From an uncultured Spirochaetota bacterium (GTDB lineage: Bacteria > Spirochaetota > Spirochaetia > Treponematales > UBA12059), in contig CALMRC010000086.1 in assembly GCA_937873275.1 (NCBI GenBank), positions 1 through 46,040 on the forward strand: 46,040 bases of DNA, read 5' to 3'. Of the stretch, positions 1-46,040 are shown piece after piece (the first letter of the stretch is position 1; each line of letters begins with the position of its first letter). The notes under the pieces are model-generated. The model was not told the origin of the DNA. It did no database searches and saw only the letters and a list, made by a program, of their open reading frames with translations. The position numbers were made by a program, and so were the translations under genes.

Positions 1-443
1 GCGCCGACCTCATCGACGTGGGCGGGGAGTCCACCCGGCCCGGGGCGGAACGGACCGCGGGGGAACGGCTCCACGGGACGCTGGGGGCGGAGGGGGTCCG
101 GGGCGAGGCGGCCCGGGGCTTTCCCTCGGCGCTCCGGATCGGGCTGCCCCGTCTCCGGTCGGGCCGGGCCGCCGGACTCTCCCGGAACGACGCCCTGGCC
201 GAGTCCCTCCTGGAGCTCTACGGCACTGTGGAGGACACCTGCGTCCTGGCCCGGGGCGGACCCGGGGGGCTCGACTTCCTCCGGTCCGGCGCCGCGCGCG
301 CGCGGGGCCTGGGGGGCCTCGGAACCGAGGCCGGCCGCGCCGCGGTGCGGGAACTCGACCGGGACTTGGTCGCCCGGAACCTGAGCCCCGGGGGCTGCGC
401 GGACCTCCTGGCGGTGACGAGTTTCCTGGACCGGCTGGAATAA
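1..443 (+). CDS. Partial frame: FolP signature joined to the C-terminal half of CitG/MdcB (triphosphoribosyl-dephospho-CoA synthase)
   Basis: The frame is open from base 3 and runs off the left edge. Its first codons read ADLIDVGGESTRPGAE, the classic dihydropteroate synthase (folate pathway) signature. From about residue 17 the text changes to TAGERL, GVRGEAARGFPSAL, NDALAESLLELYG, EDTCVLARGG and RNLSPGGCADLLAV. These are the C-terminal motifs of CitG/MdcB, which makes the prosthetic-group precursor of citrate or malonate lyase. The N-terminal part of CitG and the rest of FolP are absent. CitG's ARNLSPGGxADLLA tail and the stop at 441-443 are intact. Either two genes have been fused in frame or the left edge is an assembly chimera; the window alone cannot decide. 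The family call for the 3' part is strong. Confidence 0.7.
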   Translation, partial: ADLIDVGGESTRPGAERTAGERLHGTLGAEGVRGEAARGFPSALRIGLPRLRSGRAAGLSRNDALAESLLELYGTVEDTCVLARGGPGGLDFLRSGAARARGLGGLGTEAGRAAVRELDRDLVARNLSPGGCADLLAVTSFLDRLE

Positions 444-562
444 CCCGGATCGGCCGGGACGAAAACCGCCGGGATGCGCGGCATCGGTGAATTAGACGTT
501 ACACCCGGGAGGGAATCCCGATCAAAGCATCCGCGGCTCGAATCCGAACTCGAACCCGGGCA

Positions 563-2092
563 TCACTCCCGGTCCGGGTCGGTTTTCCGCACGAACAGGG
601 CCGATGCCAGAAGCACCGCCGAGAGCGCCAATACCGCGCCCCCCGCCCGCTCCGCGGGTCCCGGGAAGAGGGACGTCACCATCAAGTACGGCCGGGTAGA
701 GGCCCAGGAGATTCCGGCAAGGCCGGCCGCCCCGGCAGCGGCCCGGAGGATCCGGCCGGGCAGGTCCGCGGGCGCGAGGGGAGCGAACCGGAGGCGTCCC
801 CGCACGATCCCGGCCGCGGTGACGCCGCCCAGGTAGAATGCGGCGAGCGCCAGGAGGCCCGCAAGGAACCACATCCCCGCGACGCCGTACCGGATCCGGC
901 TGAACTTGACCGGCGCGAATCCGTTCCAGCGGGACCAGTCTGCCAGGACGACGGCGAATAGGGGCCAGCTTCTCTGGGTATTGGTCAGGATCACGATGCC
1001 GTCCCCGGATTCCGGAACCGAATGGAAGTGGGTCATCCAGCCGTGTCCCTGGCCCCCGTGCCACACCGCCCGGCGGCCGTCGGAGAGAAGCTCCGTGAAG
1101 TGGCCGAACCCGTACGCGTCCGCCACGGCTCCGAAGATGCCCGAAATGACGGACGATTCGGAGTAGAGGGCCCGGACGGAATCGGGAGACAGGACCCCGG
1201 CCCCGTCCCCGCCGGGTACCCGCATCCCGGCTCGGGCGAAGGCCGCAATGTCCCGGACGGTGGTGAACAGGCCCCCGGAACCCTTCTCGGAATACACGTA
1301 GGCGGGGACCGTCCGGCCTTTGAGGTCATGGCCCGAGGCGCCCCGTTCCCGGACCGCCGCGTTCCATTCGTAGGAGGAATCCCCCATGCCCAGGGGCCCG
1401 AGGACCTCCTCGGCCATGTAGTCCGCGAAGGGGCGTCCGGAGACGTTCTCCACGATCAACTCCAGGAGGTTAAAGCCGACGTTGGAATACTCGAAGCCGG
1501 CGCCCGGTTCCCGGTCCATCCGGACCGTGCCGGTCAGGGCTTCCCGGAGATCGGGTTTGGGGGTGCCCGGCGCGTATTCCACCGAGGGGCCCACCGGCCC
1601 GAGGACCATTCCGGCGTCCCCGGAGAGGAGGCCGCGAACGGTGACCTTTTCCTCGTCGAAGGGGGTTTCCGGAAGCCGGAAGTCCCCCAGGTACCGGCTC
1701 GCCGGGGCGTCCAGGTCGATCCGGCCCTCCTCCGCCAATTTCAGGACGCCCCAGGCGGTGACGGACTTGGAGATGGATTCGGCCCGGAAGATCGAGTCCC
1801 GGGTGAGGGGTCGGCCGGACGCCGCGCCTGCGTAGCCGTAGACCGCCTGCCAGACGACTTCGCCCCCCCGGATCAGGGCGATCCCCAGGCCCGGCACGTC
1901 GTACCGGGACAGGAGGCGGGGAATCCGGGCGTCCAGACGGCGGGTGAAGGATTCCACGGTGTCCGAAGGGCTCGGGGCCCGGGATCCGCCGAGGGAGGCG
2001 GCCAGCAGGCCGACCAGGAACACCGCGACCGCCCCTCGGATCAGGACAAGGGCCGGGACATACCGGGTCGTACGGGGTGCGTTTTCGTTCAA
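563..2092 (-). CDS. Membrane-anchored serine hydrolase of the beta-lactamase/PBP4* (class C) family
   Basis: This 509-residue protein has an N-terminal membrane segment (about residues 11-35), then a beta-lactamase-fold domain. The nucleophile motif SxxK is visible as SISKS, and the YxN motif as YSN in FEYSNVGFNLLE. The third motif reads HGGQGHGW, where many relatives have HxG or KTG. The C-terminal 130 residues hold about four hydrophobic helices, an arrangement seen in D-aminopeptidase/esterase-like members with a membrane tail. It probably acts on a peptide, ester or cell-wall substrate outside the membrane; the substrate cannot be read. The start is TTG preceded by AGGAGAGG at a normal distance, and no better ATG lies near. 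It is the last gene of a minus-strand run that may begin at the promoter near 3006-3034. Confidence 0.85.
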   Translation of the reverse strand: MNENAPRTTRYVPALVLIRGAVAVFLVGLLAASLGGSRAPSPSDTVESFTRRLDARIPRLLSRYDVPGLGIALIRGGEVVWQAVYGYAGAASGRPLTRDSIFRAESISKSVTAWGVLKLAEEGRIDLDAPASRYLGDFRLPETPFDEEKVTVRGLLSGDAGMVLGPVGPSVEYAPGTPKPDLREALTGTVRMDREPGAGFEYSNVGFNLLELIVENVSGRPFADYMAEEVLGPLGMGDSSYEWNAAVRERGASGHDLKGRTVPAYVYSEKGSGGLFTTVRDIAAFARAGMRVPGGDGAGVLSPDSVRALYSESSVISGIFGAVADAYGFGHFTELLSDGRRAVWHGGQGHGWMTHFHSVPESGDGIVILTNTQRSWPLFAVVLADWSRWNGFAPVKFSRIRYGVAGMWFLAGLLALAAFYLGGVTAAGIVRGRLRFAPLAPADLPGRILRAAAGAAGLAGISWASTRPYLMVTSLFPGPAERAGGAVLALSAVLLASALFVRKTDPDRE

Positions 2093-2216
2093 GGCTTCCT
2101 CTCCTGGACAGGCCGGCGCCCGGAAGGTTCGGCCGGGCGCCGACGGGGTCGGGAAAACTCGGCGAGAGGACGGCCCGCCGATCCGGCCGGACCGCCCTCC
2201 CCCGATCGCTGCGAAA

Positions 2217-2417
2217 TCAACGGAAGGTCCTCTGGCTGCAGGCGAACTGCCACTCGTCGGCGGTCGCCCGCCCCCGGAACTCCTCCTCGGACGGCGTACG
2301 CCGTGCGGAGAGCCGGGCTTCCGCGGGCCGGATCTCGGTCCCGGTCCGGGCGGTCTCGGACTTGCGAAGGAAGGCCAGAAGGTTCGATATTCGAAGGCTC
2401 AGTGTCATGTCGGTCAT
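2217..2417 (-). CDS. Small hypothetical protein (66 aa or 63 aa)
   Basis: No family is recognised. The frame has G or C at about 85 percent of third codon positions, like the real genes around it and unlike most chance frames in this spacer. The predicted product is soluble and charged, with one short amphipathic stretch (LSLRISNLLAFLRKS) near the N-terminus. Two in-frame ATGs exist. GTGGAG lies too close to the first but about ten bases before the second, at 2406-2408, so the shorter form is more likely. It is followed 125 bases later by the serine hydrolase gene on the same strand. It could still be a chance frame. Confidence 0.4.
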   Translation of the reverse strand: MTDMTLSLRISNLLAFLRKSETARTGTEIRPAEARLSARRTPSEEEFRGRATADEWQFACSQRTFR

Positions 2418-2806
2418 GCTCCACGTCTTGAAAGGAAGCGATTCCAGGCTTCCCCCTGCGCCGGAGCGCGGGGAATTCCCCGAACCGAAGGGAGCGCGGG
2501 AGGGGGCGGGCGGTCCGATTCGCGTTCGCGGATAGGACGGCCTTGAACCGCTCGGCCGCGCGGCCGGGATCCGTCGGGCATGAGGATTCGCCTCGGAAAA
2601 CCGTGCGCGAATTCCGTCTTGACGCCCGTCAAGGCGAAGACGATCCGGCGATCGGTTGTCCGTGAGGCGCTCGGGAAGGCTGTCTACGGTTCAGGTTACG
2701 CGGTAAGGGGCGTCCGCTCCCGGTTCAACGCTCGTCGATCGAAGCGGTGTCCCTTCGCGTTCCCGGACGGCTTGAGCGATCCGATCGGACCGCCGTGCCT
2801 CCCGAG
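2418..2806. other. Spacer without a convincing gene
   Basis: About 390 bases with no frame I can support. A plus-strand frame at 2580-2840 has weaker third-position GC than the neighbouring genes and no recognisable motif. If the minus-strand promoter at 3006-3034 is active, this stretch would lie inside a long leader between the 15-residue peptide frame and the small gene at 2217-2417. I see no strong hairpin with a T tract. Confidence 0.5.
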
Positions 2807-2854
2807 CTACATGCCCAGGACGGGGGTGGAGGGGCAGTAATCGCAGAAAATCAT
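2807..2854 (-). CDS. Candidate 15-residue peptide with a CxxC motif
   Basis: The frame encodes MIFCDYCPSTPVLGM and a TAG stop. It would escape normal gene calling. The reason to list it is the start context: AAAAAAGGAG lies eight bases before the ATG, one of the best ribosome binding sites in the window, and a TTGACA-type promoter sits about 150 bases upstream on the same strand. The two cysteines in CDYC could bind a metal or be redox active, or the frame may simply be a translated leader for downstream genes. No homologue is known to me. Because it is so short, coding potential rests only on the initiation signal. Confidence 0.35.
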   Translation of the reverse strand: MIFCDYCPSTPVLGM

Positions 2855-3005
2855 GTAATTCGCTCCTTTTTTACCGTGCGCGAAAGGGCGGCATCCTTCC
2901 GCCCTGCGAGGCACCGCTTCGTTCCCCCCATGGGAACCGGCGCATGACCTCGGGGACCATCCCGGTGCGGACCCGTCCGGGCTCCGCGGCGCACGATGTC
3001 CGGAA

Positions 3006-3034
3006 ACGATATCGAACTCTTCAAAGGATGTCAA
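3006..3034 (-). promoter_or_regulatory. Sigma-70-type promoter, TTGACA - 17 - TATCGT
   Basis: On the minus strand a perfect -35 hexamer (3029-3034) is followed by a 17-base spacer and TATCGT (3006-3011). Transcription would start near 3000 and run leftward through the 15-residue peptide frame and the small gene toward the serine hydrolase. The same -10 variant, TATCGT, occurs in the promoter before the DinB-like gene at 41743-41748. Confidence 0.6.
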
Positions 3035-3090
3035 GAAGTCGAGATTTTTTTATTCAATAACGAGAACGGGTACGAATTTGCCTCGACTTC
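3035..3090. promoter_or_regulatory. Inverted repeat with 9-base arms abutting the -35 box
   Basis: GAAGTCGAG (3035-3043) and CTCGACTTC (3082-3090) are exact reverse complements separated by 38 bases. One arm touches the TTGACA box and the other lies just after the stop of the gene ending at 3092. There is no T tract after a stem, so a simple terminator is unlikely; an operator or a processing hairpin is possible. Confidence 0.35.
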
Positions 3091-3091
3091 C

Positions 3092-3514
3092 TCATTTCTT
3101 CTTCTTGGCCTTCGAGGCGGACGCCGAACTTTTGTCCTTCAGGGCCTTGAATTCCTTGGAGCCGGGTTTGATCCCCAGTTCCTTGGCCACGAAGCCCCAG
3201 CCCTTCGCCTTGTTTTTCTTGTACACGTCCACCACCGTGCCGACCGGCTTGCCCGAGAGGCTGGAAAGGGCCGCGACCAGGTAGACCTCCGCCGGCTGGA
3301 ATCCCTGGGAGAGGACGACCTGGATCTGGGTCTTCGGGACGCCCCACTGGAGGCTGACCTCGGCGGTGAATCCCGGGAGATCGACCCGAGCGGACGCCCC
3401 GATCTCGTTCAGGGACGCCTCGAGCCCGGAATCGCCGAGTCCGAAGGAAATCGTCTGGGCGCCCGCGACGGCGGCGGCCAGGACCAGTACGAGAAGAACT
3501 GCGCGCTTGGGCAT
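3092..3514 (-). CDS. Small secreted protein of unknown function
   Basis: The 140-residue product begins with a clear signal peptide (MPKRAVLLVLVLAAAVAGA, cleavage expected near AGA-QT). The mature part has one conserved-looking segment, residues 95-120, with GWGFVAKELGIKPGSKEFKALK, and ends in a lysine-rich tail (KAKKKK). I recall similar GIKPGSKEFxALK tails in small periplasmic proteins of unknown role, but cannot name a family. The ATG is preceded by GGGAGG at a good distance. The gene stands alone with its own promoter at 3586-3614. The product is probably periplasmic; the function is unknown. Confidence 0.7.
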   Translation of the reverse strand: MPKRAVLLVLVLAAAVAGAQTISFGLGDSGLEASLNEIGASARVDLPGFTAEVSLQWGVPKTQIQVVLSQGFQPAEVYLVAALSSLSGKPVGTVVDVYKKNKAKGWGFVAKELGIKPGSKEFKALKDKSSASASKAKKKK

Positions 3515-3585
3515 GGAAACCTCCCTACGGGGCCGACCCGGCTCGCCGGGATCGCGGCGGCGCGGGGGACATCCCGGACAGGGAA

Positions 3586-3614
3586 AGTATAGCTCGAAAC
3601 CCGGCCGGATCCAA
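3586..3614 (-). promoter_or_regulatory. Sigma-70-type promoter, TTGGAT - 17 - TATACT
   Basis: The -10 hexamer TATACT (3586-3591) matches the consensus at five of six positions and sits 17 bases from TTGGAT (3609-3614). It lies about 75 bases before the start of the small secreted protein gene on the same strand and is the only good promoter match in that gap. Confidence 0.5.
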
Positions 3615-3629
3615 ACGCCCGGCCCGATC

Positions 3630-4820
3630 CTACGCCGGTTTTTCCCGGACTCCGCGCCGGGTCGCGAGCACCAGGGCGCAGGCCGCGACGACGCACCCCA
3701 GCCCGAGTCCCAGCGCCGTGAACGCCGTCGGGAACCCGTGCAGGTCGATCCACCGGCCCAGGAGGGGGGTCAGTACCCCGCTACCCTCCATGCCCGCGAA
3801 GAAATAGATTCCGAGAACCGTCGAGCGGAGGCTTTCCGGGACGCGGCCGACGAGGTAGGCCTCCGCGGCGGGCATGCGCACGTAGGGCACGGCGCCGAGC
3901 ACGGCCAGGAACAGGAAGAAGCCGAAACCGTAGGGGATCCGAGGCAGGGCCAGGAGCCCCGCCACGGCGGCGAAGGCCGCGGCCGCGGCCACCCGCTTGC
4001 GGCCGAACCGGTCCGCCAGGCGGCCCCCCAGGGGGGCGGCCCAGATCCCGCCGGAGAAATACAGGGCCAGGAGCGCCGCCGCGGTCCGCTCCGAGGCGCC
4101 CTGCGCGTCCACGAGGTAGAGGGTCAGGAAGGAACCCGCGGACGCCAGGACCGCGCCCATGGCCGTCACCATCAGGATGAAGGCCCCGAGCTCCAGGACC
4201 GCGCCGGAAGGGAGCCTCTCCCGGACCGCTCCCTCCGTAGAGACCGCCGCGACCGGACCGCCCAGGGACTGCCGGACGCAGACCCGGTGAATGAAGAACC
4301 CCAGCAGGACCACGGGGACGGAAAACGCCAGGAAGGTCCCCCGCCACCCCAGGGCCGGGGCGGCCGCCGCCCCCAGGAGGGGCGCCGCGAAATAGCTAGC
4401 GCTGCCCCCCACCACGTGAAGCCCCAGGGCGCGTCCCCGCCGATCCTCGTCCACCGCCGAGGTGATCAGGGGAGAGGCCGCGGGATGGTACCCGCCGCCC
4501 AGGACTCCCATGAGGACCAGGGAAACCAGGAGCGGGACGTATCCCGAGGACAGGCCCAGCAGGAGTCCCGCGGCCCCGACTCCCGCGATGCCGGCGGTCA
4601 GCACGGCCCTCGCCCCGATCCGGTCGGCCAGACGCCCCGCGGGGACCTGACCGAACCCGTAGGACAGGTTGAAGGCCGCCAGGACCATCCCCACCCGGGA
4701 ATAGGATAGCCCCAGATCGTCCCGGAGGAAGGGCAAGAGGGGGGTGATCAGGGCGGTCAGTACGTGGTGGCTGAAGTGGGCGAGCGTCAGGAGGAGGACG
4801 GTCCGGCGGGAGGCGCGCAT
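3630..4820 (-). CDS. MFS transporter
   Basis: A major facilitator superfamily carrier of about 396 residues with twelve hydrophobic segments. The loop 2-3 signature is present as GRLADRIGARAVL and its repeat in the second half as GGRLADRFGRKRV. N-terminal text such as AHFSHHVLTALITPLLPFLRDDLGLSYS resembles the fosmidomycin-resistance (Fsr) branch of drug exporters, but substrate cannot be assigned from sequence alone. I chose the ATG at 4818-4820, directly before helix 1. An in-frame TTG at 4854-4856 would add twelve residues and has no ribosome binding site. The gene is monocistronic in appearance, with 90 bases to its downstream neighbour. Confidence 0.85.
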   Translation of the reverse strand: MRASRRTVLLLTLAHFSHHVLTALITPLLPFLRDDLGLSYSRVGMVLAAFNLSYGFGQVPAGRLADRIGARAVLTAGIAGVGAAGLLLGLSSGYVPLLVSLVLMGVLGGGYHPAASPLITSAVDEDRRGRALGLHVVGGSASYFAAPLLGAAAAPALGWRGTFLAFSVPVVLLGFFIHRVCVRQSLGGPVAAVSTEGAVRERLPSGAVLELGAFILMVTAMGAVLASAGSFLTLYLVDAQGASERTAAALLALYFSGGIWAAPLGGRLADRFGRKRVAAAAAFAAVAGLLALPRIPYGFGFFLFLAVLGAVPYVRMPAAEAYLVGRVPESLRSTVLGIYFFAGMEGSGVLTPLLGRWIDLHGFPTAFTALGLGLGCVVAACALVLATRRGVREKPA

Positions 4821-4910
4821 GCCGTCATTGTAGGGGGAAACCCGAGGCGCGTCCAATGTCGACTAGCCCGGCGGAGCGGCGGACGGGGATCCGGCGGAAG
4901 ACTCGCGCCC

Positions 4911-6497
4911 CTATCGCTTCAGGCACCGTGCGGCGGCGATCCTGCCCGTCATGATCGCGGTGGGACCTCCCGCCGGGCTGTAGACCCACTTGCCCGCGGC
5001 GTACACGTCGGGCAGGGGGGTCTTCACGGAATCGGCCATGCGGAACATGCTCTTCGTGACGGGAATGTCGCCCTCGAAGGACCAGCCCACGATGGAACCT
5101 TCCGAACTGCCCACCCGGGAACGGATCGAAAGGGGGGAGGAGGAAAACCGGAACAGGATCCTCTCCTCGAGGCCGGGATAGATGCTCGACGAGATCGTCG
5201 CGAGGATCTCGTCCTCGAATCTCCGCTTGAATTCGTCGTACCATCCGTCCGCCCGGATCCTCTCGGTGAGTTCATAGTCGAAGAGCGCGCTGATGACGAG
5301 TCCCGTCCTGCCCGGGGGCGCCGCGTCCGGATCCCGCAGGGCCGGGATCGAGATCTCGAAGGTATTGTACCGGCAGAACCGTTTCAGCCACTCGAGCACC
5401 TCCTCCTTCCGGATCGTCTCCCGGCGATGGAGGAGTCCCTCGAGTTCGGAGGTATGGATGTCCCCGAGCCCTCTCCGGTCGGGGGTGTAGAAGACGTGTC
5501 CCCCGGCCCTCTCCCCGAACCATTCCGGCGGAAGATCCGCGGCCAGGAACACGGAGAACACGGACTCGGCGCCCTTGTGCCGGAGAATCTTTTCCCGGCT
5601 CCGGGCGAACGGTGCCCGTTCCCGCTCCCCGAACCCCGAATCGTCGGTGACCTCGTACAAGGTCTTCAAGTCGCCGGCCCAGATCATCTTCTTGTACCGG
5701 TAGGCGCCGCCCGCGGAGTCGGTGACGGTTTTTCCCCGGGGGTCGACGCGGACGATTTCCGTCCGGACCCGTACTTCGCCCCCGCGCTCGGAGATCGCGT
5801 CGACCAGCTTTCGGATGAACGCCCCGACCCCGCCTTTGGGGTAGATGTAATCGTTGTAGAGCGCGAAATAGCTCAAGGCGAAGAAGACCGGCGTCTTCCG
5901 GAAGAAATGCTGGCCGATGATGTCCTTCAACGACCGGTTGGAGGAGATGGAATCGAGGTATTCCTCGAAGGGGGTGTCCATCCTGGAAATGCGGTACATC
6001 GTCCGCAGGAAGCGGACGGCCCACGCCAGGACCGAGGGGGCCAGGGTGAGCGGGTTTTTCTTCTTCTTCGAGAACAGGGGGTTGTCGACGCCGTAGAGGA
6101 CCTTCATGTCCTCCACGATGTCACGGATCGCCCGGACGATACCGTCCACCTCGGATTCGCTACCGGGATACAAGCCCTTGAGCAGGGCGGAGTATTCGTA
6201 CAGGCTCTCCTCCCCCCGGACGGTGAGGATCCTGTCCTCGATCCCCAGGGAGATGGGGTTCGGAAGGACATCGATGTCGAGCCCGAATTCCTTGATGAGG
6301 GGCTTCACGAGCCCGGCGTTGACCAGGGCCCGGGCGCCGCCCTCGAACCGGAATCCGTCCCGCTCGAAGGAGTTCATCAGACCGCCGCAGTGCTCGTTCT
6401 TTTCCAGGAGGAGCACGTCCCGGCCCTTGTGCGCCAGACTCAGGGCGGCCGTCAGCCCCGCGATGCCGCCTCCGACCACGATGACGTCTCTGACCAT
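4911..6497 (-). CDS. FAD-dependent oxidoreductase of the phytoene desaturase / retinol saturase (CrtI-like) family
   Basis: The 528-residue protein opens with the dinucleotide-binding fold VIVVGGGIAGLTAA, followed by the flavin-contact motif LLLEKNEHCGGLMNSF. The C-terminus has the matching flavin motif DVYAAGKWVYSPAGGP, ending in MTGRIAAARCLKR. This layout is typical of CrtI-like desaturases, isomerases and reductases. Near neighbours in other genomes are carotenoid enzymes, but no other carotenoid gene lies here, so the substrate is open. The start at 6497 is chosen because GGAGAT lies five bases before the ATG; the upstream continuation of the frame belongs to a decayed ATPase gene. It is flanked by an MFS gene on the same strand with no sign of shared regulation. 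Confidence 0.85.
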   Translation of the reverse strand: MVRDVIVVGGGIAGLTAALSLAHKGRDVLLLEKNEHCGGLMNSFERDGFRFEGGARALVNAGLVKPLIKEFGLDIDVLPNPISLGIEDRILTVRGEESLYEYSALLKGLYPGSESEVDGIVRAIRDIVEDMKVLYGVDNPLFSKKKKNPLTLAPSVLAWAVRFLRTMYRISRMDTPFEEYLDSISSNRSLKDIIGQHFFRKTPVFFALSYFALYNDYIYPKGGVGAFIRKLVDAISERGGEVRVRTEIVRVDPRGKTVTDSAGGAYRYKKMIWAGDLKTLYEVTDDSGFGERERAPFARSREKILRHKGAESVFSVFLAADLPPEWFGERAGGHVFYTPDRRGLGDIHTSELEGLLHRRETIRKEEVLEWLKRFCRYNTFEISIPALRDPDAAPPGRTGLVISALFDYELTERIRADGWYDEFKRRFEDEILATISSSIYPGLEERILFRFSSSPLSIRSRVGSSEGSIVGWSFEGDIPVTKSMFRMADSVKTPLPDVYAAGKWVYSPAGGPTAIMTGRIAAARCLKR

Positions 6498-6529
6498 AGG
6501 ATCTCCATTCGGCTCCGGCGTACCGGATT

Positions 6530-6890
6530 GGTTCCCCAAAGTATAAAGCCTCGGCGTCGTTTCGTCTCGAGCGGTTCGAGGTACGTCTTTACCGTCTTGA
6601 CCGGCACCTCCGCCTCCTTGCCGAGGGGGTTGATGAAGGAATCGGGGAAGAGCCCGGCCGCCGAGGAGGATCCGCTCGGTGCCCTGTCCAGTCCGAGCCT
6701 GCGCCTCCCGTCCGAACCGGCCGGCATCCCGCAGATATCGGAAACAGGTCTTGCTGTCCAGCAGGTCTACGAACCACGAGGGTCCGAGTCCCGGGCCTTT
6801 CAGCCGGGCGCTTCTTCCGGTCTGCCGGGAGCTGAGGAGGAACAAGGAACGAGGGACGGGTTGGATTTCTCTCCGGATTATGATGCCCAA
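6530..6890 (-). pseudogene. Decayed AAA ATPase of the DUF4143 type
   Basis: Reading leftward, one frame carries FLLSSRQTGRSARL, a damaged Walker A region (relatives have GPRQTGKST), then WFVDLLDSKTCFRYLRD, matching the conserved IDLLD segment. It then jumps to LLGGRALPRFLH, matching a motif found about 100 residues later in intact proteins. A second frame continues with FINPLGKEAEVPVKTVKTYLEPLE, like the helix-turn-helix-like segment of DUF4143. Walker B and most of the middle are missing. So this is a gene of about 400 codons reduced by internal deletions and at least one frameshift. Such ATPases are often multicopy and linked to mobile or defence loci. Confidence 0.6.
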
Positions 6891-7078
6891 ATACCTGGTG
6901 GTTTGGCATCGTATTAAAGAGGTTCACATCTCGGGGACGGAAGAGTTGAACAAGGGTTGGCCGATTTCGAATAGGATGATGTATATATATTCTTCAAGAA
7001 ATGATTTTCGAGAGTGCTTCCAAAACCTGAGTATGCAGAAAGGCCGGAGGCCGCGTACGCCCGAAAATCGGAGGACCC

Positions 7079-7465
7079 ATGGACTTCGAGTGCCGCACGG
7101 CGAAGGATATCCTGCGGGTGACGCTTTCCGGCACCTGGCTTCCGGGCAGCCAGGAAGCCGGCAGCCGGAAGGTGGAGGATGCCCTCGTCCGGGCGATGGA
7201 ATCCGATCCCGCGACCCGGAAGATCCTGGTGGACTGCCTTGAACTGGACTATGGATCGGGGAACAGCTTCCTCAATCCTTTCGTGGCGGCGCTGGGAAAG
7301 CGTTTCGAATTGACCGGGCATTCCGATCTGGAGCTTGCGATTTCCGCGAAAGGCCGTACCGCCGATGCCGTCCTGAGCCTGATGGATGCGTCCGGTTTCA
7401 AGCAGGTACTGGGGTTTCGGGGGGTATTCGAATCGGTCGAAGACGCCGTTAAGGTACTGTCATAG
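7079..7465 (+). CDS. STAS-domain-like protein
   Basis: The 128-residue product resembles single-domain STAS proteins (anti-sigma-factor-antagonist fold). A beta strand and loop KILVDCLELDYGSGNSFLNPFVAAL sit where such proteins have D-S-S-G-L. The C-terminal half, ELAISAKGRTADAVLSLMDASGFKQVLG, follows the usual pattern up to the final SVEDAVKVL. The phosphorylatable serine motif is not the standard one, so partner-switching activity is uncertain. The ATG has GGAGG four bases upstream. No anti-sigma kinase gene is adjacent; the nearest GHKL ATPase is the fusion protein at 18594. The upstream spacer (6891-7078) is AT-rich around 6980 and may hold its promoter, but no clean match was found. Confidence 0.5.
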   Translation: MDFECRTAKDILRVTLSGTWLPGSQEAGSRKVEDALVRAMESDPATRKILVDCLELDYGSGNSFLNPFVAALGKRFELTGHSDLELAISAKGRTADAVLSLMDASGFKQVLGFRGVFESVEDAVKVLS

Positions 7466-7637
7466 GAGTCGATCGATTAGGTTGTCGGACTATGCTAAAC
7501 AGGTCGCGGCCCTCCAAGGCCGTCTCGTCGATTCGGCCGTTCCCGTCCACCATCTTCCGACAGGACGGCATGCCCAGATGGATCAGTTCCGGGGAAGTTT
7601 TGCCCCGCCGCTTCGTCGTGATTTCTTTGTGAGGCAT
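7449..7637 (-). CDS. Possible small protein or gene remnant (62 aa)
   Basis: The frame starts with MPHKEITTKRRGKTSPELIH and has high third-position GC over its first 50 codons, which then fades. There is only a weak GGACGG before the ATG. It overlaps the end of the STAS-like gene by 17 bases on the opposite strand, and its first codons lie inside one unit of a 26-base direct repeat, whose second unit sits just upstream. I cannot assign a family. It is best viewed as a possible remnant. Confidence 0.22.
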   Translation of the reverse strand: MPHKEITTKRRGKTSPELIHLGMPSCRKMVDGNGRIDETALEGRDLFSIVRQPNRSTPMTVP

Positions 7638-7668
7638 CCGTCCTTCGTCGTGATTTAGTTTTGAGGCA
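7611..7668. repeat. Two imperfect 26-base direct repeats, 32-base period
   Basis: CTTCGTCGTGATTT plus a variable centre plus TTTGTGAGGCA / TTTTGAGGCA occurs at 7611-7636 and 7643-7668. The copies differ at only a few central bases. They lie in the 446-base spacer before the sigma-54 activator gene. They may be a small duplication or a binding-site pair. Confidence 0.5.
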
Positions 7669-7746
7669 ACGGGGCGTTCCGAAAACGGCAACTCAGGATT
7701 CTCCCGAGCTGTCCTGAACTGCACCGAGCTATCGGGAAGTGGTTTG

Positions 7747-7761
7747 GTACATTTTTTGTAC
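7747..7761. promoter_or_regulatory. Inverted repeat GTACA-TTTTT-TGTAC
   Basis: Five-base arms flank a run of T, forming a symmetric 15-base site in the leader of the sigma-54 activator gene. It could be an operator half-site pair; its partner protein is unknown. Confidence 0.3.
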
Positions 7762-7773
7762 AGTGGGGGGGCG

Positions 7774-7803
7774 ATTCGTTCACAACGAAATTCCTGAACG
7801 AAT
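7774..7803. promoter_or_regulatory. Inverted repeat with perfect 9-base arms upstream of the activator gene
   Basis: ATTCGTTCA (7774-7782) and TGAACGAAT (7795-7803) are exact reverse complements 12 bases apart, about 110 bases before the activator start. No T tract follows, so a terminator is unlikely. The size and symmetry suit a dimeric regulator, perhaps autoregulation by the PrpR-like protein, although the sequence differs from the TGCGG sites before the catabolic operon. Confidence 0.4.
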
Positions 7804-7911
7804 AGAGTATGTTCATATCCTGCCCGGGCTCTCGTCATGATAGAATAATCATTGCCGTCTTTCCCGCGCGGCGAAGGCACCTTCCTCCCTGGGATTTCGA
7901 GGATTCTTGGT

Positions 7912-9834
7912 ATGTTCGAATCGAAGATCGTGGCGATCCTGCCCAACAGCCATCTCATGGACAGCCTGGAGGCTGTACAAAGGCGCCGGGGCATTTCGTT
8001 CGCGACGTATCACAAGCAGGTGCAGGAAGCTCTTGTCCTGGCCCGGGAGTCTATACGGCGCGGGATCAAGGTCGTCATTAGCCGCGGACTTACCGCCGAA
8101 TACCTTCGTACGAATCTAGACGTTCCGGTGGTCGAGATCGAGTACGACTTTTTCCAGTTCGCCGAGGCCATGCGGATGGCGCTGCGTATATCCGACACGA
8201 TCGCTGTGATCGGATTCGTGGATTCCTACCATCTCGCGGAGCGGGCCGTGGAATTCGTGCGCGGGGAAGGCCAGACCATCCACGTCCGAATCCTGGAGAC
8301 TTCCGCCCAGGTCGAGGATGCGGTCCGTGAACTCGCGGAGGCCGGCGCGGGCGCGTTCGTCGGAGGCAACACAGTAGTGCGGAACGCCCGCGCGATCGGC
8401 CTCGAGGGAGTCTATGTAGAACCGGACGAGAAAGTGCTCGACGCGGCTCTCGAGAAGGCTTTGTACGAGTTACGGATCTGCCTCGAGCGGGAGGAGAAGC
8501 TCGAGACGATCCAGGCCATCGTGAACTGCGCGACCAACGGGATATTCGCCGTGGACAGCAACGGCGTGGTTTCCGTGGCGAATCCCCTGGCGCAGAAGCA
8601 CCTCAAGATGCCTGGGCACGGGGGATATCCCGTCCTCATCAAGGACGTGCTTCCAGGTTCCAAGATCCTGGAGACCATCCGGACCGGACAGCCCGCCAGC
8701 GAGGATTTCATCACCATAGGTAACTCCGAGCTGATCATGACAGCCGCCCCGGTGGTCGTGGAGGGAAGGACCCGCGGCGCGGTCGCAACGATCCAGGAGA
8801 TCGGCCAGATCCAGGACCTGGATCACAAGATCCGGAAGAAGCTCCTACATAAAGGCCACAGCGCTCAAAAACGTTTTTCGGACATCATCGGCGAAAGCGA
8901 GACGATGATGTCCTGCAAGCGGACCGCGATGCAGTTCGCAGCCGTGGACAGTACCGTCCTCATCCTCGGCAAAACCGGGACGGGGAAGGAGATTTTCGCC
9001 CAAAGCATCCACACGGCATCGCGCCGGTCCGGGAACCCCTTCGTGGCGGTCAACTGCGCAACCCTGCCCGCGAGTCTCTTGGAGAGCGAGCTCTTCGGCT
9101 ACGCCAAAGGCGCGTTTACGGGGGCCCGGACCGAGGGCAAGGCCGGGATCTTCGAGCTGGCCCACACGGGCACGATCTTTCTCGACGAGATCGGCGAGAT
9201 CTCCCTGGAGGTCCAGGCCCGCCTGCTGCGGGTAGTGCAGGAGCGGGAGATCACGCGCATCGGGGACGACAAGGTCATCCCCGTGGACGTGCGCATCCTC
9301 GCGGCGTCGAACAAGGATCTGCGGACGGAGGTCCGGGAGCACCGATTTCGGGAGGATCTCTATTATAGGCTGAGCGTCCTGGAGTTGCGCCTCCCCGACC
9401 TCAAGGACCGACGCGAGGACATACCCTTCCTCGTGAAGCATTTCGTCCGCGCGGCATGCGCTAGCGCCGGGCGTCCACCACTCGTGCCGAGCCGGGAAGC
9501 CCTGGCAATCCTGGGTTCCCTTCCCCTGGACGGCAATGTCCGGGAACTCTGCAACATCATCGAGAAGACCCTCGTGCTGGCCGACTTCGGAACCTTCGAC
9601 GCCGCCGCGGTGAACGCGGCCGTCCTTCCGCTGGCGCTGTCCGCGGGCGCCCAACCCGATACTCCAGCGCCCGCCCAAGTTCCCGGCGTCGCTACCCTGG
9701 TGGACATGGAGCGGGAAATGATCCTGCGAGCCCTCGGGCAATGCCAAGGTAACCGGACGGCCGCGGCGCGCCGTCTCGGGATCAGCTCGTCCACCCTTTG
9801 GAGGCGACTGAAGGAGTTCGGAATCTGCCCCTGA
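7912..9834 (+). CDS. Sigma-54-dependent activator with PrpR_N sensor, PAS and Fis-type HTH domains
   Basis: This 640-residue enhancer-binding protein has four parts. Residues 1-190 match the PrpR_N ligand-sensing fold, with VPVVEIEYDFFQFAEAMRMA. Residues 205-310 look like a PAS domain (IVNCATNGIFAVDSNGVVSVAN). The AAA+ domain shows Walker A GKTGTGKE near 353, the sigma-54 contact loop GAFTGA near 400 and Walker B IFLDEIGE near 422. The C-terminus is a Fis-like HTH (NRTAAARRLGISSSTLWRRL). PrpR_N proteins usually sense small carboxylates. Gene order and the -24/-12 promoter downstream imply that it activates the operon starting at 10105. The ATG at 7912 follows AGGA at about ten bases; an ORF extension to 7852 lacks a domain match. 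Confidence 0.9.
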   Translation: MFESKIVAILPNSHLMDSLEAVQRRRGISFATYHKQVQEALVLARESIRRGIKVVISRGLTAEYLRTNLDVPVVEIEYDFFQFAEAMRMALRISDTIAVIGFVDSYHLAERAVEFVRGEGQTIHVRILETSAQVEDAVRELAEAGAGAFVGGNTVVRNARAIGLEGVYVEPDEKVLDAALEKALYELRICLEREEKLETIQAIVNCATNGIFAVDSNGVVSVANPLAQKHLKMPGHGGYPVLIKDVLPGSKILETIRTGQPASEDFITIGNSELIMTAAPVVVEGRTRGAVATIQEIGQIQDLDHKIRKKLLHKGHSAQKRFSDIIGESETMMSCKRTAMQFAAVDSTVLILGKTGTGKEIFAQSIHTASRRSGNPFVAVNCATLPASLLESELFGYAKGAFTGARTEGKAGIFELAHTGTIFLDEIGEISLEVQARLLRVVQEREITRIGDDKVIPVDVRILAASNKDLRTEVREHRFREDLYYRLSVLELRLPDLKDRREDIPFLVKHFVRAACASAGRPPLVPSREALAILGSLPLDGNVRELCNIIEKTLVLADFGTFDAAAVNAAVLPLALSAGAQPDTPAPAQVPGVATLVDMEREMILRALGQCQGNRTAAARRLGISSSTLWRRLKEFGICP

Positions 9835-9876
9835 GCGGAAGCCAGAGCATGTTGAATCGACGTCAATATCTCTAAT

Positions 9877-9886
9877 TGACATGTCA
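9877..9886. promoter_or_regulatory. Ten-base palindrome TGACATGTCA
   Basis: A perfect palindrome 42 bases after the stop of the activator gene, followed at 9895 by another half-site-like TGACA. It lies 190 bases upstream of the sigma-54 promoter, within reach for an enhancer or repressor site. No function can be assigned. Confidence 0.3.
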
Positions 9887-9956
9887 GAATGAAATGACAA
9901 TTTCAGGTTGACTTACTTTTTCGATAAATAATGCACATATAGTTCGAGTCTCGCCA

Positions 9957-10021
9957 TTGCGGTCGCCCGAGGGGTGCGGAATACCGCAGAAAACATAAAT
10001 GTACCGCAAGGAAATTCCTTG
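9957..10021. promoter_or_regulatory. Cluster of TTGCGG/CCGCAA half-sites (candidate upstream activating sequence) and a second palindrome
   Basis: A 14-base inverted repeat TGCGGAATACCGCA (9975-9988) is flanked by TTGCGGT (9957-9963) and its exact reverse complement ACCGCAA (10003-10009), giving four half-sites in 53 bases. The cluster ends about 55 bases before the -24 element, the usual range for enhancer-binding-protein sites. A further palindrome, CAAGGAA-A-TTCCTTG (10007-10021), overlaps its edge and could bind a second regulator. Confidence 0.6.
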
Positions 10022-10062
10022 GCTATGCTGGTTGCCTTTTCTTTCGCCCTGTTTTCACCCCT

Positions 10063-10078
10063 TGGCACGAAACATGCT
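10063..10078 (+). promoter_or_regulatory. Sigma-54 (-24/-12) promoter of the polycarboxylate operon
   Basis: TGGCACG-AAAC-ATGCT matches the consensus TGGCACG-N4-TTGCW at every defined base but one. The GG and GC dinucleotides have the required spacing. Transcription would begin near 10090, giving a leader of about 15 bases with AAGGAG before the ATG at 10105. The adjacent gene encodes an activator with the GAFTGA loop, which supports the call. Confidence 0.85.
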
Positions 10079-10104
10079 AGATCAGAATACGCCAAGGAGC
10101 CAAT

Positions 10105-11088
10105 ATGCAGACAACCGTGACCCTCGCGGGTCCGTATCCATCGGAAGTACCCGGTCTGATCCGATCCCTGCTCCCCCCCGGGGTAACCCTGAGGGAAATA
10201 CCGGAACAATCGGGTCTCGATGTCTCCCGCGATCTGGAAGTCGTCATCCTGAGGACTCTCCGCATGGACGGGGGACTCATCGGCGGGAACGACCGCCTCC
10301 GCTTCATCCAACGCTGGGGTGCGGGCTTTGACACCGTGGACATCGAAGCGGCGGGCAGGAAGGGCGTTCCCGTGGCCGTGGCCGCGGGCGTCAATTCCAA
10401 TGCGGTCGCCGAACACGCGATCCTTCTCATGCTGGCTTCCCTTCGGCACCTGACCGCCCTGGACGCCTCCGTGCGGCGGGGCGAGTGGGATCGGGTACGG
10501 TTCGCCCAATCGTCCTTCACCATCGCGGACAAGGTCGTGGGGCTCGTCGGATGCGGCGCCATCGGGCGGCTGGTGGCGGCCAAAGCGAAAGCCCTGGGAG
10601 CGGATGTCCGGTACTTCGACGCGTTCCGCCTCTCCCCGGAGGAGGAGGACGCCCTCGGTTTAGCCTACCGTCCCCTCGAGGACCTCCTCGGGGAGAGCGA
10701 CATCGTCTCCCTCCACCTGCCCCTCGTCGATTCGACGCGGAACATCCTGGACGCGTCGGCGCTGGCGTCCATGAAGACCGGGGCGGTCCTGGTCAACACC
10801 TCGCGGGGCGGCCTCGTGGACGAGGCGGCCCTGGCCGAACGACTGCGGTCCGGAGCGCTCCTGGGCGCCGCCTTGGACAGCGTCGCCGAGGAGCCGTATC
10901 CGGATTCGGGACCGCTCCGGGGTCTGGACAACGTCATCCTTACGCCCCACATGGGCGGGACGGTCGCGGACCTGACTCTCCCCATGGTGCGGAAAGTGAC
11001 GGAGAATGTGCTCCGGGTGCTGGAGGGCAAGCCCCTGTCCCGGAAGGATATCGTGAACCAGACGCTCTGCGGGTATCCCGCGTACTGA
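10105..11088 (+). CDS. D-2-hydroxyacid dehydrogenase (NAD-dependent, SerA-like)
   Basis: The 327-residue protein has the two-domain fold of D-isomer-specific 2-hydroxyacid dehydrogenases. The NAD-binding motif VGLVGCGAIGRLVA lies near 145. The three catalytic residues are in place: Arg in NTSRGG near 234, Glu in VAEEP near 263 and His in LTPHMGG near 282. Length is normal for non-ACT members. It is the first gene after the sigma-54 promoter, with AAGGAG seven bases before its ATG. In this setting it probably interconverts a 2-hydroxy and a 2-oxo polycarboxylate that is made or used by the neighbouring aconitase, isomerase and aldolase. Phosphoglycerate as substrate is less likely because no serine pathway gene is near. 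Confidence 0.88.
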   Translation: MQTTVTLAGPYPSEVPGLIRSLLPPGVTLREIPEQSGLDVSRDLEVVILRTLRMDGGLIGGNDRLRFIQRWGAGFDTVDIEAAGRKGVPVAVAAGVNSNAVAEHAILLMLASLRHLTALDASVRRGEWDRVRFAQSSFTIADKVVGLVGCGAIGRLVAAKAKALGADVRYFDAFRLSPEEEDALGLAYRPLEDLLGESDIVSLHLPLVDSTRNILDASALASMKTGAVLVNTSRGGLVDEAALAERLRSGALLGAALDSVAEEPYPDSGPLRGLDNVILTPHMGGTVADLTLPMVRKVTENVLRVLEGKPLSRKDIVNQTLCGYPAY

Positions 11089-11117
11089 GCGACGCGGAAC
11101 AAGGAGAGGCCAAACCT

Positions 11118-12284
11118 ATGAAACGCGACTTCATACCCTACACCTGCTCGATCGTCCGGGGAGGCACAAGCAAGGGCCTGTTTTTTCGGGCGAACGAGCT
11201 GCCGGGCCCGGGCGAGTCGAGGGACCGGATCATCCTCCGCCTCATGGGAAGTCCCGACCTCCGCCAGATCGATGGCCTCGGGGGCGCGAATTCCCTCACC
11301 TCGAAGGTGGCGATCGTAGGGCCGTCGGACCGCCCGGACGCCGACGTGGACTACACGTTCGGACAGGTATCCGTGGATAAGCCGAAGATTGACTGGCAGG
11401 GGAACTGCGGGAACCTGACCTCCGCGGTGGGGGTCTTCGCCGTGGCCCAGGATCTCGTGCCGGTCCGGGAGCCGGAGACCACGGTCCGGATCTTCAACGT
11501 GAACACCTCGAAGATCATCCACGTAAAGGTTCCCGTGTCGGCCGGTCGGGCTAGCACCGTGGGGACGTACGCCATACACGGCGTGCCCGGAACGGCGCCC
11601 GGATTGCTGGTGGAGTTCCTGGATCCCGCCGGAGGTGTGACGGGCAGGATTCTCCCCACGGGAAACGTGAAGGATGTCGTGAAGCTCCGCGACGGAAGGA
11701 CGTTCACGATCTCCGTCGTCGACGCCGTCACCCCCGTGGTGTACATGCGGGCCGAGGAGTTGGGCCTGAAGGGCACCGAGCTTCCGACCGAGGTCGAGGC
11801 CATGCCCGCGGTGCTCTCCCTGATGGAAGCCGTTCGCTGCGAGGCCGCGGTGCTTTCGGGCATCGTGGAGCGGGCCGAGGAGGCTACGGAAAAGAGTCCG
11901 GCCTTCCCCAAGATCGGATTCGTCTCCAAACCCCAGGACTACGTGAACCCGGAAGGGAAGCCGATTCCCGCCGACTCCATCGACATCACGGCCCGGCTGG
12001 GCTCCATGCAAAAGATGCACCGGGCTTATATGATTGGCGGCGCCGTCAGCACCGGCGCCGCGGCCCTCATTCCGGGAACGGTGGTCTGGGACTCCCTGAG
12101 CGATCGGGCCCGGTCGGACGGGACCAACCTCGTGATCGGTCATCCCTACGGGCCCATGGAAATACGGATGGAGCGGGATGGCGAAGGCATCCGTAAAGTA
12201 TCGGTCTTCCGGACCGCCCGGATCCTGATGGACGGCGTCGCCTACCTCCCCGCGGACGCGGTTGGCCCCGAAATGAAGGAGTGA
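11118..12284 (+). CDS. PrpF-family isomerase (methylaconitate / oxalomesaconate type)
   Basis: The 388-residue product matches the PrpF family, whose fold is like diaminopimelate epimerase and which shifts double bonds in aconitate-like acids. Typical text is YTCSIVRGGTSKGLFF at the start, GLGGANSLTSKVAIV, the WQGNCGNLTSAVG cysteine region and KMHRAYMIGGAVSTGAAA near the end. Members include 2-methylaconitate isomerase (PrpF), methylitaconate isomerase and 4-oxalomesaconate tautomerase (GalD). Which reaction applies here cannot be read. Partnership with the aconitase at the end of the operon recalls the AcnD-PrpF pair, while the RraA-type aldolase recalls the GalD pathway. AGGAGAGG precedes the ATG. 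Confidence 0.88.
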   Translation: MKRDFIPYTCSIVRGGTSKGLFFRANELPGPGESRDRIILRLMGSPDLRQIDGLGGANSLTSKVAIVGPSDRPDADVDYTFGQVSVDKPKIDWQGNCGNLTSAVGVFAVAQDLVPVREPETTVRIFNVNTSKIIHVKVPVSAGRASTVGTYAIHGVPGTAPGLLVEFLDPAGGVTGRILPTGNVKDVVKLRDGRTFTISVVDAVTPVVYMRAEELGLKGTELPTEVEAMPAVLSLMEAVRCEAAVLSGIVERAEEATEKSPAFPKIGFVSKPQDYVNPEGKPIPADSIDITARLGSMQKMHRAYMIGGAVSTGAAALIPGTVVWDSLSDRARSDGTNLVIGHPYGPMEIRMERDGEGIRKVSVFRTARILMDGVAYLPADAVGPEMKE

Positions 12285-12288
12285 TCCC

Positions 12289-12783
12289 ATGGAAAAGAAG
12301 GTAGCGGACCTGCGGTCCGGGCTCGTTGTCATGATCGTCTGTGCCCTGCTGTATTTCTGGGCTATACCCGCCCAGATCCGGTACAACGGCCAGGCAGACC
12401 TCAATCCCGATTTCTTCCCCCGTCTCCTCGTGATCTGCGGGGGAATCTGCGGGGCTATTCTCGCCCTCACGTCGGCAGCGGGACTAAAGAAAGCCGGGCG
12501 GCTGAACGTAACCCTGTTCCGGTCGCCGGAAGCCCGGGTGAATCTGAAAAGCTACATGCGCCATGCCCTCTTCCTGGCCAGCGCCCTGGCGTATCTCTTC
12601 GTGGTGGGATACCTCGGGTTCGTGCTGGCCAGCGTCCTCTATCTCGTATTCCTCCTACTTTACTTCGGGCATACCAGGATCCACTGGTGCCTGCTGGAAT
12701 CCGTCCTTTTCGTGGCCGCGGTATACCTGGTCTTCTCCCTGGCCTTCAAGATCAGCTTTCCCGAAGGCTTCCTGGGCTTCTGA
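12289..12783 (+). CDS. tctB: Tripartite tricarboxylate transporter small membrane subunit TctB
   Basis: A 164-residue membrane protein with four hydrophobic helices, the usual size and topology of TctB. The stretch after helix 1, QADLNPDFFPRLLVICGG, is the family hallmark (P-x-F-F-P). It follows the isomerase gene by four bases, so the two are probably translationally coupled. TctB works with the large subunit TctA and the periplasmic receptor TctC to import citrate-like carboxylates using an ion gradient. All three are present in the order B-A-C. Confidence 0.88.
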   Translation: MEKKVADLRSGLVVMIVCALLYFWAIPAQIRYNGQADLNPDFFPRLLVICGGICGAILALTSAAGLKKAGRLNVTLFRSPEARVNLKSYMRHALFLASALAYLFVVGYLGFVLASVLYLVFLLLYFGHTRIHWCLLESVLFVAAVYLVFSLAFKISFPEGFLGF

Positions 12784-12806
12784 AGACCGGACGCAAGGAG
12801 ATCGAC

Positions 12807-14294
12807 ATGAACGTGCTTCTGGAATCCCTGAATCAATTCCTTTCGGTGCCCGTTCTTCTAGGCATCGCGGCGGGCGTCGTGGTGGGCATTATCGGCGGCG
12901 GAATGCCGGGAATCAGCCCGTCCATGTGCATCGCCCTCCTCCTTCCGGTGAGCCTCTACCTGCCCACCCCCGTGGCGATCGGCCTGATGATGGGGTCCTA
13001 CCAGGGTTCCATGTTCGGGGGGTCGATCTCGGCCATCCTGATCAACACGCCGGGGACCGCGAGCGCGGCGGCCACGACCCTGGACGGCTACCAGCTCGCC
13101 CTGAAGGGTCAGTCGGGCAAGGCGCTCAAGATGGCCCTGTACGCGTCCTGCTCCGGCGGCCTCATCGGGACCATCATCCTGCTGGCCATGGCCAAGCCCC
13201 TGTCCACGGTGGCCCTGAAGTTCGGCCCCCCGGAGTACTTCAGCCTCATGCTTCTCTCCCTGGCCCTCATTTCCGGCATCTCGGGCAAGTCCCTCCTGAA
13301 AGGCCTTATCTCCGCTCTCCTGGGCTTGCTCCTGGCCACCGTGGGCATGGATCCGATCATGGGTACCCGGCGGTTCACGTTCCGGAACATCAACCTGGCC
13401 GACGGCCTTCAGACCCTGTCGGTCTTCATCGGGGTCTTCGCTCTCTCCGAGCTGTTATCCCAGCTCTCCCAATCCCGGGCGGACCTCTTCAGAAAGGCGG
13501 ATCCCCTGAGCGTGTCGGACAACGAGCTCACCTTCCGGGAATTCTGGGAGCAGAAGATCAACATCCTGAAGTCCTCGATCATTGGTGCCCTCATCGGCGT
13601 CCTGCCCGGCATCGGGGGGAGCACCGCCTGCTTCGTGTCCTACGCCGAGGCCCAGCGGCGGTCCAAGCATCCGGAACGCTTCGGGACGGGGATCCTGGAA
13701 GGCGTGGCGGCCCCCGAAGCGGCCAACAACGCCGTCGCGGGCGGGGCCCTGGTTCCCCTCCTGACCCTGGGCATACCCGGGGACGTCGTCACCGCCATCC
13801 TGGTGGGCGCCCTGATCGCCCACGGGATCAAGCCCGGGCCCCTGATGTTCATCGAGGATATAGGGACCGTGTACACGATCTACATCGCCCTGTTCCTCGC
13901 GGTGGTCGTCCTCCTGGCCGTGGGGAGGGTCGGTATTCCCGTCTTCGCCGGTGTCGTCAAGCTCCGGAAGGCCACCTTGATTCCCATGATTTTCATCATC
14001 TGCGTCGTGGGAACCTACGCCAACCGGAGCAACATCTTCGACTCCATGACCATGATCGTCCTGGGCGCCCTGGGATTCATCCTGAAGAAGAACAAATTCC
14101 CCATCGCGCCCCTGGTCATCTCCTTCGTGATCGGGGCCCAGCTCGAGATGAGCCTGCGGCAGAGCCTGATCCTTTCGGACTACAGCATCTCCATATTCCT
14201 CACTCGGCCGATCTCCCTGGTCCTGATCGTGGGGGCCCTGGTGTTCAGCGTGTTCATGGTGCGGCGGAACCGGAAACTCGCCGCGCAGGCATAG
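12807..14294 (+). CDS. tctA: Tripartite tricarboxylate transporter large membrane subunit TctA
   Basis: The 495-residue protein has about twelve membrane helices and the TctA signatures. The first is GIIGGGMPGISPSMCIALLLP near residue 27, and MMGSYQGSMFGGSISAILINTPGTASA follows. In the second half the repeat of this motif reads VLPGIGGSTACFVSYAEAQRRSK. It forms the translocation pore. The ATG at 12807 is fixed by AAGGAG seven bases upstream; the longer frame overlaps tctB. Conserved glycine-proline loops are intact, so the transporter should be functional. Substrate choice depends mainly on TctC. Confidence 0.93.
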   Translation: MNVLLESLNQFLSVPVLLGIAAGVVVGIIGGGMPGISPSMCIALLLPVSLYLPTPVAIGLMMGSYQGSMFGGSISAILINTPGTASAAATTLDGYQLALKGQSGKALKMALYASCSGGLIGTIILLAMAKPLSTVALKFGPPEYFSLMLLSLALISGISGKSLLKGLISALLGLLLATVGMDPIMGTRRFTFRNINLADGLQTLSVFIGVFALSELLSQLSQSRADLFRKADPLSVSDNELTFREFWEQKINILKSSIIGALIGVLPGIGGSTACFVSYAEAQRRSKHPERFGTGILEGVAAPEAANNAVAGGALVPLLTLGIPGDVVTAILVGALIAHGIKPGPLMFIEDIGTVYTIYIALFLAVVVLLAVGRVGIPVFAGVVKLRKATLIPMIFIICVVGTYANRSNIFDSMTMIVLGALGFILKKNKFPIAPLVISFVIGAQLEMSLRQSLILSDYSISIFLTRPISLVLIVGALVFSVFMVRRNRKLAAQA

Positions 14295-14341
14295 GCACGG
14301 CCTCGAGAGTGCCCGAATCGGTATCCCATTCCGGACTGTGA

Positions 14342-14356
14342 GGAAGCCTGGCTTCC
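14342..14356 (+). other. Intergenic hairpin between tctA and tctC
   Basis: GGAAGCC-T-GGCTTCC is a perfect inverted repeat 47 bases after tctA. It has no T tract, so it is more likely an mRNA stability or processing element than a terminator. Higher expression of the receptor relative to the permease is common in such systems. Confidence 0.4.
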
Positions 14357-14391
14357 GACGCCGCCGGATCACGTATAAAGGAGACGAGAGT

Positions 14392-15354
14392 ATGAAGAGA
14401 AGAACGGTGTCCCTCGTTGCGGCCATTCTGGCGGTTCTCCCTGCGGCGCTCTTCGCCGCGCCCAAGTTCCCGATCAAGCCCGTAGAGGTGGTCGTCGGCT
14501 TCGCCGCGGGCGGGGGGACCCACCTTGCCGCGGAGCTCCTGACCCCCGAGGCCGCGAAGTACCTCGGCCAGCCCATCCAGATCACCTGCAAACCCGGCGC
14601 GGGCGGAGCCATCGGCGCTACGTACGTGGCCGCGGCCAAGGCCGACGGCTACACCCTTCTGTACGCCACCATGTCCCTGCCGATCTCCCTGTACATGGAT
14701 TCCGTGGACTTCAAGGCGGACGATTTCGTCGGCCTGGCGCTGGCCAGCGATGTGGCCCCCCTCCTGGCCGTCCGGGCCGACGCCCCCTTCAACAACGCCA
14801 AGGAGATGCGGGACTGGATCGCCGCGAATCCCGGCAAGTTCTCCTGGTCTCACCCGGGCGTGGGGTCCACCCTGCACGTTCTGGGCGCCAACATGCTCTT
14901 CGCCATGGGAGTGACCAAGCAGGTCAAGGAAGTCCCCTTCAAGGGCACGGCCGAAGGCATCTCCGCGGTCCTGGGCGGACACGTCACAGCCGTCTCCTCC
15001 TTCCCGGCCACGGTGCTCGAGCAGGTCCGGGCGGGGAAGATGAAGATCATCGGCGTCTCCAGTCCCAAGCGCATTCCCGAACTCCCCGACGCCCCGACGT
15101 TCATCGAGCAGGGATACAAGGCGACCCTCACGTCCACCCGCGGGATTTTCGCCCCCCGGAAGACCCCGAAGGCGGTGCTGGAGGCCCTGGACAAGGCGTT
15201 CGCGCAGATCATCCAGAGCGAGGACTTCAAGCAGCGGGCCATCAAGCTCGGAGAGCCCGCGGTCTACGCGGATTCCGCCACTTTCGACAAGATGTACCGA
15301 GAGCAGCTCGTGATGATCGAAGCCCTGCTCAAGGAGCTCGGGCTGAGCAAGTAG
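14392..15354 (+). CDS. tctC: Tripartite tricarboxylate transporter substrate-binding protein TctC (Bug family)
   Basis: A 320-residue periplasmic receptor with a signal peptide ending LFAA near residue 22. The mature protein starts with PIKPVEVVVGFAAGGGTHLAAELL, the conserved first loop of Bug proteins, in which FAAGGGTD is usual. GAGGAIGATYVAAAKADGYTLL, another family hallmark, follows. Pocket-forming segments around HPGVGSTLHVLGA and PFKGTAEGISAVLGGHV are present. In this receptor the usual aspartate after GGGT is replaced by histidine (GGGTHLA), so the substrate may differ from ordinary Bug ligands. AAGGAG lies eight bases before the ATG. Confidence 0.92.
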   Translation: MKRRTVSLVAAILAVLPAALFAAPKFPIKPVEVVVGFAAGGGTHLAAELLTPEAAKYLGQPIQITCKPGAGGAIGATYVAAAKADGYTLLYATMSLPISLYMDSVDFKADDFVGLALASDVAPLLAVRADAPFNNAKEMRDWIAANPGKFSWSHPGVGSTLHVLGANMLFAMGVTKQVKEVPFKGTAEGISAVLGGHVTAVSSFPATVLEQVRAGKMKIIGVSSPKRIPELPDAPTFIEQGYKATLTSTRGIFAPRKTPKAVLEALDKAFAQIIQSEDFKQRAIKLGEPAVYADSATFDKMYREQLVMIEALLKELGLSK

Positions 15355-15368
15355 CCAGACATCTCATC

Positions 15369-15404
15369 GGGCGTCCCGGCCGGCACGGGGCCGGGGCGCC
15401 CTTT
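15369..15404 (+). terminator. GC-rich stem-loop after tctC, possible partial terminator
   Basis: GGGCGTCCCGGCC pairs with GGGCCGGGGCGCCC across a short loop, with one mismatch, and is followed by only three T. Downstream genes have no evident promoter, so readthrough is expected. It may protect the upstream mRNA 3' end or reduce expression of the aldolase and aconitase relative to the transporter. Confidence 0.45.
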
Positions 15405-15446
15405 CCGTCCGACCCCCCGAACGATCCATTCGCAAAGGAGATTTCT

Positions 15447-16127
15447 ATGCCCAACGTCGGCTTCCGGGTCTTCGAGACCATCAACCGGCCCGATCGGGAA
15501 CTCGTGGAGAAGTTCCGCGATATCCCCGTGGCGAACATCTGCGACAACATGGGCCGGATCTACGGCCTGGACGCCGCCATCCGGCCGTACAACACGGTTC
15601 CGCTCCTGGGGCCCGCCTTCACGGTCAAAGTTCCCCTGGGAGACAACCTCATGTTCCACAAGGCCCTGGACATGGCCCAGCCCGGGGACATCGTCGTGGT
15701 GGACGGCGAAGGATGCATGGACCATTCCCTCTGCGGCGAGATCATGATGCGCACCGCGATCAAGCGTGGCATCGCGGGATTCCTGATCAATGGCTGTATC
15801 CGGGACGTGGAGTCCCTGGTCGACATGCCGCTGGCCGTGTACGCCAAGGGTGTCCAGCCGAAGGGCCCCTACAAGAACGGACCCGGGGAGATCAACGTAC
15901 CGGTCTGCGTCGGGGGCCAGGCCATCCTGCCGGGCGACATCCTGGTCGGCGACGCCGACGGCGTGGTGGTGATCCGGCCCGCGGATGCCCCGGAGCTCTG
16001 CGTCAAGGCCCGGAAGCACAACGCCATGGAGGCGGACAAGTTCCGGAAGATCGAGGACGGGACCCTGGACAAGTCCTGGGTGGACGAGACCCTGGCCAAG
16101 AAGGGCTGCGAGTTCGTGGCGTCATGA
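15447..16127 (+). CDS. RraA-like family aldolase / oxaloacetate decarboxylase (HMG/CHA aldolase type)
   Basis: The 226-residue protein belongs to the RraA-like fold that includes class II 4-hydroxy-4-methyl-2-oxoglutarate / 4-carboxy-4-hydroxy-2-oxoadipate aldolases. Motifs include the glycine-rich GDIVVVDGEG, CGEIMMRTAIKRGIAGFLINGCIRDVESL with the R-D pair that binds substrate carboxylate and metal, and GDILVGDADGVVVI near the C-terminus. Such enzymes use a divalent metal to cleave 4-hydroxy-2-oxo acids to pyruvate and a second oxo acid, and often decarboxylate oxaloacetate. The genuine RNase E inhibitor RraA is shorter and would not sit in a catabolic operon. AAAGGAG precedes the ATG. Its stop overlaps the aconitase start. 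Confidence 0.85.
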   Translation: MPNVGFRVFETINRPDRELVEKFRDIPVANICDNMGRIYGLDAAIRPYNTVPLLGPAFTVKVPLGDNLMFHKALDMAQPGDIVVVDGEGCMDHSLCGEIMMRTAIKRGIAGFLINGCIRDVESLVDMPLAVYAKGVQPKGPYKNGPGEINVPVCVGGQAILPGDILVGDADGVVVIRPADAPELCVKARKHNAMEADKFRKIEDGTLDKSWVDETLAKKGCEFVAS

Positions 16128-18064
16128 ATCTCGTCGAAAAGCTGATCGGGTCCCATCTCGTGGAAGGGAGCCCGAAGGCAGGGTCCGAGATATCCGTCAG
16201 GATCGACCAAACCCTCATGCAGGACGCCCTGGGCACCATGTCGTGCCTCCAGTTCGAGGCCATGGGCATGGAGCGGACGGCCGTCGATCTCTCGGTCCTC
16301 TACGTGGACCACAACACCCTTCAGACGGGATTCGAGAACGCCGACGACCACCGCTTCCTGCGGACGTTCTGCCGGAAGTACGGCCTCCATTACTCCCGGC
16401 CCGGCAACGGGATCTGTCACCAGGTCCACCTGGAGCGTTTCGGGAAGCCAGGCGGCACCCTGCTCGGGACGGATTCCCATACGCCGACCGCCGGGGCCCT
16501 GGGCATGCTCGCCATCGGAGCCGGGGGGCTCGATGTGGCCGTGGCGATGGGAACGGGAACCTACCACCTGACCATGCCCTCGGTGATCAAGGTGGAGCTG
16601 ACGGGCAACCTAAGGCCCGAAGCGAGCGCGAAGGACATCATCCTCAAGCTCCTTTCCGTCCTCACCGTGAAGGGCGGGGTCGGGAAGGTCATGGAGTACG
16701 GGGGCGAAGGGCTTGCCGGGCTGACCGTGTACGAGCGGGCCACGATCGCGAACATGGGCGCCGAACTGGGGGCCACTAGCTCGGTGTTCCCGTCGGACGC
16801 TCAGACGGAGCGTTTTCTGCGCGCCCAGGGCCGGGCCGAGGCGTTCCGGGCGATCGGCGCCGATGAGGGCGCGGCATACGAGCGCATGATCCTGATCGAC
16901 CTGGACGATCTCGACCCGCTCGCGGCAGCGCCCCACAGTCCGGACAACGTGGTTCCGGTGTCGGAACTCGGGCACGTGGCGGTAGACCAAGTCTGCATCG
17001 GATCCTGCACGAACTCATCCTACTCGGACATGATGCGGGTCGCCGCGGCGCTCAAGGGAAGGACTATCCCGCCGGAGGTGTCCCTGGTCGTATCCCCGGG
17101 ATCGAAGCAGGTGCTGGCCGAGCTGTCCCGTAACGGGGCCTTGGCGGACATGGTTTCCGCGGGAGCCCGGGTCCTGGAGTGCGCTTGCGGACCCTGCATC
17201 GGCATGGGCCAGGCCCCCGCCTCGGGGGCGGTGTCCCTGCGCACCTTCAACCGGAATTTCGAGAAGCGTTCCGGGACCGAGGACGCGCGGGTGTACCTGG
17301 CCAGCCCCGAGACGGCCGTCGCGTCGGCCCTGGCGGGCCGCATCCGAGCCCTGGACGACCCCGGCGCGCCCGGCCGGGTCGCCATGCCCGAACGCTTCGC
17401 CGTCGACGACAACCTTATCGAACCGCCGTTCAAGGATGTGCCGCCGGATTACGAAGTCCAGAGGGGCAACAACATAAAACCCTTCAGCGTGTTCGATTCC
17501 ATGGAGGAGGATATCCGGGGAACCCTCCTGGCGAAGACCGGGGACAACGTGACCACCGACCACATCATGCCGGGCGGGGCGGAGGTCCTTCCGTACCGGT
17601 CGAACATCCCCCGGCTGGCCCGATATTGCCTTGTTCGCTGCGATCCGGATTTTCCGGAGAACGCGGCGAGGTATGGCGGCGGATTCGTACTGGGGGGCGA
17701 GAACTACGGACAGGGCTCGTCCCGGGAGCACGCGGCGCTCGTGCCCGTCTACATGGGCGTCCGGGCCGTCCTGGCCAAGAGCTTCGCGCGGATCCACAAG
17801 GCCAACCTCATTAACTGCGGGATCGTGCCCCTGGAGTTCCTGGACCCCGGGGATTACGACCGGATCGACAAGTTCGACGCGCTTTCCTTCGCGGGGATCC
17901 GCTCCGCCCTGTCGGGCGGCGGTTCGTCGGGCGAGGTCCGGGTTGCCGGCCGGAACGAGACGAAGAGGTTCGCTTTCGAGCTTCGCTGCTCGGCGAGCAG
18001 GCGGGAGAGGGACATTCTGACAGCGGGGGGCATGGTGCGCTATGCCCGGGAACGAGTCGTTTGA
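16124..18064 (+). CDS. Single-chain aconitate hydratase family protein (short, Aquifex-type)
   Basis: The 646-residue enzyme has the aconitase cluster ligands: Cys in IGSCTNSSYSD near 295, and the CxxC of ACGPCIG near 355 and 358. Substrate-loop motifs are GTDSHTPTAGALGMLAIGAGG and, in the swivel domain, GGENYGQGSSREHAAL. It is shorter than AcnA or AcnB (about 890 residues) and matches the compact single-chain type. It should hydrate or dehydrate a tri- or dicarboxylate. Citrate/isocitrate is possible, but its place at the end of a transport and isomerase operon suggests a methylated or extended analogue. The ATG overlaps the TGA of the aldolase gene (ATGA), a mark of coupled translation. Confidence 0.9.
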   Translation: MNLVEKLIGSHLVEGSPKAGSEISVRIDQTLMQDALGTMSCLQFEAMGMERTAVDLSVLYVDHNTLQTGFENADDHRFLRTFCRKYGLHYSRPGNGICHQVHLERFGKPGGTLLGTDSHTPTAGALGMLAIGAGGLDVAVAMGTGTYHLTMPSVIKVELTGNLRPEASAKDIILKLLSVLTVKGGVGKVMEYGGEGLAGLTVYERATIANMGAELGATSSVFPSDAQTERFLRAQGRAEAFRAIGADEGAAYERMILIDLDDLDPLAAAPHSPDNVVPVSELGHVAVDQVCIGSCTNSSYSDMMRVAAALKGRTIPPEVSLVVSPGSKQVLAELSRNGALADMVSAGARVLECACGPCIGMGQAPASGAVSLRTFNRNFEKRSGTEDARVYLASPETAVASALAGRIRALDDPGAPGRVAMPERFAVDDNLIEPPFKDVPPDYEVQRGNNIKPFSVFDSMEEDIRGTLLAKTGDNVTTDHIMPGGAEVLPYRSNIPRLARYCLVRCDPDFPENAARYGGGFVLGGENYGQGSSREHAALVPVYMGVRAVLAKSFARIHKANLINCGIVPLEFLDPGDYDRIDKFDALSFAGIRSALSGGGSSGEVRVAGRNETKRFAFELRCSASRRERDILTAGGMVRYARERVV

Positions 18065-18168
18065 GGGATCGGAGTAGACTCAGCCCGATGTGGAAGGGTG
18101 TGCGACCGGGGCATGCGCGATCGCCAGAATTTTCCATCCGCCGCTAGCATCTAGCTTGCGCAGGCTTC

Positions 18169-18193
18169 GGTTCAAGTCCGGCAGGTCCCACCA
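18169..18193 (+). other. tRNA-like 3' fragment (T-arm, acceptor end and CCA)
   Basis: GGTTCAAGTCCGGCAGG followed by TCCCACCA looks like the T loop, acceptor strand and encoded CCA of a tRNA. No matching 5' half with D and anticodon arms is found in the preceding 130 bases, and the 5' T-stem strand (TTCGG) pairs poorly with CCGGC. It is therefore a remnant, perhaps an old attachment site or a broken tRNA. It shares 22 of 24 bases with the 3' end of the tRNA-Ile gene 230 bases away, which lies on the other strand. Confidence 0.45.
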
Positions 18194-18194
18194 A

Positions 18195-18223
18195 CCAGGG
18201 GCCCCGCGACGCGGGGCTCCTGG
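18195..18223. terminator. Very stable 14-bp hairpin, likely 3' end of the polycarboxylate operon
   Basis: CCAGGG-GCCCCGCG pairs with CGCGGGGC-TCCTGG around a minimal loop, with only one G-T pair. It lies 131 bases after the aconitase stop. The lack of a T tract means it may not terminate by itself; a transcript-end-stabilising role is also possible. Confidence 0.45.
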
Positions 18224-18239
18224 ACTTGCCCTTCACTCG

Positions 18240-18301
18240 CCGGAATCCTTCCGGCTCGCTCCGGGCCGCCTCGGGGCACTCGCGCCGCGTCCTGCGGCGC
18301 G
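18240..18301. repeat. Two further perfect short hairpins
   Basis: CCGGAA-TCC-TTCCGG (18240-18254) and CGCGCCGC-GTCCT-GCGGCGCG (18281-18301) lie back to back in the spacer before tRNA-Ile. With the stem at 18195-18223 they make three strong palindromes in about 110 bases, like a repetitive extragenic palindrome cluster. No gene is seen in this stretch. Confidence 0.45.
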
Positions 18302-18336
18302 TCCGCCCGCGGCCCTCATTGGATCGGGCTGCGGCA

Positions 18337-18422
18337 CAAGTCCAGCAGGGCCGCCGTGAATCAAGGCGGCCGATTTCGAGGATAAGCGATGTCTTTTCTG
18401 GGAATGGGCCCTGCTGGACTTG
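18337..18422. repeat. Inverted copy of the tRNA-Ile 3' end, 16-base perfect arms
   Basis: CAAGTCCAGCAGGGCC at 18337-18352 is an exact reverse complement of 18407-18422, which forms the T-arm and acceptor 3' strand of the tRNA gene. A shorter inverted piece, CTGGACTTG, also sits at 18220-18228. A precursor transcript reading through the tRNA could fold this copy back onto the acceptor end and compete with normal tRNA folding, or the copies may mark past recombination at the tRNA. Confidence 0.6.
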
Positions 18423-18478
18423 AACCAGCGACCTACGGATTATGAGTCCGCAGCTCTAACCGACTGAGCTAAGGGCCC
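18405..18478 (-). tRNA. tRNA-Ile(CAU), lysidine type
   Basis: A complete 74-base cloverleaf: acceptor GGGCCCT pairs with AGGGCCC and the discriminator base is A. The D arm contains AGCTCAGTCGGTTAGAGCT, and the T arm is GCTGG-TTCAAGT-CCAGC. The anticodon loop CTCATAA gives CAU. Three tRNAs share that anticodon. The body closely resembles E. coli ileX (same CTCATAATC context and GGTCGCTGGTTCAAGTCCAGCAGGG), so this is the isoleucine tRNA whose C34 is converted to lysidine to read AUA, rather than a methionine tRNA. CCA is not encoded. A strong promoter lies directly upstream. Confidence 0.9.
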
Positions 18479-18503
18479 GGAGGGGCTACCGATACGGGGC
18501 CGT

Positions 18504-18533
18504 ATTCTACACGGCCCGGCGGAAACGAGTCAA
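18504..18533 (-). promoter_or_regulatory. Promoter of tRNA-Ile, TTGACT - 18 - TAGAAT
   Basis: Both hexamers match the sigma-70 consensus at five of six positions with an 18-base spacer. Start would be near 18497, about 19 bases before the tRNA. The G/C-rich stretch directly after the -10 box is the type of discriminator seen at stringently controlled stable-RNA promoters. Confidence 0.7.
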
Positions 18534-18593
18534 TCCGAAGCACCGGCATGCCGATACTGGGAACGAAATACCATCGAGCACGAGGAACGGCCC

Positions 18594-19922
18594 ATGCGGA
18601 AGATCCCGGTCATTTCCAGCGACGAGCGGCTCAACCAGTTCATCCAGAAGGAGTGCGCGCGGTTCGGAGGGGATTTCGTCCCCGAGTTCTTCGAGGATCC
18701 GGACGCGGTGATCGAGTTCCTCAAGTACGAGCTGCCGGACGTGAAGATCCTCTATTTCTCGGACCCGAAGGTGGACATCCCTGCGCTTCTCGCGGAGGTG
18801 CGGGCGGATCCCTGGCTCCACTACGGCGGGATCGTCGCCATCCACGACAACGAGGACGAGCAGAAGCTGCAGGAGACGATGAAGGACCAGAACGTCATCG
18901 CGGTCCTCCGGAAGCGGGAATTCCTTACGGGCTTCTCCCGGCTCCTCAAGATCGTCCGGCAGAACAAGCAGATCCTCTTCCAGCGGGGCATCCAGCAGCA
19001 CCTGATCAAGAACATCTCGGGATCCTTCGTCATCGACAACGATCCCCTGGACATAACCACCTACTCGAACCTGGTGACGAACTACCTGTACAACGCGAAC
19101 TTGATCAACCGGGACCTGAAGGAAAAGCTCCACGTCGCCCTCCTGGAGCTCCTGGTCAACGCGATCGAGCACGGGAACTGCAAGATCTCCTACGACGAGA
19201 AGACGGCGTGGCTGGAACAGAACCGGGACATCATGGACCTCATCCGGGCCAAGAACGAGGATCCTGCGATCCGGGCGCGGAAGATCTACTTTACCTACAC
19301 CATCACCCCGGAGCGCTCCCGGTTCACCATCCGGGACGAGGGCGAGGGTTTCGACTGGAGGTCCCGGATGGCCGCCCAGCCGAACGAACCGGGTTTGCAC
19401 GGCATGGGCATGATCATGGCCCGGCTCTACGTGCAGAACATGGGGTACAACGAGTCCGGCAACGAGGTCTCTTTCGAGATCGAGCACCAGAAGAACTCGA
19501 GCAACGTGATCCCGGGCATCTTCGTCGCGTCTCCGGAGCTCCGGTTCGAGGACGGGCAGTACGTGTGCTCCGAGGGGGAGGAGTCGGACTACCTCTACTA
19601 CATCGTTTCTGGAGTGCTGTACGTCTATTCGAAGGGCAAGCTCGTGTCCGCCCTGACTCCGGACGACATCTTCCTCGGGGAGATGTCCTTCCTGCTTTCC
19701 AACCGCCGTTCCGCTACGATCGTCTCCAAGGGGCGGAGCGTCCTGATCCGGATCTCCAAGCAGGACTTCGTGAACCTGATCAAGGAGAACCCCCATTACG
19801 GGATTTTCCTGGCCCGCCTTTTGGCCCAGCGCCTGGCCCGGCTCAACCTGCGGATGTCGCGGCTCAACACGGAGTACCTGAAGTTGAAGGAAGCCGCCCC
19901 GGCCGGGAGCCCGGCTCCCTAG
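18594..19922 (+). CDS. Receiver-like / GHKL ATPase / cyclic-nucleotide-binding domain fusion protein
   Basis: The 442-residue cytoplasmic protein has three parts. Residues 1-125 look like a degenerate response-regulator receiver (PVISSDERLNQFIQKEC, ending VLRKREFLTGFSRLLKIV) without a clear phospho-acceptor DD pair. Residues 140-300 form an anti-sigma-type GHKL ATPase, with the N box LLELLVNAIEHGNCKI and G box RDEGEGFDW then LHGMGMIMA. Residues 315-430 are a cNMP-binding domain with VSGVLYVYSKGKLV and LGEMSFLLSNRRSATI. No histidine-kinase dimerisation helix is seen, so it may act as a kinase of an anti-anti-sigma factor, as RsbW does, gated by a nucleotide. Start ATG follows GAGGAA. It converges with the kinase gene at 19925 with a two-base gap. 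Confidence 0.75.
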   Translation: MRKIPVISSDERLNQFIQKECARFGGDFVPEFFEDPDAVIEFLKYELPDVKILYFSDPKVDIPALLAEVRADPWLHYGGIVAIHDNEDEQKLQETMKDQNVIAVLRKREFLTGFSRLLKIVRQNKQILFQRGIQQHLIKNISGSFVIDNDPLDITTYSNLVTNYLYNANLINRDLKEKLHVALLELLVNAIEHGNCKISYDEKTAWLEQNRDIMDLIRAKNEDPAIRARKIYFTYTITPERSRFTIRDEGEGFDWRSRMAAQPNEPGLHGMGMIMARLYVQNMGYNESGNEVSFEIEHQKNSSNVIPGIFVASPELRFEDGQYVCSEGEESDYLYYIVSGVLYVYSKGKLVSALTPDDIFLGEMSFLLSNRRSATIVSKGRSVLIRISKQDFVNLIKENPHYGIFLARLLAQRLARLNLRMSRLNTEYLKLKEAAPAGSPAP

Positions 19923-19924
19923 GC

Positions 19925-21184
19925 TCAGGTTTCGGGGATTCGGACGACGACCTTCGTCCCCCCCTCCTCCAGGAATCGGACTTCCCCGCCCAGCTGGGCG
20001 GCCAGGGACGAGACGAGGGAGAGCCCCAGGGATCCCGGGCGCGTCCCGGCGCCGATTCCGGACCCGTCGTCCGCCACGACGAGCTCCAGCCACTCGCCCC
20101 GGCAATTCAGCGAGACGCGAATCCTTCCGTCGGCCTTTCCCAGGAACGCGTGCTTCACCGAGTTCGTCACAAGTTCGTTGACGATGAGGCCGATGGGAAT
20201 GGCCTTCGTGACCGACAGTTCGATGGAATCGATATCCCGCTCCAATCGGAGGTTCTTCCGGACCGACGGGTCCGGGCGGCCCGCGGCCTCCGCAACGCTC
20301 CCTACGTACTCGTCCGCCCGGACGGTCCGGGAGGATTCGGCGCTCTGCAGAAGCTCGTGCAAAAGGCTGATCGCCCGAACACGCTCTTCCAGTTGAACCA
20401 GGACCGCCACCGCCCGGGGGTCCTCCAGCCGCCCTGATTCCAGGGACAGTAGGGAAGCCACGATGGCCAGGTTGTTCTTGGTGCGGTGATGCATTTCCCG
20501 CAGGAGCACCTGCCGTTCCTCGCTCCGGGCCCGGAGTTGCTCGCCGTACTTGGCGTACCCCATCTGGAGCAGGGTCAGGGCCAGGCCGGTATACACGAAG
20601 AGGAATAGGCCGGAGTAGAGCTGGGCGGGCATGGGAAGCAGGATTCCGTCGGGGAGTGCGGACTCCAGGGCCCGGTAAACCTGAAGCAGGGCGAGGGCCA
20701 GCAGGGCGGCCGACGCCCCGTACCGGATACCTCCCCACATGAAGGACTTCTTCCGGAGAAAGAGGAAGGTGGTGCGTACGAAGACAAGGGCGAAGGCTCC
20801 GTAGCCGATGACGCGGTGGATCCGGGCCGCGATTCCGGGGTCGCCTACGAGGAAGATGGCGGCTCCGCTGGCCAGGGACGCCAGGACTGCGCCGGCTGCC
20901 ATCCGGAAGCCGGTCGGCTGGTCCAGGAACAGGGAACAGCCCCGGAACAGCAGGATCGAGCCCGCGAGCTGGACGAGGAAGGCCGCTACGGCGATCGGGC
21001 GGGAAGGGAAAAACCAGAACAGGGAAAGCAGGAGCTGGCCCGCGCTTATCCCCGCGAATCCCCCCGCCCAGTACCCCATGCCGGAGATACGGGCGCTCAC
21101 CTTCCACGCGTAGGTCATCACCCCCGCCAGCATGAGGTTCATGAGGGAGAGGATGCCGAAAAGGTTCCCCGGGCTTACGTTCAC
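19925..21184 (-). CDS. Membrane sensor histidine kinase, HisKA_2 type
   Basis: This 419-residue kinase has about seven hydrophobic helices in its first 205 residues, forming a membrane sensor without a large external loop. The cytoplasmic part has the HisKA_2 phosphoacceptor REMHHRTKNNLAIVASLL, an N box VNELVTNSVKHAF and a G box ADDGSGIGAGTRPGSLGLSLV. Many kinases of this class act with unlinked response regulators, and none is adjacent here. The start is GTG with GGAGG six bases before it. Its own promoter at 21203-21231 separates it from the MgtC-like gene upstream. Confidence 0.85.
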   Translation of the reverse strand: MNVSPGNLFGILSLMNLMLAGVMTYAWKVSARISGMGYWAGGFAGISAGQLLLSLFWFFPSRPIAVAAFLVQLAGSILLFRGCSLFLDQPTGFRMAAGAVLASLASGAAIFLVGDPGIAARIHRVIGYGAFALVFVRTTFLFLRKKSFMWGGIRYGASAALLALALLQVYRALESALPDGILLPMPAQLYSGLFLFVYTGLALTLLQMGYAKYGEQLRARSEERQVLLREMHHRTKNNLAIVASLLSLESGRLEDPRAVAVLVQLEERVRAISLLHELLQSAESSRTVRADEYVGSVAEAAGRPDPSVRKNLRLERDIDSIELSVTKAIPIGLIVNELVTNSVKHAFLGKADGRIRVSLNCRGEWLELVVADDGSGIGAGTRPGSLGLSLVSSLAAQLGGEVRFLEEGGTKVVVRIPET

Positions 21185-21202
21185 CGAAGCCCTCCGAGGA
21201 AA

Positions 21203-21231
21203 AGAATAATCTCTACCATTTCGGTTTACAA
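21203..21231 (-). promoter_or_regulatory. Sigma-70-type promoter, TTGTAA - 17 - TATTCT
   Basis: Hexamers at 21226-21231 and 21203-21208 on the minus strand, 17 bases apart, about 20 bases before the GTG of the sensor kinase. The resulting leader would be very short. Confidence 0.55.
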
Positions 21232-21250
21232 TGGCAGGCGGAACAGGGAA

Positions 21251-21955
21251 TCAGTACTTCTCCTGGAGCTGCACCTTCAGCACTTTGCCGGTCTTTCGGA
21301 TGTCCGCGAACAGGCTTTCCAGGTCCGCGTGGACCGGGATCTTCACCAGCAAGTTCAGGCGGGTTCGCTTTCCCCGCACCGACTGGTAGGCGTCCACGGA
21401 CTGGATGGGGATCTCCCGGCTTTTCAGCAGGGAGAAGACGGCGGCCCGGTCCATGCCGGTCCCGTCGTACCAGATCTGAAGGAGCTTGAACCGCTCGGAG
21501 GGGAAGAAGCGCCGCTCCACGGGCTCCAGGAAGATCAGCACCACCAGCGAAAGGATCAGGGCCAAGAACGCGGGAATCCAGAGTCCCGCCCCGACGGCTA
21601 GGCCCAGGGCCGCGGCCACCCAGATGGAAGCCGCGGTGGTGAGGCCCTTCATGTTGTTCCCGATCTTGATGAAGGCCCCGGCGCCCAGGAAGCCGATCCC
21701 CGATACGACCTGGGCGGCGATCCGGCCGGGATCGCCGTTCTTCAAGTCCATGTGGGTCTGGGGCATCCAGATGGACAGGAGCATGAGGAGGGTGGAGCCC
21801 AGGCAGATCAGGATATGGGTGCGGAGTCCCGCGGTCTGCCGACGGGCCTCCCGCTCCAGGCCGATCGCGGCGCCCGCCACCAGGGCGGCGATCAGGCGGG
21901 CGGCGGCCACCTGGGTGGTGATGATCGTGCCGGACAAAACCTCGCTCCATTCCAT
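21251..21955 (-). CDS. MgtC/SapB family membrane protein
   Basis: A 234-residue protein with four to five helices, matching MgtC. Conserved text includes LVAGAAIGLEREARRQTAGLRTHILICLGSTLLML and the membrane motif VSGIGFLGAGAFIK. After the membrane domain, residues 150-234 form an ACT-like cytoplasmic tail (LNLLVKIPVHADLESLFADI). MgtC proteins are linked to magnesium limitation and membrane ATPase control. A second magnesium-related gene, corA, lies at 27590 but is not co-transcribed. The ATG at 21953-21955 is preceded by a GGGGG-rich site; a longer upstream frame is not supported. Confidence 0.85.
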   Translation of the reverse strand: MEWSEVLSGTIITTQVAAARLIAALVAGAAIGLEREARRQTAGLRTHILICLGSTLLMLLSIWMPQTHMDLKNGDPGRIAAQVVSGIGFLGAGAFIKIGNNMKGLTTAASIWVAAALGLAVGAGLWIPAFLALILSLVVLIFLEPVERRFFPSERFKLLQIWYDGTGMDRAAVFSLLKSREIPIQSVDAYQSVRGKRTRLNLLVKIPVHADLESLFADIRKTGKVLKVQLQEKY

Positions 21956-21986
21956 GGAATCCCCCCGACGGAGTACCGTCCCGGTC

Positions 21987-22015
21987 ATGTTAGGGAAAAA
22001 TGAGGATTCGCGCAA
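21987..22015 (-). promoter_or_regulatory. Possible promoter of the MgtC-like gene, TTGCGC - 17 - TAACAT
   Basis: A modest sigma-70 match 31 bases before the start codon, between the rnf terminator and the gene. Spacing is ideal but both hexamers deviate from consensus. Confidence 0.35.
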
Positions 22016-22030
22016 TCCGTGAGCTCGCCG

Positions 22031-22061
22031 TAAAAAAACGGCCGCCCCGGAAGGGGCGGCC
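22031..22061 (-). terminator. Rho-independent terminator of the rnf operon
   Basis: On the minus strand GGCCGCCCC, a four-base loop and GGGGCGGCC form a perfect 9-bp stem followed by seven T after one G. It lies 23 bases after the rnfB stop codon and is the clearest intrinsic terminator in the window. Confidence 0.93.
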
Positions 22062-22083
22062 GCTCCGTGCTCTACAGCGCGGT

Positions 22084-22938
22084 TTACGCCACGGGAGCCG
22101 GTTCTTCGGTTTTCTTCGCCGGGGCGAAGCGGATGACCCCGTCCTCCAGCATCTTGTAGCACTTGGTGGGGCACTTGGTCACGCAGACCCCGCAGGAGGT
22201 GCACTTGGAGTAGTCCGTCACGGGGATCCCGTTCTCCATGGCGATGCACTTCTCCGGGCAGTTCTTCACGCAGATCTCGCACTTGATGCAGCCGACCTTG
22301 CAGGCCTTGGCCACCGAGGGCTTGATCACGCTGCGGTTCTGGCACAGGACGATGGAGCCCTTGCGCTCCTTGGGGACCAGGGCGAAGAGGCCCTGGGGGC
22401 ACTCGGCCACGCACATCCCGCAGCCCGTGCACTTGGCGTAGTCCACGTGGGGAAGTCCGTCGTCCCCCATGCGCAGGGCGTCGAACTTGCAGACCGCCGT
22501 GCAGTCCCCGTAGCCCATGCAGCCCCAGGCGCAGGTCTTGGTGCCTCCCGCGGAGAGCTTGGCGGCCCGGCAGGTGGGGACTCCCACGTAGTTGCCTTTC
22601 AGGGAGGCCTTCTCCTTGGTGCCCTGGCAGCGGAGGACGGCCACGACCTCCTCGCTGGAGGCGGAGACTCCCATGATGCCCGCCAGGATCTCCACCACGG
22701 ACTTGCCGCCGGGAGCGCACTTGTCCACGGGGGCCGCGCCCGCGGCCACCGCCGCGGCGTAACCGTCGCAGCCGGGGAATCCGCAGCCGCCGCAGTTGAC
22801 TCCCGGCAGGGCGTCCCGTACCTGGGCCACCCGGGGATCCTGCTCCACGTGGAAGATGTTCTTGAAGACCCCCAAGGCCAAGCCCAGGGCGAAGGCCAGG
22901 AGGGCGGAGAACCCGAGGGTGATCAGTATCGCGCTCAT
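22084..22938 (-). CDS. rnfB: Rnf complex subunit RnfB, polyferredoxin
   Basis: A 284-residue protein with one N-terminal membrane helix (ILITLGFSALLAFALGLALG), then the four-cysteine Fe-S domain (NCGGCGFPGCDGY and KCAPGG). Several ferredoxin-type cluster motifs follow, including CTGCGMCVAECP, CIKCEICVKNCP and CTSCGVCVTKCP. It takes electrons from reduced ferredoxin and passes them into the membrane complex. It is the last gene of rnfCDGEAB, as is usual in anaerobes. The terminator at 22031 follows directly. The short C-terminal tail (KKTEEPAPVA) is variable in the family. Confidence 0.97.
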   Translation of the reverse strand: MSAILITLGFSALLAFALGLALGVFKNIFHVEQDPRVAQVRDALPGVNCGGCGFPGCDGYAAAVAAGAAPVDKCAPGGKSVVEILAGIMGVSASSEEVVAVLRCQGTKEKASLKGNYVGVPTCRAAKLSAGGTKTCAWGCMGYGDCTAVCKFDALRMGDDGLPHVDYAKCTGCGMCVAECPQGLFALVPKERKGSIVLCQNRSVIKPSVAKACKVGCIKCEICVKNCPEKCIAMENGIPVTDYSKCTSCGVCVTKCPTKCYKMLEDGVIRFAPAKKTEEPAPVA

Positions 22939-22948
22939 CGGATCCTCC

Positions 22949-23524
22949 TCACTTCACCAGGCCCGCGAAGCCCATGAAGGCCACGGCCAGGAGGCTCGTC
23001 GCGGCGAAGAGCATCGGCGTGCCCTTCAGGAACTCGGGGATGGGGCTGGTGCGCACCCGTTCCCGGATGCCCGCCAGCAGGACCATGGACAGCAGGAATC
23101 CCGCGGCCACGCCCACGGCGTACACCACCGACTCCACCAGGTTGAAGCCCCGGGTGATGTTGTCGAAGGTCACCGCCAGGATGGCGCAGTTGGTCGTGAT
23201 CAGGGGCAGGTAGATGCCCATGGATCCGTACAGGCTCGGGACCTGCTTTTTCAGGAAGAACTCGACCAGCTGGACCAGGGTGGCGATCACCAGGATGAAG
23301 ACCAGGATCTGGAGGAACCCGATGTTCAGGGGGACCAGGACGAAGTGGTAGAGGGGCCAGGTGACGATGGTCGCCATGACCATGACGAAGGTCACCGCCA
23401 GGCCCATGCCGAAGGACTTGGGGACGTCCACGGACATCCCTATGAAGGGGCACAGGGCGATGAACCGCATGAGGACGATGTTGTCGATCAGGAACGCGGA
23501 GATGAAGATCTTGGCGAGGTTCAT
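22949..23524 (-). CDS. rnfA: Rnf complex membrane subunit RnfA
   Basis: A 191-residue integral membrane protein with six helices. Typical segments are FISAFLIDNIVLMRFIALCPFIGMS near the N-terminus and PLITTNCAILAVTF in the middle; the cysteines in CPF and NCA help bind the intramembrane Fe-S centre shared with RnfE. Its ATG overlaps the end of rnfE by four bases (ATGA), and rnfB starts ten bases after its stop, so the subunits are made in step. Confidence 0.97.
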   Translation of the reverse strand: MNLAKIFISAFLIDNIVLMRFIALCPFIGMSVDVPKSFGMGLAVTFVMVMATIVTWPLYHFVLVPLNIGFLQILVFILVIATLVQLVEFFLKKQVPSLYGSMGIYLPLITTNCAILAVTFDNITRGFNLVESVVYAVGVAAGFLLSMVLLAGIRERVRTSPIPEFLKGTPMLFAATSLLAVAFMGFAGLVK

Positions 23525-24150
23525 GCGGCCTCCTTGACCGGGGCCCGGTCGCTGCGGTCCAGGACCCGCTTGAGCCAGATGTTGAAGGAGATGAACAGGG
23601 CGAAGACCAGGAATCCGCCCGGGGGAAGGGTGAAGAACAGGATGGGTTGGTAGGCCTCGGGCATGATCTGCGCGCTGAGCAGGGTCCCGTTGCCCAGGAG
23701 TTCCCGGAAGGCCGCGATGCCCACGAGCACCCAGGTGTACCCAAGGCCCATGCCCAGGGCGTCCACCACGGCGTCCAGCGGCTTCTCCTTGGAGGCGAAG
23801 GCTTCCACCCGCCCCATGATGATGCAGTTCACCACGATGAGGGGGATGAACACCCCCAGGGACTTGGAGAGCTCGGGGAAGTAGGCCTTCATGGACAGGT
23901 CGATGATCGTGGTGAACGCCGCGATCACGATGATGAAGGTCGGGATGCGCACGGAGTTCGGGATGAGCTTCCGGAAGAGGGAGATCACCAGCTCCGCGAA
24001 GACGATAACGAAGGTCATGGCCAGGCCCATGCCGATGGCGTTCTCCACGCTGGTGGTGACGGCCAGGGCGGAGCACAGGCCGATCATCAGCATCAGCAGC
24101 GGGTTTTCCGCCACGAGGCCCCTTACGAAGATTCCGACGAGGCGCTTCAT
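23521..24150 (-). CDS. rnfE: Rnf complex membrane subunit RnfE
   Basis: The 209-residue partner of RnfA, inverted in the membrane relative to it. Hallmarks are GLVAENPLLMLMIGLCSALAVTTSVENAIGMG and PLIVVNCIIMGRVEAFASK, with the cluster-binding cysteines in LCS and NCI. The C-terminus is cytoplasmic and short. It starts directly after the rnfG stop codon with no gap and overlaps rnfA downstream, as in a tightly packed operon. Confidence 0.97.
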   Translation of the reverse strand: MKRLVGIFVRGLVAENPLLMLMIGLCSALAVTTSVENAIGMGLAMTFVIVFAELVISLFRKLIPNSVRIPTFIIVIAAFTTIIDLSMKAYFPELSKSLGVFIPLIVVNCIIMGRVEAFASKEKPLDAVVDALGMGLGYTWVLVGIAAFRELLGNGTLLSAQIMPEAYQPILFFTLPPGGFLVFALFISFNIWLKRVLDRSDRAPVKEAA

Positions 24151-24750
24151 CTACTTGCCTCCCTGGGCGGATCGCTCGAGGTACTCGGCCGCGGCGATCC
24201 CCGCCTGCTTCACCATGTTGGTCAGGGCCTTGCTGGTGATGGTGCTGGCGGTGATGGCCACGACGTCCTTCTTGACCTCGAAGGGATCGGAAAGGGGTTT
24301 CCCGGCGAACTGTCCGGGGAAGGTGGTCTTGGTGCTCTTGTCCACGAAGTAGGTCGGGCTCTTGGCGTTGGCTCCCAGACCGGGGGTGTCCTTGATGTCC
24401 AGGACCTTGACCCCGGTGATGCGCCGGTCCGTGCCCACGCCCACCAGCATCGTGGTGTCCCCGCCGTAGCTGGAACCCCGGACCTTGATCGCCACGCCCA
24501 GGGGGGCGCCCGCCCGGGTCACTTCGTAGGTCTGGTCGAACTTTACGGAGCCGTCCTTGGGGGCCACGTCCCCGTCCAGGGCGCGGAAGGAATCCGCCGC
24601 CGGGAAGAGTTCCTTCAGGGACATCTCGAGCTGCTTGATCTCGTGTCCCTCGATGGTCGGCCCGGTGACCGTGTACACCAGGGCCAAGGCCACGCAGGCT
24701 CCGGCCGCGAAGGCGGCCAGGACCAGGCCGAGCTTCAGGGTTTCTTTCAT
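24151..24750 (-). CDS. rnfG: Rnf complex subunit RnfG, covalent flavoprotein
   Basis: The 199-residue subunit has an N-terminal helix (LKLGLVLAAFAAGACVALALVYTV) and an extracytoplasmic FMN domain. The flavinylation motif, usually SGAT-x-TS, appears as ASTITSKAL near residue 170; the threonine that carries FMN is kept although the glycine and alanine before it differ. GLGANAKSP, another conserved segment, is present. The ATG at 24748-24750 overlaps the rnfD stop. No ApbE-type flavin transferase gene lies in the window, so that enzyme must be encoded elsewhere. Confidence 0.93.
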   Translation of the reverse strand: MKETLKLGLVLAAFAAGACVALALVYTVTGPTIEGHEIKQLEMSLKELFPAADSFRALDGDVAPKDGSVKFDQTYEVTRAGAPLGVAIKVRGSSYGGDTTMLVGVGTDRRITGVKVLDIKDTPGLGANAKSPTYFVDKSTKTTFPGQFAGKPLSDPFEVKKDVVAITASTITSKALTNMVKQAGIAAAEYLERSAQGGK

Positions 24751-25742
24751 CGGGAGCCCTCCTTGGCGGGCTTGGCGGGCTTCACGAAGCCGTACTTGGG
24801 AACCCGCAGCTTGTTCAGGAAGGGTGCGAAGGCGTTCATGATCAGGATGCCGTAGGTGACTCCCTCGGGGAAGCCGCCGAATTGGCGGATCAGGACGGTC
24901 ACGAGGCCGGCGCCGATGCCGAAGATCGCCTTTCCCTTGGGGGTCATGGGGGTGGAGGCGTAGTCCGTGGCCATGAAGAAGGCCCCCAGGACCGCGCCGC
25001 CGGAGATGACCGCCACCAGGGGGTCCACCCCGAGGATCCAGGAGAAGAGGGCGATGGAGCCCAGCATGAACACCGGGGTGACCCAGGCGATGACGCCCAT
25101 GATCAGGAGGAAGGCCGCGCCCGCGAGCAGGAGGATCACGGAGCTTTCCCCGATGGAGCCCGCCCGGGTCCCGATCAGGAGGTTCCAGTAGAGACCCGCC
25201 GGGGTGGAGGCGCCCACCGTGGAAGCCACGTCCGTGAGGCTCTGCCCCATCTTGAGCAGGTTCAGGGGGGTGGCGGTGGTGTAGGCGTCCGCGATGGGGG
25301 CGAAGGGGGAGTGCCACGTGGTCAGGGCCGCGGGAAAGCTCATGATCATGATCGCCCGGCCCACCAGGGCGGGGTTGAAGGGGTTGGCCCCGAGGCCCCC
25401 GAAGAACTCCTTGGCCACCACGATGGCGAAGACCGCGCCCAGGGCGACCATCCACAGGGGGGTCGAGGGCGGGATGATCAGGGCCAGGAGGAGGCCCGTG
25501 ACGACCGCGGAGAGGTCCCCGATCCGGATGTCCCGCTTGAGCAGGGCCCGGAACCCGGCCTCGGAGAGCACCGAGGCGGCGACGGAGGTCAGGATCACCC
25601 CCAGGGCGGGCAGGCCGTAGAGGACCACGCCGAAGACCGTGGCGGGAAGCAGGGCGATGATGACGGACAGCATCAGCCTCCGGGTCGTCACGCCGCTGTA
25701 GACGTGGGGACTGGAGGACAGGAGCAAGGAGTTAGCGGGCAC
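24747..25742 (-). CDS. rnfD: Rnf complex membrane subunit RnfD, covalent flavoprotein
   Basis: A 331-residue membrane protein with about nine helices. It shows LLLSSSPHVYSG at the start, FFGGLGANPFNPALVGRAIM, and the flavinylation site AYTTATPLNLLK, in which threonine before P-L is the FMN acceptor. DYASTPMTPKGKAIFGIGAG and RQFGGFPEGVTYGILIMNAFAP near the C-terminus are standard. Together with RnfA, E and G it forms the ion-translocating core. The start overlaps the rnfC end by 11 bases. Confidence 0.97.
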   Translation of the reverse strand: MPANSLLLSSSPHVYSGVTTRRLMLSVIIALLPATVFGVVLYGLPALGVILTSVAASVLSEAGFRALLKRDIRIGDLSAVVTGLLLALIIPPSTPLWMVALGAVFAIVVAKEFFGGLGANPFNPALVGRAIMIMSFPAALTTWHSPFAPIADAYTTATPLNLLKMGQSLTDVASTVGASTPAGLYWNLLIGTRAGSIGESSVILLLAGAAFLLIMGVIAWVTPVFMLGSIALFSWILGVDPLVAVISGGAVLGAFFMATDYASTPMTPKGKAIFGIGAGLVTVLIRQFGGFPEGVTYGILIMNAFAPFLNKLRVPKYGFVKPAKPAKEGSR

Positions 25743-27078
25743 GTTGGGCCTCCTTCTGCTTCTTGGCGCGGAGGAGCTGCTTCCCGATCCGGAAGCGCTG
25801 GACCAGCTGGATCCGGGAGGGGCAGACGAAGCTGCAGGTCCCGCACTCGATGCAGTCCAGGACCCCGATGGCCTCCGCGGCGTCCAGGTCCCCGGCGTTC
25901 AGGGCCTCGTTGAGGAGGGCCGGAGAGAGGCGGCAGGAGCAGGCGCGCATGCAGCGTCCGCAGCGGATGCAGGGCTGTTCCTGGAAGTACCGGGCCTCGG
26001 CCTTGTCCATCAGCAGGACCCCGGAGGTGTTCTTCTGGATGGGGAAGGCGTAGGAGGGGACGGCGGGACCCATCATGGGACCCCCGGCCACGACCCGGGC
26101 CAGGTTCTCGTCGTCCACCTGGATCGTGTCCGGCACCAGGTCCGAGACCAGGGTGCCGATCGGGACGACCAGGTTCTTCGGGGTCTTGCAGGCCCCTCCG
26201 GTGACGGTGAACCCCCGCTCGATCAGGGGCTGGCCTTTGTTGAATGCGTCCGCCACGGCCGCCAGGGTGCCGACGTTCTGCACTACGCAGCCCACGTCCA
26301 TGGGCAGGCCCCCGGAGGGGACTTCCTTTCCGGTGATGGCGGTGATCAGCATCTTCTCGCCGCCCTGGGGATACTTGGTCTCCAGGACGATGACGGAGAT
26401 CTCCTGGCCCTCCCGGCGGCGCTCGGCGATGGTCTCGGAGAGGAGGGGGACCAGGTGTTCCTTGTTGGCCTCCAGGCCGATGACCCCCTTGGCCACACCC
26501 AGGGTCTTAAGGAGGATGGCCATGCCGTCCACGACATCCCCGGGACGCTCGGCCAGGAGCCGCTCGTCGATGGTCAGGTAGGGCTCGCACTCCGCGGCGT
26601 TGGCGATGACCACGTCGATGGGCTTGTTCGGGGGCGGGGCCAGCTTCACGTGGGCCGGGAAGCCCGCGCCGCCCATGCCCACGATTCCGGCCTCCCGGAT
26701 CCGGGCCAGGGCCTGGTCCTTGGTGCAGGAAAAGGCGTCCAGGACCGGCAGGAAGTCGACGACGTCCGAACCGTCCGGCTCGATGACGATGGCCGGGCCT
26801 TCGGCGTTGTTGGGCTGGAGCCGGGGCTCGATCTTCTTCACCACCCCGGAGATCGGGGCGTGGACCGGGACCGTCATGCGGCCCTCGGCGTCCGCGATCT
26901 TCTGCCCGCGCTTGACCGAGTCCCCGACCTTGACCAGGGGCTGGATGGGGGGTCCGAAGTGCTGGTTGACCGGGACCACGACCTGTTTCACCGAGCGCAC
27001 GTATTCGATCGGAAGTTCGCTGGTTCGATCCTTCCGCTCCGGCGGATGCGCGCCGCCTCGGAATGTCTTTCTTTCCAT
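25732..27078 (-). CDS. rnfC: Rnf complex subunit RnfC, NADH-binding
   Basis: The 448-residue cytoplasmic subunit has an N-terminal barrel-like domain (GRMTVPVHAPISGVVKKIEP). The NADH/FMN site follows as GIVGMGGAGFPAHVKL with NAAECEPYLTIDERLL, as in complex I NuoF. Two C-terminal cluster motifs are CIRCGRCMRAC and CIECGTCSFVCP. It exchanges electrons with NAD. It is the first gene of the operon, as in clostridia and many anaerobes. AAGGAG stands 14 bases before the ATG. A 220-base leader separates it from the promoter at 27306-27334. Confidence 0.97.
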   Translation of the reverse strand: MERKTFRGGAHPPERKDRTSELPIEYVRSVKQVVVPVNQHFGPPIQPLVKVGDSVKRGQKIADAEGRMTVPVHAPISGVVKKIEPRLQPNNAEGPAIVIEPDGSDVVDFLPVLDAFSCTKDQALARIREAGIVGMGGAGFPAHVKLAPPPNKPIDVVIANAAECEPYLTIDERLLAERPGDVVDGMAILLKTLGVAKGVIGLEANKEHLVPLLSETIAERRREGQEISVIVLETKYPQGGEKMLITAITGKEVPSGGLPMDVGCVVQNVGTLAAVADAFNKGQPLIERGFTVTGGACKTPKNLVVPIGTLVSDLVPDTIQVDDENLARVVAGGPMMGPAVPSYAFPIQKNTSGVLLMDKAEARYFQEQPCIRCGRCMRACSCRLSPALLNEALNAGDLDAAEAIGVLDCIECGTCSFVCPSRIQLVQRFRIGKQLLRAKKQKEAQRAR

Positions 27079-27305
27079 ATCGAAAAGCTACTCCTTATAA
27101 GATGTCGGCCTGTCCGGTCGACCTGCCGGAGATCTCGCGGCGCCCCCCGGACGCCCGTCGCCCACGCCCTCGCGGTTTCCGGCCTCAAGCAAGAGCGGAG
27201 GCGGGAGGATTGCACGATAGTCGTGGACGGAAGGGACCCCCTCCTCGCGCCCGGGGTATGCACAGGGTTCGGGCTGGGCGCGGCGGAGACGGGGAGCGAC
27301 GCGCT

Positions 27306-27334
27306 ATCCTATACCGTTATAGGACACCGGTCAA
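27306..27334 (-). promoter_or_regulatory. rnf promoter with overlapping palindromic operator
   Basis: On the minus strand TTGACC (27329-27334), a 17-base spacer and TAGGAT (27306-27311) form a good sigma-70 promoter. The 18-base inverted repeat TCCTATA-ACGG-TATAGGA (27307-27324) covers most of the spacer and the -10 box. A repressor bound there would block RNA polymerase. Transcription would start near 27300. The 220-base leader (27079-27299) is GC-rich and holds no gene or riboswitch class that I recognise. Confidence 0.6.
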
Positions 27335-27380
27335 GATTCGCCGTTGGAGAATTTGTATAAAACACTATATTACGAATTCG

Positions 27381-27562
27381 CCACAGAGGCACAGAGACAC
27401 GGAGGTAAGAGGGAGGAAGAGAGAGGAGTATGGAAGAAGGAAGAAGGAAGAAGGAAGAAGGAAGAAGGAAGAAGAGGGGGGAGTGGAATTATTATTAGGC
27501 GTTGTTCGTAATTCCTCTTTTTTCCCTCTCCCTTTTCTCTCTGTGTCTCCGTGTCTCTGTGG
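27381..27562. mobile_element. 182-base non-coding element with imperfect inverted ends
   Basis: The left end CCACAGAGGCACAGAGACAC and the right end, read on the other strand, CCACAGAGACACGGAGACAC match at about 18 of 20 bases, and the similarity continues inward with purine-rich text. Short CACAGAGACACAGAG-type repeats are known from the spacers of many unrelated bacterial genomes. The inside holds a purine-rich heptamer array and an AT-rich part, with no transposase. It resembles a MITE-like or extragenic palindromic repeat. It sits between the rnf promoter and the corA stop. Confidence 0.6.
27432..27473 (+). repeat. Six perfect tandem copies of GGAAGAA
   Basis: A 42-base pure heptanucleotide array inside the inverted-ended element. 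All purines are on the plus strand. Slippage during replication should make copy number variable between strains. It encodes only low-complexity Lys/Glu text in any frame and is not a gene. Confidence 0.95.
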
Positions 27563-27589
27563 TTCACGTCCTTTATATAATCCGATTTC

Positions 27590-28693
27590 TTAGAACCACT
27601 TCTTTTTCTTGAAGTACGCCACCATGCCCAGGGCGATGGAGACCATAACCCCCCAGGCGGCGGGGTAGGCCCAGGGTTTGTCGAGCTCCGGCATGTGCCG
27701 GAAGTTCATCCCGTAGACCCCGGCGATGAAGGTGAGGGGTATGAAGATGGTGGAGATGATGGTCAGGACCTTCATGACCTCGTTCATGCGGTTGGAGACC
27801 GAGGAGAGATAGACTTCCTGGATGCTCGCCGCGGCCTCCCGGTAGACCTCCAGGGATTCCAGGACCTGGACGGTGTTCTCGTAGAGGTCCCGGAGGAAGG
27901 GGTCCAGGCCCTCCTCCAGGATCTCCGACTGGGAGTGGAGCAGGGCCCCGACGGCCTCCCGGACGGGCCAGACGGTCCGGCGCATCCGGTTGAGGTCCGC
28001 CTTGATCCCTTGGAGATCCACCATGAAGCGGTTTCCCGAGGACTGCGCCGCGGCCGCCTCCTCCCGGGATTCCAGCTGGTCCCCGAGCCACTCCAGGACG
28101 GAGAAGTAGTTGTCCGTGATCACGTCCAGGAGGGCGTAGGCGAGGTAGGAGGAACCCAGCTTCCGGAGCCGGCCCACCCCGGCGCGCAGTCGATCCCGGA
28201 CGGGGCCGAAGCAGTCGCCCGGGGTTTCCTGGAAGGTCAGCAGGCCGAACCGGGTGATGACGATGCTGACCTGCTCGTACTCGACGGATCCGTCGGGCCT
28301 TCGGGTGATCATCTTGGTGATCAGGAAAAAATAGGTGCCGAAATCCTCCGCCTTGGGGCGGTGCTCGGTGTTCAGGATGTCCTCGACGGTAAGGGCTTCC
28401 AGCCGGAAATACCCGCAGAGACGTTTGACCAGGTCCTGATCCGCCAGTCCGTTCACGTTGACCCAGTTGACCATCCCCTCCTCCTGCATGGCCAGGATCT
28501 CCTCCAGGGAGTCGGGGGTGATGAAGGAGACCTGCTCCGCGTTGTACTGGATCAGGGACAGGGTGGCCTCCACGGGGGTGCGGTCGCCGATGTAGATGGG
28601 CGTCCCGGGGACGCTGCCGGCGGTCCCCTCGGAGACGCTCTTGAAGATGGGTTCGATGGACCGGGCACGGTCGGGCCTTCGGGAATCCTTCAT
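27590..28693 (-). CDS. corA: CorA family magnesium/cobalt transporter
   Basis: The 367-residue protein has a long cytoplasmic N-terminal domain and two C-terminal helices. The pore motif is intact in FIAGVYGMNFRHMPEL (GMN signature). Segments such as NVNGLADQDLVKRLCGYF and LTVEDILNTEHRPKAEDF are typical of the soluble domain. It forms a pentameric Mg2+ channel. The ATG at 28691-28693 is chosen because the preceding residues are not conserved-looking; GGAGG lies about 14 bases upstream, rather far. The last residues are a lysine cluster (KKKKWF), as usual. Confidence 0.92.
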   Translation of the reverse strand: MKDSRRPDRARSIEPIFKSVSEGTAGSVPGTPIYIGDRTPVEATLSLIQYNAEQVSFITPDSLEEILAMQEEGMVNWVNVNGLADQDLVKRLCGYFRLEALTVEDILNTEHRPKAEDFGTYFFLITKMITRRPDGSVEYEQVSIVITRFGLLTFQETPGDCFGPVRDRLRAGVGRLRKLGSSYLAYALLDVITDNYFSVLEWLGDQLESREEAAAAQSSGNRFMVDLQGIKADLNRMRRTVWPVREAVGALLHSQSEILEEGLDPFLRDLYENTVQVLESLEVYREAAASIQEVYLSSVSNRMNEVMKVLTIISTIFIPLTFIAGVYGMNFRHMPELDKPWAYPAAWGVMVSIALGMVAYFKKKKWF

Positions 28694-28831
28694 GGGACAA
28701 GAGTATTCCTCCCGATCCGGCCTGGCAATCCCGGCGCGGGGGACCATACTTTTACCGGAGGGTTCGGTCTCCGAAGCGGAAAACATTTTGAGATTTCGAG
28801 AAGTGTTACTATTTTATCGGAGGATTTCATT

Positions 28832-28861
28832 ATGGATCGGGCGAACACTCTTCGAGGTTAG
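28832..28861 (+). CDS. Possible 9-residue leader peptide before the RND operon
   Basis: MDRANTLRG with a TAG stop, 18 bases before the adaptor gene. CGGAGG lies eight bases before the ATG, as good as most genes here. It could tune translation of the downstream gene or be chance. No attenuator hairpin is obvious between the two. Confidence 0.3.
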   Translation: MDRANTLRG

Positions 28862-28879
28862 TAAATCCGGGAGGCATTC

Positions 28880-29974
28880 ATGAACGTCCGCGCTCGCCGC
28901 TGGCTGCTCGTCCTTGGTTCCCTCGTCCTCTTCCTTTCCTCCTGCGGCCGTCCCGACGGGGTGGCCGGCGCCACCGCCTGGGAGGCCCCGCAGGCCGTCC
29001 AGACCCTGGCGGTGGAGTCCCTGGCCGTCGCCCGGGGAAGCCTGGCGGACGAGATCCGCGCCTCCGGAACCGTGGCGGGCGTCCGGGAGGCCTTTGTCGT
29101 ATCGGAAACCCAGGGCATCGTGAAGGCCGTGTCCTTCGTCCTGGGGGACCGGGTCGCGGAGGGTCAGGAGCTTCTCCGGGTGGACGACCGCATCGCCGCG
29201 CTGAACCTGGATCGGACCAAGGAACAGTACGAGGCGGCCCGCCTGGAGTTGGAGGCCACGGAGAACCTGGCCGCCGCGGGCCGCGCCGCCCCGGCGGACC
29301 TCACCCGGGCCCGGGGCAACGCCAGCGGTGCCAAAGCCCAGTACGAGACGGCCCTGAAGGCCTTCAACGATACCCGGCTTCGTTCCCCCATCTCGGGAGT
29401 GGTCGCCTCCAAGGACGAAGTCGCCACGGTGGGCGCCACGGTGGCCCCCGGAGCCCGGGTGGCCCGGATCATCGACACTTCGTCCTTCCGGGTGACCGTG
29501 GGGGTCGGGGAACGGGAGGTGGGCCTGGTCGAGTCCGGGGCCGCCGTCAAGGTGTACGTGCCCGCCGCCCTGGGGGAGGACTTCGTCGAGGGTACCGTGG
29601 CGGCCGTGGCCGCCGGGGCGGATCCCTCCACCGGGAGCTTCCCCGTGGTGGTGGCTTTTAGGAACGGTTTTTCCGGCCGGGTCAAGTCGGGCATGGTCGC
29701 GACGGTTTCCATCGCGGCCCGGAAGACGGAACCCGCGGTCGTGATCCCCAGCGCCGCCCTGGTGCGGCGCGGCTCGGACTTCGCGGTCTTCGTGGATCGG
29801 GACGGCACGGCGGAGGTGCGGCCCGTGACCCTGGGCCGGAGGTCCGGGGTCCGTGCGGAAGTCCTCTCGGGCCTGGCGGAGGGGGAGAAACTGATCATCA
29901 GCGCCCTCACCCAGCTGCGGCCCGGGGTCCCCGTGGTCTCCACCGAGCGCGGCGACACCGCCGGCTGGGAATAG
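28880..29974 (+). CDS. RND efflux periplasmic adaptor (membrane fusion protein), lipoprotein
   Basis: A 364-residue adaptor with a lipoprotein signal (LVLFLSSCG, lipobox at residues 19-22). Then come the biotinyl-lipoyl halves ETQGIVKAVSFVLGDRVAEGQELLRVD and DTRLRSPISGVVASKDEVATVGATVAPG, flanking a coiled-coil hairpin (residues 110-155). A beta-barrel and a membrane-proximal domain (VIPSAALVRRGSDFAVFVD) follow. It links the inner-membrane pump to the outer-membrane channel; all three genes are adjacent in the order adaptor, pump, channel. GGGAGG precedes the ATG. The substrate is unknown. Confidence 0.92.
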   Translation: MNVRARRWLLVLGSLVLFLSSCGRPDGVAGATAWEAPQAVQTLAVESLAVARGSLADEIRASGTVAGVREAFVVSETQGIVKAVSFVLGDRVAEGQELLRVDDRIAALNLDRTKEQYEAARLELEATENLAAAGRAAPADLTRARGNASGAKAQYETALKAFNDTRLRSPISGVVASKDEVATVGATVAPGARVARIIDTSSFRVTVGVGEREVGLVESGAAVKVYVPAALGEDFVEGTVAAVAAGADPSTGSFPVVVAFRNGFSGRVKSGMVATVSIAARKTEPAVVIPSAALVRRGSDFAVFVDRDGTAEVRPVTLGRRSGVRAEVLSGLAEGEKLIISALTQLRPGVPVVSTERGDTAGWE

Positions 29975-29983
29975 GAGCCGGCT

Positions 29984-32900
29984 ATGAACCTTCCGAAATT
30001 CTCCACCGAGAACAGCGTACTCCTGACCATCGTCCTGGTCACGGTCCTGGTCCTGGGATCCTTCAGCCTGGTCCGGATGCCCCAGGAACAGTTCTCCGAG
30101 GTCCCCTTCTTCTGGGTTAACATCGCGGTTCCCTTCCCGGGGGTGTCCGCGGGGGACATCGAACGGTCCGTGGTGGTCCGGATCGAGCGGGAGATGCAGG
30201 GACTGGACAGCCTCAAGCAGATCCAGAGCGTGGCTTCCGACGGACTTGCGGTCGTGCGGGTGGAGTTCGACGACGGGATCTCCAACGACGAGTTCGACCG
30301 CCTCTTCCAGGACGTGCGGACCCGGTTCTCCCGGGTCGAACTTCCGGACGGGACCCTACCGGCCCTGGTGGACGACTTCTCCTCCAACGACTTCCTGCCG
30401 GTCATCGAGGTTGCGGTCTCCGGATCCGCCCCCTACGAGGACCTGAACCGGATCGCCCGGACCCTCCGGGACCGGATCCTGGAGGTCAAGGACGTCTCCT
30501 CCGTGGACCTCGTCGGGGACCGGGATCGGCGCATCGTGGTGGACGCGGACCGGGACCGGTTGGAGGCGGTGGGCATCTCCTTGGCCGAGGTGCTCCGGGC
30601 CGTCCAACAGAAGAACGTCACCGTCCCCGGGGGAACCCTGGAGACCGTGTCCCGGGAATACCTCCTGCGCACCGTGGGCTCCCTCCAGGGCATCGGGGAC
30701 TTCGACAAGGTCATCGTCCGCCGGGTGGGGCCCTCCGGGGCGGTGGTCCACGTGGGGGACGTGGCCCGGGTCTACGAGGCCTTCGACGAGAACGGGGATA
30801 CCGCCCGGATCAACGGGGAACGCTCCGTCATCCTCCGGGTGGGCAAGGTTCCCCGGGGCTCCGCCATCGGGGTCATCGACGGGGTCAAGGAAATCGTCGG
30901 GGAAGCCTGGACGACCCTGCCCGAGGGGGTCCGGATCGACCTTGTCAACGACTCCACGGTGCAGATCCGGGACAGCGTGGACGTACTGGTCTCCAACGCC
31001 GCCCAGGGCCTGGTCCTCCTGACGGTGATCCTCCTTTTGTTCCTGGGCATCCGCAACGCCCTGATGACGGCCCTGGGCATCCCCGTCACCTTCGCCATCA
31101 CCTTCGTGATCCTGGAGGCGATGGGGGAGACCCTGAACTCCAACACCCTATTCGGACTGGTCCTGGTCCTGGGGATGATCGTGGACCACGCCATCGTCAT
31201 CACCGAGAACACCTACCGGCTCCGGCAGCTGGGCTTCGACAAGAGGCGGGCCGCGATCGAGGGCACCGCCCAGGTGGCCTGGCCCATCGTGTCCTCGTCC
31301 CTGACGACGGTGGCCGCATTCCTGCCCCTCATGCTCCTTCCCGGAACCATCGGGAAGTTCCTCCGGGTCATTCCCCTGACGGTGATCATCGCCCTGCTGG
31401 CCTCCACCCTGGAAGCCATCCTCTTCATCCCCTCCCACTCCGCGGAGTGGCCCGGGGCGGACCGGCTGAGCTCCAAGCCGGACCTCTTCCAGCGGATCCG
31501 CCCGGGCTTCGAGCGCTTCGTGCGGGCGTTGTACGCCCGTCGGAAGCTCACCGTCCTGGTCTTCGCGGTGGTCACCCTGGGCATCTTCTCGGCGGTACCC
31601 TTCATCCGCCAGGATCTCTTCAACGCCGAGGACTTCACCCTCTTCTACATCGATCTGGACATGCCCACGGGCACCAACCGCGATTCCACCGAGCGGACGA
31701 TCCGGGCCTTCGAGGATCGCATCCTGCCCCGGAAGGGCGACGGAGAGGTGGCAAACGTCATCTCCTCCGTGGGGTTCCGGTCCTCCGGGAGCGGCGGCAC
31801 CTCCGCGGGCAACGTGGGTCAGATCGTCGTGGACCTGACGGAGCTCAAGGAGGGACGGAAGCGGTCCGTCGCGGCGATCATGGACGAGATCAAGGGCATG
31901 ACATCCGACATTCCCGGACCGGAGCGGGTCATCTACCGGAAGGCTCAATCCGGACCTCCCGTGGCGAAGCCGGTGGGATTCCGCATCCGGGGGGACGATT
32001 ACGACGGCCTCGTCGAGACCGCGGCCCTCCTTCGGGAGCGCCTGGCCGGATACCCCGAGCTCTTCAACATCGAGGACACCCTGCAGTCCGGAACCCCGGA
32101 ACTCCGGGTCCGGATCAACGAGGAGCGGGCGGCGGCCTACGGCCTCTCGGTGGCCGCCGTCGGGACCTTCATCCGGGGATCCTACGACGGGTTCCCGGCG
32201 GGAACCGTCTTCTTCCGGAACGAGGAGCTCGACGTGGTGGTTCGGTACGCGGGCACCGGGGGGGCCGCCTCGGTGGAGCGCCTCCGGGAGCTCAAGATCC
32301 CCGCCGCGGACGGCCGCCTGGTGCCCTTCTCGGCGGTGGCCGAGGTGGTGGAGGGCGCGGCCCTGGCCTCCATCAAGCGGGTGGACGGCAAGCGGGAGGT
32401 GGAGGTCTCCTCGGAGGCCTACGACAAGACCGGGGTCCAGGCCGTCAACGCGGATATCCGCGCATGGTTCCGGTCCGAGATCGCCTCCCGCCGCCCGGAC
32501 CAGACCCTGATCGTGGGCGGGGAGTTCGCGGAGCTCGGAGACCTCCTGGTCCAGATCCTGCGGGTCTTCCTGGTCGGGATCTTCCTGATCTACGCGGTCC
32601 TGGGGGCCCAGTTCAAGAGCTACACCCAGCCCTTCCTGATCCTCCTCTCCGTGCCCATCGCCTTCTCCGGGGTCATCCTCTACCTGGTCCTCTCGGGAAC
32701 CCCCTTCTCCACGACGGTGCTCTACGCGGGGGTTGCCCTGGCGGGGATCTCGGTCAACGACTCCATCGTCCTCATCGACTTCATCAACGAGGACCGTCGG
32801 AACGGCAAGCCCGTGGCCGAGGCGGTCCTGGACGCGGCGGTGACCCGCCTCCGGCCGATCTTCCTCACCTCCGTGACCACGATCGCGGGCCTCCTGCCCA

Positions 32901-33064
32901 CGGCCCTGGGCCTGGGCGGATACTCGGTGGTCTGGAGCCCCATGGCAAGCACCATCATCTTCGGCCTCTTGTTCTCCACCGTCACGGCGGTCACCGTGGT
33001 GCCGGCCCTCTACGGCCTTCTGTTCGACCGGAAGCCCCGCGGGGCGAAGGAGGCCGCGGCATGA
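29984..33064 (+). CDS. RND superfamily efflux pump (AcrB-like, tripartite system)
   Basis: A 1026-residue inner-membrane transporter with twelve predicted helices and two large periplasmic loops. The helix-4 relay segment reads GMIVDHAIVITENTYR, where AcrB has two adjacent aspartates; here the second is histidine. Helix 10 reads ISVNDSIVLIDFINEDRR, lacking the lysine that AcrB uses. This variant set appears intact, not decayed, so it probably marks a subfamily with a different proton relay. It follows the adaptor by nine bases and overlaps the channel gene by four bases (ATGA). Function is drug, lipid or metal export; the substrate cannot be told. Confidence 0.93.
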   Translation: MNLPKFSTENSVLLTIVLVTVLVLGSFSLVRMPQEQFSEVPFFWVNIAVPFPGVSAGDIERSVVVRIEREMQGLDSLKQIQSVASDGLAVVRVEFDDGISNDEFDRLFQDVRTRFSRVELPDGTLPALVDDFSSNDFLPVIEVAVSGSAPYEDLNRIARTLRDRILEVKDVSSVDLVGDRDRRIVVDADRDRLEAVGISLAEVLRAVQQKNVTVPGGTLETVSREYLLRTVGSLQGIGDFDKVIVRRVGPSGAVVHVGDVARVYEAFDENGDTARINGERSVILRVGKVPRGSAIGVIDGVKEIVGEAWTTLPEGVRIDLVNDSTVQIRDSVDVLVSNAAQGLVLLTVILLLFLGIRNALMTALGIPVTFAITFVILEAMGETLNSNTLFGLVLVLGMIVDHAIVITENTYRLRQLGFDKRRAAIEGTAQVAWPIVSSSLTTVAAFLPLMLLPGTIGKFLRVIPLTVIIALLASTLEAILFIPSHSAEWPGADRLSSKPDLFQRIRPGFERFVRALYARRKLTVLVFAVVTLGIFSAVPFIRQDLFNAEDFTLFYIDLDMPTGTNRDSTERTIRAFEDRILPRKGDGEVANVISSVGFRSSGSGGTSAGNVGQIVVDLTELKEGRKRSVAAIMDEIKGMTSDIPGPERVIYRKAQSGPPVAKPVGFRIRGDDYDGLVETAALLRERLAGYPELFNIEDTLQSGTPELRVRINEERAAAYGLSVAAVGTFIRGSYDGFPAGTVFFRNEELDVVVRYAGTGGAASVERLRELKIPAADGRLVPFSAVAEVVEGAALASIKRVDGKREVEVSSEAYDKTGVQAVNADIRAWFRSEIASRRPDQTLIVGGEFAELGDLLVQILRVFLVGIFLIYAVLGAQFKSYTQPFLILLSVPIAFSGVILYLVLSGTPFSTTVLYAGVALAGISVNDSIVLIDFINEDRRNGKPVAEAVLDAAVTRLRPIFLTSVTTIAGLLPTALGLGGYSVVWSPMASTIIFGLLFSTVTAVTVVPALYGLLFDRKPRGAKEAAA

Positions 33065-34647
33065 ACGCGAATCTCCGAATCATGACACCGAGGATGACAC
33101 CCATGGTACGCGTAACCATTCGGGCGGCCGCGGCCGCAGCCCTCCTTTCCCTGGCCGCGGCCCTTCCGGCCCCGGCCCAGTCCGGCATCCCGTCGGCGTC
33201 GCCGACGGGAACGGCCGCCCCGCTGAGCCTGGCCCAGGTGGCCGCCCGGGCCCTGGAAAACGACCCGGCGGTGGCCGCCTCCCGGGCCGCCGCGGACGCG
33301 GCCCGGATCCAGTACGAGCTCAAACTGGACGAGGCCCGGCCCAAGTTCGTCCTGGGCCTCACCCCCTTCTCCCTGGACCAGCGGCGGATCTTCTCCGCGG
33401 ATGCCGACACCTTCACGGGCCCGGGCCCCTACGACCTGTTCGCCGACGTCCGAACCCTGAGCGCCGGGGCGGGCCTGACCCTGAACCAGGCCCTCCCCAC
33501 CGCGGGGACCCTGAGCGCCGGTGCCAAGACCTCCTTCAAGGCGATCGATACGGACGGGGCCCTGGAGTACGAGCTCGTCCCCTCCCTGTCCGCGGCCCTC
33601 CGCCAGCCCCTGGGGGCGGGCGGCCGGTTCCTGCCTGTCGCCGCTGCGGCGGGGGCCAAGCGGTCCGCCGCCCTGGCCGCGGACCAGGCGTCCCTGGACG
33701 ACCGGTCCCGGCGCAACCAGGCCGTCCGGGGCGCCGTGGACCTGGCGGGCCGGGTTCTGGTCCTCCGGGCCGTCCTGGACGCCCAGACGGCCAACCTGGA
33801 TACCGCGCTCCGGCGGGCGGAAGGCGCCCTGCTGCGGCGCCGGGGCGGCACGGCCACGGAGGACGCGGCCCTGGAGCTGGAGCTGGCCGCGGAGACCCTG
33901 CGGGCCGCCCGGGAGGAGACCCGGCTGTCCCTCCGGGACGCCGAGCGGCGCCTGGCGGGAGTCCTGGGCTTGCCCGAGGCTCCCGCCCTGTCCCCACGAC
34001 TGCCGGAACTCACCCCCGCCCCGGCGCCGGAACCCCGGTCCGCCCCGGATACTGCCCGGGCCGCCCTGGCCCTGGAGAAGGCCGCCGCGGACGCCGCTTC
34101 CCGGTCCGTGGCGGATTCCGCGTCCTTCGGGGCGAGCCTGGCCCTGGAACCGCGGTATCCGGATTCGAGGGCGGATCCGGCGGATCCGGGGACCATCCTG
34201 TCGGACTACTTCGGCGGCGGGACCGGTTCGGGAGTCAACCTCAATCTGACCCTCACCCTGGACGTGCCCCTGAGCGTCCGGGAAGCCCGGGTCCTGAAGG
34301 CCCGGTCGGACGACGCGGCCGCCCGGGCCACCGCCTCCAACCTGAAGGCCGCGGAGCAGGCGGCCCTGGAGCGGGCCCGGGCCCTGGAGGAGCGACGGGC
34401 CTTCCTGGCGGACCGGATCGGCATCCAGCGGCGCATCGCGGACTTGTCCCGGCGCAAGTGGGAGCGCCTGCGGGACCTGGCCGCCGCGGGCACGGCCTCG
34501 ACGGACGACGCGGACGCCGCGAAGGCGGACTGGGACCGCGCCGTGTCGGACGTGCTCCGGACCGAGGTGGACCTGGTGCTGGCGGAGCTGGATATGCGGA
34601 TTCTGCGGGGAGAGGATCTGGCCGTCGTGCTGGCAGGGGCGAAGTAG
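33061..34647 (+). CDS. Outer-membrane efflux channel, TolC family
   Basis: The 528-residue product has a signal peptide reaching PAPAQS near residue 40, with earlier ATGs possible because three in-frame methionines precede the hydrophobic core. The mature protein is alanine-rich and helical, with two TolC-type repeats. The first starts LSLAQVAARALENDPAVAASRA, the second near ARAALALEKAAADAASRSV. Beta-strand segments such as VNLNLTLTLDVPLSVREARV follow the usual pattern. It completes the tripartite pump. The start overlaps the pump stop codon, so coupled translation is likely. The double hairpin-free gap to the CBS gene holds a shared terminator. Confidence 0.88.
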   Translation: MNANLRIMTPRMTPMVRVTIRAAAAAALLSLAAALPAPAQSGIPSASPTGTAAPLSLAQVAARALENDPAVAASRAAADAARIQYELKLDEARPKFVLGLTPFSLDQRRIFSADADTFTGPGPYDLFADVRTLSAGAGLTLNQALPTAGTLSAGAKTSFKAIDTDGALEYELVPSLSAALRQPLGAGGRFLPVAAAAGAKRSAALAADQASLDDRSRRNQAVRGAVDLAGRVLVLRAVLDAQTANLDTALRRAEGALLRRRGGTATEDAALELELAAETLRAAREETRLSLRDAERRLAGVLGLPEAPALSPRLPELTPAPAPEPRSAPDTARAALALEKAAADAASRSVADSASFGASLALEPRYPDSRADPADPGTILSDYFGGGTGSGVNLNLTLTLDVPLSVREARVLKARSDDAAARATASNLKAAEQAALERARALEERRAFLADRIGIQRRIADLSRRKWERLRDLAAAGTASTDDADAAKADWDRAVSDVLRTEVDLVLAELDMRILRGEDLAVVLAGAK

Positions 34648-34654
34648 TGCGGAT

Positions 34655-34679
34655 CCGCGGCCGCGGGGCGCGGCCGCGG
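34655..34679. terminator. Bidirectional stem-loop between convergent genes
   Basis: CCGCGGCCGC and GCGGCCGCGG form a perfect 10-bp stem with a five-base loop between the TolC-like and CBS genes, followed by CGTTT on the plus side. It can serve both converging transcripts, although the T tract is weak. Confidence 0.6.
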
Positions 34680-34690
34680 CGTTTCGGCGA

Positions 34691-35125
34691 TCAGCCCGCG
34701 GTGATGTACTGCTGGAGCTGGTCGATCACCAGCTCCTGCTCCGCGATCTTCTCCTTCACCAGGTCCCCGATGGACACGATGCCGATCACGTTCTTCTCCC
34801 CGTCCAGGACCGGCATGTGCCGGAACCGGGCATGGGTCATGCGGGCCAGGCACTCGTCCACGGACTGGTCCGGGGTGGCGAAATGGACCTTGTCGCTCAT
34901 GATCTCCCGGACCAGGGTGTCCTTTGAAAGCCGACCCTTGAGGATCACCTTCCGGGCGTAGTCCCGCTCCGAGAGGATGCCCACCAGGCTCTTTCCCTCC
35001 ATCACGAGGACCGCGCCGATATTGTGCTTGGCCATGGCTTCCAGGGCCGAGTAGACCGTGTCCCCGGGGGCGACGGTCACCGGGGAGGTTTTCTTGTTCT
35101 GGAGTACGTGCTTGATCAGGGTCAT
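34691..35125 (-). CDS. CBS-domain pair protein
   Basis: A 144-residue protein made of two CBS motifs (residues 10-65 and 75-135) and little else. Signature text is ALEAMAKHNIGAVLVMEGKSLVGILSERDYARKV and the second-copy HARFRHMPVLDGEKNVIGIVSIGDLVK. Stand-alone CBS pairs bind adenine nucleotides and act as energy sensors or adaptors; no partner is encoded next to it. AAAAAGGAG precedes the ATG. The promoter at 35294-35322 has near-consensus boxes and an A/T-rich upstream region, so the gene should be well expressed. Confidence 0.9.
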   Translation of the reverse strand: MTLIKHVLQNKKTSPVTVAPGDTVYSALEAMAKHNIGAVLVMEGKSLVGILSERDYARKVILKGRLSKDTLVREIMSDKVHFATPDQSVDECLARMTHARFRHMPVLDGEKNVIGIVSIGDLVKEKIAEQELVIDQLQQYITAG

Positions 35126-35293
35126 GGTCGGCTCCTTTTTACAGTGTAGCCGCGGAGCCGCGGGCCCGGAGATCGATGCGGGCGGGCCGCGGTCTCCATC
35201 GCGAAAGGAACCACCCGGGACGCCCGGGGCGGTCCCTTGTCCTGCGGATCGGGACGCGGAAGCCCCTGGTGCCGGATACCCGATCCACCTTCA

Positions 35294-35322
35294 ACTCTAG
35301 GAGGGCTTTTCATTCCTGTCAA
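35294..35322 (-). promoter_or_regulatory. Strong promoter of the CBS gene, TTGACA - 17 - TAGAGT, with UP-like A/T tract
   Basis: A perfect -35 box (35317-35322) and TAGAGT (35294-35299) with a 17-base spacer. Bases 35323-35365, upstream on the minus strand, are almost entirely A and T, like an UP element. The 335-base gap between the CBS and ettA genes holds this promoter, the A/T island, and a weak plus-strand TATAAC at 35365-35370 that may serve ettA. Confidence 0.65.
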
Positions 35323-35460
35323 ATATTTAAATATAAATATTTAATTAACGAATAATGAATTATCTATAACTTGAGATCTTTTCTGACCCGGCTTTCCCCG
35401 GGTTCCGCCCCGGGGGCGCGACCCTACACAGTCCGGCCCCGGACGGTGTATCCTTCCGGC

Positions 35461-37140
35461 ATGGCAACCGTCGACGACAAGAAGATCATCTATTCCATGT
35501 ACCGCGTCTCCAAGCGGCACGGCACCAAGCAAGTCCTCAAGGACATAAGCCTCTCGTACTTCTACGGCGCCAAGATCGGCGTCATCGGCCTGAACGGCTC
35601 GGGAAAGTCGAGCCTCCTACGGATCCTGGCGGGCACCGACACGGAATTCGCCGGGGAGACCTCCGTGTCCCCGGGCTACACCATCGGCTTCCTGGAGCAG
35701 GAGCCGAAGCTCGAGGCCGGCAGGACCGTCAAGGAGATCGTGAGCGAGGGGGTCCAGGAGATCGTGGACCTCCTTAAGGAATTCGACGAGGTGAACGAGG
35801 CCTTCGGGGACCCGGACGCGGACTTCGACAAGCTGGCGACCCGGCAGGCCGCACTCCAGGAAAAGCTGGACGCCGCGGACGCCTGGGACCTGGACTCCCG
35901 GCTGGAGTTCGCCATGGAGGCCCTGCGCTGCCCGCCGGGGGACCAGGTGGTGGATGTCCTCTCCGGGGGCGAGCGCCGCCGGGTCGCCCTCTGCCGTCTC
36001 CTCCTCAAGAAGCCGGACATCCTCCTCCTGGACGAGCCCACGAACCACCTGGACGCGGAGACCGTGGCCTGGCTGGAGCGCCACCTCCGGGAGTACGCGG
36101 GAACCGTCATCGCCGTGACCCACGACCGGTACTTCCTGGACAACGTGGCCGGCTGGATCCTGGAGCTGGACCGGGGGGAGGGCATCCCCTGGAAGGGCAA
36201 CTACTCGAGCTGGCTGGACCAGAAGAGGACGCGCCTGGAGCAGGAGGAGAAGGGCGAGAGCGAGCGGGCCCGGACCCTGGCCCGGGAGCTCGAATGGATC
36301 GGGATGAGTCCCAAGGGACGGCACGCAAAGAGCAAGGCCCGCATCACCCAGTACGAGAAGCTCCTGGCCGAGGAGGGACGCGAGAAGGTCCGGGAGACCA
36401 AGATCTTCCTTCCCGCGGGGCCCCGGCTCGGTAGCGTGGTGATCGAGGCGAAGGGCCTTTCGAAGGCCTACGGGGAGAAGGTCCTCTTCCAGGGCCTGGA
36501 CTTCGAGATCCCCCCCGGAGCCGTGGTCGGCATCGTGGGTCCCAACGGAGCCGGAAAGACGACCCTCCTTCGGCTCATCACCGGGGAGGAGAAGGCCGAC
36601 TCCGGGACCCTCCGCCTGGGGGAGACCGTGAAGCTGGCCTACGCGGACCAGATGCGGGGAAACCTGGACCCGGACAAGTCCGTCTGGGAGCAGCTGTCCG
36701 GGGGGCTGGACATCATCAAGCTGGGGGGAACCCGGGAGATCAATTCCCGGGCCTACTGCTCCTGGTTCAATTTCTCCGGGGCGGACCAGCAGAGGAAGGT
36801 GGGAGTCCTTTCGGGAGGCGAGCGGAACCGCCTCAACCTGGCCCTGATGGTCCAGACCGCGGCGAACGTCCTCCTGCTGGACGAGCCCACGAACGACCTG
36901 GACGTGAACACCCTGCGCGCCCTGGAGGAAGCCCTGGACTCCTTCGCGGGCTGCGCCCTGGTGGTCAGCCACGACCGGTGGTTCCTGGACCGGGTGGCCA
37001 CCCACATCCTGGCCTTCGAGGACGGGGAGGTGGTCTGGTACGACGGCAACTGGACGGAGTACGCCGAGTACCGCCGGGAGAAGCTCGGCGCCTCCGCCGA
37101 CCGGCCACACAGGTACGTATACAGGAAGCTGGAACGGTGA
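35461..37140 (+). CDS. ettA: Energy-dependent translational throttle protein EttA (ABC-F ATPase)
   Basis: A 559-residue ABC-F protein with two nucleotide-binding domains. The first has Walker A GLNGSGKSS near 44, signature LSGGERRRVAL and DEPTNHLD; the second has GPNGAGKTT, LSGGERNRLNL and DEPTNDLD. The inter-domain linker contains EWIGMSPKGRHAKSKARI, typical of EttA. It binds the ribosomal E site and gates elongation by the ADP/ATP ratio. The C-terminus RPHRYVYRKLER matches the family ending (PHRxxYRKLxR). No ribosome binding site is visible before the ATG at 35461, though the family N-terminus fits it; the transcript may be leaderless or start with a weak site. Confidence 0.95.
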   Translation: MATVDDKKIIYSMYRVSKRHGTKQVLKDISLSYFYGAKIGVIGLNGSGKSSLLRILAGTDTEFAGETSVSPGYTIGFLEQEPKLEAGRTVKEIVSEGVQEIVDLLKEFDEVNEAFGDPDADFDKLATRQAALQEKLDAADAWDLDSRLEFAMEALRCPPGDQVVDVLSGGERRRVALCRLLLKKPDILLLDEPTNHLDAETVAWLERHLREYAGTVIAVTHDRYFLDNVAGWILELDRGEGIPWKGNYSSWLDQKRTRLEQEEKGESERARTLARELEWIGMSPKGRHAKSKARITQYEKLLAEEGREKVRETKIFLPAGPRLGSVVIEAKGLSKAYGEKVLFQGLDFEIPPGAVVGIVGPNGAGKTTLLRLITGEEKADSGTLRLGETVKLAYADQMRGNLDPDKSVWEQLSGGLDIIKLGGTREINSRAYCSWFNFSGADQQRKVGVLSGGERNRLNLALMVQTAANVLLLDEPTNDLDVNTLRALEEALDSFAGCALVVSHDRWFLDRVATHILAFEDGEVVWYDGNWTEYAEYRREKLGASADRPHRYVYRKLER

Positions 37141-37286
37141 AAAGTAGCCGTTGCCCGGAAAGTTGTGGCCGGTCGGCGGTTCGTGGGCATGCCAGAATCC
37201 GGCCAACGGCCGGATTCTGCATCGCCAAGCCGCTTCGCGGCTTGGCGCGGCCACATAGGTATGTCTATAGGAAACTGGAGAGATAA
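37102..37286 (+). repeat. Duplicated 3' end of ettA enclosing two perfect hairpins (candidate insertion)
   Basis: The last 39 bases of ettA (37102-37140) and bases 37248-37286 both encode RPHRYVYRKLER-stop. They differ at nine bases, none changing an amino acid; even the stops differ (TGA, TAA). Between them, two adjacent palindromes stand three bases apart: CAGAATCCGGCC-AAC-GGCCGGATTCTG (37193-37219) and CGCCAAGCCGC-TTC-GCGGCTTGGCG (37223-37247). The second copy is in another frame and is not translated as part of ettA, but its GGAGAGA supplies the ribosome binding site of the next gene. This suggests that the downstream copy is the original end and the 146-base insert brought a recoded one. 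Confidence 0.75.
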
Positions 37287-37289
37287 CCC

Positions 37290-38054
37290 ATGGCCCGGTA
37301 CGTCCTGCTCGCCCTGCCCTACGCCCTGCAGCTCCTCTGCATCGTCCACGCGATGAGGACGGGGCGGGAATTCTACTGGATCTGGATCGTCCTCTTCCTG
37401 CCCTACGTGGGAGGTCTGGCGTACCTGATCGTGGAGATCCTGCCGGGCCTGGGATCCCGGCGGCACCTGTCGGCCGCGAAGGCCGCGGTGGACCGGGTCT
37501 TCGTCCCGGGCAGGAAGCTCCGGGACCTCGGGAACCGAGCGTCCTTCTCGCCGACCGTGGAGAACCGGACGGCCTACGCGGACGCCCTGGCCGAGGCGGG
37601 CGCCTGGTCGGAGGCCCTGGCGGAGTACGAGGCCTGCCTCGCGGGGCAGGCCCGGAGGAGCCCGGCCCTCCTCTTCAAGGCCGCGGCCGCCGCCCTGGAG
37701 GCGGGTGAGCCCGGCCGGGCGTCGGACTATCTCGGAGGGCTCCCCAGGAATTCCGACGGCCTCTTCGAGCAGAAGGCTTGGAACCTCCTCCACCTCCGCA
37801 TCCTGGAGCGGACCGCCCCGCCGGAAACCGTCTCCGCGGAGTTCGAGCGGGTCCAGGCCCGGGCCGACGACCGGGAGATCGACTGCCTCTACCTCGAGTA
37901 CCTGGAACGGGTCGGGGACCGGGAACGGATCGACGCCGTGCTGGACCGGATCCGGAGGGAGGAGGAATCCCTCCGGTCCATGAACGTGCGGTACGACAAG
38001 GAACCCTACCGCCGGGCCTACGCCGTGGGAAAACGCGCCCGACGCCCGGAATAG
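37290..38054 (+). CDS. Membrane protein with PLDc_N-like helices and TPR-like repeats
   Basis: The 254-residue product starts with two hydrophobic helices separated by a short turn (VLLALPYALQLLCIVHAM and FYWIWIVLFLPYVGGLAYLIVEIL). This is the pattern of the phospholipase-D-nuclease N-terminal membrane domain, but no nuclease follows. Residues 85-240 are helical pairs resembling tetratricopeptide repeats (YADALAEAGAWSEALAEYEACL). It is probably a scaffold on the inner membrane, exact role unknown. GGAGAG eight bases before the ATG lies inside the second copy of the ettA tail. It was probably the second gene of an ettA operon before the insertion. Confidence 0.7.
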   Translation: MARYVLLALPYALQLLCIVHAMRTGREFYWIWIVLFLPYVGGLAYLIVEILPGLGSRRHLSAAKAAVDRVFVPGRKLRDLGNRASFSPTVENRTAYADALAEAGAWSEALAEYEACLAGQARRSPALLFKAAAAALEAGEPGRASDYLGGLPRNSDGLFEQKAWNLLHLRILERTAPPETVSAEFERVQARADDREIDCLYLEYLERVGDRERIDAVLDRIRREEESLRSMNVRYDKEPYRRAYAVGKRARRPE

Positions 38055-38100
38055 GGCGATCCGCGGGCACGCGAACTTTCGGAGGGGGCCGAGTTTTTCC

Positions 38101-38130
38101 TTGCCCGGAGTTTCGGATCCGGTTTACTAT
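38101..38130 (+). promoter_or_regulatory. Possible promoter of the sensor kinase gene, TTGCCC - 18 - TACTAT
   Basis: A weak -35 and a fair -10 box 34 bases before the ATG, in the only A/T-rich part of the gap after the TPR protein gene. Confidence 0.35.
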
Positions 38131-38163
38131 ACGAAGAATCAATATCCAAAATCGGAGCGATCC

Positions 38164-39921
38164 ATGAGCCGAAGACCCTGGCTTCCGGCTATCTCCATCC
38201 GGGGCGCCCTTCTGCTGATCCTGGCGGCCGCCCTGGCCCCGGCCTTCCACATCATCGCGGTCACCGGGGCCGAGCACGCCCGGCACATGGAGGAGCAGGC
38301 GGCCGAGGAGGCCCTGCGACAGGCCGCGGCCTTCGGGGACATCCAGCTCCGGATCACCGAATCCACCCGACAGATGCTGGCCGTCCTGGCGGCCCTGCCG
38401 GCGTTCCGGGAGCTGAACACCGACTTCGCGGACCGCATCCTGAAGTCCGTCCATGCCGAGAATCCCGAGTATCTCAACCTCAGCCTGACCGACGGGGCCG
38501 GACGGGTCACGGCGTCCTCCCTGCTTGCGATCGGGACGAACCTCTCGAACCGTCCCCACGTGGTGCGGACCTTTTCGACGGCCCGGTTCAGCACCGGGGA
38601 GTACCTGATCGGCCTCGTGCAGTCGGAGCCCTCCTTTTCTTATTCGTATCCCCTGATCGGAGAGGACGGCCGGCCGTTCGGGACCATCAACGCCCTGTAC
38701 AAGCTGTCCTCGTACGGCACCCTGTTCGAGTCCTTCGAGATCGACCCGGACTCGTTCCTGGGCATCGTGGACCGGAACGGGATCCGGCTTTTCTTTTACC
38801 CGCCCCGGGACACGAACCCCGTGGGCAAGCCCGTCAAGTCGGAGGTATGGAGGCGCATCCAGGAAGGAGAGGATACGGGTACCTTCCAGGACGTCAGCTC
38901 CGACGGGATCGTGCGGTTCTACGGGTACCGGAAGCTCCGGCTGGAAGGGGACCCGGTTCCCTACATCACCGTGGTGTACGCGACGCCCCGGGACAAGATC
39001 CTGGGAGTCAGCCGAACCATCACCCGGCGGAACCTCCTGGCCATGGCCGGGGCGGCCCTCGCCGCCCTGATCCTGGCCGGAGGACTTTCCGAAGTCCTTT
39101 TCGGGCGGCGGCTGTCCCGCATCGGGGCCGCCGTGGACCGCATCCGCATCGGGGACCTGGGCGCCCGGGTCGGGTTTTCCGGGGACGTCTCCGATTTGGG
39201 CCGGATCGCCGGGGCCTTGGACGGCATGGCCGAGGCGGTCCAGCGGCGGGACGCGGAAAAGGAGGAGGAAGCCCGGCGGCTGGTACGCCTCCTGGAGGAG
39301 AAGAGCGTCCTTCTCAAGGAAGTCCACCACCGGGTCAAGAACAACCTCCAGATGACCCTGAGCTTGATCCGTCTGCAGGAGGGGCAGGGAGCCCTGGACG
39401 CGTCGTCCCTCCGGGGGCTGGAGGCGCGGATCTCCTCCATGGCCATGGTCCACGAGATGCTGTACGGTTCCGGCAACCTGACGGACATCGACCTGTCGGA
39501 GTACTGCCCGGAGCTCCTGGATCTTCTCCGGGACACCTTTTCCGTCGCGGGGAACATCACCGCCGAGGTGGACTGCGATCCCGTGCGCTGCGACCTGGAG
39601 AGGGCCATTCCCTTCGGCCTCCTCCTATCCGAACTCGTGACGAACGCCTTCAAGCACGCGGTCCGGTCCGGCCGCCCCGTCGTCGTGCGTATCCTCCTCA
39701 AGGAGGAGAGCGGACGGGCGCGGCTCACGGTTTCCGACGACGGCCCCGGGCTTCCCGAGGACTTCGATCCCGGGAACACCCGGGGACTCGGGCTCCAGCT
39801 GGCCGTGGCCCTGGCGGGACAGCTGGGCGGAAGGCTCGCCTGGGACAACGACGGCGGGGCCCGGTTCCGGGTCGAATTTCCCGTGGATGCCCGGAAGGAA
39901 CCGGACGCCTCCGGATCCTGA
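38164..39921 (+). CDS. Sensor histidine kinase with extracytoplasmic Cache-like domain, HAMP and HisKA_2
   Basis: A 585-residue kinase. An N-terminal helix (residues 10-35) and a second helix near 285-310 enclose a large external sensor, residues 40-280, with Cache-like text (ENPEYLNLSLTDGAGRVTASS, YPLIGEDGRPFGTINALY). A HAMP-like linker (RIRIGDLGARVGFSGDVSDLGRIAGALD) leads to HisKA_2, with KEVHHRVKNNLQMTLSLI holding the phosphoacceptor histidine. The ATPase domain shows LLSELVTNAFKHAV and SDDGPGLPEDFDPGNTRGLGLQL. It is an orphan kinase; no response regulator gene is adjacent. GGAG lies six bases before the ATG at 38164. Confidence 0.9.
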   Translation: MSRRPWLPAISIRGALLLILAAALAPAFHIIAVTGAEHARHMEEQAAEEALRQAAAFGDIQLRITESTRQMLAVLAALPAFRELNTDFADRILKSVHAENPEYLNLSLTDGAGRVTASSLLAIGTNLSNRPHVVRTFSTARFSTGEYLIGLVQSEPSFSYSYPLIGEDGRPFGTINALYKLSSYGTLFESFEIDPDSFLGIVDRNGIRLFFYPPRDTNPVGKPVKSEVWRRIQEGEDTGTFQDVSSDGIVRFYGYRKLRLEGDPVPYITVVYATPRDKILGVSRTITRRNLLAMAGAALAALILAGGLSEVLFGRRLSRIGAAVDRIRIGDLGARVGFSGDVSDLGRIAGALDGMAEAVQRRDAEKEEEARRLVRLLEEKSVLLKEVHHRVKNNLQMTLSLIRLQEGQGALDASSLRGLEARISSMAMVHEMLYGSGNLTDIDLSEYCPELLDLLRDTFSVAGNITAEVDCDPVRCDLERAIPFGLLLSELVTNAFKHAVRSGRPVVVRILLKEESGRARLTVSDDGPGLPEDFDPGNTRGLGLQLAVALAGQLGGRLAWDNDGGARFRVEFPVDARKEPDASGS

Positions 39922-39974
39922 GGGACACGCGGGGCCGATTTCGGAAAAACGTATCTTTTTGCAGAAACAGGCCC

Positions 39975-40004
39975 TTGTCCCGGGCGGCCGTTTTATTGGA
40001 TAAT
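39975..40004 (+). promoter_or_regulatory. Promoter of asnB, TTGTCC - 18 - GATAAT
   Basis: The -10 box matches the consensus at five of six positions and TTGTCC lies 18 bases upstream. It ends 31 bases before the asnB ATG. Confidence 0.5.
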
Positions 40005-40035
40005 TCCGCACAGTCTTCCTGGTTCGGAGAGTGCC

Positions 40036-41709
40036 ATGTGCGGAATCTTCACGGTCCTGGATATCAAGGGTAACCCCGTCGAGCTCCGAAAGCTCGCCAT
40101 CAACCGGGTCAAGCGGATCCGGCACCGCGGGCCGGACTGGAGCGGGGTGTACTCGGACAAGCGGGCGGTGATCTGCCACGAGCGTCTGGCCATCGTGGAC
40201 GTCACCCACGGCGCCCAGCCCCTGGTGGACAAGGGCACGGGCCGAGTGCTGTCCGTGAACGGGGAGATCTACAACCACCTGGAGCTCCGGGCCAAGTACC
40301 TCAAGAAGCCCCACGACTTCCAGACCGCCTCGGACTGCGAGCCCATCCTCTACCTCTACGACGAGCTCGGCCCCGACTTCGTCCGGCTCATGAACGGGAT
40401 CTTCGCCTTCGTGATCTACGATCCCCGGGACGGGGACTTCTTCATCGCCCGGGACCACATCGGGATAAATCCCCTGTACTGGGGCCGGGACGGGGAGGGC
40501 ACCCTCTTCGTGGCCTCGGAGATGAAGGCCCTCTACGACGTCTGTCCCAAGGTCGAAGTCTTCCCGCCGGGGCATTACTACAAGGGCTCCGAGGGAAAGC
40601 TGGTGAAGTGGTACGAGCCCGCCTGGGCCGCCCCCGGCAAGATCCCCGACGGGGACGCGGACCTGGAGGCCCTCCGGGAAGCCCTGGTCTCCGCGGTCAA
40701 GCGCCAGCTCATGTGCGACGTGCCCTACGGCCTCCTGATCTCCGGGGGGGTGGACTCCTCCATCATCGCCGCCGTCGCGGCCCGGTTCTCGGAAAAACGG
40801 GTCGAGAGCGGGGACACCGAGCGGGCCTGGTGGCCCCGGATGCACTCCTTCTCGGTGGGTCTGCCGGGGGCTCCGGACACGAAGTACGCCCGCAAGGTGG
40901 CCGAGTACATCGGCAGCCAGCACCACGAGATCGAGTTCACCGTACAGGAAGCCCTGGACGCCATCCCGGACGTCATCTACCACCTGGAGACCTTCGACGT
41001 CACCACCATCCGGGCGGGTACCCCCATGTACCTCATGGCCCGGGTGATCAAGTCCATGGGGATCAAGATGGTCCTCTCCGGGGAGGGCTCCGACGAGATC
41101 TTCGGCGGCTACCTCTACTTCCACAAGGCCCCCAACCGCGTGGAGTTCCACGAGGAACTTGTGCGCAAGCTCTCCCTCCTCCACCTGTACGACTGCCTAC
41201 GGGCGAACAAGGCGATGACCGCCTGGGGGGTGGAGGCCCGGGTGCCCTTCCTGGACCCCGAGTTCCTGGACACGGCCATGAACATCGACCCGGCGCACAA
41301 GATGATCCGGAAGGACGAGGGCCGCATGGAGAAGTACATCCTGCGCAAGGCCTTCGACAAATGGGTGCCCGACGAGGTCCTGTGGAGGCAGAAGGAGCAG
41401 TTCTCCGACGGGGTGGGATACTCCTGGATCGACTCCATCAAGGCCCACGCGGAGAAGGAGGTGTCCGACTCCGCCATGGCCAACGCCCGGCACCGTTTCC
41501 CGGTGAAGACGCCCCCGACCAAGGAGGCGTACTGGTTCCGGACCATCTTCGAGGAACACTTCAAGAATCCCTCGGCGGTGGACCTGGTTCCCGACGGACC
41601 CTCCATCGCCTGCTCCACCCCCACGGCCATCCGCTGGGACGCCGAGTGGGCCAAGTTGGCGGATCCCTCGGGCCGCGCGGTACGGGGCGTGCACGACAAA
41701 GCGAACTAG
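40036..41709 (+). CDS. asnB: Asparagine synthase (glutamine-hydrolysing)
   Basis: The 557-residue enzyme is near the length of E. coli AsnB (554). Met1 is removed to expose the catalytic Cys2 (MCGIFTV), and the glutaminase domain shows RIRHRGPDWSG and LAIVDVTHGAQPL with VNGEIYNH. The synthetase domain holds the PP-loop LLISGGVDSSIIAA near 235 and VLSGEGSDEIFGGYLYF near 345, where ATP and aspartate are activated. It converts aspartate and glutamine to asparagine with ATP. The start has GGAGAG a few bases upstream. It appears to be a single-gene unit with its own promoter. Confidence 0.96.
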   Translation: MCGIFTVLDIKGNPVELRKLAINRVKRIRHRGPDWSGVYSDKRAVICHERLAIVDVTHGAQPLVDKGTGRVLSVNGEIYNHLELRAKYLKKPHDFQTASDCEPILYLYDELGPDFVRLMNGIFAFVIYDPRDGDFFIARDHIGINPLYWGRDGEGTLFVASEMKALYDVCPKVEVFPPGHYYKGSEGKLVKWYEPAWAAPGKIPDGDADLEALREALVSAVKRQLMCDVPYGLLISGGVDSSIIAAVAARFSEKRVESGDTERAWWPRMHSFSVGLPGAPDTKYARKVAEYIGSQHHEIEFTVQEALDAIPDVIYHLETFDVTTIRAGTPMYLMARVIKSMGIKMVLSGEGSDEIFGGYLYFHKAPNRVEFHEELVRKLSLLHLYDCLRANKAMTAWGVEARVPFLDPEFLDTAMNIDPAHKMIRKDEGRMEKYILRKAFDKWVPDEVLWRQKEQFSDGVGYSWIDSIKAHAEKEVSDSAMANARHRFPVKTPPTKEAYWFRTIFEEHFKNPSAVDLVPDGPSIACSTPTAIRWDAEWAKLADPSGRAVRGVHDKAN

Positions 41710-41719
41710 CCCTCCGTGG

Positions 41720-41748
41720 TTGATTCCTGAAGTCCTCTCGTGTATCGT
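41720..41748 (+). promoter_or_regulatory. Promoter of the DinB-like gene, TTGATT - 17 - TATCGT
   Basis: Spacing is ideal and the -10 variant TATCGT is identical to that of the promoter at 3006-3034. It lies 33 bases before the ATG at 41782. Confidence 0.5.
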
Positions 41749-41781
41749 TCTTCGGAATCGCGAACGCCCCAGGAGGAACCG

Positions 41782-42273
41782 ATGAATCGAACCGAAAAAG
41801 AGGGCTTGATCGTCCGGTACGAGACGGCCTTCGAGCCGATACGGAACCTCGTGAAGGATCTCTCGGCGAAGGAGCTTTCCTTCCTTCCCGACCTTCCCGA
41901 GGCGTGGTCCATCAACGAGCACCTGGTGCATCTTCTGGAAGCGGACCTGATCTGCTGGTACCGCATCCGCGCCTCCATCGCGGAGCCGGGGGTCACCATC
42001 CCGGTGTGGAACCAGGAGGCCTGGCGGTCGCGCCTGGGGTACGCGGACATGGACGGGGTCGGGTGCCTGTCGGAAGCCGTACGGGTTCGGGCCCTGGTCG
42101 GGCGGACCTGCCGCGGGGCGTTGGACGGGGACTGGTCCGCGTATCATGTCATCCACCCCGAGCGGGGACGGATGGACCTGGCCCAGCTGCTGGAGGTCTA
42201 CGCCAACCACGCCTCCTTCCACGTCCCGTACATCGAGCGGAACTTGAAGGTCCTCGGCGAGAGATCGGCCTAG
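41782..42273 (+). CDS. DinB superfamily protein
   Basis: A 163-residue four-helix-bundle protein. The metal-site histidines of DinB-like proteins are visible: one in WSINEHLVHLLEADL near 45-50, two in YANHASFHVPYIERNL near 142-147. Family members include thiol-dependent S-transferases such as bacillithiol transferase and maleylpyruvate isomerase relatives, and many have no known substrate. AGGAGG precedes the ATG by six bases. It converges on the HxlR gene with a 30-base gap and no terminator that I can see. Confidence 0.85.
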   Translation: MNRTEKEGLIVRYETAFEPIRNLVKDLSAKELSFLPDLPEAWSINEHLVHLLEADLICWYRIRASIAEPGVTIPVWNQEAWRSRLGYADMDGVGCLSEAVRVRALVGRTCRGALDGDWSAYHVIHPERGRMDLAQLLEVYANHASFHVPYIERNLKVLGERSA

Positions 42274-42303
42274 GGGCGCGGATCTCCCGACGGATCCCGG
42301 GCG

Positions 42304-42621
42304 CTAGGTCCAGGCCTGCGCCCACTCCTCGATGCCCCGCATGGTGGGTTCCAGGGCGCGGCCCTTTTCCGTGAGGCGATAGGTAACGCGGATCGGGGGG
42401 CCCGCGGCGACGGTGCGCCGGACCAGGCCCGCGGCCTCCAGTTCCTTGATCCGCAGGGCCAGCATGCGGGAGGAGAGGGAGGGCACCGCCCGCTCCAGGT
42501 CGGAGAAGGAACACTCCCCCTCCAGCAGCTGGTGCAGGATGAGTCCGGTCCATTTCTTGCTCAGGAGCTCGAAGGCCGCCTGCACCCGGGGACAGAGCTT
42601 CCCGCTCTCTTCATGATCCAT
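42304..42621 (-). CDS. HxlR-family transcriptional regulator
   Basis: The 105-residue winged-helix protein has the family core: the N-terminal Cys-Pro (KLCPRVQAAFELLSKKWTGLILHQLLEG) and the recognition region FSDLERAVPSLSSRMLALRIKELEAAGLV. The wing is RVTYRLTEKGRAL. The conserved cysteine often senses aldehydes or quinones. The gene is divergent from the LUD-domain gene across a 107-base A/T-rich spacer with AGTAACAT repeats, so it probably controls that gene and itself. AGG lies just before the ATG. Confidence 0.93.
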   Translation of the reverse strand: MDHEESGKLCPRVQAAFELLSKKWTGLILHQLLEGECSFSDLERAVPSLSSRMLALRIKELEAAGLVRRTVAAGPPIRVTYRLTEKGRALEPTMRGIEEWAQAWT

Positions 42622-42677
42622 ACCTAGATGATAGCATTTTTCTTTACCTGGTACAATAAAATTATTAACTTACAAAT

Positions 42678-42707
42678 AGTAACATGCTACTGAAAGGGAA
42701 GTAACAT
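42678..42707. promoter_or_regulatory. Candidate HxlR operator: AGTAACAT direct repeats and imperfect palindrome
   Basis: AGTAACAT occurs at 42678-42685 and 42700-42707, exactly 22 bases apart (two helical turns). The first copy is also part of the near-palindrome AGTAACATGCTACT (42678-42691). The site lies between the two divergent start codons in an A/T-rich stretch where both promoters must reside. Confidence 0.5.
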
Positions 42708-42728
42708 TTCGGTGCAAAGGAGTTTCCC

Positions 42729-43352
42729 ATGAAGGATTTCAGCGCGATCGCCCCCCGGGAGCGGATCGAGAAGGCGATGGCCGCCCTCCGGGCCAACGGC
42801 ATAGACGCCGTGTTTGTCCGGGACGCCGCCGCGGCGAAGGACGCGGTGCTGGGGTTGATCCCCGCCGGAGCGGAGGTGATGACGATGTCCTCCGTGACCG
42901 TCGATTCCATCGGCCTCGGGAAGGAACTCAACGAGAGCGGACGCTTCGACGCCGTCAAACCCAAGCTCTTTTCCATGGACGCCAAGACGAAGGGGCGGGA
43001 GATGCGGAAGTACGGGGCGGCCCCGGACGTGGCGGTCGGCTCGGTCCACGCCCTGACCGAGGAAGGGCACCTGGTGATCGCCTCCCTGACCGGGAGCCAG
43101 CTTCCCGCGTACGCCTACGGATCCGGGAAGGTGATCTGGGTCGTGGGGGCGAACAAGATCGTGAAGGATCTCGAGGAAGGAATCCGCCGCATGGAGGACT
43201 ACGTCCTGCCCCGGGAGACCGAGCGGGCCCGGGCGGCGTACGGACTCCCGGACAGTTTCCATTCCTACCCCTCCAAGATCCTCCTGGTACGCAGGGAGGT
43301 GCAGCCCGGCCGGGCCACCGTCGTGGTGGTGGGGGAGAGCCTGGGCTTCTGA
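42729..43352 (+). CDS. LUD-domain protein (LutC/YkgG-like)
   Basis: A 207-residue single-domain protein. Family text includes NGIDAVFVRDAAAAKDAVLGLIPAGAEVMTMSSVTVDSIGL and VHALTEEGHLVIASLTGSQLPAYAYGSGKVIWVVGANKIV. LUD proteins take part in lactate oxidation (LutABC) or exist as stand-alone units of unknown function. No lutA or lutB is adjacent, so this is the orphan type. AAAGGAG is six bases before the ATG. Divergent HxlR regulation suggests induction by a small reactive compound. Confidence 0.9.
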   Translation: MKDFSAIAPRERIEKAMAALRANGIDAVFVRDAAAAKDAVLGLIPAGAEVMTMSSVTVDSIGLGKELNESGRFDAVKPKLFSMDAKTKGREMRKYGAAPDVAVGSVHALTEEGHLVIASLTGSQLPAYAYGSGKVIWVVGANKIVKDLEEGIRRMEDYVLPRETERARAAYGLPDSFHSYPSKILLVRREVQPGRATVVVVGESLGF

Positions 43353-43360
43353 TCCCGGGC

Positions 43361-43423
43361 CCCGGAACGCTCCGGTTCCGGGAAATCCTCCGACCGACGG
43401 CCGCCCTTCCCCGGGCGGCCGTC
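43361..43423 (+). terminator. Two stem-loops after the LUD gene
   Basis: CCCGGAAC-GCTCCG-GTTCCGGG (43361-43382) is followed by GACGGCCGCCC-TTCCCC-GGGCGGCCGTC (43396-43423) with CTCGTTT after it. Both stems are perfect. The second is probably the transcription terminator; the first may stabilise the RNA end. Confidence 0.75.
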
Positions 43424-43505
43424 CTCGTTTCGGCCGGCGGACGGTTTCAGCGGAAATTCTAATTGTTGCCCGAGGATCCGGATGATGATTCTTGCGCCTT
43501 CCTCG

Positions 43506-43545
43506 ATGATCGTATATGATTGCAAATGATCAATAGTGATCGAAG
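43506..43545. promoter_or_regulatory. Four 10-base direct repeats (RTGATY), candidate DeoR operator
   Basis: ATGATCGTAT, ATGATTGCAA, ATGATCAATA and GTGATCGAAG stand head to tail with an exact 10-base period just upstream of the DeoR gene. Helically phased short direct repeats are a known mode of operator for DeoR-type proteins. They lie before the chosen GTG and would lie inside the gene if an upstream TTG were used, which supports the later start. Confidence 0.65.
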
Positions 43546-43558
43546 CTGGAGGTCCGAT

Positions 43559-44398
43559 GTGCCGGACGATGTCGAACCCGCCTTCAGCCGCCTGAGGCAC
43601 CGCAGGATCCTGGATTTCCTGGCGGCCCGCAAGGAAGCGACCGTCGAGGAGCTGACGGGCTTGCTGGACGTGTCCCCGGCCACGGTCCGCCGGGACATGG
43701 CGGAGCTCGCCGGCCTGGGTCTGGCGAAGCGCCTGCGGGGCGGTCTGGTCCCGGCCGGCTCCCTGGCCCGGGAGCCCTCCTTCCGGGAGCGGGAGATCAC
43801 CCGGTCCGCGGAAAAGGCGGCGGTGGGCCGGGCGGCGGCGAGGTTCGTCCGGGACGGGGACGTGGTGTTCCTGGACGGGGGAACCACGACGGAGCTCCTG
43901 GTGCCCGCCCTGGCGGAACGGTCAGGCCTCACGGTGCTCACCTGCGGGATCAACGTGGCCGCCGCATTGGCGAGGCATCCCTCCCTGAAGGGGATCATCC
44001 TGGGCGGGGAGATCCACGGGGATTCCCAGACCATCCTGGGTTCCCTGGCCGAGGTCCTCCTGGACTCCTTCGGCATCCGCTGCGACGTGGCCTTCATCGC
44101 GGCGGCGGGGGTGAGCGCCCGGGGGGGCGCCACGAACCGGATGATCGACCGCATCCCCCTGAAACGCCGGGCCATGGGAATGGCCGGACGGAGCGTCCTG
44201 GTGGCGGACGGCTCGAAGCTCGGGGTGGATGCCTTCGCGAGGATCGCGGACATCGGGGAGTTTTCCGCGGTGGTCACGGACGAGTCGGCCCCGGCCGACG
44301 AGCTGGCGGCCCTGCGCGCGACGGATGTGGAGGTGGTCGTTGCCCCCTCCGCTCCGGAGGAATCCGGCCCGCTCCGTACGGCGCGGGCGCGAACGTGA
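43559..44398 (+). CDS. DeoR-family transcriptional regulator
   Basis: The 279-residue regulator has the DeoR helix-turn-helix (RILDFLAARKEATVEELTGLLDVSPATVRRDMAEL) and a sugar-phosphate isomerase-like sensor domain. Sensor text includes FLDGGTTTELLVPAL, GINVAAALARHPSLKGIILGGEIH and RSVLVADGSKLGVDAFARIADI. It probably represses the kinase and dehydrogenase genes that follow, responding to a phosphorylated intermediate. The start is GTG with GGAGG six bases before it; an in-frame TTG at 43520 lies within the operator repeats. The kinase gene starts ten bases after its stop. Confidence 0.92.
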   Translation: MPDDVEPAFSRLRHRRILDFLAARKEATVEELTGLLDVSPATVRRDMAELAGLGLAKRLRGGLVPAGSLAREPSFREREITRSAEKAAVGRAAARFVRDGDVVFLDGGTTTELLVPALAERSGLTVLTCGINVAAALARHPSLKGIILGGEIHGDSQTILGSLAEVLLDSFGIRCDVAFIAAAGVSARGGATNRMIDRIPLKRRAMGMAGRSVLVADGSKLGVDAFARIADIGEFSAVVTDESAPADELAALRATDVEVVVAPSAPEESGPLRTARART

Positions 44399-44408
44399 GG
44401 AGAATACC

Positions 44409-45677
44409 ATGAGGACTAGGTACGCGGTGGTGGCGGACGACCTGACCGGCGCGGGGGATACGGGGGCCCAGTTCGCGGCCGCGGGCCTGGCGGTCCGGGC
44501 CCTCCTGGGGAACTGGACTGCGGAGGACGCCGAGGGGGCGGACGTCCTGGTGGTGAACACCGATTCCCGACCCCTTCCGCCCGATCGGGCCGCGGAGCGG
44601 GTCCGGGCGGCCGCGGCCTCGCTGGCCGCCGCGGGGGTTCCGCCCTTCTTCAAGAAGGTGGATTCCACCCTCCGGGGGGCCCTGGGCGCGGAGGTCGACG
44701 CCCTGATGGACGAGGCCCGGCTTTCCTGCGCCCTGGTCTGCCCCGCCTTCCCGGCCAACGGCCGACTCGTGGTGGGGGGCTACCTCCTGGTGGAGGGGGT
44801 GCCCGTGGCCCGGGGAGCCGCGGGTCGGGATCCGGTGACCCCCGTCCGGGAAAGCCACGTGCCCAGCCTGCTGGCCGGCCAGAGCCGCCGGCCCGTATCG
44901 GCCTGTTCCCTGCGGGACCTGGAGGCGGGCCGCCTGCCCGCCCTCATCGCCGAGGCGAAGCGGACCGGGGGCCTGGTCGTCTGCGACGCCGCCTCCGACG
45001 CGGACCTCGCGGCCGTGGCGGGTGCGGCCTGGGACGATCCGGCGGGAATCCTCTTCGTCGGGGCCGCGGGCCTGGGAGGCGCCGTGGCGGCCCGGCTTTC
45101 CGGAGGGACGCCCCGCCGGACCCCGACCCGGAAGCCCGTCCTGGTCCTGGTGGGATCCGTCCATCCCACGGCCCGGGAGCAGGCCAGGCGCCTGGCCGCC
45201 CGGGGGGACCGGGTCCTGACCCTGTCCCCGGAGGATCTTTTGGGGCCCGGCTCCGGAGAAAGCCTGGGCCGGGCCGCCCGGGAAGCCCTGGCTGCGGCCG
45301 GGGAGGGGCGGACGGCCCTGGTCCTCACGGCCGCGGAGCCCGGGGACCTGGACCGCGCCCGGACCCTCGGACGCGGCAAGGGCCTGGACGAGGCCGGGAC
45401 CGCAGCCGCCGTGGCGGGTGCCCTGGCCTCCGTGGCCAAGGCCTTCGTGGAGGCCCGGCCGGACGCGGGCCTCGTGGCAACCGGGGGAGACGTGGCCCGG
45501 GCGGTTTTAGGGGCCTTCGGCTCCGGGGCCCTGGACGTGCTCGGGGAGACGGCGCCGGGGATTCCCGTCTGTTCCCTCCGGGGCGGCGCCGCCCCGGGGC
45601 TCCGGATGGTCACCAAGGCGGGGGGCTTCGGGAAGCCCGAGGCCCTGGAGCGGGCGGCGGACCTGCTGGCGGAATGA
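44409..45677 (+). CDS. Four-carbon acid sugar kinase family protein (DtnK/OtnK-like)
   Basis: A 422-residue DUF1537 kinase. The N-terminal substrate domain has VVADDLTGAGDTGAQFAAAGL and FFKKVDSTLRGALGAEVDAL, and VCPAFPANGR follows. The C-terminal nucleotide domain has VLVLVGSVHPTAREQ and GLVATGGDVARAVLGAF with LRGGAAPGLRMVTKAGGFG at the end. Characterised members phosphorylate D-threonate, L-threonate or D-erythronate at O4 using ATP. The next gene is a PdxA-like dehydrogenase, and that pair converts the phosphate to dihydroxyacetone phosphate and CO2. GAGGAG precedes the ATG. The exact sugar acid cannot be determined from sequence. Confidence 0.92.
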   Translation: MRTRYAVVADDLTGAGDTGAQFAAAGLAVRALLGNWTAEDAEGADVLVVNTDSRPLPPDRAAERVRAAAASLAAAGVPPFFKKVDSTLRGALGAEVDALMDEARLSCALVCPAFPANGRLVVGGYLLVEGVPVARGAAGRDPVTPVRESHVPSLLAGQSRRPVSACSLRDLEAGRLPALIAEAKRTGGLVVCDAASDADLAAVAGAAWDDPAGILFVGAAGLGGAVAARLSGGTPRRTPTRKPVLVLVGSVHPTAREQARRLAARGDRVLTLSPEDLLGPGSGESLGRAAREALAAAGEGRTALVLTAAEPGDLDRARTLGRGKGLDEAGTAAAVAGALASVAKAFVEARPDAGLVATGGDVARAVLGAFGSGALDVLGETAPGIPVCSLRGGAAPGLRMVTKAGGFGKPEALERAADLLAE

Positions 45678-46040
45678 ACAAGCCCGTCCTCGCCCTGACC
45701 ATGGGCGACGCGGCCGGAATCGGCCCGGAGATCACCGTCAAGGCCTTGGCCCGGAAGGACCTGCGCGCCTCCTCCCGGCTCCTCGCGATCGGGGACCGGG
45801 CTATCCTGGAGGACGCCCTCCGATTCGCCCCCCCCGGTTCCGGCCTCTCCTTCTCGGAGCCCGCGGACCCGGAGGATCCCTCCCGGCCCTCCGTCCCCGG
45901 GACGGTGCCCCTGCTCCAGCCCTGCTCCGCCCTGGAGGGCATCCGTCCCGGGGTCCTGTCGCCCGAGGGCGGACGGGGGGCCGTGGCCTACGTCCGGGCC
46001 GCGGTCGACTTGGCCCGGCGGGGGCTCGCGGACGGGATCG
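45674..46040 (+). CDS. pdxA2: 4-phosphothreonate/erythronate dehydrogenase, PdxA2-like (partial, runs off the right edge)
   Basis: The first 122 codons match the PdxA family, with the opening LALTMGDAAGIGPEITVKAL near residues 6-25; the rest, including metal-binding histidines, lies beyond the window. PdxA proper makes vitamin B6, while PdxA2 oxidises 4-phospho-threonate or -erythronate to DHAP. Linkage to a four-carbon acid sugar kinase and DeoR strongly favours PdxA2. Its ATG overlaps the kinase stop (ATGA), so translation is coupled. No truncation is implied other than the window end. Confidence 0.88.
   Translation, partial: MNKPVLALTMGDAAGIGPEITVKALARKDLRASSRLLAIGDRAILEDALRFAPPGSGLSFSEPADPEDPSRPSVPGTVPLLQPCSALEGIRPGVLSPEGGRGAVAYVRAAVDLARRGLADGI

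Follow-up and report, generated by a model that had tools for sequence, protein, structure and literature searches.

The window analysed here (the whole stretch of 46,040 nt, from an uncultured member of the Spirochaetota, genome G000) contains a tRNA gene with several pieces of its own 3′ end lying downstream of it (Table 1). ARAGORN calls this gene Met(CAT), but to judge from ileX sequences it is almost certainly tRNA-Ile2(CAU). An earlier note on this DNA had pointed out four pieces of the tRNA end that alternate in orientation, among them an exact inverted copy, and had argued that they belong together. All four are present and all are accounted for by one unit (unit 1, 18220–18352) and the start of a truncated second one (unit 2). 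The outermost piece, described in that note as a second tRNA-like fragment with CCA, is instead the inverted tRNA-Ile end that opens unit 2: the sequence adjoining it on the tRNA strand is the typical start of a unit core, the CCA next to it looks incidental, and a second tRNA remnant was therefore rejected. A chance origin of the pieces was also rejected, both by the comparison of own and mismatched tRNA ends given below and by the sequence CAAGTCCAGCAGGGCC, which with up to three mismatches occurs seven times in the window against 0.81 expected, a number that no shuffle reached; four of the seven matches are the four pieces themselves. A terminator was looked for in the spacer between the tRNA and unit 1, and none was found. 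The junction CAAGTCCAG-GAGCCCCGCGTCGCGGGGC, where the shortened end of unit 1 meets the following sequence, is also present in the orthologous unit of the sister species G001.

Table 1. Features of the tRNA-Ile(CAU) locus, in positions of the window
Feature	Position	Strand	Basis or remark
Promoter-like site upstream of tRNA-Ile(CAU)	18533-18504	-	
tRNA-Ile(CAU), host tRNA of the repeat	18405..18478	-	ARAGORN (as Met-CAT); Rfam RF00005, 74.4 bits
X, tRNA C56 to discriminator base (last 18 bases), copied in every unit	18405..18422	-	C56 boundary seen across units
Spacer, tRNA to unit 1	18353..18404	-	Weak hairpin GGCCGCC..GGCGGCC, without T run
X′ of unit 1, 5′ arm of helix P0	18337..18352	+	Exact 16-nt inverted copy of the tRNA 3′ end
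Foldable core of unit 1, with hairpin domains P1 and P2	18229..18336	-	Covariance model R1 and computed fold
Direct X copy closing unit 1	18220..18228	-	Shortened to 9 nt, CAAGTCCAG
GC hairpin between units 1 and 2, in terminator position	18201..18217	.	GCCCCGC-GAC-GCGGGGC
X′ of the truncated unit 2	18169..18190	+	20/22 complementary to the tRNA-Ile 3′ end; GAACCGAAGC next on the tRNA strand

Comparison with related genomes assigned these pieces to a repeat family with a constant anatomy. Reading away from the tRNA, each locus shows X, the stretch of the host tRNA from C56 to base 73; a spacer, often with a terminator; X′, which is X inverted; a core of ca. 105 nt with two hairpin domains; and a direct copy of X. 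In some loci, the closing X is followed by a terminator, X′, core and X once more. The arms are specific to the tRNA beside which they lie. An inverted copy of the tRNA's own 3′ end (score of 10 or more) was found 15–110 nt downstream of 12 of the 44 tRNAs in G000, against 0.15 expected from mismatched tRNA ends put at the same loci; at a score of 12 or more there were nine own-end copies and none with other tRNA ends. Comparable counts were obtained in the sister genome (9 of 43, 0.10 expected) and in another relative (11 of 41, 0.05 expected).

We then aligned 18 units, leaving out that of the window, as a seed for a covariance model (R1), which retrieved the window unit with E=1.2e-8 (match G000:C86:18214-18351:-). 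RNAalifold predicted for the 18 units a three-way arrangement, with P0 (X′ with X), P1 and P2, and double changes in 24 of 35 pairs. In 119 distinct units, the double changes extended to 34 of the 35 pairs, covariation was 0.632 versus 0.172, and 91.4 % of the paired cells could pair, compared with 62.5 % after shuffling and 31–46 % with slid partners; this alignment was fitted to the structure, which biases it towards the fold, but the slid and shuffled controls are still far off, and an earlier MAFFT alignment agreed with the same fold. The inner pairs of P0 (C56–C62) were almost never broken, whereas each of the four outermost ones was broken in 22–29 sequences, and the T-arm half of X is therefore the part that matters most. 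No family in Rfam 15 matched the repeat above its gathering threshold. The fragments in the window are a complete unit and a truncated one, from a repeat family of the Spirochaetota that is found at tRNA 3′ ends.

Using R1, the family was detected in 30 of the 39 nearest relatives and in 46 of 296 genomes of the phylum, 44 of them from the same class as the window and two more distant. Its linkage to tRNA genes is very tight. In four complete, single-contig genomes, 50 of 52 matches directly followed a tRNA encoded on their own strand or belonged to an array in such a place, and the two exceptions were a unit behind a 5′-truncated tRNA-Leu and one with degenerate arms. Overall, 129 of 136 distinct units had the orientation of their tRNA, one was reversed and for six no tRNA was found in the locus; the latter were two G001 units next to partial att copies of tRNA-Ile, one at a truncated tRNA-Leu, two that proved to belong to a tRNA-Gln array and one at locus L041. 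Both orientations are possible because the arms are symmetric, and L033 (G006:C126:7714-7850) holds the only unit found to be reversed relative to its tRNA. At L173/L305 (G034:C1:3459000), the tRNA-Leu that carries a unit is devoid of its 5′ part, probably as the far end of an island or through a rearrangement. At least 20 kinds of tRNA act as hosts. An exact pattern for the tRNA-Ile units, which represents a single sequence type, gave 14 matches among 84,980 species, all in spirochaetes, including one in a record labelled Treponema denticola. Phage and plasmid records yielded no DNA similar to the repeat, and in six viral contigs with a match to the core motif R1 found no unit.

The units also differ among themselves. 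Some unit cores contain a further, REP-like repeat (hairpin - ACAATN..TTCCTNNCGG - hairpin), often directly after the GGAT loop; it was seen in the cores at L257, L237, L211, L220 and L058, and also at L027, with variants in other genera. The tRNA-Gln array of G034 (L300) consists of four tandem units with a common P1 and two types of P2, one in units 1–2 and the other in units 3–4, which would represent domain swapping within the core. In G231, an extra small hairpin element separates X from the terminator at tRNA-Leu(GAG) (L302), and tRNA-Asn (L303) is followed by an array of five near-identical units, whose likeness suggests a recent amplification.

tRNA 3′ ends are classic landing sites of bacterial mobile DNA, which normally uses them by means of integrases and direct repeats, and the earlier note had proposed that the pieces are scars of repeated integration at the tRNA, next to a catabolic operon. 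That this tRNA is an integration hotspot was borne out in G001, where a tyrosine integrase gene (Phage_integrase, 1e-18) follows the orthologous tRNA-Ile, and partial, att-type copies of the tRNA, which start in the anticodon loop and run to the 3′ end, occur ca. 29 and 39 kb downstream. Two islands have used tRNA-Ile in this species. The partial tRNA copies at 69.2 and 79.9 kb of the G001 contig each have their own unit behind them, and that at 79.9 kb is the orthologue of the window unit (78 % identical, with the same truncated X and hairpin), although the gene beyond it differs from that in the window; judged by the refuting condition set in the earlier note, the unit is therefore not a scar of this operon. 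Moreover, no fewer than 20 kinds of tRNA have units behind them, in most cases with neither integrase nor catabolic operon, and the units have a conserved, covarying fold. Furthermore, the islands share a repeat of ca. 40 nt whose start lies in the anticodon loop, while the first base of a unit is C56, in the T-loop, and island integration makes no inverted copies. The islands use tRNA-Ile through a different crossover site and did not leave the units as scars; an origin of the pieces by island integration is very unlikely.

The window has an island remnant elsewhere, in favour of past integration. A 97-bp segment (7676-7772, minus strand) shares ca. 90 % identity with the right-hand ends of both tRNA-Ile islands in G001 (L254:2050-2146 and 12734-12823, GTACAAAAAATGTACCAA included). 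It has no adjoining tRNA copy, is situated beyond the TctAC/RraA/aconitase operon, and appears to be a relic end of the same family of integrative elements.

We examined whether the conserved fold belongs to DNA or to RNA. G-T pairs made up only 2.6 % of G-T plus Watson-Crick pairs in the units (92/3595), versus 10 % in the tRNA stems of the same loci (178/1711), and in 58 of 92 loci a hairpin followed by a T run lay between the tRNA and its first unit. The low G-T pairing and the preceding terminators favour a role at the DNA level, although arm-to-arm correction of the hairpins could also lower the G-T content. On the other hand, folding free energy was lower on the tRNA strand for 111 of 119 units, rising to 114 when DNA parameters were used, and the unpaired bases of that strand are rich in purines, with GGA loops, a bias that would also suit a role as RNA. 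The core might accordingly be a structured RNA, for instance one with GGA hairpins that is bound by a CsrA-type regulator or takes part in tRNA 3′ processing, with units being kept for a host function. Besides the better folding of the tRNA strand, the strong covariation of the fold agrees with this, as do the near-invariance of GGA in the hairpin loops (778 GGA on the tRNA strand versus 234 on the other) and the retention of units in two species by most of the tRNAs that have them. However, the scarcity of G-T pairs relative to tRNA stems, the little room that a preceding terminator leaves for a promoter, the frequent CGA instead of GGA in P2 loops and the Rfam result all weigh against it, making a host RNA improbable. 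We infer that the units act as folded DNA rather than RNA.

The terminators bear as well on the suggestion in the earlier note that a fold competing with that of the tRNA precursor might matter. This would regulate the tRNA by interfering with the folding or the 3′ processing of its precursor. Such a fold is thermodynamically possible in the window, where the T-arm is paired to the inverted copies in the minimum-energy structure of the tRNA plus the downstream strand (z = -5.4) and no terminator intervenes. At most other loci a terminator precedes X′, and there the inverted copy should therefore be outside the tRNA transcript; additionally, the outer arms of P0 are often non-complementary, and a tRNA should fold before the copies get transcribed. 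As an explanation of the inverted copies, this competition is extremely unlikely.

How units reach a tRNA can be glimpsed from their borders. The tRNA-Glu(UUC) locus is empty in G000 (L082) and filled in G001 (L237), and in the latter X plus the whole terminator lie on both sides of an X′-core insert; this is one clear pair, from species only ca. 87–90 % alike. The pattern recurs among the 70 first units that close with a copy of X (at least 16 of 18 matches), because in 25 of them the sequence shared on both sides continued beyond X for at least 7 nt, compared with 5 of 4518 controls. The 5′ border of the shared stretch is sharp at C56, whereas its 3′ border varies (7–56 nt) and lies further away where another unit follows. 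This looks like a target duplication, produced upon insertion or copying and always starting from the T-loop. Two tandem units behind tRNA-Val(UAC) of the sister genome G001 do not differ in X, terminator or X′ but have different cores, with the switch exactly at the T-arm. The tRNAs that carry units are largely the same in two congeneric species, and units are therefore old at each locus and exchanged in sequence; this sharing would be equally consistent with vertical inheritance of units that serve the host. Both arms, X′ and X, always correspond to the tRNA beside them and must therefore arise at the target site. Because the tRNA 3′ end is duplicated, often together with its terminator, tRNA function is preserved and the element can be tolerated.

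Anatomy, fold, linkage, arrays and the single occupied/empty locus come from sequence comparison, and from them we infer the way in which units would move and spread. On balance we lean, by a narrow preference, towards a foldable DNA element at tRNA 3′ ends that would spread by copying or recombination, with the crossover in the T-loop at CRANTCC, a motif nearly identical in all tRNAs. The route we favour is replicative template switching. A strand leaving the tRNA would snap back and copy X into X′ up to the T-loop; shared GGANTYG sequence would next let it continue on the core of a different unit, and a last switch, at CRANTCC, would take it back. Snap-back alone leaves the conservation of the core fold unexplained.

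The principal alternative to template switching is an enzyme able to recognise the folded T-arm. The unit would then be a cassette-like element of a dedicated or host tyrosine recombinase, in which X′-core-X forms a single-stranded site akin to attC, the T-arm serves as the attachment site and a circle of X-terminator-X′-core enters at C56. Several traits of the units can be read in this way: the tandem arrays (up to five model matches, behind tRNA-Pro and tRNA-Asn of G231), the fixed border in the T-loop, the foldable arms, as integrons have, and the use of tRNA-Ile by tyrosine integrases in G001. Nevertheless, a circle bringing its own X and terminator would mismatch the native terminator of its target, while in many loci the left copy is identical to the right one, and both differ between species. 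The units of the four complete genomes contain no cargo genes, the arm border has no GTT/AAC integron signature, and the integrase of the G001 islands is absent from G000 and from most other unit-rich genomes. A recombinase cassette appears unlikely, with Xer-type recombinases as possible movers.

Other enzymes were considered as a universal mover, and each is missing from many unit-rich genomes, as is the island integrase. Y1 (PF01797) was absent from G002, G006, G011, G012, G013, G020 and G031, each with 7–16 units; the reverse transcriptase domain RVT_1, expected for a product of a retroelement, retron or group II intron, occurred in only 9 of the 39 relatives, and not in G000, G001, G006, G011, G013 or G034; and the IS110-family transposase (PF02371), expected for an IS110 element with bridge RNA, in only 5 of the 39. 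A still stronger proposal is that the repeat represents a new bacterial class of foldable mobile DNA, enzyme-free or driven by host enzymes, that jumps between tRNAs via the T-arm, whose sequence is nearly universal, with every jump copying the 3′ end of the new host both ways and leaving the gene undamaged; we put this forward tentatively, as a possibility short of even chances.

If true, inverted repeats derived anew for each host tRNA, in an element that has a conserved fold but lacks an obvious enzyme, would amount to a different way to insert beside essential genes. The repeat would offer, in culturable spirochaetes, a testable case of structure-driven template switching or a new site for a single-strand recombinase. 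For annotation, it is a warning that “tRNA fragments” of this kind belong to a repeat family and should not be taken for tRNA pseudogenes. A search of the open-access literature (with subscription papers and preprints outside its scope) found no description of the family, which as far as searched is previously undescribed in its anatomy.

Among known systems, the units resemble GGA-hairpin RNAs (RsmX/CsrB type, TwoAYGGAY) in having several hairpins with (N)GGA loops, and differ from them in their low G-T content, their position behind terminators and the lack of an Rfam match above threshold. With REP/BIME sequences and the palindromes mobilised by RAYT (GTAG, CGTC repeats) they share being short, gene-free, palindromic, intergenic, often arrayed and thought to be mobile as single strands; unlike these, they are fixed behind tRNAs, their arms derive from the host tRNA instead of being family-specific, and the Y1 transposase is missing in several unit-rich genomes. 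In RAYT-mobilised palindromes the hairpin foot is marked by a tag, GTAG or CGTC (PMC3733652), and no such tag was found among the invariant columns of our alignment. The likeness to integron attC sites and cassette arrays consists of a long foldable site, short inverted arms, tandem arrays and a fixed recombination border. The attC boxes carry GTT/AAC recombination triplets; no such boxes were found in the units, whose 3′ arm starts with CRANTCC after variable core bases. Additionally, attC sites have their R′/R′′ and L′/L′′ boxes on one long hairpin (PMC8352920), whereas the core of the units is three-way branched (P1, P2), there is no cargo and the arms follow each tRNA. Finally, tRNA-targeting integrative elements, bounded by attL/attR direct repeats, also use tRNA 3′ ends and restore the tRNA with a direct copy; the unit is, in contrast, only ca. 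160 bp long, with ca. 130 nt between its arms and neither genes nor integrase, and it adds an inverted copy and a conserved core, with a border at C56 and a variable downstream end.
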